From positions 1,669,001-1,733,000 of the forward strand of contig CAJNDT010004557.1 in NCBI GenBank assembly GCA_905221615.1: a stretch of DNA of 64,000 nt. Reading direction: 5' to 3'. Made by a program: the position numbers and the translations under genes. Below the pieces are notes generated by a model that worked only from the letters and a program-made list of their open reading frames with translations, did no database searches and had not been told where the DNA came from. The stretch comes from Symbiodinium sp. CCMP2592 (Eukaryota; Sar; Dinophyceae; Suessiales; Symbiodiniaceae). Positions 1 to 64,000 of the stretch are shown piece by piece. Every line of letters begins with the position of its first letter. Position 1 is the stretch's first letter.

Positions 1-460
1 TGGCGAGATGAGACAAGACTGCTTGTCTGACTACCTGACTGCAACACGATCATGGCCGGCCTGCTTTCGACTAAACCCGCAACCTCAAACCCTAAGCCAC
101 TAGCTTCGAAATACGGAACATGCTGAAACAGCGGCATCCCTGAGATTCGTCGACCCTGACCCCTGTCCGTACACTTCATATATCCTAAACCTAAGCCGGA
201 AGAGCCGTATTTCATGAAACTCTCTCTCGATGGGGCTTCGTGTTCCATGTGAATTTGGTTTGTGTGTGTGTGTAGGAGTGCTGCGTTTAGGGCTTCAAGC
301 TTCAGGGTTTAAGTGAGAAATAAGGAACGAAGCTTCAGGAAATTAGAGATTCGGGGTTTGGTTTTGTGTTTTCGGCTGCGGGTTTGAGGTTGAGGGTTCA
401 GGGTTCAGCTTTAACTTGCTGTTTCCGTGTTCTCTTCTTCCTCGGTTTGGCTTTCGGCGC

Positions 461-568
461 CCAGAGGGTCCATATACAGTATCATTATGGAATTAGGTCC
501 CCAAAACCATAACCGGGATGGTCTGTTGGGACCTAATCCCATAATAGTATTATATATGGACCCTCTGG
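461..568. mobile_element. MITE-like palindrome, family C (GGGTCCATRTA)
   Basis: The two ends are inverted copies: the left begins CCAGAGGGTCCATATA and the right ends TATATGGACCCTCTGG. Imperfect pairing runs inward for about 40 bp per arm. Related elements lie at 3,235, 29,381 and 40,676. There is no coding capacity. The non-autonomous transposon label is inferred from size, terminal inverted repeats and repetition. Confidence 0.7.
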
Positions 569-607
569 GGCCTTGTTCTTTACCCGAAGCACGTCAAGAA
601 TTCAAAG

Positions 608-712
608 GGTCCTAGGTGCTGTTATGGGGGATACTTCCCTGGATCATAATAGTAATTCCTAATATGGAAACCCTACATTCTACTATATAGGTACATAGGA
701 CCCTGTCAAGAT
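608..712. mobile_element. Short inverted-repeat element, unclassified
   Basis: Ends resembling AGGGTCCTAGGT and its inverse ACATAGGACCCT bracket about 100 bp of AT-rich DNA. It resembles the neighbouring MITEs in size and in GGGTCC termini, but I found no second copy. Confidence 0.35.
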
Positions 713-767
713 GAATACTTCGAGGCCGGGACTGGACCCCTTCCCGAAATCCTAAGCTCTGAGACAT

Positions 768-864
768 GGGGTTTACCAACAATCAGAGAGCCTAATATAG
801 TACCCTAAATAGTAGGATCCTGAAGGACTCCAGAAATAAAGCACCCCTAATTTCCGATACTCCC
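768..864. mobile_element. MITE family A, degenerate copy with ACAT target duplication
   Basis: The right end reads CCGATACTCCC, and the interior carries the family-A core with GTAGGATCC. The left end has decayed. ACAT flanks both sides (764-767 and 865-868), which fits a 4-bp target-site duplication as at the copies at 17,442 and 27,174. Confidence 0.55.
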
Positions 865-3234
865 ACATGTAATGTAGTAACCTCTTTAGTTGGGTTCCTT
901 CTATGAACCCTAATATATTTGGGGGGATATAGGGCCAGGGTTTCTTAATCAGGTCCCTACATTATTCATAATTTTGGTGTTGGTTCGTGTTTGGGGCCGG
1001 CAGGTTTCGGTTGTGCCAGGGAGTCAGTGTATGGTTTAGGGTCGGTTCTAGATATACGGTATATAGTATAGGATGAGAATCGCTCGGTCTATGGCGAGTG
1101 CTCCAGCCTTTCCAGACATTCCGTCTGCAGGTTTGGCACAAAAGTTTCGGGTTTAGACAGGAGTGTCGCTGACACGCCTAGCCTATGCACTCTTTGAGTT
1201 TTGCGCGTCGAAATTTAGGCCTCAGGTCATAGTGATTGAATGTTCTTGAAACGTCCTTTCTGTTGACGTACGTTAGATTTTGGACTTTTCTCAGAAGGCG
1301 GAAGCCCTCGTGATCATGGCATGGCTGGTGCAGTCTGGGATTTCTGAGACTGTACGTTGCTATAGATGTACATGATCCTGTTGGAGGGGTTTTGCAAATA
1401 CGGATCCTGTGATTTTTATTTAGGAGACCTTCTTTTCTGAAACTCCTTTCTGGGAATCCTGACGAGATGTAGACTAGGTCCCACTTGTGCGGTTTGGGTT
1501 TTCGGGCTTTCAGAAAGCCATGCACTGCAATACTGTAGCCTGCACAGTTCTGCTAGCATCACTTCCATCCTTATTAGTTCTGCACATGCTCATGCCTTTG
1601 GAACCCACACTTCTCCACAGATAATCTGTGTGCCACCGAAACTTATGGGGTGACATGCAGGTCCTGTTTGAAGATGGCATCGGGCCAACAACCAGCGCGA
1701 AATCACATGGGACTGTATGATATCAGGGGCGATGCTGTCTGGAGTTGCGCAACCTTCAGATTCATCTTCCAGCATACGAGCACGGCCGTTTGCAGTTTGC
1801 AGTCGGACCGAGGACTCAGCGCTGAAGGCCCAGGAGATTTCCTTGACGCAGCGCCTTGCTTTGGATGAGTTTCCTTTATTCTCCAACATGCCTGATCAAA
1901 AAACCGCGAGTTCTACGGTTCGATGATCCGTCATGCAAACCTTTTGGGCATCCTTCGTAGCCCTGATCATTAAGACATCATGGAAATTTTGGCGAGCTCT
2001 TGAGACATGTCAAGCTCCATGTTCAGGTTTCGGACATTTCGAGCTTTCGATGCGGGCCCTAAGCCCTAAACCGCATGAAATGGACGGTTCAGGAGTCGTG
2101 GGTCTCGGTCGTCGCTTGTTTGTATACGTGTCTGTTTGTATGTAGGTAGTAAGGTAGGTAGGTATTATGCATATGTAGGTATGAGGGCAGGTATGCGCAT
2201 GTATGTGTGAACATGAGTGTGTGTGTGTATGGTTCTGTATGTATGCGCCTATGTATACATGCATGTACATGTCCATGTCGGTAGGTGTGTGTACATGGTT
2301 GTATATGCACACATATAGCATGGACTCAGGGTAAAAAATGGGCAGTTATTCATCAGCGGTCTGCATGAGCCCAAACCGTAATGCAATTCAGAAGTCTCTT
2401 AAATCCCCTAAACCCTTATAATAATTTACATTTAAGGATGAGCTAAGGCTAGAGGAGGTGGTGGCGGCTGCAGCAGCGCACCAGGTTGGCCCAGGGCCCA
2501 TCCAAAATGGATTCGAGATCCGTTAGAGGGTGCTTTACGGGTTCATGTAAGGCCGCCTGGCCGGGGATCTTGTTCCGGGTTTTGCCTTCACGATTCTATG
2601 GGGTCTTAGGGGTTCAGGGCTTGGGTTTTGATGGCCTAATTGTAGATTAATGTTCGGATTGGGGCATGTACTTCGGGTACGGAACAATTCGCAAGTCAGC
2701 TTGAGCAAAAAGTTTGATGCATGGCATGTCTGCAACAACTTCCTCTAGTGACGTGCTCATGTTGTAGCCAGGATCAGCTCAGGCCAGCATCGCATTGGAA
2801 ATCTGAGTGCTGTCATTGCGGCAGGTGGATCCTACGTCCGTGGAAAAGGCACGGGCCGAGATTGACACAGCGAAGCAGCGTTGCCGAGATGCACAGGCAG
2901 CGAGTCAAAAAAGAAACGTCTACTCGTAGACGCGGGCGGTTCTAGACTCTAGACGGCTTCTGGGTTTATAGGGTTGGGTTGTGGAGTTCGGGTTCTTCCA
3001 ACACAGAAGCAGATGAGTGAGGGGACGCTGTGGTTCAGCTGATTTATCAAGACTTTGGATTGTTCTCTGGGGTTCTTTATAACCAATCCTCTTGAATTTC
3101 CGAGGTCTAATATATAGGTCGTATATGGTCGTGATAACTAGTTATATGTCTCCTTGTAGTAACCCTTCTTTGATCATTAAGGCCCCAACGTTTTTTGTTG
3201 GGGTCCTCTCTCTTCAGAAACTCCGAAGCTCTAA

Positions 3235-3333
3235 GGGTCCATGAAAGCGAATAGCATAAACTTCGGCCTTAAAGTATTCCCTATATATAGGTTCACTGGG
3301 GCCAAACTACATACAAGTTGGGTACATGGACCC
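3235..3333. mobile_element. MITE family C copy
   Basis: The left end GGGTCCATG and the right end GGGTACATGGACCC are inverted. Interior CTTCGGCC and GGGGCCAA pair as in the copy at 29,381. The arms are diverged. Confidence 0.6.
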
Positions 3334-3887
3334 TCAGGGTATGCTGTGTGTCCGCATGTTCTCGGTTTGTCGGGGGCGGCGCAGCCATTTGGATGTGGGT
3401 CCACTTCGGCTCCGTCCAAGCACGCTATACTCCCCGCGCACTAGCCGACCCGGATTGTCAAAAGCCTCGAAACCCCGAGTATAGTCCCCAATTCTCTCCT
3501 CATCCGCTAGATCCTAAACGCCAAACACGTTATACACGAAACCCCTCCATAGCCAGGTGGGAGGCAACAAAAACAACCCTGCTAAACACTCTAAACAGAT
3601 CGAAGCTTCCAACACAAAGCCAGTGTGCCGCTGAACAGGGCGCCGCGGAGAATCGTCTCGTCGACCGCGCGGATGCGATGCACCTTTGCGCATGTTCGAG
3701 TGGCCTTACAGGTTGAATCCATCTACCCTAAACGCCCTGATTGGGCCCGATTTGTTCAATGAAGGGCTGAGGTCTGCGATCGGCTTTTGGCATTTCTTCT
3801 TATTGCTCCTGACAGGTTCTTGTTTATTATGTACTCGGCTACCACCATGATGCCTCCAACATCTCCCAAGCGAGACGAACCGTTACT

Positions 3888-4513
3888 TTGTTGCATGCTA
3901 CCACAAAGCTACTTTCTGTAACGTCCTGCAATCCATTCGATCGCCTGCCGGATGACACTTTCACTGAAAGATACCCGTGGGCAGATGCCTCGCCTGGACA
4001 GTGCGAGCATGAACTCCTCCGGGATGAGGTGAACTCTGCATGTAGGAGTTCGGGGCTAAGATTAATCCCAGAACCATGACGAGCAACCTTCAGTGCCGCT
4101 CAGGTTGTGGAAGCTGAAGAAAGGTCGCATCCGTTCCGGACTTATCTCAGCACTGCTTGGCGGCGTCAGTTTGGCAGGGAGGTCAGGAATGTCTGCTTCG
4201 TGAGGTCAGAGCTACTGTCAGATGCAATGATATGGTGTCTTTTTCCTGGTGGCGCGATAAACCACTCGGCTACACCTGTTCAACAAGCCTGTCAGACGAG
4301 AGCATTGGAGTCGCTTTTGCTTTTGAAAGCTTGGAGAACTGTCATCCTCCAAAATGTGAACAGCACCAGTGCCATCGCCATCTTCACCAGAGCATCATCA
4401 TGTTCATGAATCCTTTGTTCCAACATGCCCAAGCATCGGTGCCGGCAACTCGGCATCCTGATGTTCATAGTATAGTTCCAAGATGGAAAATACTTAGTCA
4501 AGTCGAGAGATGA
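3888..4513 (+). other. Possible decayed or intron-containing coding region, unrecognised
   Basis: This stretch lacks telomere heptamers and palindromes and holds overlapping plus-strand frames of some coding look. One piece near 3,890-4,078 contains CNPFDRLPDDTFTERYPW; another at 4,200-4,513 contains HSIVPRWKILSQVER. No frame is open throughout, no family is recognised and no splice model closes convincingly. It may be a gene remnant or chance. Confidence 0.2.
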
Positions 4514-4801
4514 GGAACTATGGACTTGTATCCGCATGGCTTCATGAGTGTTGGTTTCCTGGCTCAGTTGTCGCAGTGCGCATAGTGCGGTTTCTGTGTT
4601 GCATGTTGTAGGCAAAGCATGTTGTTGGGAGGGGTAACTGCGCCAGTGTTTGGGAGTTTGTGAAGATCGAAGTTGTCCACTTGAGATTTCGTGAAGCATA
4701 GGAGGCACAGACAACTTGCCCGTGCAGTCATGCCATGACAACCTGGCAATATGAAGAATGGGCCAATGCACTGTTTCATGTAAGGTTCGTTTGTACCCAA
4801 A

Positions 4802-4945
4802 ACTTTAAGTCCTAAAACCCGTAAACCCTAAAACCCTAAAGCCTAAACCCCTAAACCCTTAAACCCTGAACCCCTAAACCCTGAACCCCTAAATCCCTGA
4901 ACCCTAAACCCCTAAAGCCTAAACACCCGAAACTCTAAACCTCAA
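4802..4945. repeat. Interstitial telomere-type CCCTAAA block
   Basis: About twenty degenerate copies of CCCTAAA with 7-9 bp spacing (CCCTAAA, CCCCTAAA, CCCTGAA). TTTAGGG is the telomere repeat of plants and of dinoflagellates. This block is internal and degenerate, so it is not a functional end. Confidence 0.85.
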
Positions 4946-5607
4946 AGGCATGGATGACTGGACCAAAAGAGAGGGGCCTCTCTGGGACCGTGCGCTTGGA
5001 TGTCAGTGTCGGTTCTTTGCATAGAGAGCTAGCAGCCAGAGAGACTGCCCAACAGCCCAGCCAGAATGTTGGGTTTAGGGTTTATAGGCCTTTAAGGGTT
5101 TAAGGTTTTGGGGTTCAGGGTTTACAGACCAGGTGTAAAAGGGGGAACTGTAAACCGGAGAAGCCTTACCCTGTGCCGGATTAGAAAGCATGTGCAGCGG
5201 TGTTCTGCCGCAACTGGGTGGACAGAAATTACGGCAAGTTGTGGCTCCCGTACATTTCAGACCGGAGGTTCTGAGTTAAGTTGGACACCATGTACGCATG
5301 AGCGCAGTACAAAACTTCCAAGGAGCACCTCCAATAAATCTGTTCTTGGCCGTTGCGAAAGTTGTGGTATGCATGAACACCTATGTAGATGGTGCTTGGG
5401 CGGCAGACCCACAAGATCTTCGCTTCCCTCCTTTCTGAAATAAGCATCGCAAGGGCTTATGGTAGGAATGTGTTGAATATGTGAACTTGCTACTTTGCTT
5501 TAACCCCACAGAAAATCGAAACCCAAGCCTTCAAATCGATTGGTTCAGCCCCGGGCTTGAGAAGCCAGAATTTCTATACCTTCAATCGGACTTTGAGAAA
5601 CGTAGTG

Positions 5608-5716
5608 TAGGGGCCTAAATAATTGCCAATACTATTTTGGGTGGTTCCTTATTATAGTATTTATGTTTATAGTATAATGGGCCCCAAGACCCTACTCAAA
5701 TTATTAAGGCCCCTAT
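5608..5716. mobile_element. MITE family B (TAGGGGCCTAAATAATT)
   Basis: The left arm TAGGGGCCTAAATAATT pairs with the right arm AATTATTAAGGCCCCTATA. The interior has GGTTCCTTATTATAG and GGGCCCCAAGACCC. Copies recur at 12,312, 32,622 and 38,572, with fragments at 12,181, 33,007 and 38,745. Confidence 0.75.
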
Positions 5717-5981
5717 ATATTATGGAGACACACAGGCACACGCACCCACGCACCCCCGACTCTGGGCACCCGGCGTGTGAGTGCAGGACTAGCTACTGCC
5801 CTCTTACAGTCAGAGGCTATAATAGGGCTACTAGTAAGGTCCTAATATTTCCATATTATGAATATTATTGAATTACTACTGAGTGGGGGCCGTACCCAAG
5901 TGCAGGACATGGTGAACGCCATCCAAGAAGCAGAAGGTGCCCAGGACAGGCACCGAACGCTAGGGTCCGACATGATCCGCA

Positions 5982-6091
5982 GATGGGTGGTTGTCAAAAT
6001 CATGGTCTCTTTTTGGGGTCCCTAATTAAAATACGGCACCTAATATTTAGGGTACCCCAAAAGGAACCATAATTTTGACAACTACCCACAT
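5982..6091. mobile_element. MITE family G, copy 1 (GTTGTCAAAAT)
   Basis: Left end GGGTGGTTGTCAAAAT; right end ATTTTGACAACTACCCA. The interior has GGTACCCC and TTTTTGGGGTCCC. A second copy starts only 80 bp downstream in the same orientation. Confidence 0.75.
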
Positions 6092-6169
6092 GGAAAGAAA
6101 ACCTGTTAGCCGACCCTGATAAAGCAGACACCTGTACAGCCGTGGGGTTTGGAGCTGATCGTGCTGCTC

Positions 6170-6279
6170 ATTTGGGTAGTTGTCAAAATTAGGGTCCCTT
6201 TTTGGCTCATTATTTTTATGCGGCACCTATGATTTAGGGTACCCCAAAAGGGACCCCGATTCTGACAACCCACCCATTT
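6170..6279. mobile_element. MITE family G, copy 2
   Basis: Left end TTGGGTAGTTGTCAAAAT; right end ATTCTGACAACCCACCCA. The interior is nearly identical to copy 1 around ATTTAGGGTACCCCAAAAGG. The pair suggests local hopping or a tandem duplication. Confidence 0.75.
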
Positions 6280-7921
6280 GTAGCCGCATGTCAGGTGTAT
6301 ACACTTCGTCGAAGCGGCTGCCACCATATTAGTCAGTATGACTATGGTCTTCAGTGTGTGGTTAACATCTTTACAACGCAGAATTTGCCAAAAACAATAT
6401 TGCTTTTCAGGCCCCTGAGCAATTATAAGCCCCTACAATGCACTGCGGCACGCTTGCAGAAACGTTTCCAGGGCCCTTGTAGAAACCGCACAACCTGGCA
6501 TCGCAATATGATGTCTAAATGCCGGAACACCCCACACGCTAGCTTAATCATCACATACAAGGTCCAGGTACTATGTCATGGCATATTCCTCCAAGGCTCA
6601 CCTATATCACTGTAATACTACTGTCCCAAACCCAAGTATCTGTTTCTTGTGCCCATACAATCTGGCCCGTGTAGCAAACCTGTCACTGGAACGAACTCTT
6701 CACGGCGAACGCCGTGGCCTTTCCAGGGCAGGGACAGATTCGGGGGCTTCTGGAGACGGGGTGTCTGAATTTGGGTCTATGTATCCGTGTATATAGACAC
6801 ATAAGATGCACATGATGTTTGTGAGTAATAGTGTGACATTGTATCTAACCAATGGGAACCTGCGTTTATACTGGACAAACAGTTGAAAATAAGACGTTTA
6901 TCGTTATATATGCGTGTGTGGGTAAAGGTATATGTTTATATATACATATATATATATATATATGTATATACATGCAGAAATATAGATGCTGATCAAAGAT
7001 CCCATTGTTGGACTTCAATTAGCCCCCGCTGGTTTCTGTGTCGGAGGACTGGCAGGCTATGCAGGCAGCCATCGCGGGATGGTCCTCCACTCGGTCGATG
7101 TCAGAGGTAGAACTGACTTTGTTCCCAAAGTAGTTCTTGGCAGCAACAGGACCACTGTATCTACCAAGGCATGCACTGTGAAGGCATTGGCCCTACATGG
7201 TACCGATTATACTTCTAGGGTTTCTTATATCATAAATCGTAAGCTGCTGCCGAGCACAGCAGCATGAAGAGATGATCGCACCCAACGTCGCAAATTCGAT
7301 GTAGGACCTCAGACCTTAGAGAGACAAAAGGCAACCTGGGTAAACCCTGACCCTACAGTCAGCAAACCTGATGTTAATATATGCATGCTGTACACCCCTC
7401 TTTATCCCATTCTGAAGCCCCGTCGAACCCGTTTCTAATCCTTATGAAAGCAAAAGCATCCTGGCCTTCGTTGCAACACAAGCTGTAAACCCTTCCGAAC
7501 TCTACACCCTACTACGGCCAACTGGTCAAGATTCGCACACCCATTTACTCGGATATACTCATCGCAACACCACAGTCCTAAGCCCTAAAACCCAAAGCCA
7601 TATAGACCCTAAACTTAGCCCCAAAACGTCAAGCCCAAAATCCTACATCCCGAAACCCTGAAACTCCCAACCTCGCAGCAGCCTGGGTTTCCACATGAGG
7701 CGAGAAGAAAGGCCCGGGTCGAACCATGAGGCTCGGGTGGAAAAGAGTTTAAGGTTCAGGGTTTAGGGTTTTAGGTTTCGAGAGTTCGGCTCTGCTTGGG
7801 CACACGTTCTCAGCAGAGGGAGCCCCCGGGCGACGAAGCAAGCCCGCTGCAAAAAAGGGTTTAGGTGTAACAGCTGATCGCAAGAGCCTTGGCTCACAAA
7901 AAGGGTTTAGGTGTCCATGCA

Positions 7922-8029
7922 GGAGTTTCCGACAACAGGGGACCCCAATATCGTACCCAAAGTAGCAGGATCCTTATTATAAGGACCCCGAAATAAGGTA
8001 CCCAAAACACACGGAACCTTTCCTCCTGG
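7922..8029. mobile_element. MITE family A, degenerate copy
   Basis: The left end GGAGTTTCCGACAA and the interior GGATCCTTATTATAAGG match family A. The right end is disturbed (CGGAACCTTTCCTCCT), so its limit is approximate. Confidence 0.4.
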
Positions 8030-9504
8030 GGATTATATATTGGTTCTTCTGGTCTTTACAAGGGTTCCTGCTACACTATCATCGTTTATGCGCCGAAACC
8101 CCTAACCCTAAGTTGAGTGCTTTGGGCTTGGGGCCCTTGGATATTAAAGGTCCGCACTAGGGTTTTTGATTGCGCGCAAGGACTTCTATAGGAATTTGTA
8201 GAAAGGTTTCTTTTAAGGCGCATGGAGAGCATTTGGGTTTGGAGTAGCCCTAACTAAACCCAAAGTCCCAGGGTGTAATTTCAACGTTTGATGTGGTGCC
8301 GGGAAGCCCTTGTGCGAACTGGAGTACATACGCACTACTTGTGCATACTTACCAGGTGTCTGTTTCATGAGCAACCTACTATTCAGGTAACTGGAGCCAT
8401 TCGACCGCACGGTTTAGCCGTGTGAGAATTTACTGACCTTCTGATGGCCGAGATACCACCGCTGTCGCAAGCACCACCACGAGATGTTACCACTGATGCT
8501 GAGGCTCTTCAGGCTAAAAGTGCCACCGCCCAGAAAGAAGGGCGAAGCCCTACAAGCCTCAAGCTCAGAACCCCGAAATGCCCAACCAGAACACCCAACC
8601 AACATCAGAAACAGCATACCAAAATACTTACTCCCCGAGCCAATCAACCCTCAATAAACCCCTAAACTCTCAACAGCTAACCCCGTTAATCCTCCAGATT
8701 AGGGTCCTGTTATGGATTCTTTATACTATGCAGTATGCCATCTAAACCCCCCCCCCTCCCCCCCCCCCCAACTCCCCAAAATCGACCCTGAGACCCTGAG
8801 CCGCAGGCTTTCGAGGATCCCTCGTCGCCCACGAGGCTTTTTCGCCGGGCGCAGGAGCGATGTGGAGAGAACCTCGGCTCCGGCTGCTGATTTCTTTCAG
8901 TCCGGTTTAGGGGTCCTAAAAGGGGGTGGGGGGTGAGGAGGGGGGGGGTTTAGACCTCAGCAGCTTGAGTTTAGGATCTGAGGTGTAATATGAGTTTTGT
9001 GTAATTTTAATGGGGGGTTACACATTCGTGACCCATGCAAGTCTTCTGCAGCGACAGCTGCTGACAGCATTCAGTATTCATCTGCAGCGATTCCGGGCGT
9101 TTCACTTGCGAAACCTACTGTTTCGGGTCGTCGCAAGGACTTGCGGAAATGCTCGCGTTCTCAGTGCAATCATAGGTGCGCTGCTTCCTTTATAAAAGCA
9201 GTTGCCAGTCGAGTGGCCCGGTGCCCCTGATGTTGTCATGCGGCCAGTACTGGGCTTTGGAGTACCATACTTTTATGCTTTTGTCTTACAGGAACCATTA
9301 TGAAATCAAAGTTTATACGTTTTTCTTAAAGGAACAATTATGAAATTCAAGCTTGTCCTTTTTCTCCCTGGTTATTCAGAAGCCCAGCTTACCAAGTCGT
9401 TTCTTGGACCGCTACAGGGGTCTCGCAGAACGGAATTTGCATTATAGTATTTTGAGTCAAAACCCCATTGAGACTTAGACTTACACTAACCTTTACAGTC
9501 GACC

Positions 9505-9598
9505 CCAGAAAGTCGGAACATGGATTAAGATGATTAGTGCCGGGATTCCCCATACTTTACAATCAGGGCATGAGGATAATGTTGTTCCAACTTTCTGG
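9505..9598. mobile_element. MITE family F (CCAGAAAGTYGGAACAT)
   Basis: The left end CCAGAAAGTCGGAACAT and the right end GTTCCAACTTTCTGG are inverted. A second copy at 32,902 shares both ends and the interior GTGCYGGGATTCCC. Confidence 0.75.
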
Positions 9599-9749
9599 CT
9601 TCTACCGTACGATAAGAAAATGCAGATGGAAGGTGAGACAGGCCTTTAGCTTCGCGAAGTTCTGCCAGTCGTGGCCGGGCTGAGAGCTTTTCGCCAACGT
9701 TGTGCGTGCGCATTACAAGTCCTAGAACTACTGCTGGTTTGAGGTTTAG

Positions 9750-9846
9750 GGCACCCAGCGGCCCCATAGTAGTTCCTTTTTGGGAGCACCTTATCGGATC
9801 CTATACATGATCCTCCAAAGGAACTACTATGGGGCCTCTGGGTACC
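9750..9846. mobile_element. MITE family D (GGCCCCATAGTAGTTCC)
   Basis: The left arm GGCCCCATAGTAGTTCCTTT and the right arm AAAGGAACTACTATGGGGCC form a long near-perfect stem, extended outward by GCACCCAGCG and CTCTGGGTACC. Diverged relatives lie at 26,107 and 39,826. Confidence 0.75.
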
Positions 9847-10007
9847 TTTGAAAAGCCGCAATGGGTCCAAGTGGGGATGTCCAAGACCCGACCCCAAACC
9901 CCAAAAGCGAAGTGTGATCATAGCTTTTCGCCAAGCGCTCAGCTGAGGCTCCGAATGAAGGAGTTCCGTCAGGCAGGTAGCCCAGTCCCAGTCCACGAGT
10001 TGGGTAT

Positions 10008-10108
10008 GAGAGTTTCCGAAAATTATGGGTACCTTACTTGGGGGTCCTTATAATAAAGATCCTATTGTTTAGGGTCATATATTAGGGTCCCCTATTTTCG
10101 GAATCTAC
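10008..10108. mobile_element. MITE family A copy
   Basis: Left end GAGAGTTTCCGAAAATTATG; right end CCTATTTTCGGAATCTAC. The interior GGGTCCTTATAATAAAG fits the family-A core. No clear target duplication. Confidence 0.65.
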
Positions 10109-10663
10109 CGTAGGTTTTTTGAGATTGGGCTTTAGCGCGTGAGCTTTGCAGCAGTGTGGTGCGCTCTTTTAAACTGCTTCAGCATGCTGGTGCCTTAATC
10201 TCTGTCGCTTCAGGGTTTTAGGGATTTAGCGTCAGGGCTTTCAGGGTTCACAGGTCGTGGTGAGGTTGGCTGCTTTGGGCATACAGGGGTTCAAATTTCG
10301 CGAACCTGCTTCACGACCCTACTTGTTAAAAGGATACAGCCCCCAAAGCAAGTGTGTTGAAATGACCCTTCTTCCTTTGCAGTCAGGTGAAAAAAGGGAA
10401 CTCTGAAACAGAATAGCCCGCCAAGGCCCTGTTTTATGATAACTACAAAATCCTCGATCGATTTGCAAAAGGTTCCTGAGCAAACGAAGCCCGAACGTAG
10501 AACAACCTCCCTCAGCTAAGGCTTGCAACATGCTGCAACAATAGTAATTTCTCTGCAGATCCGATATGCCTCATAGCATCCCTTTAAAGACCCCAAACCG
10601 CCGAAATCAGCTGGGAAGGAAGTGAATGACATCCTCAATCGCTGCTCGGCCTGTGCATCTCGT

Positions 10664-10782
10664 CATAGGGATCCTTAGGGGTGTAGGGGGAGGGGGGGTA
10701 GGGGGCCTTTCGACCCATAGTAAGGACTAATAAGGCCTTTTTTAAGGAAATATAGTCCCCTACACCCCTAAGGATCCCTATG
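10664..10782. mobile_element. Single-copy palindromic element with 26-bp perfect arms
   Basis: The left arm starts CATAGGGATCCTTAGGGG and its exact inverse CCCCTAAGGATCCCTATG ends the element. The arms match for 26 bases around a purine-rich centre. No second copy was seen in the window. Confidence 0.65.
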
Positions 10783-10817
10783 ATCTCGGGAGTGGCAGAA
10801 CTTCAGGTCCTCAGGCT

Positions 10818-11005
10818 GAGGCTTTAGGGTGTTCAGGGTTTTAGGGGTTTATAGGGTTTTAGGGGTTTAGGGTTTTAGGGGTTTAGGGGTTTAGGGTTTA
10901 GGGTTTTAGGGTTTTAGGGTTTCAGGGTTTCAGGGGTTTAGGGTTTTAGGGGTTTAGGGGTTTAGGGTTTAGGGGTTTAGTGGTTTAGGGTTGTGGAAAA
11001 GGGTT
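10818..11005. repeat. Interstitial TTTAGGG array
   Basis: About 25 degenerate TTTAGGG or TTTAGGGG units in G-strand orientation. This is the longest telomere-type run in the window. Smaller runs occur near 17,640, 17,727-17,825, 27,440-27,500, 28,545-28,630, 34,405-34,510, 39,610 and 41,080. Confidence 0.85.
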
Positions 11006-12036
11006 TGGAGTTTAGGGTTGACGGTGGATCTGGCTAGTCCCCAAGCCCAGTTGCAACAAGGGTTTCCCGGTGGCCTTAGCCCTATGCCTGGGATTCCTTG
11101 GACAGCTACGGCAGAGCTGATGGGACTTTCACAACTTGGTCTTGTGCACTGAGGTGCTTGAGGACTTTAGCAGGTCGACAAATTCTGGCTTTGGTGCTTA
11201 AGCAGTTTATAGGCTTTAAGCGCTTAAGGTGTGCTTCAGGGGTGTCGGGTTTCAGTTTTTTGGGGGGTTTAAGATCTCAGGATTGTCGGTTTTAGCTTTC
11301 GGGTTTCAGCACGGGCCGCAGCGTTGAAGGAATCAAGATTTTTGTAGGTTGCTGGGGCCCCGGGGCGCTATGTTGCTCCAGGATTAGAAAGCCGGCTTGC
11401 AAGGCCATCAAGCCCGGGTGTAAGAACCCTAAGGGTCCAAGCAGTCCTTACTTTTGGTACCCAACAATGAGCCCTGAAGTTCCATAATAGGGAGTACATG
11501 CACCATCTGGGAAAGGGATGTAGATAGAAGGCTGTTGGACGGCACCTGAAGTCATGTGTCGGGGTGGGCCCCGCAAATGCCAAAGCAAGTTATCGTTCAT
11601 GTGTCATGTAGCTCATATCCCTGACAACCCTAAACCCTAAGCCCCTAAACCCTAAGATGTAAGGCCCTGCCTTTGTGAGGCAAAATCTGATCCTTGATTC
11701 ATAGGCGTTGAGGTCTGAGTTTTGAGTCAGGGATTCCAGCCTCTAAGCCTTCTCCCCCTCAGCTCCTGCATCCTCGTCCGAAGCCGAAGCCGCAATGAGG
11801 GCAGTAATTAGAGTCTTGCATGGCCGCGTGCAGGGTTCTGGTTTAGAGTCCTTAAACCCTAAACCCTAAAAACCCTAAACTTTGTGGAGTTTAGATCTTG
11901 CTCCAGACTAGCAGAGGCAGGAAGACTAGCAGGAGACCACCAGAAGGCCACCAGGAGACCACTCTTCCCAGATTTCTGTACTTGGGGGGGGGGTTAAATG
12001 ACATGCGCATGAACCGCAAGGGTTACTTGGCTTACC

Positions 12037-12112
12037 TTTGGTTAGTTGGGAATGGAAGAATGGTAGTAATAGTGGTTATAATTAATACCCCATTCCTCCA
12101 TTCCCTACTAAC
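12037..12112. mobile_element. MITE family E (TTGGTTAGTAGGGAATGG)
   Basis: The left end TTGGTTAGTTGGGAATGGA pairs with the right end CCATTCCCTACTAACTTAA. Related copies are at 19,209 and 29,641. Confidence 0.65.
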
Positions 12113-12180
12113 TTAAATTAGGGGTTAGAGTTTCAGGATTCGGCCGGATGGCTCGCGGGTGTTGGGGTTTTGAGCAGTAA

Positions 12181-12410
12181 TATAGGGGCCTTAAGAGTTA
12201 GAATCATTATACTATACTTCTCGTAAGGAACCCCAGAGTGAGAGAGAGAGGTAGAGGGTTGCACATGCCTGCTGCAGCCGGCCTGGCCCAAATGATTCGC
12301 TTGTAATGGCTAAGGGCCATAATAAGCACCGAGACTATTTTGGGGGTTCCTTACTAGAAGTATAGTATAATGGGCTCCAAAACCCTCTTCTTATTCTTAA
12401 GGCCCCTATA
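12181..12410. mobile_element. Two family-B elements in inverted orientation
   Basis: A half element (12,181-12,234, starting TATAGGGGCCTTAAG) faces a full element (12,312-12,410, ending CTTAAGGCCCCTATA). Both carry an unusual shared segment containing TACTAGAAGTATAGT or its inverse, so they are closer to each other than to other B copies. About 75 bp with a GA-rich run separates them. Confidence 0.6.
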
Positions 12411-13325
12411 GTACTTGCTCGCAAGCTTCCTGCCTCACCAGACAAATGCAACACTTAATGTTTCCATAACATCGATGTGTCGAGATGATCGTAGTGGAAG
12501 CATGGCTTGCTAAGGCAGCATACTAGAACCTGCAAGCCCCTCTCCAGAACCCACGACGGCATGCGCAGCCCTACAGAACCACAGCAAGCTGGGACCCGGT
12601 AGAAGCACAAGAAGGCCGGGCAGATACACCAGAAAACATATAGAGCCATGGACATCATGGAACCTGAGCGGGAGCTTATGCTCAGCCCTTTCCCTGGAGC
12701 CTTGAAGCGACGCTTGGTACCACTATTGTCGGTTTCGTGTCGTTCAGCGTTCATCCTAGTTTGGAGTTTAGCTTCAGCGCTTCTTCTCCAAACTGTGAGA
12801 ACTTGTGCGTTGCATCGACACTAATCAGTAAGGTAGGTGTTGTCATATTTGCAACTTCCCGCCAGCGTCGAACTACTTCAGGTTGGAGCCGGGGTTTTGT
12901 GCAGGTTGTTCCAAGAAACATGACAGCCCGAGGAGCATGCAATGAAGGACTTATGATTTGCTCAGGTTTCCTGGAGCTCAACAGAAAAACAACCCCTGAC
13001 ATGTGCGCATGTATACAGTGCGACGGGCTGTTGCCAAGCGGACTGTGAAACCCTGGCGAATCATGGTTTTCCGCAGTTAAATAACCCGCTACGATCAGAA
13101 CTGATCGGCTGCTGACACTGAGACGGAGCCTCCGGACTTAGGCCGCGGCGGTGCCTTAGGATCGGGGTTGCCCGTTTTCTGCAACTGCTACGCCACTCAA
13201 TGTTGGGTGGCGCCTGTTTCAGCTTCTACTGTGCTGGTTCTGCCTGCCGCGGCTGCTACCGTCGGTGCTACTACTACCACAACTCACACTTCTAACTACT
13301 AGCACTACATGCGACGACGACTAAT

Positions 13326-13326
<1 letters not shown>

Positions 13327-13415
<89 letters not shown>
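13327..13415. repeat. (CTA)n microsatellite
   Basis: About 30 perfect CTA/ACT triplets. Poly-serine or poly-threonine frames across it are artefacts. Confidence 0.95.
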
Positions 13416-13416
<1 letters not shown>

Positions 13417-15479
13417 GCTGCGATGGCTACCCACGACGCCGACTACTTCTACAACCGCTAGCACTTGCGCGATGACTACCACCACCGTTATCCCGAGTGT
13501 CAGCAGTGATCTCAGTAGTAGCACCCGTATAATACTGCTCTCTCACTAGGACGACGAAGACGACGGCTGCTACCTTCGCTTCTAGGACGACGACGACAAA
13601 TCAAAAGCTGCCGGCCTTGAGGTGTATCTAGTCCGTTCCCTTTCAGTAGTGCTCGCCCAGGAGACCAGGTGGCCAATTCCGACATCGAGGCGGGTGTGTG
13701 TGTGTGTGGGTGTCAACGTATGGACATAATCGGATTGGATGCAAGTTCTTCTGGCTCCACCATTGCTGGCCGAGCTTCGCGACACCAGATGGGACCGCCA
13801 ATCATTATATACACGTATATGTCTGCGTATGGACATACCCATACGTCATACATACGTCCATGCATTCTATGCATGCATGAATGCAACATTTATTGTATAC
13901 GTGCGGAAATACATACAACATCTTCATAGATTGCCATACATATTTCCACAAGCCTGTCCGAGTGTTCATGATTTTGTGGCTTTGGATGAGCGTTCGTGCC
14001 GTTTCTCCTCAGTTGGTTTGCTCAGAGCTATCAGTAATAATGCTCCAGTTCACAAAGCAGGAATACTGTTCGTTGGGGCTGCCTTACATGTTCACATCGA
14101 GCATAGAAACACCAGAACCATTCTGTGTTTTTTGGCTTCTTGCATTTCGCAAGGGCCGCCAATTTCAACCAAGGACTTGGCATATCAAGCTACCCGAAGA
14201 AGCTTCGCCAGGGAAGGCTATTCTAAACCCCTGAATTAGACGGCTTAAGTCCCAAACTGAAGCCTTGGAAGCCTAAACCGTAAGCGCCAAACTCGAAAGC
14301 CCAAAACCCCCAACCCTAAACCCTACAGCAACTAGACTGTTGTACCCATTGCCCCGCTTCGTGTGTAGGAGGCAAAACAAAACCTAAAGCACGAAGCTCA
14401 AAGGTTCGGAAGCAGAGCTTCAGCGAGGAGGTTGGAGGGTTTTGTTGAGTGGAAGACTTTGGGTTCTACCCATAATATTTTCCGGCTCCTTATTATAATG
14501 AAAGTGTGTTGGGCACCAAAAGCGCCCCTACAGTACCTGTAGGACTGGCTTCTGCCTGAGACCGTTGTTGGTTGGGCGGTTTTGGGTCTTGGCATGTAGC
14601 GCCCCTTACGGATTTTTTGTTTAGTATAAGCCCTACATGGGAGATGCCATAGACCATAGACACGCATGTTCGTTCGGTCTTGAGGTTTAAGGAGCCTGGG
14701 ATTGACAGGAAGGTTTTGCTCAGGCGAGCCAATGGCGATTTTTGGGCAACGAAGTGTCGACATGCAAGATTTGCTTCAGCTTTTTCACGACAGCATCAAA
14801 CATCTTTTGGGGTTGGCGACAACTAAAGGATCGGAAGCCAGACCCCACAAAATCTGAATGCATGCCGGTTCCAACATAGCTTCAACATAGATGTCTAAGG
14901 CCGGTATGAGTCCAAGATAGCAATCGCTAAGGATGTGTCAAATGATGGCCCAGTCACGACGGGTGGCTTGACATCACAAGAGAAGGACACCCAGTGTAGC
15001 GGCAACATCGAACCCTTCAGTGGGGGGAAAGCACTTCCACTTGAAGGCTGAGTGAACTGATGTATGGTGTACCCGAATTACCTTTATCCACTGACCCATA
15101 GCCGTAACCTCCAAGCCCATGGACACATCGGGTACTCAACGCGGCCAGCGAGAGTAGACCTCAAGCCCGAGCGCTGACAGTGATGATTCTCTAGAGTAAT
15201 AATGTAACAATACAACTCATAACGTTAGTAATAGCATCTATAATAGTAGTAATCATAATGAAGACCGAGAAGAAGATGTTGAAGCAGAGGAGCGGGATAA
15301 TGGCCGACCAGGGCGAAGATGTCCACCTGCCCTTCTATACAGTCGTTGTCTTGGGCGTCATCAGAAGCACCATCACCATCAGCAGGACAACGCCATCTGA
15401 ATACCATGCGGTTTCATGTGGCCAAAGTAGTGTACATGTTTCATCGTCCTGGTGACTGGATTTGCGGGTGTTGTTGTAG

Positions 15480-15990
15480 TTGTGGTGGTGGTGGTGGTGG
15501 TGAGAAGATACACGCTTTCGACAGGTACTTAGTAGCACGGAGCTTGCTGCTCTGGCGTCATGAAAGACTTGCTCAGGCACATCCTGTCTGTGTCTTTGAT
15601 CTCGGGTGACCCCACTGCCTCACTTGATTCTTCATGGTGTTGCTGATTGCTGGTGTTGCTGTCGCTGTTGCTGGCATTGAGGTAGTGTTGGCATTGCTGG
15701 TTTTGGTGCTCCTGCTGCTGTTGCTCCTGCTGCTGTCTTTGTTGTTCAAGTTGTGGCTGTAGTCGTTGGTTTTGCGGTTGCTGTTGCTGCAGTGGTGCTT
15801 GTTGTTGAATGTTGTTGGGGCGGCTCTTTTTGTAGTCGGTGTTATTGCTTGTCTTGTCGTTGCAGTTGTCGTTGCTTTTGTCTGGATGTTTGTGTTGCTG
15901 TTGCTGTTGTTGTTGTTGTTGTGGTTGTGGTTGTTGTTGTCGTTGTTGTCGCTGTTACCGTTGTGCTTGTTGTTGTTGGTGATGGTGGTG
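15480..15990. repeat. Degenerate GTT/GTTGCT-rich low-complexity tract
   Basis: Runs of GTTGTTGTT and GTTGCTGTT dominate about 500 bp upstream of the HET-like gene. Both strands are open in places (Asn/Thr-rich or Val/Leu-rich), with no other coding sign, so I call it simple sequence. Confidence 0.8.
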
Positions 15991-16227
15991 GCGGTGGCGG
16001 TCTTCGTCGAGACATGCAGCAAGTACTGCAGAACAATTTCCCGCAGCCCCGGAATCACTGTTTCGAGCCAACCTTAGTGTGAGATGCCATTTCGGGATGG
16101 GAGCCAAGTCCTGCGTCTCAGTCTCGTTCAGACATGATTTCACCAGTTCACAACATAGCTGTAAGATGCTGTTTGTTCAAGACGTAGCTGGGTCAATATC
16201 AGAACTTGGATTTCCGGCTACGGCGCG

Positions 16228-17462
16228 ATGTTTGAGTGCTTTGGATGCGGCATGGGGCACATACAGAGCCACTGCGACGGTGAATCCACAGAGTCCGAGT
16301 CCAATATTTCCAGTATAACGCATGTTCACGATCATGCGTATGAGTATGACTTGCAGAACCCTCATGATCTCATTCAGTTCCTGATTGACACGAAGATACG
16401 CTTGGTAAGCCTCAGGTATCTCATGGAATTACAGGAGGGTGGACGTTTGTGGCCACGCCGACAAGAAGCGGAGCACGACTTAGTTACGATGGACGAGATC
16501 GAGAAAAATTCTGCCCCCACCCACCTGTGCCGGATGACATTCACGGTTATTATGCCGGTGGAGCCTTTACGCGAAACGCCGAAGATCCAGTGCGGATCTA
16601 CACTGTCTCGCATTGCTGGGAGGCACAGCAACATCCGGACCCGTTTGGTTTTCAGTGCCGTAGGCTTCTGGATTGGTTCCGTTCGTCACGAAGTGAATAT
16701 GGAGGTACGTTTTATCCTGAGACATCGTGGTTGTTCATAGATTACATTTGCTTGCCACAGTACAAACGGACAGAGGAAGAAGAGGTGTGTTTCCGTCGTG
16801 CCATGAAAGCGATGCACGTGCTCTATGCACACGCAGCAATCTGGCATGTAATCCGCTTGGAAGACATTGCACCTTCTCTGCATTTCCAGCTGTCCGACTT
16901 CATCGAAATCTACTGTGAGAGCACCAACAAAGTCGAGCTGCGCCCCTTCGCCGAGTTGGTGCTGAACCGTGTCCCCTATTCTCAAAGAGGCTGGTGCATT
17001 GCCGAGGTTCAATGGATGAGCACCAAAGACAGCATATTTGGGTATGCCCCTCTGACTCCGGCCATGTTTCAAGAGCGGGTGAAGCGTGGGCTGGAGGATC
17101 AAGACGATGGGCTAGTATTGAAGTTCACGCATCGTGATGATCTAGACATTGTGGTGAGACTTCAGGAGACGGTATTTTTGAAGCACTCTCAGCAGCGGAA
17201 GAGGCTAGAGGCCTATTATTTGTCTTTAAATGAGCTGCAGGTCCTGGCTGAGACACTGCCGAGTTTCGCGAACTTGGAAATTCTAAGGGTTGTGCTTAAG
17301 TCGGCAGATGAGGAGTTGTTTAATGGGTGCATCGCAACGCTAAGGGCAGCCATCCCGCGTTGCAGGAGGCTGCACACAGCTACAGTGGCTGTTAACATGC
17401 CAGCTGTACAAGGGATCTCATACTGCAGCTATGACCTACTTGGGAGTTTCCGGGGACCCTAA
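16228..17462 (+). CDS. HET/TIR-like protein of a dinoflagellate-expanded family; apparent frameshift, MITE-derived end
   Basis: This is the only convincing gene in the left part. Reading from the ATG at 16,228, one frame holds LRYLMELQEGG and WPRRQEAEHD, a signature common in these dinoflagellate proteins. Near 16,504-16,518 (an A5 run, then a C5 run) the coding frame switches by one base, and the second frame continues with IYTVSHCWE, FIDYICLPQ, a helix ending MHVLYAH, and YSQRGWCIAE. That order (S-x-W, D-x-x-LPQ, RGWC-x-E) fits HET/TIR-like domains. No in-frame ATG opens the second frame, so one extra A or C in the run would restore a protein of about 410 residues. The last six codons and the TAA lie inside a MITE at 17,442. 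I cannot separate a real frameshift, a sequencing error and an unseen intron. Its biological role is unknown. Confidence 0.7.
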
Positions 17463-17539
17463 TATACTTCCCTAAATGGTAGGATCCTTATCATAAGGAC
17501 CCCAAAAGAAGGTACCCCCCCTAATTTTGGGAAACTCCC
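17442..17539. mobile_element. MITE family A inserted at the 3' end of the HET-like gene, ACTT duplication
   Basis: Left end GGGAGTTTCCGGGG; right end TTTTGGGAAACTCCC. ACTT flanks the element on both sides (17,438-17,441 and 17,540-17,543), giving a clean 4-bp target-site duplication. The interior has TAGGATCCTTATCATAAGG. The host reading frame enters the element and stops at a TAA within it. Confidence 0.85.
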
Positions 17540-17676
17540 ACTTCAAGCGTGAGGGACGAGCCCAAGCCAGCGCGGAGATCGTGGACAAACGCGGCATTCT
17601 GGGAGACCAGGGGCTGTCACGGGTCAGGTAAGGTTCAGGGTTTAGGGTTTAGGGTTTATAGGGGTTTCGAATGCCT

Positions 17677-17677
<1 letters not shown>

Positions 17678-17728
<51 letters not shown>

Positions 17729-17825
17729 TTATAGGGGTTTAGGGTTTAGGGTGTAAGGTTTAGGGTTTAAGGGTTTCGGGTTTCCAAGGGTTTAGGGTTT
17801 AGGGTTTCTAGGGGTTTTGGGTTTT
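17678..17825. repeat. (GA)n tract followed by TTTAGGG-type repeats
   Basis: About 22 GA dinucleotides, then degenerate TTTAGGG units to about 17,825. Confidence 0.9.
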
Positions 17826-19208
17826 ACGGGGGCCAAATAACCATCAGCTAGGTGAATGTCATGCTTCTTCCGTAGATCTAGTGGACACACCTGTATCTGA
17901 ATCCCTGAGTTTCTCTTGAGAAGGCTCGCTCGAGTCCGACCTCAAAAGAGGGGGGTTGGCCGGTGGCCTGAAGTCGAGAGTGTTTTGACTTGAGAGTTAT
18001 GCAGGTTTCTGTTTTGAGCTCGTGTTAAAGAGTCGTCATAATGCGAGTGTTCACGATGTACGTGGTTGTGACATGATGTGGGACAAATAATATGGAAATA
18101 TGACTTCATTGAATTGACTTTAGAAAATACCGACAACGCATACTGTAACTTCAAAGCTTACAACAACCCCTCAAAAAATGTGGTCGCAGTGGTGATGGTG
18201 GTGCGTGAACTAATGCCAAGCCGCTGAGCTTTAACTCCCTGAACCCATATAGCCTATAAGCCTAAATCCTAAGACCTTACCCCCCCCAAACCTTTGTGCA
18301 GGTCATCGAGAAGCAGTGGCCAGGCGCAGTCACCGAGTTCGGCTCGAAAAGCATTGGCTTTTGGGGCGGCGTGGCCCGGCGAGGCTAATTTTCGTGTGTG
18401 AGTTCTGTTTTAGGTGAGTTATATTTAGAGCAGTTTCGGGTTAGGATTCGGGGTGCAGAGTTTGCTTAGCCCAGCACTTGCCTTTTCTGATGGTCCGGCT
18501 ATACAATGCCGTTACACAGCGATCCCCGTGGAGGGCCGGAGCTTTGGGTTCGGGTCTCGGGGCAAGGTGCGACGTGTGCTTAGTTCATGGGGCCTGGTGT
18601 TGATGCTTTAGGGTAGGGTTTCCTGTGTGGATGTAAATGTCAGTTGTCTCTAATACAGTTCAAGGCTTCGTAGAAGTCGTTTTGTAGGAGTTTGTAGGCG
18701 TGCATGGAACAAAGGGTGTAGACGTTTTGGGCTTCTAGGTCTAGCATGTGGGTGCAGGACTTGGTGGTACAGGGTTCTGTTGCGTGCAATGCGGGAAGTG
18801 TTGGGTTCGCGGCTCGAGTTGTCTTAGTCTTGATCGCGCACACATGCTTTGAAGTATGAGTTTGTAATGCACTGATTCGGCAGTCGGCGAGTGCGAGTCA
18901 GAGTGAAACTCTACACACCCTAAGCTTTCAGACTCCAGCCGGCCCAGGGTCGGATTTGAGGACTGCTAACAATGTCTCCCTGTCCTCCGGAATTTAGTTA
19001 TAGCAGTCGGCGAGCTTGGCAGTCTTCTTTCAGGACCCTACATGTACGAAAAGGATGGTTTTTGGTCCTTCGGACGGACTACCCGGCATAACCTTCAGGT
19101 ATAGATCCTCTGATTGGGGCCATCGCCGCAGAACCGCAAGTCCCCGAACTTTCAAGCTTCAAGACATCAAGCCTTAACCGAATCCCAAGCCCATAGCAAT
19201 CACAAGTA

Positions 19209-19314
19209 CTTACCTTTGGTTAGTAGGAAACCCTAAACCCTATAGATCCCTTAAAGGATCCCTTTAAAGGAACCCATTACTACCATTCTTCCATTCCCTA
19301 CTGACCAAAGGTAA
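19209..19314. mobile_element. MITE family E copy
   Basis: The left end CTTACCTTTGGTTAGTAGG pairs with the right end CCTACTGACCAAAGGTAAG. The interior holds two nested GGATCC-type palindromes. Confidence 0.75.
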
Positions 19315-19447
19315 GAGTATCGAAGTGGCTACGTAGCTCGGCCCTGGTATTCTCGAACACCTTCCTCATCGAGCAGGGTTTGGCTCGAGCCCTAAACCTT
19401 AAAGTACCCCTAAACTAAACCCTACACCCCTAAACACTGAACCTAGA

Positions 19448-19527
19448 CCCCCCAAGTACCCTCTAATATAGCCCAAATACCCACTATTAAGGACCATAAG
19501 GGGCTCTATTAAAGGGTACTTGGGGGG
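19448..19527. mobile_element. Palindromic element with CCCCCCAAGTACCC ends
   Basis: CCCCCCAAGTACCC and its exact inverse GGGTACTTGGGGGG bound 80 bp. One copy only. Confidence 0.55.
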
Positions 19528-21009
19528 TGCTGGAACTCTCACTAAACCCGAAATCCCAAAATCTCTCCGAGGGCCTGGGTTGGGCGATTTCAGTATTTGG
19601 GGCCTGGGTCAGGGTGTTTCCGACACTCTACATCCGTAGGATTTGGGTTTGGCGTTTTAGGTCATTTGAGGTTTCGGATGTTGAAGGGATTCAGGGCTTA
19701 GTGCATTGCAGCCCCTGCTCAAAAAGGTTTCGGATGCTTGCTTAGGTCATGCTCCTGATCAACAATGTGGCGGGTCCCACGGTGTCGCTGATGCCAGGAC
19801 AGCATTTGCAACCCAACAGAATCGCCAATCATGTCGCTAAATCCGGCCAAATTAGGCTGTGAACCCTTCATTTCAATCCCCTAACGCGCAAGCCCTGATG
19901 CAGACACACCTGGAGCGCTGCAACTGCATTCCGGCGCTTTGGCTCCTGTCTTGAAGGTATAGTGTTAGGTAGCCGAGCCTCTTACGAAGGCTTTTGTGCC
20001 CTTGATTTCCCTTTGCTTCCCACTTTTCGTGCAAAAATTCAGTGAACTCTCGGCGCTATGGCGCTGTGCGCGAGATACAGGGCCGCATCACTGCAAGCAG
20101 ACAGCCCTTGAGGCTCAAGTACCTAGCGATCACATGCTACCTTCGGCACAACCCTACCCGGAGGTTCCAGATATACATCTATGCCTACTATATCTGTATA
20201 TACTTTATGTAAAGAAGTGCATGTGTATATGTATATATATATATATATGTATTCGCATATGTGTGTATGTTTCTCTGCGTCTTTCTGCATGTATATATAT
20301 ATATATATATATGTGCCCGATACCTTTAGGGTCTATATAACCGCGGTTTGTTGTCTTCAGCACATAATGGAAAGCAAAATATAGGGTATAAGCACAGCCC
20401 ACATTACAAAGCCACGACCTGAAAAGTTTCGGATCGACTAGGCTATATTTTTCTATCAAGTAATTATAGCAAATTATTCGCATTCAGGGAGACGAGTATT
20501 ATATAAACAGAACATCGAGTGTTGATCCCAGCACTGTCGATGAATAAACATTCGTTGTGATGACACATTTCAGTGTATAGAGTCCATACATCTTCCAGGA
20601 ATGATGTATCGTCGTGGAGATATGCATAGCACTGTCAGCAGTATATCGGCAACACGGACAAATTGTCCTGTCCCAATATTTCACCATTCGACTTATTGTT
20701 GACTTGCCAGCGTTTGAGTAATTGCATACGACATATCCACCCAAGAATCACGTAATAAGCATGCACGCTGTAATATGGCATAAATTTGTTTGTAATTTCC
20801 GCACAGGCCAGAATGCAAAACCTGACAGGTTCGGCACTCATGAATCGGATGTGTTCATATGACAAATTATGGGAATACATACGGCATGACACATCCATAT
20901 CACATGATGCTGTCGCAACACTTACTACAACTCGTTGCCTGTTATATTCTGTTGTTACATATGCTACATATATCTACTGAGGCAAGCCAGGTCTGAACAA
21001 ACTAGTTCC

Positions 21010-22215
21010 TTGTCAATAGGGTTTCAATATGAGGAGTGCATGTAATGTATTGGTTCGCCCTGTCCAGGAAGTGAAGAGAAACATTATAGCCCCTGCAATG
21101 TGCCAGTTTCTTCTGTCCGTAAGAAGGGCTTTCCGATGTATCAGCTTCATATCAAGAGGGCTTCAGTAGGATGAGTGGGCGTGACAGGTCAAAGGCTTGT
21201 AACGTGTTCGTTTGTTCTGTCTGGGGGCTTTCGAATGTATAAGTTCCTCGCCAAAAGAGTTTCGATAGGCGGGAGTGGAGTGACACATTAGAGAGTCTAT
21301 ATTGTGTCAGTTTGTTCTGCCCAGGGGCCTTCCAATATACAGGGTCGCTTCAGTGTATAAGTTCCTTGTCAATAGGTTTCCATGGGGAATGGAGTAACAC
21401 ATTAGAGGGTCTGTAATGTGTCAGGTCGCTGTGTCCAGGAGCCTTCCAAAGTAGGATTTTCCTTGTCAATATACTTTCAATAGAAGGGATGAAGTGACAC
21501 ATTAGAGGGCTTGTAATGTGTTAATTCGTTATGCCCAAGTCAATAGAGTTTGAACAGGGGAAGTGGAGTAACACTTTACAGGGCATGTAATGTGCCAATC
21601 TGTTATGTCCTGGACTTTCCAGTGTATAAGTTCCTTGTCAGTAGAGGGTCAATCGGAGTGGGTGGAGTGACACATTAGGGTGCCTGTAATATGTCAATTT
21701 GATATGCCCAGGTACAGGGGCCTGACAGTGTATAAGTTCCTTGTTAGTAGGGTTTCAGTAGGAGAAATGGAGTGACACATTAGAGGGCATGTAATATGTC
21801 AATTTGCCCAGTCCAGGACCCAGGAAGTGAAGATACACATTATAGTGGGTTTAATGTGCCAGTTTGTTATGTCCATAAAAAGTGCTTTCCGATGTATCAA
21901 TTTCTTATCAGTAGGGTTTCAATAGGATAGGTGGAGCGACACATTATAGGGCCTGCAGTGTGTCAGTTTATTATGTCCAGGGGTTTTCTAGTGGAAAAGT
22001 TCCATTGCAATAGAGGTTCCATAGGAAGGAGTGGAGTGACACATTAGAGGGCCTGTAATGCGTCAATTTATACTACCCAGAGACCTTCCAATATACAGAT
22101 GCCCTACAGTGTATAAGTTCCTTGCCTTTAGGGTTTCAATAGGAATAATGACACATTAGAAGGCCTGTAATGTGTCAGTTTGTTTTCCCATGTGCCTTCC
22201 AATGTATCTCTATAC
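21010..22215. repeat. Degenerate tandem array around a GACACATTAGAGGGC core
   Basis: A block containing GTGACACATTAGAGGGC, TGTAATGTGTCA, a CCAGG-CCTTCC part and TATAAGTTCCTTGTCAATAG recurs about nine to eleven times. Core spacing is 70-165 bp (near 21,282, 21,394, 21,496, 21,569, 21,669, 21,772, 21,937, 22,038 and 22,150). There is no coding potential. Divergence suggests an old satellite. Confidence 0.8.
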
Positions 22216-22324
22216 ATATCAGATCTGATGTGATCACAGCATTAGCCAAGAAGGATATCACGTAGTTAATAGTCTTCACGATCTTAACAAAGGCGCAATT
22301 ATCCGTATCGAAGGTATACATTCC

Positions 22325-22735
22325 CATGAAAAATCCCTATAGATCCCTTCACAGATCCCTTGTATGGAGCCCTCATAGACAGCCTTTATAGATTCGTATA
22401 GAAACTTTATAGATCCCCTATATAGAGAACTTATAGAAACCCCGTATAGATCAACAAATGGAGTTCTTTGTAGAAAACTTTACAAGATCCCTTACATGGA
22501 GCTTTCATAGACAACTGCTATATATTCCTTACCCTTTGTAGAAACCACATGGAAGCCCTGTATAGATCCCTCGTATGGAGCCCTTCTGGAAAACCCTTAC
22601 AGATTGCTTATAGAAATCTTATAGATCCTCTATGTAGAGACCTTATAGAAACCCATTATATAAAAAACTATAGATCCCTTACAGAGAGACTTTCTAGAAA
22701 CCCATTATGGATCCCTCATATGGGGCCTTTATAGT
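22325..22735. repeat. Degenerate short repeats built on TATAGATCCCTTATATGGAG
   Basis: Units such as TATAGATCCC, ATGGAGCCC and TTATAGAAACCC alternate every 30-40 bp. They are AT-rich, and CCCTTATAGATCC words also appear near 38,700. Confidence 0.7.
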
Positions 22736-22879
22736 AAGCCCGGTTACAAAGTATGTAGATGCGATGTGGTAAGCTATTCTTGATATAGTAGTTAAGATAA
22801 ATCGATTGTATTATGGTTCGTACAATACCTATGAAATTACCTTTAAGAATAGAGGGAGCGGTATTAAAACCAATGAAAC

Positions 22880-23435
22880 CGGCAACGAAGATGATGACGA
22901 TGAAGAGATGATGATGAAGATGATGGAGATGATGAAGATGATGGAGATGATGAAGATGATGAAGATGATGCAGATGATGGAGAGGGGGTGGGGTGTCCGC
23001 AGCCCTGTTGGACCCTAATGGGTTCGTGGTGGGGGTGGGGGTAGTGGGTGGGGTGGGGGAGGGATGTGAATGGGCAGGGGGTTTGTGCTGGCGTGGTGAG
23101 GGGTGGGTTTGGGGGAGTGGGTGATAAAGGTGATAAACCGATGATAAATGATAATAGGATGGTGATAACGATGATGGGGAGGAGTAGGTGGTGGGTGGTG
23201 GGTAGTGGGTAGTGGTGGCTGGCGGGTGCTGGGTAGTGGTGGGTGGTGGGTGGTGGGTGATGGGTGGTGTGGTGGGTGGTGTGTGGTGGGTGGTGTGTGG
23301 TGGTTGGTGGGGAGGGTGTGGGTGGTGGGCGTGGCGGGTGAGGGGTGCCGGGTGGTGGAGGCAAGGGGCTGAGATAGGGGGGTGGGTAGTGAGGTATGAA
23401 GGGGGCGGGAGGGTGGAGTGGGGGCAGGGGTGTAT
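22880..23435. repeat. GATGAT tract followed by a GGTGGGT minisatellite
   Basis: GATGAT/GATGGA units run from about 22,880 to 22,985; G-rich GGTGGGT/GGGTAGTG units fill 23,020-23,430. The minus strand is open for 312 codons (22,716-23,654) as His/Pro-rich sequence, but this follows from the strand asymmetry of the repeat and I do not call it a gene. The G-rich strand could form quadruplexes. Confidence 0.8.
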
Positions 23436-23504
23436 AATCCCTGCGAGCCGCGACCGAGCAGAAAGCCTGCAAAGGCCGCGTTCAAAAAACGGCCAGGGAT
23501 CCCA

Positions 23505-23751
23505 CACATCTGCGGGCAAAATCTGGCGGAAGTGATCCGCCGCCGAGCAAAAAGCCTGTAAATACCGCATTAAACAAAGGGTCAGGGATTTCACACATCT
23601 GGTGGCAAAATCTGGCGGAAGTGAGCAGTCGGTACTTCTGTCAGATTTTGCCAACAGATGTGCGAAATCCCTGACCCTTTGTTTAATGCGGTATTTACAG
23701 GCTTTTTGCTCGGTGGCGGATCACTTCCGCCAGATTTTGCCCGCAGATGTG
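23505..23751. repeat. Long inverted repeat (hairpin) with internal direct repeat
   Basis: The left arm begins CACATCTGCGGGCAAAATC and the right arm ends GATTTTGCCCGCAGATGTG. The arms of about 115-125 bp pair almost fully around a short centre near 23,634. The left arm also contains an 80-bp tandem duplication (AAATCTGGCGGAAGTGA appears twice). No open frame of note. Confidence 0.85.
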
Positions 23752-24027
23752 TCCGATCCCTAGCCCTTGAAGTGGTGGGTGAGACAGCCTGCTGTCCCTT
23801 CCCATTTCCAACACCGGTCTTGACGGCGAGGCTGTTCTGTCGAATGACATCTTCGCTAACTCTTTGGTAGGGTGGAGGTGGATTCGGGGGTTGAGGGGCG
23901 GTGGGTTTAGGGAGGGGGGGCTGGATTAGGAGATAGGTGGTGGGGCAGGGGCAGGGGGCGGGGAGTGGGGCAGGGGTGGGGGGGGGGGGTGGGGGGGTGA
24001 CCCGTGGGCCCCATCCACAGAACCCCA

Positions 24028-25406
24028 GGATTTCAATTATTTAAACAATTGAAATAATTGAAATGGGGCCGATTTCAATTATTTCAATTATTTGGGCCCT
24101 TTGGCGGATTTAAATAATTGAAATAATTGAAATCCGAAGGTTCGGTGGGCCCAAGCCACCGAATCCAGGGATTGAAATAATTGAAATAATTGAAATGGGG
24201 GGATTTCAATTATTTCAATTATTTCAATTATTTGGGGCCTTTGGCGGATTTAAATAATTGAAATAATTGAAATCCACCCTTTTCAATTATTTCAATTATT
24301 TAAATAATTCAATTCGGTGGGATTCGTGGCTTGGCCCAGAACAGCCATCGATTTCAATTATTTCAATTATTTGGGCCCTTTGGCGGATTTAAATAATTGA
24401 AATAATTGAAATCCGAAGGTTCAGTGGGCCCAAGCCACCAAATCCAGGGATTTCAATAATTGAAATAATTGAAATGGGGGGATTTCAATTATTTCAATTA
24501 TTTGGGGCCTTTGGCGGATTTAAATAATTGAAATCCCCCCATTTCAATTATTTCAATTATTTCAATTATTTAAATAATTCAAATCGGTGGGATTCGTGGC
24601 TTGGCCCAGAACAGCCATCGATTTCAATTATTTCAATTATTTGGGCCCTTTGGCGGATTTAAATAATTGAAATAATTGAAATCCGAAGGTTCAGTGGGCC
24701 CAAGCCACCAAATCCAGGGATTTCAATAATTGAAATAATTGAAATGGGGGGGATTTCAATATTTCAATTATTTCAATTATTTGGGGCCTTTGGCGGATTT
24801 AAACAATTGAAATAATTGAAATCCACCCTTTTCAATTATTTCAATTATTTAAATAATTCAATTCGGTGGGATTCGTGGCTTGACCCAGAACAGCCATCGA
24901 TTTCAATTATTTCAATTATTTGGGCCCTTTGGCGGATTTAAATAATTGAAATAATTGAAATCCGAAGGTTCAGTGGGCCCAAGCCACCAAATCCAGGGAT
25001 TTCAATAATTGAAATAATTGAAATGGTGGGATTTCAATATTTCAATTATTTCAATTATTTGGGGCCTTTGGCGGATTTAAATAGTTGAAATAATTGAAAT
25101 CCCCCCATTTCAATTATTTCAATTATTTCAATTATTGAAATCCCTGGATTTGGTGGCTTGGGCCCACTGAACAGCCTTCGGATTTCAATTATTTCAATTA
25201 TTTGGGCAATTGAAATAATTGAAATCCCTCCATTTCAATTATTTCAATTATTGAAATCCCTGGATTTGGTGGCTTGGGCCCACTGAACAGCCTTCGGATT
25301 TCAATTATTTCAATTATTTCAATTATTTGGGCCCTTTTGCGGATTCAAATAATTGAAATAATTGAAATCAACTCTGCTGATTTCAATTATTTCAATTATT
25401 TTAAAT
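24028..25406. repeat. Palindromic AATTGAAAT satellite with higher-order unit
   Basis: The array alternates AATTGAAAT runs with their inverse ATTTCAATT runs, separated by short conserved spacers such as GGGGCCTTTGGCGGATTTAA, CCGAAGGTTCAGTGGGCCC and GATTCGTGGCTTGGCCC. A higher-order unit of about 270-280 bp is visible, since ACAGCCATCG occurs at 24,341, 24,611 and 24,890. Every run has a facing inverted run, so the array is a chain of hairpins. No coding capacity. Confidence 0.9.
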
Positions 25407-26106
25407 AATATTAGTCATGCAGAAAAGAATAGAGCGTAGAATAGACCCTAGAGGCGCCTCTCTCTCATATATATATATATATATACACATACAAATGTAT
25501 TCACATGCATGTTGTATGCTTACCTGTATATACATATTCGTATTCACATCCGTATCCATGTGCATTTCGACACTCAAAAATATTCTTACTTACTATCGAC
25601 ACTCATGTTTATGTAATATTACCAATGTGTTATATTGCATTATGCAATAGCATTCCCATACGTCAGTATATTCTGGTTTTATATATGCGCCAATATCAAA
25701 GTTCATAAACATTAATATTAGTCTGATTAAATTACAGATATTAATCTTAATGTTAGTGTTCATCTGAATGTAAATACACGTATTAATGTGACACATATGC
25801 AACTATGCAGGCCCCGAACCATCCTCGGTTATCATGGCTTCAGGACACAATTTCCGTAATGGTAGTTTATATGGGCCTGCTAAGCTGCATTGCTCCTAAT
25901 TCTCATGCTGTAAGCAGTAGCAGAGTCATGCTTCAGGTTTGAGGGTTTAGAGTTCAGGGTTTAGGGAAGCTCTGAAGCAATTACTGGAGAACTCGCTTCC
26001 CGGATTGTGCGAGAGCAAGAGCACAAACCCTAGACCCCATTAGACAGGAAAATCCCAGACACTCTTGTGCTTACATCCTATAGATCCGAAACCCAAACCT
26101 GGCACA

Positions 26107-26217
26107 GGTACCTACAGTCTCCATTGTAGTTCCTTTTTGGGGTACCTTATATCATCCTAAATGTATAAACAATAGTTAAACCAAAACAACAAGAACTACA
26201 ATGGAGACGATAGGTAC
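26107..26217. mobile_element. MITE family D copy
   Basis: The left arm GGTACCTACAGTCTCCATTG pairs with the right arm CAATGGAGACGATAGGTACC. TGTAGTTCCTTTTTGGGG marks family D. Confidence 0.7.
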
Positions 26218-26302
26218 CATGTAAGCCGAGGTCCTGCAATGCCTCGTTGCTCTGGCTGGTCTCAGACCGACCGCGGCCAGACTTGGCATGACGAGCGCCA
26301 CC

Positions 26303-26527
26303 CTGCAGAGTTGGGAATTTCATCGGGGGTTTAGGATTTAGGCATTCAGGGTTCCATGTCTTGGGGAGTTTCACCGGGGGTTTAGAATTAAGGAAGGTGT
26401 TTAGGGTTCTATTTCTTGGAGAATTTGACTGGGGGTTTAGAATTAAGGAAGGTGTTTAGGGTTCCATTTCTTGGGGAAGTTGACTGGGGTTTAGAATTAA
26501 GGAAGGTGTTTAGGGTTCCATTTCTTG
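26303..26527. repeat. 54-bp tandem repeat, about four copies
   Basis: GGGTTTAGAATTAAGGAAGG recurs at about 26,381, 26,436 and 26,489, with a degenerate first copy. Each unit contains a TTTAGGG heptamer. Confidence 0.8.
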
Positions 26528-27173
26528 ACCGGGTTTCTGCAGGATTCTGTGCTATATTTTGGGATCAGGTTTCAATAAGAGTTTGGAGCTGAGGGTTGAG
26601 ATTTTTACGGGTGCATGGCACAGGGTTCTTATGGCTCGTGGATTGCAGGGTCTTGGCTCTAATGAACAGTAGCTTGTGATGCGAATTTCTTGCTCACGTG
26701 CCGAGCACCGCTTGTCAGGGCGGTGCAGTTGCAATCCTATACACTACGTGGATGTACGCCGGCTCACGGGCGCTTCTAGGGATGGCGATACAGGGTCGCC
26801 CTAAGGTTCCTGCACTCATTTAGTGGGACTTTAGGGTTGAAGAATGTACTCTATGGGCACATGGACCCATAGAGTATTTGTTTCTGAATCCCAATTCCAA
26901 CATCTCAAGGCTAGATCGTCCTCAGTACTGAAAAGTCACAGCCTCGAAGATTTGTGATCGACATCAAAGTCATCCGTGGCTTGGTCGTCTAGTCAGAAGT
27001 CATGCGCATCCACTTCAGTTGCGACAACACCAGAAAACGTAATACTGTGTGCCACCAAGGCTTCTCTGACAAGTAGCACCTTCGACGGCTTCGTCAGGGG
27101 GGCGGACAAGGTCCTAATCGACTTCTACGACAGGACGGGCTCACGTGTTCCATCATCCACCGAAACCTTATAT

Positions 27174-27276
27174 GGGAGTTTCCGAAAATTAGGGGTACCT
27201 TATTTTGGGCCCTTCATAAAAAGGATCCTGCTATTTTACCTTACTATATTAGGGTCCCCCATTTTCGGAAACTCCC
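27174..27276. mobile_element. MITE family A, best-preserved copy, ATAT duplication
   Basis: Left arm GGGAGTTTCCGAAAATTAGG; right arm CATTTTCGGAAACTCCC. ATAT flanks both ends (27,170-27,173 and 27,277-27,280). Confidence 0.85.
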
Positions 27277-29380
27277 ATATAATCTCCAAGCTTGACATTG
27301 GACATGTTTCAGTCTAGGTCTCTTCGGCAGCAATGGAGATCTGAGGAAGGCTTCGTAGGTCCCTGAGCCCTCTGGGCGCGTGGTGCTCTCGAGGAAGATC
27401 GATGGCTGGGCAGAGCAGAAGCTCATCTGAGAGGGTTAGAGTTTAGGGTTTCGGGCTTAAGGGGTTTAGGGGTTCAGGGGTTTAGGGGTTGAGAGTTGAG
27501 TCTGGTAAGCCGTGGCGGTGTACTATTCTGTTAGAGTTTAGGGTTTAGGGGTAGGGGTCCTCATAATAGGGATCCTACTACTTAGGGTATTATATTACGG
27601 TTCCCTATTTTAGAGTTTAGGGTTTGGGGTTTGGGAACAAGTGACTCCGGATAGGGCTTGCAGGGTTCAGGGCGTAGGCGGTCGAGTTTAGAGAGAATGG
27701 ACGCCGGTTTAGGGCAAAAGGGCGTAGAAACAGAGGCTGGGACTGCGGTTTGCGAACTGTAGGGCTTTTCGGGTTTACGTAGTAGCAAGGGGCTCGAGAG
27801 TCAAGCGGGCGGCTAAGGAGTTTAGGGTTTGGAGTTTCCAGAAGCTAAGGGACCCGAACATGTGTCCCCTGGGTTCAGGATTCCAGGATGATTCCCTAAC
27901 TCTCGGTTTTCTTCTTCAATCGAAGAGCCTAGAATTGGTGTTCCTAGTGCTTTCGGGCAGTTTGGTCCGTAGGGTAGTAGGTTCCTTACTAGAATATTAT
28001 TGTAACGACGCACTGGCTGCAAGGACCCGGAATGGCAGACCTCGTGTTTTCTGAACCACCAAATCTCACTCAGGTGACTTCAAGTCACGCGATATCGTTT
28101 CCTTTGTTCGGTTTTGGTCCTTCTTCTTGTCTTCGGAATAGGGGCTCCATGACCATGATGTCCAGGTTGCAGTTCGGGTTTACATGTTTGTACGAAAGCG
28201 ACAGGGATCTTGAGCGAAGCATGGCATCAGCAGCTGTAGCATGGTTGCCACCATCTGGAGCAGCAAAAGCAGGCACATGGGCTCAAGAGCAATCACAAAC
28301 ACCAAGACCAAGTCAGCACGCAACACGAGCGGTGATAGTACGTCGCAGGAGAAACATCAAGTGCATCAGCTCAGTCGATCTAAAACCCTCATTTTCCCAC
28401 CCCGGAACCACAACCTTTGTTTGTAGACTTGACGTTGAAACCCGACCACCTTCTGAAACATAGACCGTGAAAATCGAATAACATGCTGAAGTATACCCCA
28501 TGACCCTATTCCAAGTATTCAGGAACTTCGGCTATCCTCGAACCACCCCTAAACCCTAAATCCGACACCTAAACCCTAAACCGCCAATTCCGAAGCCTAA
28601 ACCCTATCAAACCCCTTATAATCTCTAAACCCCCACTCCCTAAAGCCCGAGTGTTCCAGCGAATGCCCTGAGGAAGTCAGAGCTGGAGCAAGCTCTAAGA
28701 CAGGCCTTGTTGCTCTCGTTTTCTGGGCTCGGTGTAGGGTTTCAGGATTCTTGGTCATAGGGTTTAGGGTTTAAGGGTCCGTGGGCGCTGGCCGGCACCT
28801 CAGTCCGTGCTGAAAAAAGGGTCTAAGGGTCTGGGTCTTCAGGGCTCTTGGTCTACAGGGTTTAGTAAAGGGAGAGCGGGTTCGGGGGGGTTCTTGGTCT
28901 ACAGGGTTCAGGTCTCCGTGTTATGGCTTTAGTAACTCCCTGGCCTTTTAACGTGCTTTGGTTGCATCCATTTTGCTGCTGGAAGTTCTTTCCGGGCTGC
29001 AGACGGAGGATTTGACGGTTGGAACAGGCCTGTTGCTCTCGTTTTCGGAGTCGGTGTAGGGTTTCAGGGTTTTGCCTCGGGGCTGCAGACGGAGGATTCG
29101 ACGGTTGACGGTTGGAACAGGCCGTCTGCTCCACAATTGGCACAGGTCGGGTCCAAGGTTGGCCTCGGTGTCATGTGCTCTTCCCGCATGCAAGATTGCT
29201 CAACCATGAACCGTCGAAGCTCCCACTGGCCGGCCGCAGTGATGTTGACCGAAACACGTTTTCGGGACCGTCGAGTCCATGAATCTGTGTCAAGAGTTTA
29301 CGGTCTTGCAGGTTTCAGCGCTTCGGGTGTCAAGGACTGCTACTCAGGGCAGCTGGACATTTGTGCTCCTTCAACTTACC

Positions 29381-29485
29381 CTAAGTGTCCATGTACCCAA
29401 ATAGTATATACTTTGGCCCCAAAGTACCTATGTAGGAACTACTTTAAGGCCAAAGTATATACTATTTGGGTACATGGACCCTTAG
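29381..29485. mobile_element. MITE family C, best-preserved copy
   Basis: GTCCATGTACCCAAATAG and its continuation to CTTTGGCC are exactly inverted at the right end (GGCCAAAG through CTATTTGGGTACATGGAC), giving perfect arms of about 32 bp. Confidence 0.85.
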
Positions 29486-29640
29486 GCTTAGGGCTTGCCA
29501 AGGCAACTTAGCAGTTCCTTGGGTGTTGCTCGTTCTGAATGAAAGTTCTCCCTAACCTCTGAAACCTAGACTGGGCCATCTCCAAACAAGGTTTTCGTCG
29601 GAAGGTCCATGGAATCATATCTTCAAGTACTGTCTGGTGC

Positions 29641-29718
29641 TTAGTAGGGAATGGGAGAATGGATCCCTATAGTAGTCCCTAGATAATCCCCATAACCCAT
29701 TCCCCCATTCCCTACTAA
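29641..29718. mobile_element. MITE family E, short copy
   Basis: TTAGTAGGGAATGGGAGAATG at the left is matched by the inverse CCCCCATTCCCTACTAA at the right, around an 80-bp body. Confidence 0.65.
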
Positions 29719-29783
29719 GAACCCAGGGGCTGTGTATGCACGAGTTGGAGTTGGGCTTCCCCGGCCTGACCTACTGTCTCCTC

Positions 29784-29836
29784 TATATATATATATATAT
29801 ATAGAGAGATAGATAGATAGATAGATAGATAGATAG
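29784..29836. repeat. (TA)n then (GATA)n microsatellite
   Basis: About ten TA units followed by about seven GATA units. Confidence 0.9.
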
Positions 29837-30296
29837 TTTTTTGCTTCAACCCCAAAAAAGGATCTACCATGGAGACTTCAGGGAAATCTTAAGCCCCAGA
29901 ACCCGACCCTTTAGACCATAAACCCTAAACCCAAACCATAAACCCTAAACTGAATCTCGAAAACTGCAAGCCCAATCTCGGTGCGCTAGGTCCGCGACTA
30001 TGGCAGTGACGTAGCTTTCGCCACTGTGGATGCTTCCGCGGAGGAAGACCTTGCAAAGAGGCATGAGGGGTCCAGCTGCTGCTTAAGGGAAGATAGTGGT
30101 TCAGCGGTTTAGGGCAGTTCAGGGTTTAGAGTTTGAAGGCTAACTTAAAGCCTCATTGGACATGTAGACCCCTGGTAGATAAACCCTGTGCTTCCAAATG
30201 CCTTTATGTTTGGATGCGTCATCCGGTTGCATTGTCGAGAGTGGGTTTGTTAGATAGTTTTCTCACAGTGTGAGAGTGGAAGTAACAATAAATCAC

Positions 30297-30324
30297 GTGG
30301 GTGTGGGTGTGGGTGTGGGTGTGG

Positions 30325-30406
<82 letters not shown>

Positions 30407-30432
30407 AATGTTTGTGTGTTTGTGTGTGTGTG
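30297..30432. repeat. (GT)n microsatellite
   Basis: A GGGTGT run, then more than 35 GT units. The Cys/Val frame across it is an artefact. Confidence 0.95.
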
Positions 30433-30598
30433 TTCATTTGTGGGGTGGAAAATGAGATGTAAAGGGTAAACATATTTGTCTGCCCATGCCCACGAAAATA
30501 GGGATTTGGCGCGTTGACTAGTGGATGGTTGTCAATCGGCTTGAAGTCTGCTCCGTCTGTTTACAGGGATACGGTTCTGTGTGGGTGTGTATATGTGT

Positions 30599-30700
30599 GT
30601 ATACATACATACATACATACATACATACATACATGCATATATATATATATATATATTATATATGTATGTATGTATGTATGTATGTAAGTATGTAAGTATG
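30599..30700. repeat. (ACAT)n-(TA)n-(TATG)n compound microsatellite
   Basis: ACATACAT units on the left and TATGTATG units on the right flank a TA core, making a near palindrome of about 100 bp. Confidence 0.9.
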
Positions 30701-32122
30701 TATCCCAACGTATACCTCTCGCACTGTCAGCGTGAAAGTCGTAAGCTCTTTGACCAGAAGCCGTAAACTGTCATCCCTACATCTATATCTATATGTATAC
30801 ATATTTGTGTATACACAGGCTCTCTTTATAAATGTATATATATATATAGACATATGTATGTGTGTATGTATATATGTTTATACATCCGCGATGACCCTTT
30901 CCGTCCCATGGCATTTGCACAGCGCGGATTCGAAGACGGTACGGTAGAGAGAAGCCGAAGGAGCATCGAACAGCCCGGGCTTGCAGGACATCAGACATGC
31001 AGTTCGATTGTCGCAGGCAAAAACCCTCAATCGCGCAAGATTTAGGGTTATGGGTTCAGGATGTGCTTTTGACACAACATCCTTGGTTGTTGCGTCGAGC
31101 CACCCCAAACACCACACCTTTGGCTCTCTCGTATCCTGATTACTTACCCTGTCGAATGAACCGAAATCCCAAACTAGACCACCCTGATGAGGTACGTAGT
31201 AAACGGAAGATTCCCGCAGCTCCTCTGGCGCCCCGGCTGAGCGATCCCGACGGTCGCGGATTAAGGGGTTTAGGCCACCCCTGTCTAACGCCCATCTTGG
31301 TATCCTAGCTTCTCGCATTAGTCTAGGATTTGGGCAGGGCTTCTGCGTTGATCTTTAGCGTGGAAGAAGTGTTCTCTGTCGACAGCGGTCTACACTTTCC
31401 GGTCAACCTTCAACACCCCAACTTGACTCCAACCACCCATCTGCGCTAACTAGGGTGTCGGCCACTGGGGAAAGGCCAAAACCAGGACACCTTGCAGCAA
31501 GTCCTGAACGCGAAACCGCGATGGCCTGAGCCTTGACCCCAGGACTTAAATTTCCACTCAAGACCTTTCGCCTCGTTTAGGAGCCTCGAAAACCCTACAC
31601 CCTAATCCCTGACTAAGCTCAAAGCAAGAGCAGGGAGGCACCTTCTGGCGGTCTGAACAACTCGAGGTGAATCACAGGGCACACAAGTTTAGAGGGGCTG
31701 ACGGTTTAGTGGGCTTCATTCGGCTCCTACCGTTGCTTGGGCCCGGTGGTCTTGGCAGCGTGAGAGTCCCGAGTCCTGTACTAGGCCAAAGTTAAATTTC
31801 TCTCTGACACTAGATCTGAGATTGATCCTCAACCAGCGGCCATGGCGTGGTTAGGGCGTAGGTGGGGATAGCCCAGGGCTTACAAAGTAACTTAGACAGT
31901 TTAGGGTTTAGTGGTCCATGGCTGCCTCCAATGTCCAAGGTTTACCCACGGCGAGCCCACGCAGTATCACCGCACGCTGCGGACTGCGAAGGATCGAAGG
32001 GGCCTGCTTTCGGATTTCACTACCCTCAACCCGAGGTTTCGAGTTTGAGGTCCGGCTATTGTCGTGAAAATTCACGCAAAAAATGAGCCCTTAAAGGCTC
32101 AAGGCTCGAAGGCTTGAAGGTC

Positions 32123-32218
32123 GCTTTCCGAAAATAGGGGACCTTAAAATAGTGCCCTAAATAGTGGGATCCTAAGTATAAGGACCCCAAAACAAGGCAC
32201 CCCTAATTTTCGGAAAGC
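32123..32218. mobile_element. MITE family A variant with GCTTTCCG ends
   Basis: Left end GCTTTCCGAAAATAGGGG; right end CCCCTAATTTTCGGAAAGC. The interior matches family A, but the outermost bases differ (GCTTT instead of GGGAGTTT). No target duplication. Confidence 0.65.
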
Positions 32219-32621
32219 ATATGCCAGCTGCAAGCATGATTTCTGCTGTGAGTGAGTGTAGAATCTTGAATTTTGAGATAGCTGCATCGGTTTCACATGG
32301 CTTACCGTGACGTCGGAACTGGGTCTTGGGTTTCGTACTGCGTGTGGTGGCTAGATTCGGCAAGATCGGTTGATGTCCAGTAGGCCTGCTGTCACGTCGG
32401 CATGAGAGTATGGGTGCTTAGCTGTTGTTGGCTTACGATGAATGAAGAAGTGACAGTGATGAGTGAGCTTGCAAAGACGCGCTCCTGTACAAACACAGTC
32501 ACAGGCTCTGCGCAACACGTAGTGTCAGGGGCCCTCTCGAGCCTTTCAAACCTAAGTCTCTCTACAGACGTCGCCTGGTTTTGCCGAGTGTGAGCGTCAA
32601 AATTTTCGGAAACTTATGTAC

Positions 32622-32723
32622 TATAGGGGCCTAGATAATTACCAATACTGTTTTGGGGGTTCCTTATTATAAATATAATGTTATGGGCCCCAAAACCCTA
32701 ATCTAATTACTAAGGCGCCTATA
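32622..32723. mobile_element. MITE family B copy
   Basis: Left end TATAGGGGCCTAGATAATT; right end AATTACTAAGGCGCCTATA. A half family-A terminus (AATTTTCGGAAACTT) lies just upstream, suggesting overlapping insertions. Confidence 0.7.
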
Positions 32724-32901
32724 TAAAGGCTGTTCCTTGATCAGTTGTTTTTCCCTGCACACGAGACTTTGAACCTCGTGCTTTCTCGCCATTCCCTGCA
32801 ATCCAACACAGGGCCGCCGGCAAACAGCCGTGGGCTTGAATAAGCGGTGTGATTGTGGAAATCTTTGCCGGGGGGGGGTCCTTAAACAATCATGGTGAAC
32901 C

Positions 32902-33054
32902 CTAGAAAGTTGGAACATGGATTTAGGATGATGAGTGCTGGGATTCCCTGTACCTTACCTTGAGGACACGAGGAGAATGATGTTCCAACTTTCTGGCTTC
33001 TACTGTATAGTCTAACGGCCCCAAAACCCTATTCTCAATCATTAAGGCCCTATC
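32902..33054. mobile_element. MITE family F copy followed by a family-B fragment
   Basis: Family F spans 32,902-32,996 (CTAGAAAGTTGGAACATGG to TGTTCCAACTTTCTGG). Ten bases later a right half of family B (33,007-33,054) begins, with GGCCCCAAAACCC and ATTAAGGCCC. Confidence 0.65.
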
Positions 33055-34569
33055 TTCTAAACCCGACCCATGCCACCCCAGGCCATGGCCGACTTCGTTT
33101 TAGCTTTGGACCGGGAGCCCATGATGCAGGCATACGACCGCCTTCAGGGTTTGGATTTGGGCTTCTCTGTGACGATGTTGAGCCGAAGGGTGGGGATTCG
33201 GAGTTGCATGCACGGCCTCTGTTTACGTGTAAGAAGACTAGAGCACAACACATTTATAACCCGTTACTTCCGCCTATGTCCCTGGACCCTTCCAGCACAG
33301 CAGATAAGAGTTCAGAAAAGGGTGCCCCTGACTTTGATGGAAAGCCGTTGGATGCTCCGTCCTTCGTATGAGGATCCCGTGATCTAAAAAGCCCTGAACA
33401 TGAAGCCCCGCACGACTTTCGGATGTTGACGGGCAGACGGACCAGCGCCTTCAAATACACACACCAAACGAAGACGTTCCATCTACCCTTTTTATATTCT
33501 AAATACCCTTGTTTTGAAGGTGTATGTTATGTTGTTGTTTGCTTTTGAAGCTAGGAGGACGGTCCTGGCACGAAGACACCTGCTCTGACCCTACGCCATA
33601 GACAAGGTGAAGAGCGAACAGGAAGCATCATCGTCCTTCAACCGCGCCGTCTTCGGTAAAGTGAAGCTTCCTGGTACGCCAGAGGGTTTGATTTGGCGAC
33701 TTTACAAGGGTTGTATAAGGCCTGTAAGGTTTTTTCGCCAGAGATTGTGCTGACGGTTTTATCGCCAAGAGCAAAAACTCGGAAGGGTTTCAACGGATTG
33801 TGTGCTAGGTGTCACAACGGCTGTAGAAGCTGGTTTGCAAGGGTTTGATAACGGTGTTAAAGAGTGCCAGCTTCGACTCTGTCATTCAAATGTCTGAGTC
33901 TAAGTTAAGGGGTCTTTCTGGATTTTCGGCTAATGTGGGTGTCGGTTTTGGAATATAGGCTCCTTTAATGCGTCGGCTCGGGGGCTAATTCCGAATCTGT
34001 CCAAAAATTTCGGGGTACTAATTAATGCGTTTTTTTTTGGCTGGGGGGATTTTTGGGTGGTGGGGCTGTGCTGTTTGCTGATGGTCAATCTTAAGGCAGC
34101 CACGACCTGAAGCCCCCACCCAAACCCCCACCCAACCCTAAAACCCTGGCCCTGAAGCCCGAAAATCTCTTGCAGAATTGTTTCGCTTGTTGGGGCGTCT
34201 GGAATGAGAATCTGTACTACTACTGTACTACTACTGTACTACTATTGTACCATTGTACTGCTACTGTATGCCTTGCTTATTGGGGGGGGCTGCTAGGGTG
34301 AACCGCCGAATTGGGAATTGGACCCTTGCTTGACAAAGGCTTCTCCAGTACTAAAGTTTGTATAAAAAATTCAATTTTGGGTCGAATCTGGACCGACCCC
34401 CCTTTGGGAAGGGTTTAGGGCTTAGGATTTAGGGTTTGTTAGGGTTTAGGGGTTTAGGATTCGTTAGGGTTTAGGGTTTGTTAGGGTTTAGGGTTCAGGG
34501 TTTAGGATTTCAGGCGCTGGCTTTATGCTTTGCTTATTGGGGGAATGTGCTCACTGGCTTTATGCGTTG

Positions 34570-35180
34570 CTTATTGGTACTATTTCTGTACTATTACTGT
34601 ATTACTACTGTACTACTGTAGTACTGTTGTACTATTTCTGTACTACTAGTGTGCTACTGTACTACTATTGTACTACTACTGTACTATTACTGTACTACTA
34701 TTGTACTACTGTACTAGTACCGTACTACTACTGTACTACTATTGTACTACCACTGTACTACTGTTGTATTACTATTGTACTACTGCACTATTATTGTGCT
34801 ACTACTGTACTACCATTGTACTACGGTACTATAATCGTCCACTACTGTACTACTATTGTACTACCACTGTACTACTGTTGTATTACTATATTGTACTACT
34901 GCACTATTATTGTACTATACTGTACTACTACTGTACTACTATTGTACTACGGTACTATTATCGTACTACTACTGTACTACTACTGTACTACTACTGTACT
35001 ACTATTGTGCTACTATGGTACTACTGTACTATTATTGTACTACTGCTGTACTACTATTGTACTACCACTGTACTACTGTTGTATTACTATTGTATTACTG
35101 CACTATTATTGTACTACTATTGCACTACTACTGTATTATTTCTACTGTACTACTATTGTACTACGTACTATTATTGTACC
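34570..35180. repeat. TACTACTGTAC minisatellite
   Basis: About 55 degenerate 9-12 bp units such as TACTACTGTAC and TACTATTGTAC. A smaller block lies at 34,215-34,265. All three plus frames are open across much of it, with Tyr/Cys/Thr/Val/Leu-rich text, a property of the repeat and not evidence of genes. Confidence 0.95.
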
Positions 35181-38100
35181 GCACCAAGCTTCAGACGTGG
35201 TCGATTGTGGGTGGGAGTGTGGAGGTGCAGGTTACGGAGGCAAAAGTGTACAAAATGAAGGGTTTTTAGTCTTGGTAGTAATCTTGGAGTGATCGGGGCT
35301 TGGTTTCCAGCATTTGGTGATCCCCAGACCCCCCCAACCCCCGACCGCGCATTCGCGCAGAACCGCAGACCCTGCACCCAAGCCAGCCCCCAAACCCCGG
35401 TACCTCCCAATTCCCTGCCACTCAGACCCCTGACCCCTGTCCCGGCGTCACCGGCTCCAAAAAAAATAGAGTTTAGTTTTTTGGTTGAGGGGGGGGTACC
35501 CTACTATTAAACCGACACCCACATTATAGATTGCTGGGCTTGGGTTTCAACTCGGAAGTTTGGAAGATGCAGATAGGCAGCGCGTTTCAAGACGTCAGTT
35601 TCCGAACAGGGTGCGTGTCGTCATCTGCAAGACACAAGCCTTACCACAACCTGCAGAAGCCCTAGCATTAAGAACAAGAAACCCAAACCTCAAACTCCAT
35701 CATTGGTGCTGTTGCATGGCATTCGCATCGCATGAGCGCGTGGTGCGCCAGTCTGCACCGTCACATTCGTCATCACCATCTTCAGCAGCAGCAGCAGCAG
35801 CAGCAGCAGCGGTGACAACCTCTATCATCTTTCATATGTACCGCAATCCTGCCTCCACGCCGCACATCAGCATTATCACTATCACCGACATCACAACAAA
35901 GTGGTCGCCCTTGTAGTTGCTGGTGCTGGAAGGGTGGCAGTGACACAGCCGCAAGTCTGCGGTAACTAACTACGGATGCTGCAGACAGAGATTGTACCCC
36001 CACTAAAGTAGGGCAGTGGCAGACTTTGAGAAGGAAGCCGCACCCAACAGAGCTACGTAGACTGTTCGCAGCAACACTAGACTCATACATAGAGGAATGC
36101 TAGCAGCTAGCATGCGCCAGTAAACTGCACGCGTGCAGGAGCGCATGTATGTATGACTTTCGGGTATGTTATGCGTGCATGTCTATATGCATGTACGTAG
36201 GTTTTCACGTCCGTATGCATGCATGATCATGCATGTATGTGCCTATGTATGTATGAATGTACGTATGTATGTATGTATGTATGTATGTATGCATGCATGC
36301 ATGTATGTATGTATGTATGTATGTAATTATATATGTACGTGTATGTGCATGTGTGCATGTATGAGTGTATGCATGCATGTAGGCAAGTAGGTATGTATGG
36401 ATGTATGTGGTGTGGTGTTTATGTATGTATGTATGTATGTCCGTAGGTATGTATATATGTATGCATGTATATGTAAACACATTTTGTCTACACGTTAATG
36501 ATTAGGTGCATGTATACACATACCTACATGTACATGTTTGCATTTTTGTACACATACATAGATTAGAAGGTTTTGGCTTGCCAAGGAAAGGCTCGTCCCT
36601 CTACAAAGCCCTCGAGGTGCGTGAAGAACGGCTTTGTTCGCTTGTGGTGTCTCATGTTTTCCCAGTTGTTGCTGAACTTTTGGTGCTTTGGAAAAGTATG
36701 TAAGGTTTTTTTCAGAGCATTAGGTGTGTTGTTTACCATCTAATCATAAGACGCGTAAAGCTCCAAGTCTTGATGGTCGAGGGTCCGATTCAGCGGTTTG
36801 GATTTCGGCCGCCGGGTTTGCCGGATTTGGCCGTGAGGGTGTTTAGGATTGAGGGATTTTGGTCAGAGTAGTTTCTGGAGCCAGAGTAGTTACAAGTCAA
36901 GCCGACTTAGTTCATTCTCCGAGGATTTTGGAGTGGGGTATGAAATGGGTATGTTGTTTTGGAGCGATTCCTATGTTGCTGTGCTGCGCCTGGCGGGCAA
37001 CTACCAAGCAAGGCGTAAGCTTAAACCCTAAACCCCGAACCAATCTGTAACACATCGGAAACACAACGCCCCACTGTAAAGAAAAAACGAGAACCCGGAG
37101 AGCCCTTTCCGGGAGGTCGTTGCAACCAAGCACATGGACACTGTGGCCGTGACCTACGTTGACAGCAGTGAAAACGACATCAAGTTCCTGGACTGGGCCG
37201 ACAGCAGTGGTTTCCGGTTTACGACTTGGGGTTTGTATGGGTAGTTCCGTAAATGAGCGTCCCTTTTATTTAAACCTTTTATGAGGGTGCTGTGCTATAT
37301 TGGGGGCCAGGCAAGGGACCCTAAGTTAGAGAACTAGCCGTGTAGTTCAGGGTGGAGGAGTTCAGGTTGCAGCGTGGGTCTTGGGTTTTGACGGCTGCGG
37401 GTTCAAATCACCACGAGTTAGCCGAGAAGTCGTTTAATGCGACCTCAACATGTCAGCATAGATCCTGCACCTTGTGCTTTAGGGCCTTGGTGGTCGGAGC
37501 TTAAAACGGGTTGATTCTGGGTTTGAGGTGCGCTTGGTCACAGGAATCAGATGGTGGGGGATCAATTCGGGATTCTCTTTATCCTGAAACCATCAACCAA
37601 GGCTTTAAACCATATTGCACATCGTTGTGCATGAACACAAGGCTATGGGTTGCTTCATGAGCCGTGCTGGGGTGCCGCTATGGACAATGGTGCTGAGAGC
37701 GCTAGTGGTCAAGTTGACACCCGCTCCCAGTCATCGTCCTGGCTGTCATGCTCCTACACCCTTCTCCCCACATGCCTAAACTCTATATATACCTGGAGAT
37801 CCCCCAAACCGCATACACCCGTGCCCATCCCAAGTCAACTCCTAGACACCCTTATCTGCCAACCCTGCACAAAATCTATAACCTCTAAAAACCCACCAAA
37901 AATCATAAACCCCTAAAAGATCTGTATGGTTCCTTTCAGGGCTCCTTTTTAAGGATCTATAGGGTTTCCTTCAAAGGCCAACGCCCATCTCCAATAGCTC
38001 AAAGCCCCTTAGCCCTCCACAGGAAGAACGACTACGATTTGGGCTTTAGGGTTGTGGGTTTTGGCTTTTTGTGTGCTTCGGGGGTTCGGGGTTGGTTTGT

Positions 38101-38571
38101 CAATACATTCAATCGATTCTACCAAGTTTTGATGGCTCAGGGTTTCGATGGGGTTCAGAGTTCGGGGGCCTATGCCGGCAGTTTCTGTGTGCTCTCTACG
38201 CGGCTGCGAATTGTGTGGAGGAGGTCGCATTGCCTGAAAATCGGCGTGACGCCTCACAGTGTGGCGGGACCTGTACCTGTTCACTGCAAGACACGCCCGA
38301 TCGTGCTCGACATTCACGAGTTTTGCGGGGTGTGACGAGGTCGCCTTTCTCCAGCAACGTCACAGCCCTTCTGTGGCTCCAGGGAAGGAGCGTAGATGGA
38401 AGTTGACATCCTAAACTCCCACACCCCAAACAGTCAAGCCGTGAAAACCCTAAACCGTAAGCTTGATTGTCCGAGTGTGAGCGCCGAAACCGTAAGCTCT
38501 AGGCCGAAATTCTACACCCTACACCCCAAACTTTACTCCTTACCCGGCGAGCGCGAGCCTGAGAGCATAAG

Positions 38572-38680
38572 ATAGGGGCTCAAATAATTACCAGACCCAT
38601 ACTGTTTTGAGGGTTCCTCATTATAGCTGTAGTTTAGTGGGCCCCAAAACCCTATTCTAATTATTATTAAGGCCCCTATA
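38572..38680. mobile_element. MITE family B copy
   Basis: Left ATAGGGGCTCAAATAATTACC; right AATTATTATTAAGGCCCC. A further fragment of the right end follows at about 38,745-38,773. Confidence 0.7.
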
Positions 38681-39691
38681 TCATAGTACCCTTATAGATC
38701 CCTTATAGCAACCCTTATAAGACCCCCTTTACGGGAACTCTATTCTAATGATTGAGGCCCCTATACTAACCTGCTCCTTGTGGTCAGGACGAGATGAAAC
38801 CAGAGCCGATCGCCTACTCGGGTCGCCTTGCATCTGGGCCGTTTCCATAACTCGGGGGCGGGGGGTGGGGGGCTATCTAGAAACCTCCCTAGCCCTAGTC
38901 CCCGGTTAAGAATACTATACCATACCCCGGAGCCATCTTCTTCAAATTCCAGACGAGTTATTAAGACTCTTAGGTTGTAGCCTGTCTTTCTGCTGAGCTT
39001 GGAAAAGGATCGAGGGTTGTAGGGTTTAGGCCCTTTAGGGCTCAGGGCTCAGAAGATTGCGATGGTCCTGATGCACTGAGGGCTTAGGGCTTGTGGGGTT
39101 TTGGGTTTAGCGCTCTATTTGGTCTACCGGGTAAAACGGGCTTCTTTGAGGTGATAAACCCCAGCCCGCTGGGGTTTGAATTGGGCCTCGAGCTTACGAG
39201 ATGCTCCTTGGTGCAAGGCTTCTTGCTACAGAGATCGTGACGTCGTTGCTTTTGCTGCTGCTGCTGCTGCTGAAGATGAAGACGATGAGGCTGATGAGGA
39301 CGATAATGATGATGAGGAGGCTGATGAGGGCGATGGGGATAATGATGGTGATGCTGTTCTATAAGGGTGGTATGTGAGTTGCATTACCGTTGTGTAGGTT
39401 TCCTGTTTCGCCGAGCTTTTCCTAAGGAAATGAGTATTCTGGCTGGAGTTTCGGGGGAGGGGTGGTGTACCGGGAATGTCTAGGGATCTTATTGCCAATT
39501 GTTCAGGCCGCCGCACCACAACTTGAACCATGAACTGTGTTCGATGACCCGCAGCACCCGTACAGAGCCCTACTGTAGGGGCCCCACTATCCCACCTTAA
39601 GCTGAGGATGTAACCCTAAACCCGAAAGCCGTATCAACCCTAAACCCTCAACCCTTTCCTTGTCGCGCAGCTAAACGAGAGACCAGTATCG

Positions 39692-39730
39692 CTGCAGACC
39701 TTGCCAGGCTTTGTCCGAGAGTGAGTGTCA
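39692..39730 (+). repeat. Dispersed repeat shared with the right-hand gene region
   Basis: CTGCAGACCTTGCCAGG followed by CTTTGTCCGAG is identical over 28 bases to sequence at about 55,764 and 55,998, and GTGAGTGTC follows with one change. A 28-base identity cannot be chance, so the two parts of the window share a repeat family. Confidence 0.8.
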
Positions 39731-39825
39731 GAAAAGCGCTTCCCTGAAGCTGAGGATGTCGAGTCCTTAGACGCCTGGGTGCGAGATCTGCTCACGAAGT
39801 CTGCACGGTACTCAGAAGGGATCCA

Positions 39826-39929
39826 GCCTATAGTCGCCAGCGTAGTTCCTTCTTTCGGATGAACAGATCTTATATGTAGGATCCTAGAAAGGTAGCCCAA
39901 GAGAGGAGCTACCATGGAGACTATAGGTA
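39826..39929. mobile_element. MITE family D, diverged copy
   Basis: GCCTATAGTCGCCAGCGTAG on the left is matched by GAGCTACCATGGAGACTATAGG on the right with several mismatches. Confidence 0.5.
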
Positions 39930-40675
39930 ACTTGGGCGGGCTTTCCCGGGTTTCAGCGTCATGCAAAGACCTCAAGAAAATATTGAGTTTGGTGTGTTTT
40001 GGGCTGTAGGAGGTTTCGGGTTTAGGGTTGAGGCTTTTGTGCCCGAAATCCTGTTCGTGGCCATTTTGAAGGGGCAGGTTTACGGCTTTTTTTCAGCCGA
40101 GCTTCCGAGTGCTTAACTTGTCCCTTAAGGTTCAGGGTTCAGGGGTCTGGAGGTCAGGTGTCCCTTAAGGTTTAGGGTTCAGGGGTTTGCAGGTTCACGT
40201 TTTAGGGTTTAGGGTTTGGTGCACTGTAGGGCTTGGGGCAACTGTCGGGTTCTATTGCGTTGGGAATGTGCTGTTGCCCAGAAACAGCACGATGCCTTAT
40301 GTGATTAGAAGACAGCCTCTTCCTTCAAGATGTGTTGGAAGATCCCGGGACGAAGGGAACCGCCAGCAGAAAGCAAATCCCTAACCCTAGGCTTTAGACC
40401 TGAGCATAATTGCAATAAAACCTAAACCCCGAAGCCAACCTTACATAAATCCGAGAGATGGAGACCCTAAGCCCTAAACCAACCGCTCAATTCTAAACTG
40501 GCCATCTAGATATCTCGATTCGCAAGCTGCAGGCAGGTCAGATTCGACTATGGACATCAAAACCCGAACAACCCTAGCCCTAAACCTACCTAAACCAACA
40601 CTTACTCAAAAGAAAGCCGTCATCACAAGTACGCGTCCCAGACCCCATTCTTATCATGAGGCCCCTAATTTACCC

Positions 40676-40782
40676 TAATGGTCCATGTACCCAATGAATA
40701 GTATATACTTTGGCCCCAATGTACCTATACAGGGAGTGCTTTAAGGCCAATGTTTACACTGTTTGGGTACATGGACCCTTAT
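40676..40782. mobile_element. MITE family C copy plus nearby solo end
   Basis: Left GGTCCATGTACCCAATG; right TGTTTGGGTACATGGACCC. A lone right end (ACTATTTGGGTACATGGACC) occurs again at 40,854-40,876, as if a second element lost its other half. Confidence 0.7.
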
Positions 40783-42511
40783 GCCATAAACCCTTATGCA
40801 TAGAACCCATATGGATCCCTTAAAGGAGCCCTTATGCACCCTGCGAATGTTGATACTATTTGGGTACATGGACCCTCAGGGTTACGACCGTCAGGAGCCG
40901 ATTCCGGAGGGACATCCTGTCTACCAGGAAGGATCTCTGGTTGTCGTCGGGAAGACCTTCGAAGAGGTGCTCTACGGTTTAAGGGTTCAAGGTTCTCAGG
41001 GTTTAGGTTGGAGGGCTAAGGGTCGGGGTTTATTTTGGCTCTAGGGTTGACGGCTTTATATAGGCTTTAGGCGAAGAGGTGCTTTAGGGTTTAAGGGTTT
41101 AGGGTTCAGGGTTTAGGGTGGAGGGCGAAGGGTTCCGGGAGTTTCGGAGTTTATATGTGGCTTTAGGGTTTACGGCTTGATACAGGCTTCAGGGTTTAGT
41201 TGAGGGTTGTTCACTGTCTTTGAAGGGGCTTACGGTGGTTTATGTGGGTTTTTATGCAATTGTCAGAGTGGCCTCGTGGTTTCTCTGGTTTTAGGGTTGT
41301 TGGTTCGGAGGCTTGGGTCGATCTAGCGGATCCAGTTCGGTTTCAGGGTTTTGGTTTAACGAAGCAGGGTTGGACCGACTGCAGCTTAGGGTTTAGAGTC
41401 TAGAGTTGTTGTTTTATTCCTGTGGTGACTAGACCCTAAACTCTCTACCGCAGGCCATGAAACAAAATCCATATGTTTCAGGGATGAAGGTGAACAGAGA
41501 AAGCATCCATAAAAGGCAAAGGCCATAGAACGTCGCATGTTGAGCCGACACTAATTCTCCAAAAGGTCTTGGGAATCCAAGATTCTGCTGGTATGTGCGG
41601 GCTCAGGGTTTGTCAAAGCGGCATTGTTCTTAATTAGCGCATGCTGTCACGCAACACCCTGCAGCAATTATTGAAGCCCCTGCCACACAATTATGTGACA
41701 GGTCGTGTCTCACCGCGACAAGGACGTTTTCATGCTGGTGCAGCTTTCCGGCATGTCGATGGCTCCAGCATGTTTCGTCAAGGTTTGAGTCGGCCTGTAA
41801 CTCGCTTTAAACCCCCGGCCCAGTTGGCAACAAAGGTCCAAGACTGCGACACCAAAGCTAAGCTTTGCAAGAGGTTTAGGACACAAACTTTCAGGAACCA
41901 GGGTGGTTTGTGCGCCATTTTACTGTACGGCTGTCGGGTCTTTGCTTGTTTCGTCGGTTGCGCTTTCAGGTTTCGGTTTCGTTGAAGCGATCTCATGAAG
42001 CACTTTTTGCTTGCGATCTTAGCGAAGTTTTCGGTGCTGTTTTTTGGAAAAGGCTTTGTAAGGTTCAAGGTGAACGCCTATGACTTCTATGACGTGTTTC
42101 AAGTCAACAGACACTAAGGCAAGTGCCTTGAAGTTTGTCCAGTCAGACAACATGTGCACCCGTCCCTCCGATACTCTCTTCATTCATCGATGCATGCATG
42201 CGTACGTAAATACATAGATAAGTTCTCTTTCTGTCTACGATATACACGCCCTTCCAGAGTACACTTGGGGCTGTGTAATAACCCCGCGCCTCTTCGTTCT
42301 GTGTTCGCTGGGCGCCTGTTGGAAGGATAGTGTTTTGGCTGGAAAAACGATAAGAAGAAAAAAAAAACGATAACGTCAGTTTATGATGCCAGTAGTCTTG
42401 TACATTATTTGCTGCTGATGGCTTGTATGTTGTGCATTCGCCGCGCCTGCAGAGTTCCACAACTCAAATCAAGCAGCTTCATCACAACCCTCACGAATGC
42501 ATTTCGCCAGG

Positions 42512-42905
42512 GATTCTAAATGCATTCGGGCCCGCGCACTCGGGGTTGGGAGGAGCATGGACCACGTTGGGCTTTTTCACGGCGATTTGAACACGCACTA
42601 ACCGCTTCGTCACCAACCTCGCGCATGCATTTTGGCACGGATTCTAAACGCATTTGCTCCCTGCACTCGGGTTTGGGAGCACGGGGTATCTTAGGCTTTT
42701 ACACGGCGATTTGGGCACGCACGAACCGCTTCGTCACCAACATCACGAATGCATTTCGGCACGGATTCTACATGCATTCGGGCCCGCGCACTCGGGATTG
42801 GGAGGAGCATGGGGCCAAATTGGATTTTTTCACGGCGGTTTGGGCACGCACAAACCGCTTCGTCACCAACCTCGCGAATGCATTTTAGCACGGATTCTAA
42901 ACTCG
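42512..42905. repeat. Tandem repeat of about 126 bp, three copies
   Basis: GGATTCTAAATGCATTCGGG, CCCGCGCACTCGGG, TTCACGGCGATTTG and AACCGCTTCGTCACCAACC recur in order with starts near 42,512, 42,642 and 42,766. The array marks the transition from the MITE-rich left part to the gene-rich right part. Confidence 0.85.
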
Positions 42906-43409
42906 GGAAGTGCAAAGGGTGACCCTAGACCAGGGTGCCCTTTGTTTGGAGTGATCATTGGTGGGGTGTGGGGTGTGTTGCTTGTCGTAGGATTAGGTAG
43001 TGATCGGATAGTAAGCATTATAGTCAGTGGTAGTGGTCCGAGTGGAGGGGGGTGTCAAGTAACAGGATTAGTAGTCGAGGTCCGTCCTCGTCGGTCGCTT
43101 CTGCATGCACAGACACACACATAGACACACACACATGCACATGTGCACACTTGTGGTCTTCCTCGCCACCATCATCAGCCGGTCTTGAACTCAGCTGTTC
43201 ATGTGCAGTGGTAAATGTTGTTGATGTGGTGTCCTTTTGAATGTCTGCAGGTCCGACTCGACATCATCGGCCCGAGTTCCTGATTGAGGCACAAGCACCA
43301 CTTTGTCCGTGCTCTTTCGTTGTGGAAGTTTGCATGGCTTGGGAGCACAGCTTGACTCACTGATGCATGGCCCGAGTTCAGCACTGTACAGTGTGTTATG
43401 TCAAGATGC

Positions 43410-43473
43410 AACCTGGTAGATCCTGCCAATAGTCACATCCTTGCCTGAACTAATTCAGCCATGCATGTCTGAG
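43410..43473 (+). pseudogene. 18S rRNA 5'-end fragment, copy 1
   Basis: AACCTGGTAGATCCTGCCA, then ATAGTCACATCCTTG, then CAGCCATGCATGTCTGAG follows the universal start of eukaryotic 18S rRNA (helix 1 and the adjoining ATGCATGTCT box) over about 64 bases with roughly ten differences. The rest of the rRNA is absent, so this is a fragment. Confidence 0.8.
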
Positions 43474-43536
43474 CGTTCACAACATGCATCCAGCAGTGAG
43501 TCCAGACAGATGTGCTGACTTCTTAGCTTGTATGGC

Positions 43537-43601
43537 AACTTGGCTGATCATGCCAGTAGTCATATGCTTGCCTGATAAATTAAGCCACCCAGGCATCGCG
43601 G
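43537..43601 (+). pseudogene. 18S rRNA 5'-end fragment, copy 2
   Basis: AACTTGGCTGATCATGCCAG, then TAGTCATATGCTTG, then ATTAAGCCACCCAGGCATC is a second, independently diverged copy of the same 18S start, about 127 bases downstream of copy 1. It keeps TAGTCATATGCTTG exactly where copy 1 is changed. Confidence 0.8.
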
Positions 43602-43889
43602 AGCTTTAGTGCTAAGACGTCTTAGCAAAATTGACCTGTGAAAGCCATTGCCTTGGCTGGGTCCTTTGGTCGAGCTTCTGCTGCTGGCTGAGACTCTCTG
43701 CTGCAAATCTGTGCTAATCTGGGCTTGAACCACCACACAGCAGCACAGCACATTCCATTGATCCTGAGCATTCAACGGAGGCCACATCTCAGAAGCCGAC
43801 GTGCATCTTGAAGGCGGTGCCAGGGCACTTGCAGCTGGGCTTTCCATTTTCAGAGATCATGATAGTCGCTGTGGCTGGAAGTGAGTGCA

Positions 43890-44274
43890 CTTTCTAGGGG
43901 ACTGTATTTTGAGGAACAACGCCAGCATCCACCGCATCTTCAAGGTCCGACTGAAGCCGCTTCGGCTTGACATTGGGGCTGGTTCGAACTTATGCAACTT
44001 GATGAGAGTTCCTTGTCAGTCTCTGTCAGGAATGGCACTGCTGTCTTTCGAGCGGTACCCTGGAGACTTTATTCAAAGGGCGTTTGACGCAGGCCCGAAT
44101 CGTTACACTCAGGTTCTATTCAAGAGACAGACCCAACAGAGTTTGGTGATCGTTGCTTTTTGTTTGTCAGGTCCGAGGCCAATCACCAAATGGGGCAGCT
44201 TGGCATATTGCAGCGGAGAGCTGTCCTGGAACGTCGAGAATACCGACGAAAACAACGCGGCCCCTTGGTACGGT
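43890..44274 (+). CDS. Candidate coding exon(s), unrecognised
   Basis: One plus-strand frame reads LRNNASIHRIFKVRLKPL, then LSFERYPGDFIQRAF, then ITKWGSLAYCSGELSW before a GTATGT donor-like site at 44,275. The residue mix (Trp, Tyr, Arg, Asp) looks coding. No in-frame ATG was found at a sensible position, so the start lies in an upstream exon or is lost. A second frame over 44,172-44,275 (LERREYRRKQRG) is also plausible, so internal splicing is uncertain. Confidence 0.4.
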
Positions 44275-44410
44275 ATGTCATTATGTGTTTGCATACACAT
44301 GATGTATGCATGTCTGCAATACATGAATCAATCGGCGAATCAAGGTCCGAATATCGGTGAAGCGATGCCATTACCCCGTGGCGTGGGCTTTGAACGCCAC
44401 GGGGGCAGAT

Positions 44411-44677
44411 ATGGTGGCGTGGGTTGAGATGCTTGGTTGCCTATGGGAGAACTTTATAAAATTTTCGGCCTGGTGTATGTGGTCAGTTTTAACTTTCTGG
44501 GGCCTGGTTATGAGGATGTGGGCGATCCTGAACCACAGCAACTCCTGGGCCCGATTCTTGGCGGAGGAGGTGGCAAGTCACATGCTGCGCAAGATGACCA
44601 AGAAGGATGAGCGCTGGCCCGACTTTTCGCTACTAGGCGGCACCTTTGAGTTTTGGGAGTTTCTATTTCTCCAGTAG
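44411..44677 (+). CDS. Candidate small protein or exon with one hydrophobic segment
   Basis: From the ATG at 44,411 the frame runs 88 codons to TAG. It has a Trp-rich hydrophobic stretch (SAWCMWSVLTFWGLVM, likely one membrane helix), then a basic-acidic segment (HMLRKMTKKDERWPDF). It could be an exon of a gene shared with its neighbours; GGCCC|GA within it could act as a donor. No family recognised. Confidence 0.4.
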   Translation: MVAWVEMLGCLWENFIKFSAWCMWSVLTFWGLVMRMWAILNHSNSWARFLAEEVASHMLRKMTKKDERWPDFSLLGGTFEFWEFLFLQ

Positions 44678-44681
44678 TAAT

Positions 44682-45289
44682 ATGGTTCAGTTAGATGAAA
44701 GGACCCCAAGACCACAACCCAGGAAGTACTGGTCAGAAAAGACGAAGCTGGTCATGGAATACTTCCGCTCTTGCCACCACCAGTGTCTGGGTTGTGCTTT
44801 GGGATAATTTTTATTTTTCTGGTCTTTTATTACCTTATCCAGGGAACATATTCATACATAATTTGCCAAGGGCTTAAATGAAAACAGACCCAGGAAGCCC
44901 CCCAAGCGGGGAGACCACGGGGCACGCCACTGGGAAGCCCATTGTGAGCGGGTTTCGATGGATGAAGTGTGGTCCGACTGTCCCGGGCTTGCCTGGTGCT
45001 TACACAACCTCCAGGTGACCGATCCCACCACATGGTCCGATTCTTGGTTAGATGGAGATGGCAGGGATTTGGGTTGTTTTAGTGAAAAATCCAACTCAAA
45101 GACAGCTTCTTAGTCTTGTGAGCCTGCACTGATTGTCAGGACTTGCTGGGGCTGTACTGGGAAAACCACGTAGGGTCCGACTACCTCCTGGAACATATTC
45201 GCCACATGACGTCTGGGATCGAGTCGACCCGCAGCTTGGATTCCAACAATTATGTTCTGTTGTTTTGGGCCCGATTGTTCAAAATGTAA
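44682..45289 (+). CDS. Three-exon gene, about 143 residues, unknown function
   Basis: Model: exon 1 at 44,682-44,795 (MVQLDERTPRPQPRKYW), a GC-AG intron of 75 bp, exon 2 at 44,871-45,038 (HWEAHCERVSMDEVWSD), a GA-AG intron of 101 bp whose donor is GGTCC|GATT, and exon 3 at 45,140-45,289 (GLYWENHVGSDYLLEH to FWARLFKM and TAA). Phases match at both joins, and both downstream exons start with G after AG. The Trp/Asp/Glu-rich text is clearly protein-like in exons 2 and 3; exon 1 is less certain because another frame there is also plausible. No domain recognised. Confidence 0.45.
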
Positions 45290-45453
45290 CCCAATGCTAA
45301 CCTTAAACCCTGCTGTCTTCATAGGCCTTTGGGGTTGTGCTGTAGTCAACCGACCTGCTATCTACGAACCTCGTCTGGACATGTCCGACTTGCGAGAGCG
45401 TAAACCCTGAACCAAACATCCCTGCAATACGGGCTTCGTCCTTGCTACTAGGG

Positions 45454-47931
45454 ATGGATAAAACCCTAAACCTGAATCGAGGTCCGCGCAGAGGCCGCTG
45501 GGATGATGTTGAAACCGCGCGGCGGCGGCAGGTTCACAACCTCATCTCCTTCTATAATGAGAAGATGAGGTTCTGCCGGTCCGAGAGGCCCGATTATAAA
45601 AAGGACCCTGCCCCGAGTTTCCGCGATGACACTGATGATGAGGCCTGGCTGGGGCAAGGATGCTGTTTGGCTTGTGTTTTTGGTTGTGCCTGCCTTTTCC
45701 CTGATGAGGCATGGGGGTCCGGTCCGAGTGCAGCTGCTGGCCCGAGTGCAACGCCGAAGGAGTGCTGTGACATAATAATTCTGGGCTGCAGATAATAACT
45801 AACTGAGCATGAATCGGATATTTCAATTCAAGTGACAGAGAGACCCTGCAGGAGCCATCCCATCCACCACCTGGCCACACACCACCTGGGCCACCATCGG
45901 CGCCATCGGGACCACCACCTCCGCCGCCACCAGCCAATCCACCGGGCCCTCAGGACTAGTGTGGCCTTAATTAATTAAGTAAGTAAGTTGCATTGCCATC
46001 ATGAATCAGATAATCAGCTGACCTGGCAGGATCCTGCCCCACCTCGGTCCGATTCACGTCCAACACCGAAGGCGGAGCATCCTTACTGCTATGACTCATG
46101 ATATGGATTGAGCTGCCAGGCACCGCCCCGTGAGATCCGAAAGAAGGCCAACAAGGCTCCCAAGGGATTCGTTGGGAGTCTACTGATTCTTTCGGCCCGA
46201 TTCTTGCCAGGCAAGCTTCGATGATGATGCCACCGGCATCCCCCAGCCGAAGACACCTCCGGAGGTGGGTTGGTATTTCCGGTTTCCAGACGTCAATTAG
46301 TCATTTTATAAATTACTGTAATGTGCAGGCAGCATCGTCTTCTGCTCAAGCTGGGCCCGATGCATCGTCCTTGGTCTGAGATGGGTTTGCGTGAGGAGTG
46401 ATATTTTGGTTCACAAGTCAGCAGACTGTCTGTCTGACTCTTGACTGAGGCAGCGGACCAAGATCGGACGCCTGGCCCGAAGGCTATGGATGGGTTTGGC
46501 AGAGTTTATTGTTGCACATTGGCCAGTTGACTCGACGTTTAGTCATACAGGCTGGCAAATCTGGCGAAAGCAGTGCTGAGAAGTGGCTCAAGGCCACTGG
46601 TATCTTTGCATCTGAGTGTTGTTCTGCTGCTTTGTTTCTTCAGAATTCTGTCCAGGCAGAAGGACAAGAAGAAGACAAAGAAGATGTTGCTTGTCAGAGT
46701 TTGGCGACATCTTCATTGATTTAAACAATGACATGTGGACTCCGATTCGACATGCTATCCAGCTGAGGATCACAAAGCCGAAGACAAAGAAGTTGCTTGG
46801 GCAATGTTTTGCTAGCCATACAATGTCGAGTCAGTGAAAGTGAAATGTGGGCCGATTCGACATACTATCCAGCCTAGGCCACCAACACCAAAGGCACGGC
46901 CGAAGCCTCGGGAGTTGCTTGGATGCAATGATTTGAGAGTGACATCTTGGCCCGGTTCATCAGTTAGACTAGACATGTCATAACTGAGCATGACATGTGG
47001 ACCCATTCGACATGCCATCCAGCCTAGGCCGACGACGGGTCCAAGCGTGTCGAAGGAGTTGCTTGGTAATTCAATTCGACAAAGCCATTGCAGAGTGGCA
47101 TGTGGGGCGATTCGACATGCTGTCCAGCCAAGGCCACAGAGGAGCACAAGGTCCAGGAGTCCAAGGGAGTTACTTGGATCAAGCAGACTGCATGCCGACT
47201 CACATGTGAGCTTGACATGTTGCAGATGTTTATTTACATTTCGAACATTGCAGTAGCTATTCAACTTAGGTCCAAGAAGATGACGGCCAAGGCAAGTCAT
47301 CCAAGGCCACCGACGGCTTTGCTCGGTCGACACCAACATTATGCAAACTCATATGTGGGCTTCACATGTTGCACATTTAAATTGTTTTGAATTGCAGTAT
47401 CTATCCGAAAGGAGGCCGATGACAGCCGCCAAGAGTCATCAGCCGCTGCCGATCCCAAGGGCGTTGCTTGATCATACGAGCAGATGCAGTCCATGGTGGC
47501 ATGCAAGATTTAAAGACTTGGGCAAATGAAATGGACAGCCTAGGTACGGGCCGAATGCAAGGTTCCCAACACCGTTACTTGGCCTGGTATCAGTGCATCA
47601 TAGCCTTGTTGTATTTGTTCTTGTCTCACTAACCGGACCACCACTCTCAACTTTGCAAGTGACACTTGCCAATCCAACCCAGGAGCCCCAAGCCAATGCC
47701 AGCGATCCTCCGACCCCCGGCGTTGCATGGCCTGCAACCAGCATCAGACTCGTGTGTGTCATTGTGTGTTGCCTCTTGAATTAACCAACAGTCTCAACTT
47801 TTCAAGTGCCACATCGAACCTAGGTCGATTCCAGGTCCGAGTCCGAGGCCAAAGCCAAAGCAGAAGCCAATGCCACGGCCACCAGTGACGCCACGGCCGC
47901 CACGGGCGAACATTTGGGCGTGAGTCACTAG
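45454..47931 (+). CDS. Microexon gene: about 19 phase-0 exons, hydrophilic acidic protein, homologous introns
   Basis: The ATG at 45,454 opens exon 1 (to 45,642; RGRWDDVETARRRQV). Exons follow at 45,709-45,759, 45,852-45,953 (Pro-rich), 46,030-46,071, 46,120-46,164, 46,211-46,291, 46,329-about 46,358, 46,450-46,482, 46,551-46,598, 46,656-46,682, 46,768-46,788, 46,878-46,910, 47,028-47,054, 47,133-47,165, 47,270-47,314, 47,412-47,459, 47,544-47,570, 47,683-47,718 and 47,824-47,931 (TAG). Every listed exon except the uncertain end of exon 7 is a multiple of three, begins with G after AG and reads as hydrophilic peptide (ATEEHKVQESK, EADDSRQESSAAADPK, SESEAKAKAEANATAT). From about 46,120 the introns share a 5' end like GGAGTTGCTTGG, and from 46,740 a 3' end like ATGCTATCCAGCCTAG. 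Donors are GC, GA or, at face value, GG (slidable by one base). The GTGAGT inside the last exon may be a donor leading to exons at 48.1 kb. Function unknown; probably a disordered protein. Confidence 0.55.
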
Positions 47932-48107
47932 GCCATCGGCTCGAATGGCTGCGTTTTTTTCATGCATGGACCGATTAGATTGAACTTAAAGGTGTTTACT
48001 TGACTTTTAAAGTCTCAAGTCAAGACACTGGCATCTTGAATTGGTTCATGCAAGACGTATAACAGCACTCTGCAATTTAATTGCTGTTCGGCGAGCTTTG
48101 AATCCAG

Positions 48108-48511
48108 GGAGCTCAATCTGCTGCAGCTGGGAAAAACTGGGTCCTGGGTTGGATCAGCTGTGACTCACAGTCATTGGCCGTCTTGTTGCTTATTTGCATC
48201 TGACTATAAACCATGATATTGTTTTGTTTCTGGCTTTGCATGGCAAGGCTGTGCTCCTTCACTGGAAGCAGTGCCAAACCCTCAGCTCACAAGCTGCAGG
48301 CTTCTGACTGTTGTGTCGCACTTATTTCAATTTCAATGCAGGAGGATGAGTGCTCAAAGTCCGAGGACTTTGGCATCACTGGTCTGTTGAGTTTTGTTTT
48401 TTGTTGAGCCTGTGAGTCAGTGCTGGCAGGAGGCCGGTGGCCTATGGTCGGACACTGGTCAGCTTCAGTGATTCTTGCCAGCCAGGACCTGAGATTGAAT
48501 GGAAATCCTTC
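48108..48511 (+). CDS. Probable further exons of the microexon gene or of a neighbour
   Basis: Short protein-like segments follow AG|G acceptors in phase 0: 48,108 onward (GAQSAAAGKNWVLGW), 48,342 onward (EDECSKSEDFGIT, then GGTCTGTTG, resembling the intron starts upstream), 48,430 onward (EAGGLWSDT, then GGTCAG) and about 48,485 onward (DLRLNGNPS). They continue the style of the gene at 45,454-47,931. Joins were not resolved. Confidence 0.35.
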
Positions 48512-48529
48512 AGTTAAATAATAAAGCCT

Positions 48530-49271
48530 TGCCATATTCGGACATGTGGGATGCAGGGGATCCTGTGCTGGCCCTGGTTCACTATCATGTTACCGTTGTT
48601 CATCTTCATTTTGAAAGTTGCAACTTGTCTGCCAGTGTCCACCGGTTACCAGAGACACTCTGTGCCAACTCGATGGTACTGCTCCTTTGTCTTGTAGATG
48701 CAGGATCACGTGTGCATGCTCTAGTCTAGATTGCTGTTGAGTTGTGGCCCGAAAAAACCGTTGGCACTCGTGACCTGCAACCATGGCCAACAACAAACAG
48801 CTGACTGTATGTACTTCACTTATGTTTTGGAATCAGCAGCAGCTTGTCATCGAGTGAATTGGCAGCAAAGAGCCGCGTGCGTATGATGGTTGGCCCGAAT
48901 AAGAGCCGCATGTCTGCAGCTTCAAGTCAAGCTCATGCATGCCAGAAGTGGTGAGGCAGCCAGTGCAATCACTAAACAACTGTGCTATCACTCCCAATCC
49001 TTGCCCTGGAACTTCGTTGCTATGTAGTCATTTCAATCCGATTCGTGAGTAATTAATTCAAGAAGAGGTTAAATACAGGCCTGGCATGATGTGAAGCTGA
49101 CCTGCAACAGCCAGCTGAGTGTGCTTTATGTTGCCTTTGTTGGTATCCTCGAAATTTGAACGCATCCGCTCGAAAGCCCAGGGTTTTATGCTCGAAAGGG
49201 CAAGCGGGGTAGTGCACAGCAGTTCGGCGCTTAAACAGCAACCCCGGCTCCTGTGATGGAAAAGGTGAGTC

Positions 49272-49320
<49 letters not shown>

Positions 49321-49490
49321 TGTGTTCAAGTCAAATCAAGCCAAAGCCATGAGGTCCAGGACTGCCAGCATTCCGGGCATCTCCTCATGTCAGAGCCTCA
49401 ATGACTTATGCACAGTGTAACTGTGACCTACAGCCTCTGCTTCCTTCTTGAGCCCTTCACTTCTGGGACTTCCAGCCTGATTCTCTCTTG
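48530..49490. other. Unassigned DNA with a (GT)n tract
   Basis: I could not place exons here. A (GT)n microsatellite of about 20 units lies at 49,274-49,317. Isolated AG|G sites occur, but no convincing peptide chain. Confidence 0.4.
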
Positions 49491-49496
49491 TGAAAC

Positions 49497-49845
49497 ATGT
49501 CCAAGCAAGGGCCAGACACAGAGGAGGAACGGTTTCATGCAGTCCGACTCATGGCCAGGCCGCCTGAGCTGCTTGCAGCATTTGACATGGTCCGAGTCAA
49601 GGCCAGGCCACCGATGCAGTACTTAAGTGCGACAAGTTGCACGGACCAAAGCCTTGTCATCACAGTCAGCATGGTAGTTCGAGAATCAGCACTAGCACAA
49701 TGAAATAGGAGACTGCTGAGCGCTTCATGAGCCAACCTTTGCAAGGATCGGTATCGGGCCTTGTGAGTGCTTGGGCATTTAACGGCTACTTGCTCAGGTG
49801 GTGGCCGAATCCATGGACTATCGGACGAAGACAGGCCAGACCTAG
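49497..49845 (+). CDS. Two-exon small gene, about 59 residues, unknown function
   Basis: ATG at 49,497 in a favourable context (AACATGT). Exon 1 (49,497-49,628) reads MSKQGPDTEEERFHAV and MVRVKARPPMQY. A GC-AG intron of about 169 bp leads to exon 2 at 49,798-49,845 (VVAESMDYRTKTGQT and TAG), phase 0 on both sides. Read without splicing, exon 1 would continue to 49,703 with less protein-like text. No family recognised. Confidence 0.45.
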
Positions 49846-50388
49846 CATGGCTTCTACCTGTTGAAAGGACAATCCTAGGACAGTTGGCATCAGAGATGTG
49901 TGCTGCACCCAGGCCTGGATGCCTGCTGCATATCGATTTGATTCATGTGTGGCGTATGCTTTCTTGTTGTACTTATTAGACATCCACCTTGATTATTTGG
50001 CAGGCTTTGCAAAGTGTCCATGGTGGAGTCGAGTGCCATGCTCAGACTGAAGCCTGGGCCAAGTGATTTGTGCAGATGGCATCCTCAGGGATAACTTAGT
50101 AAGTTTCTTCAGCTGAACACAGACCCTGTTTGGGTTGCAGTTGTTCAGGCTCGGACATTGGAGTCCTTTGCCGATCCTGGAGTTTGGGCAGGCCGGGTAA
50201 CCCCAGAATGTAAACATGAATCTGCCGATTCCTGATCCACAGCTTTTGTATGAATATTTGGCCCCAAACCCCGTTCCATGACTCCTTGGACTTCAACTGC
50301 AGCTGGCAAAAGCTTCCCTTGGAATTCTGGAAGCCACTGTGGATCGAGGGATTCAGTGCCCCAAGGCTCCAAGAGAGAAGGCTGGACC

Positions 50389-50892
50389 ATGGATCGTGGT
50401 GGCCCGATGAAGCGTCCAGCTGCTCATGGTGGCCCGATGAAGCGTCCAGCTGCTCATGGTGGCCCGATGAAGCAGCCAGCTACCAAGGCTCATGGCCCGA
50501 TGGTGCGGCCAGCTGCTGTGACGAAGGTTCGCAGTGGCCCGATTGTTCGTCCAGCTGCTGTGATGAAGGCTCCCAAGGCTAAAGCTGTGCCCAAGATCCC
50601 GAAGGAGGCAGTGGAGCAGATGATGGTGGCGGAACATGAGGCCGAAGGACCGGGTCCGAATCCTTCGAGTCCACCGAACATCCCTGTGGTCATCGAGCTC
50701 TTGGCACGCCACCTGGTGGCCCAGCGCTTCTCCAACTGCTATGTCAAGCGCCACATCCGGCAGATCAAGCCCTACATGACTATGGATGAGCTCATTGCCT
50801 TTGTCCGAAGCAGGTTGGTACAGGCTGGTGTCCAGGAGGAGTTCATGCAAAACTTGCTGGATGTCGCTCAGTCTGAGTGGCTTGCAAACTAA
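50389..50892 (+). CDS. Intronless gene, 167 residues, GPMKRPAA repeats plus helical C-terminal domain
   Basis: I chose the ATG at 50,389 because it sits in ACCATGG and opens the repeat; the frame is open upstream to another ATG at 50,278, but that text looks less protein-like. Residues 4-33 are three perfect or near-perfect 30-base repeats encoding GGPMKRPAAH, followed by diverged copies (GPMVRPAAV, GPIVRPAAV) and a Lys/Ala/Pro segment. The last 70 residues (VVIELLARHLVAQRF, MTMDELIAFVRSRLV) are predicted helical and may form a small fold. MKRPAA-type repeats are frequent in dinoflagellate proteins, often in basic tails. Function unknown. Confidence 0.7.
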   Translation: MDRGGPMKRPAAHGGPMKRPAAHGGPMKQPATKAHGPMVRPAAVTKVRSGPIVRPAAVMKAPKAKAVPKIPKEAVEQMMVAEHEAEGPGPNPSSPPNIPVVIELLARHLVAQRFSNCYVKRHIRQIKPYMTMDELIAFVRSRLVQAGVQEEFMQNLLDVAQSEWLAN

Positions 50893-51900
50893 TGAGGGTG
50901 TGAGGTAGAGTAGGGTCCGAGTCCGAGTGAGGTAGTCTCCAGAACTCCGAAGAACATGAAAAACATAAGCACGAGGTACTTACACAGTCAATAGGGGCAA
51001 GGTGAGAAACACTCGGGCCCGATTTATGATCAAGCATCATTGTCAAGGGACACCCAGTCCACGGCGATCGCAAAATTCGAGCGGGCTCAGCACTGTCTAC
51101 CAAAGTTTGCTCCATCACCACAAGAATCGACAACAGCCGGTTTACCCCATGAACCCTTTGCTCACCATTTTTTAGTTGCTGCTGCCATGCAGGTTGCCAC
51201 CTTGTCTTCGCCCAGCTGTGTGGACCTTGGTCGGTAGGTCTCAGGTCAAATTGGGCACCACATGCAATTTGTGAGTCAGCAGAGCATGATGATGATACAG
51301 CATTTTTGCAATTGGCTCATGTTCAGTTTCTTGCACAGTAAGGTCCGAATCATACAGCCTTGGACTGGGTCCGATTGCGCTGGCAACTCAGGGAGTGATG
51401 CTGCCAACCGCAAATCTTTATTATTAAAGTAGTGCTAGAGGGTTGCCTTCTGAAATAAAGCTTTGCAGGCCCTACTTTGTTCTCCAGATTGCAGTCAGCT
51501 CCATGAACCATGATTAACACTTTAGCAACACTGCTAAAGCTGATTAGTATGACTAAATCCAAGCTTGCTGCATTGCCTTTTGCTTTGCATCCAAACCGCA
51601 CAGAGCTCCTGATGTAGGGCTGACAGGCCCCACCAGCAGGCATGACGCATGACAAGATTAGCATTGATTGCTACAATGAATGATTCTAAACTTCATTTGA
51701 ACCAACTTGAAACTTGCTGCATACTACATGTTTCCACTTGAAACCCATTCTTGTAATGATTACCACTGTCCCCACAACGTGTTTAGCACAGGCAGAGTGA
51801 ACCATTGGTAACGTGAGAAAAAGTTCTTGTATTGTTAATTAATTGAAACCTATTGTATAATGATTACTTACTAATTATGCAGAGCCTTCTGGCAGGGCCC
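50893..51900. other. Spacer between the MKRPAA gene and the satellite
   Basis: No gene called. Four GGYCCGA heptamers lie between 50,914 and 51,368. AT-rich sequence begins near 51,680 and grades into the satellite. Confidence 0.4.
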
Positions 51901-51929
51901 ACTGGCAGGGATTGATTACTAACTTCTGA

Positions 51930-54530
51930 GGCATAGCCTTACTCGGGCAGGCCTTACTGGCAGGGCCCACCAGCAGGGCCCGCCACTCTCCCCAGAAAGC
52001 CGTTGAACACAAGCAATGTGAACCATTGTTGACAATAGAACAATTACTTTGTTTTTAAGAAAGTCTTTTACAAAGGCAAGCAAAACCATGGTTAACAATA
52101 GAACAACAAATTTGATTTTAAATTGAAACCTATTGTATTGATTACTAACTTCTGAGGCATAGCCTTGCCCGGGCAGGGTCCTCCAGTGGGCCCCGCCGGC
52201 GGGGCCCGCTACCCTCCCCAGAAAGCAGGTTAACACAGGCAATGTGAACCATTGATTGTTGACAATAGAACAATTACTTGGATTTCAATTGGGTCCACCA
52301 GCGGGCCCCGCCGGGGGACCCCACCAGCAGGGCCCACCACTCTGCCCAGAAAGTGTTTAACACAGGCATACAAAACCATTGTTAACAATAGAACAACTAA
52401 TTTGTTTTTGAAATGATGACTAACTTATGAGGCAGAGCCTTGTGGGGCTGGCCAGCGGGCCCCGCCAGTGGGGCCCAACAGCGGGGCCCGCCACTCTGCC
52501 CAGAAAGTGTTTAACTATTAACACAGGCATACAAAACCATAACAATAGAACAACTAATTTGTTTTTGAAATGATGACTAACTTATGAGACAGAGCCTTGT
52601 GTGGGGCCCGCCAGCGGGCCCCGCCAGTGGGGCCCAACAGCGGGGCCCGCCACTCTGCCCAGAAATCGTTTAACGCAGGCATACAAAACCATTGTTAACA
52701 ATAGAACAACTAATTTGTTTTTGAAATGATGACTAACTTATGAGACGGAGCCTTGTGGGGCCGGCCAGCGGGCCCCGCCAGTGGGGCCCAACAGCGGGGC
52801 CCACCACCCTGCCCAGAAAGCGTTTAACACAGGCATACAAAACCATTGTTAACAATAGAACAACTAATTTGTTGTTGAAATGATGACTAACTTCTGAGAC
52901 GGAGCCTTGTGGGGCTGGCCAGCGGGCCCCGCAAGTGGGGCCCAACAGCGGGGCCCGCCGCTCTGCCTGCCCAGAAAGCGTTTAACACAGGCAAGCAAAA
53001 CCATTGTTAACAATAAGACAAATAATTTGTTTTTAAATTGAAACCCGATTGTTACTAACTTATGAGGCAGAGCCTTGACTTGTGGCCCACCAGCGGGCCC
53101 CGCCAGTGGGGCCCACCAGCGGGGCCCGCCACTTTGCCCAGAAAGCGTAGTTTAACACAGGCAAGCAAACCCATTGTTAACAATAGAACAACTAATTTGT
53201 TTTTACATTGAGACCCAATTGTATTGATTACTAGCTTATGACAGGCATAGCCTTGCTCGGGCAAGCCCTCCAGCGGGCCCCGCCAGCGGGCCCCGCCGGC
53301 GGGGCCCACCAGCGGGCCCCACCAGTGGGGCCCACCAGCGGGGCCCGCCACTCTCCCCAGAAATGTTTAACACAGGCAAGCAAAACCATTGTTAACAATA
53401 GAACAACTAATTTGTTTTTACATTGAGACCCAATTGTATTGATTACTAGCTTATGACAGGCATAGCCTTGATCGGGCAAGCCCTCCAGCGGGCCCCGCCG
53501 GCGGGGCCCGCCAGCGGGCCCCGCCAGTGGGGCCCACCACGGGGCCCGCCACTCTCCCCAGAAAGCGTAGTTTAACACAGGCAAGCAAAACCATTGTTAA
53601 CAATAAAACAACTAATTTGTTTTTAAATTGAGACCCAATTGTATTGATTATTAGCTTCTGACAGGCATAGCCTTGCTCGGGCAAGCCCTCCAGGGGGCCC
53701 CGCCGGCGGGGCCCGCCAGCGGGCCCCGCAAGTGGGGCCCAACAGCGGGGCCCGCCACTCTGCCCAGAAAGCGTTTAACACAGGCAAGCAAAACCATTGT
53801 TAACAATAAGACAAAAAATTGTTTTTAAATTGAAACCCGATTGTATTGATTACTAACTTATGAGGCAGAGCCTTGTGTGGCCCACCAGCGGGCCCCGCCA
53901 GTGGGGCCCACCAGCGGGGCCCGCCACTTTGCCCAGAAAGCGTAGTTTAACACAGGCAAGCAAACCCATTGTTAACAACAGAACAACTAATTTGTCTTTA
54001 CATTGAGACCCAATTGTATTGATTACTAGCTTATGACAGGCATAGCCTTGCTCGGGCAAGCCCTCCAGCGGGCCCCGCCGGCGGGGCCCACCAGTGGGCC
54101 CCACCAGTGGGGCCCACCAGCGGGGCCCGCCACCCTCCCCAGAAAGCGTAGTTTAACACAGGCAAGCAAAACCATTGTTAACAATAGAACAACTGATTTG
54201 TTTTTAAATTGAGACCCAATTGTATTGATTACTAGCTTATGACAGGCATAGCCTTGCTCGGGCAGGCCCTCCAGGGGCCCCGCCGGCGGGGCCCGCCAGC
54301 GGGCCCCGCCGGTGGGGCCCACCAGCAGGGCCCACCACGGCCCGCTGCTCCCGACCACTGGTGGCGGGGCCCGCTGCTGGTGGTGGGGCCCGCTACTCCC
54401 CCTGCTGGTGGCGGGGCCCGCTGCTCCCCACCACTGGCGGCGGGGCCCGCTGCTGGTGGCGGGGCCCGCTACTCCCCCTGCTGGTGGTGGGGCCCACTAC
54501 TGTCCCCAGAAAGCCTAAAGCATTTAAATA
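51930..54530. repeat. Satellite of 155-215 bp units with GC-rich palindromes
   Basis: About thirteen units carry AGAAAGCGTTTAACACAGGC, AACCATTGTTAACAATAG, CAACTAATTTGTTTTT, GATTACTAACTTATGAGGC and AGCCTTG, then a GC block made of GGGCCCCGCC and GGGGCCCGCC. AGCCTTG starts at 52,161, 52,436, 52,592, 52,749, 52,903, 53,072, 53,249, 53,464, 53,669, 53,869, 54,044 and 54,250. Unit length varies through the number of GGGGCCC blocks. Minus-strand frames rich in Gly/Pro/Ala are by-products. Confidence 0.9.
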
Positions 54531-55008
54531 CACAAGCAAGGCAAACCATTGTCAATATCAAGATACTTTCTTTCCAATTTTGAAATCTATTATTAATTGG
54601 TAGTCTTGTAGCTAAAATACGTATAAAGCAGACTTTGGCAGGGCCCACTGCCAAGCTAGCCTACCAGGGCCTGCCACTGTCCCCAGGAAGCCATGATTTT
54701 AGTACAGTCCCCAGTCTGTCAACATCAGCACATTGTTATTTGTAAAATGACTTGAAACCTATATTTGTAAGAAACATTTTACTAGCTTAAAGTTCGGGGT
54801 TTACCTCTAACATCATGAAGTGTTTAGCTCAGGCCAGAGAGCAACATTGTCAACAGAGTGTGGCTGGCTTGCTTTTGCATTTATCACAACTTGTCTGGAT
54901 CTGTCTGTACATGCCTCCTGCAACCTGGCATGATCGTTGTTGGTGGCTTTGCGCAGTCTTGTGGTGGTTCGAGTCTGCTACTGGGGTTTGTTTATTGTAG
55001 CAGTGACC

Positions 55009-55437
55009 ATGGTGCAGCCTGGCCCGATGAAAGAGGGCAGGGTCAAGGTCCGTGTCAAGAAAGACCTCCAGGCACTTGTGAAGAAGGAGCCAGGGCCCGA
55101 TTCACAAGGTTTGGCCATGGTTCCTCAGGAGAAGGCTGAAGCAGTTGTGGATGTAGAGGCGCCGAAGACGAAGAAGAAGGACCGGGAGAAGGAACGCTCA
55201 ACAGTGCGGGCTCGACTTACCCCTGCAGAGATGGAGTTGCTCCTGGAGTACCGCCGGTCCGATTCATCACCAGATTCAATCTTCAAGCTTCAGCAGCGTC
55301 TCAAAGCTCTCTATGTCTATGATGCCCAGCTGAAGGCCCGAGTTTGTGGGATTCTGACACGTCTGAAGGAACACAAACTGAGAGATGAGTTCTCCGAAGA
55401 ACAGGCTGCCAAGCTCCGTGAGGTTTTTCCAGGATGA
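55009..55437 (+). CDS. Intronless gene, 142 residues, basic with helical C-terminal half
   Basis: The ATG at 55,009 lies in ACCATGG, with a TTTATTGTAG acceptor-like site just upstream, so a 5' leader intron is possible. The N-terminal third is Lys/Val/Glu-rich (KVRVKKDLQALVKKEP); KKKDREKERSTVRARL is basic. From residue 65 on, TPAEMELLLEYRRSD and FSEEQAAKLREVF suggest amphipathic helices. No known family recognised. Four GGYCCGA heptamers fall inside, read in different frames (GPM, GPD, RSD, AR). Confidence 0.65.
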   Translation: MVQPGPMKEGRVKVRVKKDLQALVKKEPGPDSQGLAMVPQEKAEAVVDVEAPKTKKKDREKERSTVRARLTPAEMELLLEYRRSDSSPDSIFKLQQRLKALYVYDAQLKARVCGILTRLKEHKLRDEFSEEQAAKLREVFPG

Positions 55438-55610
55438 AGTAGTTTCGGCTTGCCCAGTGGCATATGCATCTCCAAGTCAGGTACTTCAGTCCTAAATAGC
55501 ATGAGCTCTGGATGGGTTGCTGCAAGACAAGGTCCGATGCCCGAGGCTTGCCTTGTTTCACATCATTCACGTGGCCGAGGGGTGGCTGCAAAGGAAAAAA
55601 TCAGACTTCA

Positions 55611-56090
55611 TGGCATGCCCCGACAGGTGAATGCATAAACCCTGTATGAATCATGTTCGACTCATGTTTCCCAATGCACATCAAAGCCTGAGAAGTCCAT
55701 GGAAGTAAAAACATTGGAGACTTTAGAAAGCAAGTTTGTTCACATTCCAGAGACCAAACTGACTGCAGACCTTGCCAGGCTTTGTCCGAGTGTGAGTGTC
55801 CGAGTGCGAGTGTCATATTGCCATGCTGCCATGTCCGGTCCAAGGAAACAAAATAATACTTTATGGCATGCCCCGACAGATGAATGCATAATTCCTGCTT
55901 ACATCATGTTCGATTCATGTTTCCAAAGCCTGAGAAGTCCATGGAGGCGATAACATTAGAGATTGTAGACAGCAAGTTTGTTCACCTTCCTGGGACCAGA
56001 CTCACTGCAGACCTTGCCAGGCTTTGTCCGAGTGTGAGGGTCCGAGTGTGAGTGTCATATTGCCATGTCCGGGCCAAGGAGAGCAAAGGA
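55611..56090. repeat. Tandem duplication of the leader and start codon of the next gene
   Basis: Two copies of about 235-253 bp run from TGGCATGCCCCGACAG (55,611 and 55,864) through AAGCAAGTTTGTTCAC and GACCTTGCCAGGCTTTG to GCCATGTCCGG (ATGs at 55,831 and 56,065). The upstream ATG copy opens only about 40 codons (MSGPRKQNN to TAA-side stop near 55,950). Confidence 0.85.
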
Positions 56091-57108
56091 CCGAATACTG
56101 GGAAAATCATTGGTTGATTCTGTCATGGACCGACATCCTGACTGCATTCCCTTGCTCCTGAGCACTCTGAGTGACCATGGCTATGATGTGGGTGCTCGGT
56201 TTTTGCATCAAACAGAGGTGGGCCCGAGTGAGTGGCTTCCGGATAAATACACTAAACTGTCAGACCTGTCTTTGCCAATCCTCAGATCTTTGGTGGACCG
56301 ATTGCAGGCAAATCTTTGCACCTCCGCATTGCCAGGCAGTATCAACAAAATGAAGTTGCTGCAAATCATCGAGTTTTTTACAGGTTGGGATCCTGAGACG
56401 CCTCTCGATGGCGCTTTGCGGAACATGCCTTATCTGATGCAGTGCTTGACCCATAATTGTCATGAGCGTGGTCGTGAGCAAGCATTGCCAAGTTTCCCAA
56501 CAGACTGGGAGACTGAAGGGATCTTCCGATTTGATTCCAATGCTCGATTGCTGCTGCATCGCTTCTCTGGAAGGACATTCGTTGTCCCAGCTGATGATTC
56601 ATGGACGTTCCAAATCAGGTTCAACTTCAGTGAGAATCGCGCCATGCTGGTGTTGAGAGCTTCAGGTGACATGGTGAAGAAGGTGTCCTTCGTCTGTGGG
56701 AGCTTGCTCCCTGATCATGTTATCAACACACTTGAGGCACCCACTGCTCCCACCATTCCAAAGAAGCTGTCAGGGACACCTTCAACACATGGAAGGAAAC
56801 GTTGCAGCTCAGAACCATCCTCAGCATCACCAAAGGCCCGATTATCACCTGCAGAATCACTGACTCCACCATCGAGCAAGGCCCGAGCATCAGTTCCAGA
56901 GGATGAGGCTCATCGATTGTCACCTGTGGAATCACTGACACCATCATCGGCCAGAGTACAAGCGCAAGCAACATCACCGGGTGGATCATCCATGGGCTTG
57001 GCCTTGGATAGTACAGCAAGGAACCTGATCAGTGTCTTCGATAAAGCTGCCAAGCAGCATGACATATATGATGATACGAATGATGTGCCACCTCCACCAG
57101 CTTCTTGA
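56065..57108 (+). CDS. Intronless gene, 347 residues, unknown function
   Basis: The frame is open from ATG 56,065 (GCCATGT) to TGA. Residues 1-130 look globular and mostly helical (SVMDRHPDCIPLLLSTL, ILRSLVDRLQANL, KLLQIIEFFTGWDPE). A middle part (residues 150-230) looks like beta structure (FRFDSNARLLLHRF, FVVPADDSWTFQIRF). The C-terminal 110 residues are disordered, with two diverged LSPAESLTPPSSKAR-like repeats and a DDTNDVPPPP tail. This is the longest uninterrupted frame in the right part. I recognise no family. The start codon and leader are duplicated upstream. Confidence 0.75.
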   Translation: MSGPRRAKDRILGKSLVDSVMDRHPDCIPLLLSTLSDHGYDVGARFLHQTEVGPSEWLPDKYTKLSDLSLPILRSLVDRLQANLCTSALPGSINKMKLLQIIEFFTGWDPETPLDGALRNMPYLMQCLTHNCHERGREQALPSFPTDWETEGIFRFDSNARLLLHRFSGRTFVVPADDSWTFQIRFNFSENRAMLVLRASGDMVKKVSFVCGSLLPDHVINTLEAPTAPTIPKKLSGTPSTHGRKRCSSEPSSASPKARLSPAESLTPPSSKARASVPEDEAHRLSPVESLTPSSARVQAQATSPGGSSMGLALDSTARNLISVFDKAAKQHDIYDDTNDVPPPPAS

Positions 57109-57379
57109 TGACCGACGTTTCACGCCATGCAGAGTCAAATCACAGCTGATCTCCAGTCTTGCTGTCCCATCTTGGTCCAGTCTCTCCAGGCAGTGGTATG
57201 GTCAAGTGGGCAATTGTGCTACCTTGTTTTGGCCAGGTCTGGAATGCATGTTCACCGGCAATGACAGCACTGGTGGCTTCTGTTGAAGGCACAGAGCAGT
57301 TAGTTAAGATTGTTTATTTGCAACTTATAGAGCCTTTGGAAGTGAGGCTTTCCTCCTGTGGTACTGCCACTGGAGCGGC
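57109..57379. other. 3' flank of the 347-residue gene
   Basis: No gene or repeat recognised; a short frame at 57,159-57,407 has no support. Confidence 0.3.
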
Positions 57380-58104
57380 AGTAGTGGCCGAGCTGCTTTG
57401 GCTATAATCCCAAGCAGCAGACGGGCAAATGTCAATGTACAATAGGACATAAGGGGTTGCTAACATTTTGTTAGCCGGCCCAGCAGTAGTTGCTGAAAAT
57501 GCTTTGCTACAGCCACCAGAGCAGCAGCGGCGGCCGAGCTGCTTTGGCTATCATAATAAGCAGCAGACAGGCACATGCAACACGCCAATAGTACATAAGG
57601 GGTCACTAACATTTTGTTAGCAACCCCCTTCTGGCCGCAGTAGTGGAGGAAATTTTTTTTGCTACAGCCACCGGAGCAGAGCAGCAGTAGTGGCGGAGCT
57701 GCTTTCGCTATCCTAAGCAGCAGATGGGCAAATGTCAAGACAAAATAGGACATAAGGCATCGCTAACATTTTGTTAGCGACCCCTTGTGGGAGCAGTAGT
57801 GGACGAAAAATTGCTTTGCTACAGCCACCGGAGCAGCAGTAGCGGCCGAGGTGCTTTGGCTATCCTAAGCAGCAGACGGGCAAATGTCAAGACAAAATAG
57901 GACATAAGGCATCGCTAACATTTTGTTAGCGACCCCTTGTGGGAGCAGTAGTGGCCGAACAATTACTTTGCTTCAGCCACCAGAGCAGCAGTAGCAGCCG
58001 AGCTGCTTTAGCTATCCTAAGCAGCAGACGGGCAAATGCCAACACAAAATAGGTGCCAGCAGTAGTGGACAACAAACATGCTTTGCTACAGCCAACCGAC
58101 CATA
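57380..58104. repeat. Tandem repeat of about 150 bp (CTTTGCTACAGCCACC unit)
   Basis: Units contain TTTGCTACAGCCACCGGAG, AGCAGTAGTGGCCGAGCTG, CTTTGGCTATCCTAAGCAGC, AGACGGGCAAATGTCAA and a hairpin CGCTAACATTTTGTTAGCG. Starts lie near 57,505, 57,658, 57,817, 57,967 and 58,080. No coding call. Confidence 0.85.
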
Positions 58105-58155
58105 GGTGCCAGCAGTAGTGGACAACAAAAATGCTTTGCTACAGCCAACCGACCA

Positions 58156-58507
58156 GTGCCAGCAGTACTAGCAGCCCAGAACCTGAACTTTACTCCAATT
58201 TAGCGATGCCTTAACCGATGTGACGGCCAAATGCCACAACGCATCGCTAACAATTTGTTAGCGATGCGTTGTGGCATTTGGCACCCAATAAAATAATGAA
58301 ATTTATATATTTCATTATTTTTTTTGAACCAATATCTCCTTAGGCATCGCTAAGTTCAAAATTGCATTAACTTTTTTGGTGCCAAATGCAATAAGGCATC
58401 GCTAACAAATTGTTAGCGATGCGTTGTGGCATTTGGCCGTCACATCGGTTAAGGCATCGCTAAATTGGAGTAAAGTTCAGGTTCTGGGCTGCTACTACTG
58501 CTGGCAC
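58156..58507. mobile_element. Foldback element with 130-bp arms
   Basis: The left arm starts GTGCCAGCAGTACTAGCAGC and the right arm ends GCTGCTACTACTGCTGGCAC. The arms pair nearly base for base through TTACTCCAATTTAGCGATGCC and a nested hairpin GCATCGCTAACAATTTG. About 90 bp of AT-rich DNA lies between. Partial symmetry continues outside the arms to about 58,104 and 58,557. Confidence 0.85.
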
Positions 58508-58568
58508 AGGTCGGGTGGCTGCAGCAAAGTATTTTTGTCCACTACTGCTGCCACAAGGGTACTAACCT

Positions 58569-59090
58569 TTGTTATTTCTTTTTGTAGATAGGCACCACCG
58601 TCAACGCGGGGGGCTGCGCCCCCCGCACCCCCAGCTTCTGGGGGGCTGCAAAATTCATTGCAAATTCACATTTCTCCGGTTGCTGATTCCAAACAGCAAT
58701 AAGCAGCTTCACAGCTGCTGCTGCTCTGGTGGCTGTAGCAAACCATTTTTTGTCCACTACTGCTGCCTTAAGAGTACTAACCTCCGTTTTTTTTTTGTAC
58801 ATAGGCACCACCGTCAACGCGGGGGGCTGCGCCCCCCGCACCCCCTGCTTCTGGGGGGCTGCAAAATTCATTGCAAATTCACATTTCTCTGCTTGCTGAT
58901 TCCAAACAGCAATAAGCAGCTTCGCCGCTGATGCTGCTCTGGTGGCTGTAGCAAAGCTTTTTTTGTCCACTACTGCTGCCTTAAGTACTAACCTCCATTT
59001 ATTTATTTTGTACATAGGCACCACCGTCAACGGGGGGCTGCGCCCCCCGCACCCCCTGCTGGGGGGCTGCCAACATTACATTGAGCCTTG
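58569..59090. repeat. Tandem repeat of about 216 bp with GGGGGCTGCGCCCCC hairpin
   Basis: Two and a half units contain GGCACCACCGTCAACGCGG, GGGGCTGCGCCCCCCGCACC, TTCATTGCAAATTCACATTT and GCTCTGGTGGCTGTAGCAAA, the last being the inverse of the unit in the array at 57.4-58.1 kb. The 216-bp period keeps a minus-strand frame open for 152 codons. Confidence 0.85.
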
Positions 59091-59099
59091 ACATTTGCC

Positions 59100-59890
59100 C
59101 GTCTGCTGCTCACAAACAGCAATTAATTAATTTGCAGCTCCACCACTACACTGCACCGGGGCTGTAGCAAAACATGTCGGCAACTAGTGACTGCTGCTAG
59201 AATCATCAGACACCATCACAATGATAGCTCCCCCTTGTCCTGTTCGGTCTGTGTTTGGACATTTGTTGGTCTGCTGCTAATGAATGAATAATAATGACTA
59301 GCAAAGCACCTCGGCGGTTACTGCTGCTCATGTGCCAGTAGCAAAGCTTTTCAGCCCCCTTCTGCTGGCGCCAGGGGGCTGTAATGAATTCTTACAGCTC
59401 CTCTCTTGTCCTTGATTGCTATTGTAACAAGTCATGGACTTTGCTGGCATGTGTCTAAGTCAGGTCACAGGAGGCAAACATCTCCTCCAAAGGATCTATC
59501 CCTTGCAAATAATAACCATGATTGCCAGCTTTCCCTGAAACAGTCAGTCAGCCCTCAAGCAATCAATGAAGCAGGCATTGCTCACAAAGCAGATCCATGT
59601 GCCATGCACTCAGCATGAATGGCTTGGTGACTTTGGAATATAAGGCATTGATGATGCAGTGCAAGTGTAATTGAGGAGGCTCTCATTTCCAGCTCACTTT
59701 GCCGCTGAGTTTCTGTGGTTCTGAGCACATCCAGATAGGTCTGTGCAGTCACTTGCAAGATGTTTCCAGGAGCATAAACCAATTCAATGATGGTCCCATG
59801 ATTGCATATTTAATGGGTCCCAAGTTGTGGTAACACTTCGGCTTTGGAGTGCTCGGTCCCACCACGTGGTCTGATCTCCTGACCTTCCGG
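59100..59890. other. Spacer upstream of the 11-exon gene
   Basis: Remnants of CTGCTGCT/TGTAGCAAA words decay away from the repeat cluster until about 59,400. No gene recognised. Confidence 0.4.
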
Positions 59891-59894
59891 CACG

Positions 59895-62494
59895 ATGGAT
59901 GCCTGTGCTGTAGCTCCGGGCGAGTTCTGCTTCGAAAAGTGCACTGGACGGAGCAAGTTCGTGACACTGAAGCAGGTCCCCCATAATAATAAGCATTTGC
60001 TGAGCTTCTTGATGATAATTAATAATTGCCAAAGATGATTCTCATTCTGTGCAGGACCGAGTGCACGCAGCAGATGTCCTGCCGTCGAAGGTCCGATTGG
60101 AGTGCTTCTCCAGCACGTGTACGACACGTCTCTCTGGGGCGAATGAGTCCCAGGCACCATTCATTCTGCTGTTGGTACATGCAGTGACTTGGTATGAATG
60201 TCCTATGGTAAGCCATAACAACCTTATGTTGGCAGGTGGAGGAGTTCATCCGGACCTTCCCGGAAAATTTCAGTGTGCAGATGATGGGGACAATTTTCTT
60301 GCCAGCAGACAGTTGTGGCAACCCGTTCGTTGCACCGGACGGGCAGCTTCCCAATCCTCGCTATGCCACTCTGTCCCTTGGTCCGATTGTAGTCTTGGCC
60401 TGAAATGCAGGCTTCCATGTTGTCATGTTCATGTAACACTGACAGGAAAGCCCTCATGCACCTGAAGGAGCATCTCAAAGAGAAGCGTGAGAAGCAGGAT
60501 TCTTCCTTGGGGGATTTCTTTTTGTGCATCATGTTTAAACCACAAACCATGAGCCCTCAAGTCAACGAAAGACTAAAGATGGCCAGGAGGTTGTGACGTG
60601 GCCGAATCGTTCGGCCTTGGAGGAGTTTTTGGATCGGAATGAGATTTCCGTGTCATGGACAGTGGTTGAATCCTTTGCAGAGTTCTGTGTGCTGGAAATC
60701 GGCGTCGATCTGAGTGCTGAGACCCGCAAAAAAAGGCGACCTGGTCCGAATGAATGAATGCAAGCATTGAACTTGCAAACATTCTGATTTTCTCTAAGTG
60801 CTGACTCTGTTGTTTGTAAGGCACTTGCTGGATGATGTTGCTGCGTACATGGGCTTGCTGAAGACCTACAGGGATGAGGATACTGCCAAGGCCAAATATG
60901 AGTCAGTCTCCCAAAAGCACTTGGCCCGACTCTGTCATGCATCCGATGAGCAAAACAATTACAGCAATATAATAGACTAAGGCCCTCAAGAGCAAGGGGA
61001 GCTATGCCAAGAGGAGGCATCAGGACCTGAAGTTTCTCCTGAAGAACTTCGATGAGCAGGCCAGGGCTGATTCCACATGGGTTAAGGTTTTGCTCATTGA
61101 AAATTGAATTGTGCAACTGACAAGGCATTGGTCCGAATAGGGATGTGGCGGGCGAAAGCACATCCTGTTGTGGCCAACTCCTTCAAGGACCCAACTTTGC
61201 AAGCCTAGACCCAAACACCACACATGCGCGCACCAAGAGACAAGCCCTGAAATCCCAAACTCGAAATCCTTTTGCAAGGAGTCATGGCTCATCTCCCCCC
61301 AGCTGGCGATGCTGAAAAGCATTGCCGTTGATGCTGGGGAGGCCGTGTGATAGTGACTCATGTCTCAGTCTGTTCTTGCTGCATCCTCGGTCAGATGAGT
61401 GTGTTATGCAGGAAGCCGGTCCGAATGTCCAGAAGGAGGCCATGTGATAGTCGTGACTAATGTCTCAGTCTCTTTTTGACTTGCTGCATCCTCGGTCAGA
61501 TGAGTTTCAATCCACCTTGCTATGCAGGAGGCCGGCCCGAATGTGAAGTTCCTCCAGACTGTGTGCCTCGAGCACATGCTGGCCCGAATCGATTTGACCT
61601 CCCATGATGGTACGAAGCTTCTCAAAAAGGTTTCTAGCCAGAATTCATGTGATCTGTGCGAAGTTGCTTGTTCTTTCACCTTGAGTGAGGGACTTCTGCA
61701 ATCAGACTGCCATGTGATCAAGGTCACCATCACAGCAGAGTCGGTCTCTCGTGTGGCTACGGTGCTTCTGGAGGCCAAGAAGATGTTCGATGCAACAAAG
61801 GCCCGATATGCCGCAGTGTGGGATCTGGTGCCCCTTGCCCGACAGCTCTACAGGCCAGAAGCAGTGAGCTTTCAATTGACAATGTTGTTTCTTACAACAC
61901 ATTTTTGTAACATTAATACATATCTGCAGGCGGACACTGGTGTCTCCTGAGACATCACTTCTGGCCAAGCTCGAGGTCTGGGTAACAGCCAAAGCGACAT
62001 CACCGAAGGCTGCCATGGGTGTGGAGTATGAGACAATGATGCAAAGTTTGACAAAGGCAGAGCAGCATCTCAAAGAGAAGGCTGCCCGGATTGCTGCTGA
62101 GAAAGAGCGTCAGCGGGCTGAAGAGGAGGCAAAGGTCAAGGAGGAGGCGCGAAAAGCTGAGGAGGAGGCGGCCCGATTGGAGAAGATGAAGGATGATGTC
62201 ATCCAGGGCATGGCAACTGCTGTTGCAGACCTGGAGAAGCCACCGATCGAGGAGGCTGAGGCAGCACAGCAACTTGAAGTTGTGGCAAAGGCCCCTGTGT
62301 CTGCAGAAGAGAATGAGGCAGAGAAGGCCAAGGTGCTGTTTGACTCCTGGGTCCGCTTCAGCCGCAGGGATGCAGAGCACAAGAATGAAGCGGGTGGTCC
62401 GACATTGTGGTTCCTGCCGTCGAACATGTGCCAGAGGGGCCCGTGGAACTTCAGCAAAGGCCAGCACTGTTCATGGTTTAACAGTCAGAACTGA
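59895..62494 (+). CDS. Eleven-exon gene, about 588 residues, with GA, GC and GT donors; coiled-coil C-terminus
   Basis: Model exons: 59,895-59,975, 60,055-60,138, 60,236-60,384, 60,446-60,497, 60,587-60,735, 60,821-60,938, 60,982-61,080, 61,125-61,187, 61,279-61,347, 61,528-61,865 and 61,930-62,494. Their sum is 1,767 bases (589 codons with TGA), with matching phases at all ten joins. Donor dinucleotides in order: GT, GC, GA, GA, GC, GC, GT, GA, GT, GA; every acceptor is AG and every next exon begins with G. Text is protein-like throughout (EEFIRTFPENFSVQMM, RSALEEFLDRNEISVSW, LLDDVAAYMGLLKTYRDED, KRRHQDLKFLLKNFDEQ, SWLISPQLAMLKSIAVDA). The last exon has a charged coiled coil (AARIAAEKERQRAEEEAKV) and ends WNFSKGQHCSWFNSQN. 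Uncertain points are the exon 2 end (an alternative GT donor at 60,208 leaves a 28-base intron) and the exon 5 end (GGTCC|GA at 60,748 also fits). No family recognised. Confidence 0.6.
61336..61540 (+). repeat. Tandem duplication of an intron and exon start inside the 11-exon gene
   Basis: GAGGCC, TGTGATAG, a TGCTGCATCCTCGGTCAGATG segment, TATGCAG and GARGCCGGYCCGAATGT occur twice about 115 bases apart (acceptors at 61,411 and 61,527). The first copy has an acceptor and 30 coding bases (EAGPNVQKEA) but an AT in place of a donor, so it is probably skipped. Confidence 0.65.
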
Positions 62495-62578
62495 AAAGTG
62501 GGTTTGGGGCCAGGGTTTAATATAAGGGGGTTTAGGGTATAGGAGGGGCCAGCTTTCAGAATCATGTCACTGTAAGGC

Positions 62579-63010
62579 ATGCCAGAAGAACAGACATCCC
62601 GATTGCAAGTCCTTGTGGGCATGAAGCCGGGTGATGTCATGTGTGTGACGGTGGGTCACGACCCATCGGAGATCCAAACCCTTCAGCAGAAGATCAACCA
62701 GATCATCCAAGGTGTGGAGTGGTTTTCACCCCCACTACGTGCCGTGGTGCAGCAGACAGATGCCGGGTTGTTCATTGAGTACCTCTTGTTTGGGTTCCTG
62801 GCCGCCGCTGATGACGACTCGGGCCCGAATGCTGGTGCCAATGTGGACCGGTTCCAGGGCCTTGTGAATGCCTACAGCTTCTCTGTTTCGAGTGGCTACC
62901 CAGACTCCGTTTTGCGGGCGTCTTTGTGCACTTGCAAGAAGGATGAGGTCGAGCAGATGAAGAAGTGTCCATGCATGGCTCGAGTCCTGCCACTTGGCTG
63001 CTGTGACTAA
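62579..63010 (+). CDS. Gene or first exon, 143 residues, unknown function
   Basis: The ATG at 62,579 follows a short TTTAGGG-containing spacer after the previous gene. The frame reads MPEEQTSRLQVLVGMKPG, IQTLQQKINQIIQGVEWF, a hydrophobic stretch (GLFIEYLLFGFLAAAD) and a Cys-rich end (LCTCKKDEVEQMKKCPC). It stops at TAA, but GA or GC donor-like sites near the end could join it to the exons that follow. No family recognised. Confidence 0.55.
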   Translation: MPEEQTSRLQVLVGMKPGDVMCVTVGHDPSEIQTLQQKINQIIQGVEWFSPPLRAVVQQTDAGLFIEYLLFGFLAAADDDSGPNAGANVDRFQGLVNAYSFSVSSGYPDSVLRASLCTCKKDEVEQMKKCPCMARVLPLGCCD

Positions 63011-63077
63011 GCCCTGAGATTTTGGGAGTTATCACCAGTTATTAATTAAGATTAAGATTAAAGTCATGCATCATGAA

Positions 63078-63620
63078 GGCAGCTCTCGGACCGAGTCGAC
63101 TCCACATCCAATGCTGTTGACTCAGACCCAACGGGAGATGATGATGATGAGCTTGACTCTCGTCAACGGAGTCCATGGAGGTTCGGCTTCAGCCAGGAGT
63201 TCTTCCTCCAGTTGCTCAATGCTGTGAAGCCGACAGCAGTGATCCTCTGCACAGCTGTGACATGCCCCTGGTCCGACTCAGCAGTATAGGTGAAACAAGA
63301 TGATGCAACATTCCAGAAACACCAGGCTGATCATCTTAACAAGTCATAATTACCATCAACATCAATTAATGCCTTTCAATCAATGGTTTGGCCAAGGCCC
63401 GGGACTGACAGCAGGTCTGCTGGAGTATAACGAGCAAGAGTTCGCTTTGGCCACAAAGGTTTGCACACTCCAGTTGCTGCTACCTGTGCCACATGATGAC
63501 AACAGTTTCTTGCCGAGAAACTCATGCAGACTGCGCCACCTGCACAACTTCTGCAAGTACATCTTCACGGTCCGTGACAACTCTGTGAAGAGACGTGTGG
63601 AGAAGATGATCCTCATTTGA
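63078..63620 (+). CDS. Coding exons of unresolved joining
   Basis: A first segment (63,078-about 63,275) reads SDRVDSTSNAVDSDPTG, then FGFSQEFFLQLLNAVKP, then ILCTAVTCPWS before GGTCC|GACT, a possible GA donor. A second (about 63,400-63,620) reads GLLEYNEQEFALATKV, LRHLHNFCKYIFTVRD and VKRRVEKMILI, then TGA. Both are clearly protein-like. The phase between them is not fixed by any single AG|G acceptor, so I leave the join open. Confidence 0.45.
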
Positions 63621-63744
63621 CTTGGAGCTGTCCAGTAAGTAAGTAACTCATGTTGTTGTTCTTGTATTGTATGGTTGGAGACATGTGCAACATGCATGTA
63701 CAGCCAATAATAATATTATTTGCAGCTGTCTGAGGAAGTCAATC

Positions 63745-64000
63745 ATGAAAGCTGCTGCGGCTTTGCCTGGTCCAGGTGGGCGCAGGGGACTCAAGCGGGT
63801 GGCCTCAGCACCTGATGATGAAGAGGGCCAGGGCCAACTTACGATGGCGGAGGCAAGCCCGAAAGGAACCGGTCGCCGTACGATTCGGTGTCAGATCATG
63901 GACGATGAAGAGGTGGCTGATGAAGTGCTTGAAGCTTCGGACCAGGAGGAGTTGGATGCGATTGGCTCGATTGGTGATGTCAGCCAGTCGGTGATGAGCC
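63745..64000 (+). CDS. Start of a gene truncated by the window edge
   Basis: From ATG 63,745 the frame stays open to the last base (85 codons). It begins MKAAAALPGPGGRRGLKR and continues acidic (ASAPDDEEGQGQLTMAEA, IMDDEEVADEVLEASDQEEL). A likely leader intron ends TTATTTGCAG at about 63,724; its possible donor after CCAG at 63,633 is flanked by the same AGCTGTC as the acceptor side. The frame has no stop and looks like an acidic, probably disordered N-terminus. Function unknown. Confidence 0.6.
   Translation, partial: MKAAAALPGPGGRRGLKRVASAPDDEEGQGQLTMAEASPKGTGRRTIRCQIMDDEEVADEVLEASDQEELDAIGSIGDVSQSVMS

What the first reader, a model, noticed from the sequence alone, without database searches (positions are those of the whole stretch)
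45454..47931. Array of phase-0 microexons separated by homologous short introns
From about 46,120 to 47,930 some fourteen exons, mostly of 21-48 bases, are spaced 90-150 bases apart; apart from the uncertain exon 7 each is a multiple of three. The exons are unlike each other except for being acidic and hydrophilic. The introns instead share their ends: 5' GGAGTTGCTTGG-like (also GGATTCGTTGGG, GATGTTGCTTGT, GGCGTTGCTTGA), and in many copies 3' CATGCTATCCAGCCTAG-like. Shared intron ends with unrelated exons fit repeated insertion of one intron family (introner-like) into a coding sequence better than exon duplication. Because every unit is phase 0, any exon could be skipped without breaking the frame.
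Basis: partly seen in the sequence, partly recalled or inferred. Interest (0 to 1): 0.88.

Follow-up and report, generated by a model that had tools for sequence, protein, structure and literature searches.

The report
Tandemly duplicated microexon-intron array in Symbiodinium
In a coral-symbiont-type alga, a gene for an acidic protein carries a row of tiny exons separated by look-alike introns, and comparison of its copies indicates that whole intron-plus-exon units were duplicated and lost side by side rather than introns being inserted by a mobile element.

Summary
Nine array introns (46,686-47,823) enclose eight microexons of 24-51 nt, all multiples of three, plus a terminal exon stopping at 47,931. 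The genome is Symbiodinium (probably CCMP2592). Three paralogs (~92-93%) support the exon-intron model: exon indels against them are all multiples of 3, intron indels mostly not. No transcript was available.

Origin: tandem gain and loss of intron+exon units. A distant paralog class carries introns in the order (1)-3-4-3-4-5-7-8 (an ABAB duplication; the first assigned by position); another has only three; three paralogs have an extra 33-nt exon whose apparent loss in the window gene left a hybrid intron with 5-nt microhomology. Introner insertion is disfavoured: 43 of 44 genome-wide hits of an intron-3'-end motif lie in this gene family (0.45 expected by chance), though the motif misses diverged members, and target-site duplications and terminal inverted repeats are absent. 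Unexplained: introns are 3-4 times more similar than exons between window-type and L-type copies, while upstream flank diverges as much as exons. Known kind (tandem exon arrays, micro-exon genes) in a new lineage.

The parts
46686..46767 (+). array intron 1 (82 nt, GTTGCTTGT..CAGCTGAG)
   Evidence: taken as counterpart of F2 intron J1 by position (J1 scores z 8.9 with it, 10.0 with intron 3)
46768..46791 (+). microexon E1, 24 nt, DHKAEDKE
46792..46877 (+). array intron 2 (86 nt)
46878..46913 (+). microexon E2, 36 nt (54 nt in paralog L013, +18)
46914..47027 (+). array intron 3 (114 nt); matches F2 introns J2 and J4
47028..47057 (+). microexon E3, 30 nt (42 nt in paralogs L011-L013, +12)
47058..47132 (+). 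array intron 4 (75 nt); matches F2 introns J3 and J5
47133..47168 (+). microexon E4, 36 nt
47169..47269 (+). array intron 5 (101 nt); matches F2 J6 and an F3 intron
47270..47317 (+). microexon E5, 48 nt (42 nt if the in-phase GA donor 6 nt upstream is used)
47318..47411 (+). array intron 6 (94 nt), most similar to intron 5; begins TT instead of GT in all seven aligned copies
47412..47462 (+). microexon E6, 51 nt (48 nt if it starts at 47415)
47463..47543 (+). array intron 7 (81 nt); matches F2 J7 and, at its 3' end, an F3 intron
47544..47573 (+). microexon E7, 30 nt
   Evidence: F3 counterpart 48 nt
47574..47682 (+). array intron 8 (109 nt); hybrid of the two introns that flank an extra 33-nt exon in paralogs, joined at TTGTC
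47683..47721 (+). microexon E8, 39 nt
47722..47823 (+). array intron 9 (102 nt), most similar to intron 8 and paralog intron 8b
47824..47931 (+). terminal exon E9, 108 nt including TAG stop
   Evidence: in all nine copies checked the frame stops within 42-108 nt of the exon start
46656..46685 (+). exon e, 30 nt, just upstream of the array
46120..46655 (+). upstream short exons 0 (46120-46155 with an AAG|GC donor), a 46211-46264, b 46329-46373, c 46450-46488 or -46482, d 46551-46598 or -46592, with introns not belonging to the array family
   Evidence: 3n indel in exon a; 23-nt indel after 46155; boundaries partly chosen for phase 0, so their phase is not independent evidence

Best explanation
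This is the 3' part of one member of a multi-copy Symbiodinium gene family that encodes an acidic, hydrophilic, low-complexity protein. Its last part is a tandem array of units, each one short intron plus one phase-0 microexon. The array grew and shrank by duplication and deletion of whole units, most likely through unequal or ectopic recombination between the similar introns. Shown by sequence: unit number and order differ between paralogs (3, 8, 9 and 10 array introns), one paralog class has an ABAB repeat of a two-unit module, and the window gene has a hybrid intron where paralogs have two introns and an exon. Because every unit is phase 0 and a multiple of three, gain or loss of a unit leaves the frame intact. 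Inferred, not shown: that the introns are spliced as drawn, that the protein is made, that the window state is a loss, and that recombination was the mechanism of each event.
For: Contiguous blocks of similar introns {1-4},{5,6},{8,9} (neighbour similarity reached by 163 of 20000 shuffled orders). F2 introns J1-J8 best match window introns 3 (z 10.0; intron 1 close at 8.9), 3, 4, 3, 4, 5, 7, 8; J2-J4 z 11.8 and J3-J5 z 12.2 against J2-J3 4.4, J3-J4 4.4, J4-J5 4.3 and J2-J5 3.5. Paralogs L011, L012, L013 carry 164 nt more in intron 8, containing acceptor, 33-nt exon and GTTA-type donor; window intron 8 is 5' of 8a plus 3' of 8b, joined at TTGTC. F3 class (three loci parsed) has only three array introns, with exons of 30, 36 and 48 nt. 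24-mer search: 43 of 44 hits in family loci, reversed control 0. Exon indels 15 of 15 entries 3n, intron indels 1 of 19. All nine copies checked end in an in-frame stop. Other tandem arrays, mostly of 105-213 bp period, in the same 64 kb.
Against: Exons are much less similar than the introns beside them. Codon-level anchored tests tie exons to intron blocks (17 of 20000), but this scheme was tried after others had failed, with one codon trimmed from each end it fades (308 of 4000), and nucleotide-only trimmed and local tests show nothing. If exons had diverged as the introns did, local exon z would average 5.6-8.2; the highest of 45 pairs was 3.0, and 2.7 and 2.0 for pairs 8/9 and 5/6. Identity over aligned columns, unlike z, does not separate the ABAB pairs (J2-J4 74%, J3-J5 82%, J2-J3 85%, J4-J5 74%; gapped alignments). 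At the E7/E8 boundary an intron-only difference is not excluded: F2's single 81-nt exon could correspond to E7 plus E8. Polarity of the intron-8 change rests on the extra unit being too diverged to be new. F2 has in-frame stops in two exons as parsed. No transcript. The 24-mer search is blind to diverged members: of F2's eight introns it hit one per locus.
Confidence: 0.8

Rival explanations
1. Introner-like elements: one mobile intron family inserted repeatedly into a pre-existing coding sequence, each time in phase 0.
For: Introns more alike than exons. Introners are reported in Symbiodinium microadriaticum (PMC9860276, one section read). Phase 0 is less surprising than it looks, since 70 of 116 G bases in the spliced core are at codon position 1. 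The genome-wide motif search would miss diverged copies.
Against: No significant copy elsewhere in 64 kb (best outside hit E 0.074 with the 8/9 profile). 43 of 44 genome hits of the 3'-end 24-mer are in the gene family. No TSD (mean 3.1 nt, cross control 3.0) and no TIR (11.3 vs 10.7 shuffled and 11.6 cross). No unusually stable fold. ABAB collinearity, and exon differing together with intron.
Confidence: 0.08
2. Mixed history: most units by tandem duplication, but one or two introns (for example between E7 and E8, or E5 and E6) inserted into or lost from an existing exon by reverse splicing or local transposition.
For: F2 has one 81-nt exon where the window has E7 (30) plus E8 (39). F3's 36-nt exon starts like E5 and ends like E6 (by eye).
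Against: E5 plus E6 (99 nt) is far longer than F3's 36 nt or F2's 42 nt. Introns 5/6 and 8/9 are each other's closest relatives within the window, as a unit duplication predicts.
Confidence: 0.1
3. Not a gene: a decayed noncoding tandem repeat, or coding on the minus strand (178-aa ORF 46812-47348 with repeated GLGWxxCRxxPH).
For: The minus-strand ORF is open and repetitive, and in L011 and L012 the indels inside it (+12) keep its frame too. No protein homolog for the plus-strand model. F2 has in-frame stops in two of its exons as parsed.
Against: Plus-strand exon indels all 3n, intron indels mostly not, across three paralogs. Frame-0 periodicity in plus core exons (LLR 9.2), none on the minus ORF (best of three frames -5.2). 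A 10-nt insertion in intron 3 of L013 lies inside the minus ORF and breaks its frame. No Pfam family on the minus ORF.
Confidence: 0.06

Closest known systems
Tetrahymena 90-bp-exon leucine-rich-repeat genes (PMC6564038, passages read)
   Same: Tandem arrays of symmetric exons with one intron phase; unit numbers vary between paralogs; the authors infer successive duplication and ectopic recombination.
   Different: There exons are exactly 90 bp, phase 2, encode LRRs and number in the tens of thousands. Here exons are 24-51 nt, phase 0, variable in length and of low complexity, and introns are more alike than exons.
Schistosome micro-exon genes (PMC4350168, passages read)
   Same: Most of the coding region in very small symmetric exons, so exons could be skipped without frame loss.
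   Different: Unrelated organism and protein; alternative splicing and secretion are reported there, neither was testable here.
Aphid bicycle and megacycle genes (PMC9168663, passages read)
   Same: Many small same-phase internal exons in fast-evolving genes; megacycle is read as internal tandem duplication with shared intron positions.
   Different: Phase 2 (bicycle) rather than phase 0; unrelated proteins.
Dinoflagellate introners (PMC9860276 section 7; PMC7789003, PMC10522408, PMC11453091 passages)
   Same: Related introns in dinoflagellate genes.
   Different: Here no TSD, no TIR or unusual hairpin, one of 44 motif hits outside one gene family, ABAB order.
Intron gain by tandem genomic duplication (PMC4974935, search listing with the start of the abstract only)
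   Same: Tandem duplication as a source of additional introns.
   Different: That title concerns a single gain in a potato gene; here units that already carry an intron and an exon are multiplied.

Membership tests
Introner element family | copies in many unrelated genes across the genome | tested here: not met
   44 hits of the intron-3'-end 24-mer (<=3 mismatches) in 1.098 Gb, 43 in this gene family (blind to diverged members, e.g. hit one of eight introns in each F2 locus); apart from family loci the array query matched one 160-bp place, which corresponds to the region upstream of the array (counts there are lower bounds)
Introner element family | target-site duplication flanking the intron | tested here: not met
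   own 3.1 vs mismatched pairs 3.0 nt; many published introner families also lack TSDs
Introner element family | terminal inverted repeats / hairpin | tested here: not met
   (11.3 vs 10.7 shuffled and 11.6 cross); fold z -1.06 to 0.70 for nine introns; not all published introners have TIRs
Introner element family | presence/absence of intron with flanking exons unchanged | tested here: inconclusive
   exon plus intron differ together in L011-L013; E7/E8 versus the F2 81-nt exon is ambiguous
Tandemly duplicated exon-intron array | neighbouring units most similar / modules repeated in order | tested here: met
   introns:
Tandemly duplicated exon-intron array | copy number of whole units varies between relatives | tested here: met
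   array introns 3 (F3), 8 (F2), 9 (window), 10 (L011-L013):
Tandemly duplicated exon-intron array | exons of duplicated units homologous | tested here: inconclusive
   significant only in the codon-level test with exon-end codons included
Micro-exon gene (as an architecture) | most coding exons very short and symmetric | tested here: met
   E1-E8 24-51 nt, all 3n, 3n indels; the 5' end of the gene is not settled
Micro-exon gene (as an architecture) | exon skipping generates protein variants | not testable with these tools
   no RNA data held

The most novel reading that the evidence does not exclude
The array is an evolvable exon-cassette system in a protist: look-alike introns serve as recombination (and perhaps splicing) handles and stay alike, while the microexons between them diverge and are swapped in and out in frame, so that the gene family generates protein variants by unit turnover and possibly by exon skipping.
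Probability: 0.2. Interest if true: 0.75.

Novelty: new variant of a known kind. Interest (0 to 1): 0.52.

Why it matters
It shows, within one genome and with different states preserved in paralogs, how a run of microexons can arise without mobile introns: whole intron-exon units duplicate in order and can be deleted through intron-intron joining. It also warns that 'many similar introns in one gene' is not by itself evidence for introners, even in dinoflagellates where introners exist. The excess similarity of introns over exons between paralogs is a concrete open puzzle that can be tested with the many copies in this genome and its relatives.

Tried and rejected
Hairpin or consensus RNA structure in the introns: none. 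Rfam: no hit at gathering scores in the window; one sub-threshold hit (E 0.35) in 45,400-48,700. Pfam on the spliced model: one sub-threshold hit, Sec16, E 0.25; on the minus-strand ORF none. Protein homologs of the spliced 343-aa and 510-aa models: none at E 0.001 and E 1; both models contained an extra 'exon 10' and the doubtful exon x1, and the 510-aa one joined a downstream ORF by guess, so these are weak negatives. Exact intron-end 20-mer in viral and prokaryote contigs: one hit each, taken as chance; a profile of introns 1-4 scores only that 3'-end stretch in them. An early idea that exons evolve four times faster than introns through selection was dropped: synonymous sites are also raised and the upstream flank differs by about 7% like the exons, so the odd class may be the introns. 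Exon x1 (45454-45642), exon 10 (48342-48380) and the original end of exon 0 were dropped or revised after seeing paralogs. Exon-block tests: the global-DNA Mantel tests (5346 and 4056 of 20000) and local DNA (within 0.91, between 0.83) were negative; local amino acids leaned positive (0.95 vs 0.25); the anchored codon test was positive (17 of 20000; 0 and 4 of 4000 on repeats and 0-81 of 4000 with other gap costs, 185 of 4000 with amino acids only, 160 of 4000 with nucleotides only); trimming or using the preceding exon (1414 of 4000) removed it.

Full report
What the window is. The 357-aa ORF at 16,389-17,459 has an unnamed best hit (P0001, 95%) and its named hits are Symbiodinium proteins. 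The window's contig is 1,825,280 bases long, the same length as the contig given for P0005, named Symbiodinium sp. CCMP2592; that the genome is CCMP2592 is an inference from this match. The genome has 1,098,105,373 bases in 5,383 contigs. Dinoflagellates use GT, GC and GA donors (PMC11453091, passages), which allows several donor choices in the upstream exons.

The array. Nine introns lie at 46,686-47,823. Within the window a profile of the nine finds these nine and nothing else below E 5.5; the separate block profiles find at best E 0.074 outside the array. Introns 1-4, 5/6 and 8/9 form blocks of neighbours; the sum of neighbour similarities is reached by 163 of 20000 shuffled orders, and by 234 of 20000 when the ends are removed. 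The link of 7, 8 and 9 to 1-4 is weak within the window alone (leave-one-out: 6 of 9 recovered, two of them only at E 0.045-0.065). The eight enclosed exons are 24, 36, 30, 36, 48, 51, 30 and 39 nt. The upstream introns at 46,171-46,655 are not hit by the family profile.

Is it coding and spliced? No transcripts were available. Indirect evidence is strong. Three further loci are nearly identical to the window copy (99.3-99.7% over the 6.5-6.9 kb compared) and carry no indel in the core, so they add little. Three loci are paralogs at about 92-93% (L011, L012, L013). In alignments of the window copy with these, exon indels are 9, 6, 6, 12, 15, 3 (L011); 9, 18, 12, 15, 3 (L012); and 18, 12, 15, 12 (L013, core only). 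Intron indels are 4, 23, 5, 1, 2, 164, 1; 23, 5, 1, 2, 164, 1; and 1, 6, 10, 2, 164, 1. Thus 15 of 15 exon entries are multiples of three against one of 19 intron entries. Many of these are the same event seen in more than one copy; the exon class uses the revised exon 0 and leaves out x1, which has indels of 4 and 1. The terminal exon ends in an in-frame stop in all nine copies checked: four window-type, three L-type, one F2 and one F3. Frame 0 has the best codon periodicity in the core (9.2; 99% of shuffles 4.5), not significantly so upstream (1.7; 4.8). Against: F2 as parsed has a stop in two exons, and intron 6 begins TT in all seven aligned copies; an in-phase GA lies 6 nt upstream.

How it arose. 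Four kinds of relatives were found by searching the whole genome with the array (counts are lower bounds, 40 of 45 candidates scored). (i) Window type: four loci. (ii) L type: three loci plus a partial one (C2027). The three have 164 extra nt within intron 8: intron 8a, a 33-nt exon (EPLEPDVRPED in L012) and intron 8b. Window intron 8 equals the 5' part of 8a joined to the 3' part of 8b, with the shared TTGTC at the junction. Since 8a and 8b are far more diverged from each other than the loci are, the simplest reading is loss of exon plus intron parts in the window lineage; a duplication in the L lineage is less likely. (iii) F2: 15 loci with about 70% identity over part of the array; the four that were fetched are nearly identical to each other (98.998-99.712% where aligned). 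Parsed from L015, its eight introns match window introns 3 (with intron 1 close behind and favoured by position), 3, 4, 3, 4, 5, 7, 8. J2 matches J4, and J3 matches J5, far better than neighbours match each other (z 11.8 and 12.2 against 4.3-4.4): an ABAB duplication of a two-unit module. Plain identity over aligned columns does not show this (74% and 82% against 85% and 74%), because the alignments of unlike introns are short and heavily gapped. (iv) F3: 15 loci with a 46-bp match; three were fetched and parsed and have only three introns of the family, with exons of 30, 36 and 48 nt and a terminal exon with TAG. Array size therefore varies from 3 to 10 introns.

Why not introners. A 24-mer of the intron 3' end with up to three mismatches has 44 matches in the genome: 16 in the four window-type loci, 12 in the three L-type, 15 in F2 and one elsewhere (C1680, three mismatches); the reversed control has none and 0.45 are expected by chance. 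The limits of this test: the motif marks the intron 1-4 type only, and in F2 it hit one intron per locus although four or five belong to that type, so diverged copies elsewhere would be missed. Dispersal of the other types was tested only through the whole-array search, which matched family loci and one 160-bp place corresponding to 46,159-46,308, upstream of the array. TSD and TIR tests were negative and folds ordinary. A protein search of the spliced core found only the terminal-exon part at the four window-type loci, so no intronless copy was seen; that search is weak for so biased a composition, since it missed even the L-type loci.

Exon homology between units. Results are mixed and are told in full. 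Global DNA alignment shows no link between intron and exon similarity. Local DNA alignment shows none on average, though exons 8/9 rank second and 5/6 fifth of 45 pairs, and 5/6 first at the amino-acid level. Codon-level end-to-end alignment, tried after those, ties exons to intron blocks (17 of 20000; 0-81 of 4000 under other gap costs), but mostly through the first and last codons (308 of 4000 after trimming one codon each side; 2348 of 4000 trimmed with nucleotides only). Exons in duplicated units have diverged more than their introns, mainly through whole-codon indels.

An unexplained asymmetry. Between the window copy and L011, L012, L013, core exons differ at 27/372, 25/372 and 35/375 sites and core introns at 15/843, 13/843 and 24/843, a ratio of 3.3 to 4.4 (Fisher 8e-6, 7e-6 and 4e-6, not independent). 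Without E9 the excess remains (16/294, 16/294, 17/294; P 0.003, 0.0008, 0.03). Among L copies there is no excess (4/384 vs 16/1010; 11/384 vs 26/1010; 13/384 vs 27/1010). Changes seen only in the window copy are 21 in exons and 6 in introns, changes seen in one L copy only 9 and 27. dS is 0.10-0.135 and dN 0.063-0.090. The upstream flank, presumed noncoding, differs by 7.0% (W-L011) and 6.8% (W-C152), 1.7% within L, while the downstream side differs by 0.5-0.7% (48,381-48,870) and 2.4% (49,325-50,253, W-L013). So the exons behave like the upstream flank, and the introns and downstream side are unusually alike. Gene conversion with exon differences kept by selection, constraint on introns, or a complex history of exchange could each do this; I cannot decide.

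Placement. The closest known kinds are Tetrahymena 90-bp-exon LRR arrays, schistosome micro-exon genes and aphid bicycle/megacycle genes (passages only). Searches for 'microexon' with 'dinoflagellate' gave three papers, unrelated by title, 'micro-exon' with 'Symbiodini' none, 'exon duplication' with 'dinoflagellate' and 'intron' one, on Tetrahymena, and 'Symbiodini' with 'unequal crossing' and 'exon' five, listings only, none on such an array by title. So no report of such an array in dinoflagellates was found by these searches, in a library that holds open-licence papers only. Verdict: a new variant of a known kind, in a new lineage, with unusually clear different states among paralogs.

Noticed in passing
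window 44000-50900 versus L020, L021, L022: At least 6.5-6.9 kb around the array exists in three further copies at 99.3-99.7% identity: recent segmental duplication, or uncollapsed assembly copies.
   Followed up: partly
G000 contigs C29, C37, C417, C1345, C1684, C1698, C1813, C3001: On eight contigs an F3-type match and an F2-type gene lie about 8-9 kb apart in the same orientation: a tandem pair that has been amplified (from coordinates).
   Followed up: no
46686-47823 versus L011-L013: Core introns are 3-4 times more similar than exons between window-type and L-type copies, but not within L-type copies; upstream flank diverges like exons.
   Followed up: partly
47318-47319: Intron 6 begins with TT rather than GT, GC or GA in all seven aligned copies.
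   Followed up: partly
46812-47348 minus strand: 178-aa open frame with repeated GLGWxxCRxxPH, most likely a by-product of the intron repeats.
   Followed up: yes
50254-50892: ORF with an in-frame 30-bp repeat (GGPMKRPAAH); 22/609 differences to a copy on C2027.
   Followed up: no
21236-21817, 42476-42902, 52298-54338, 57362-58167, 58514-59083: Several other tandem arrays, mostly of about 105-213 bp period, in the same 64 kb.
   Followed up: no
16389-17459: ORF 95% identical (over 88%) to an unnamed protein P0001 and related to a large Symbiodinium family, some members named NLRC3.
   Followed up: no
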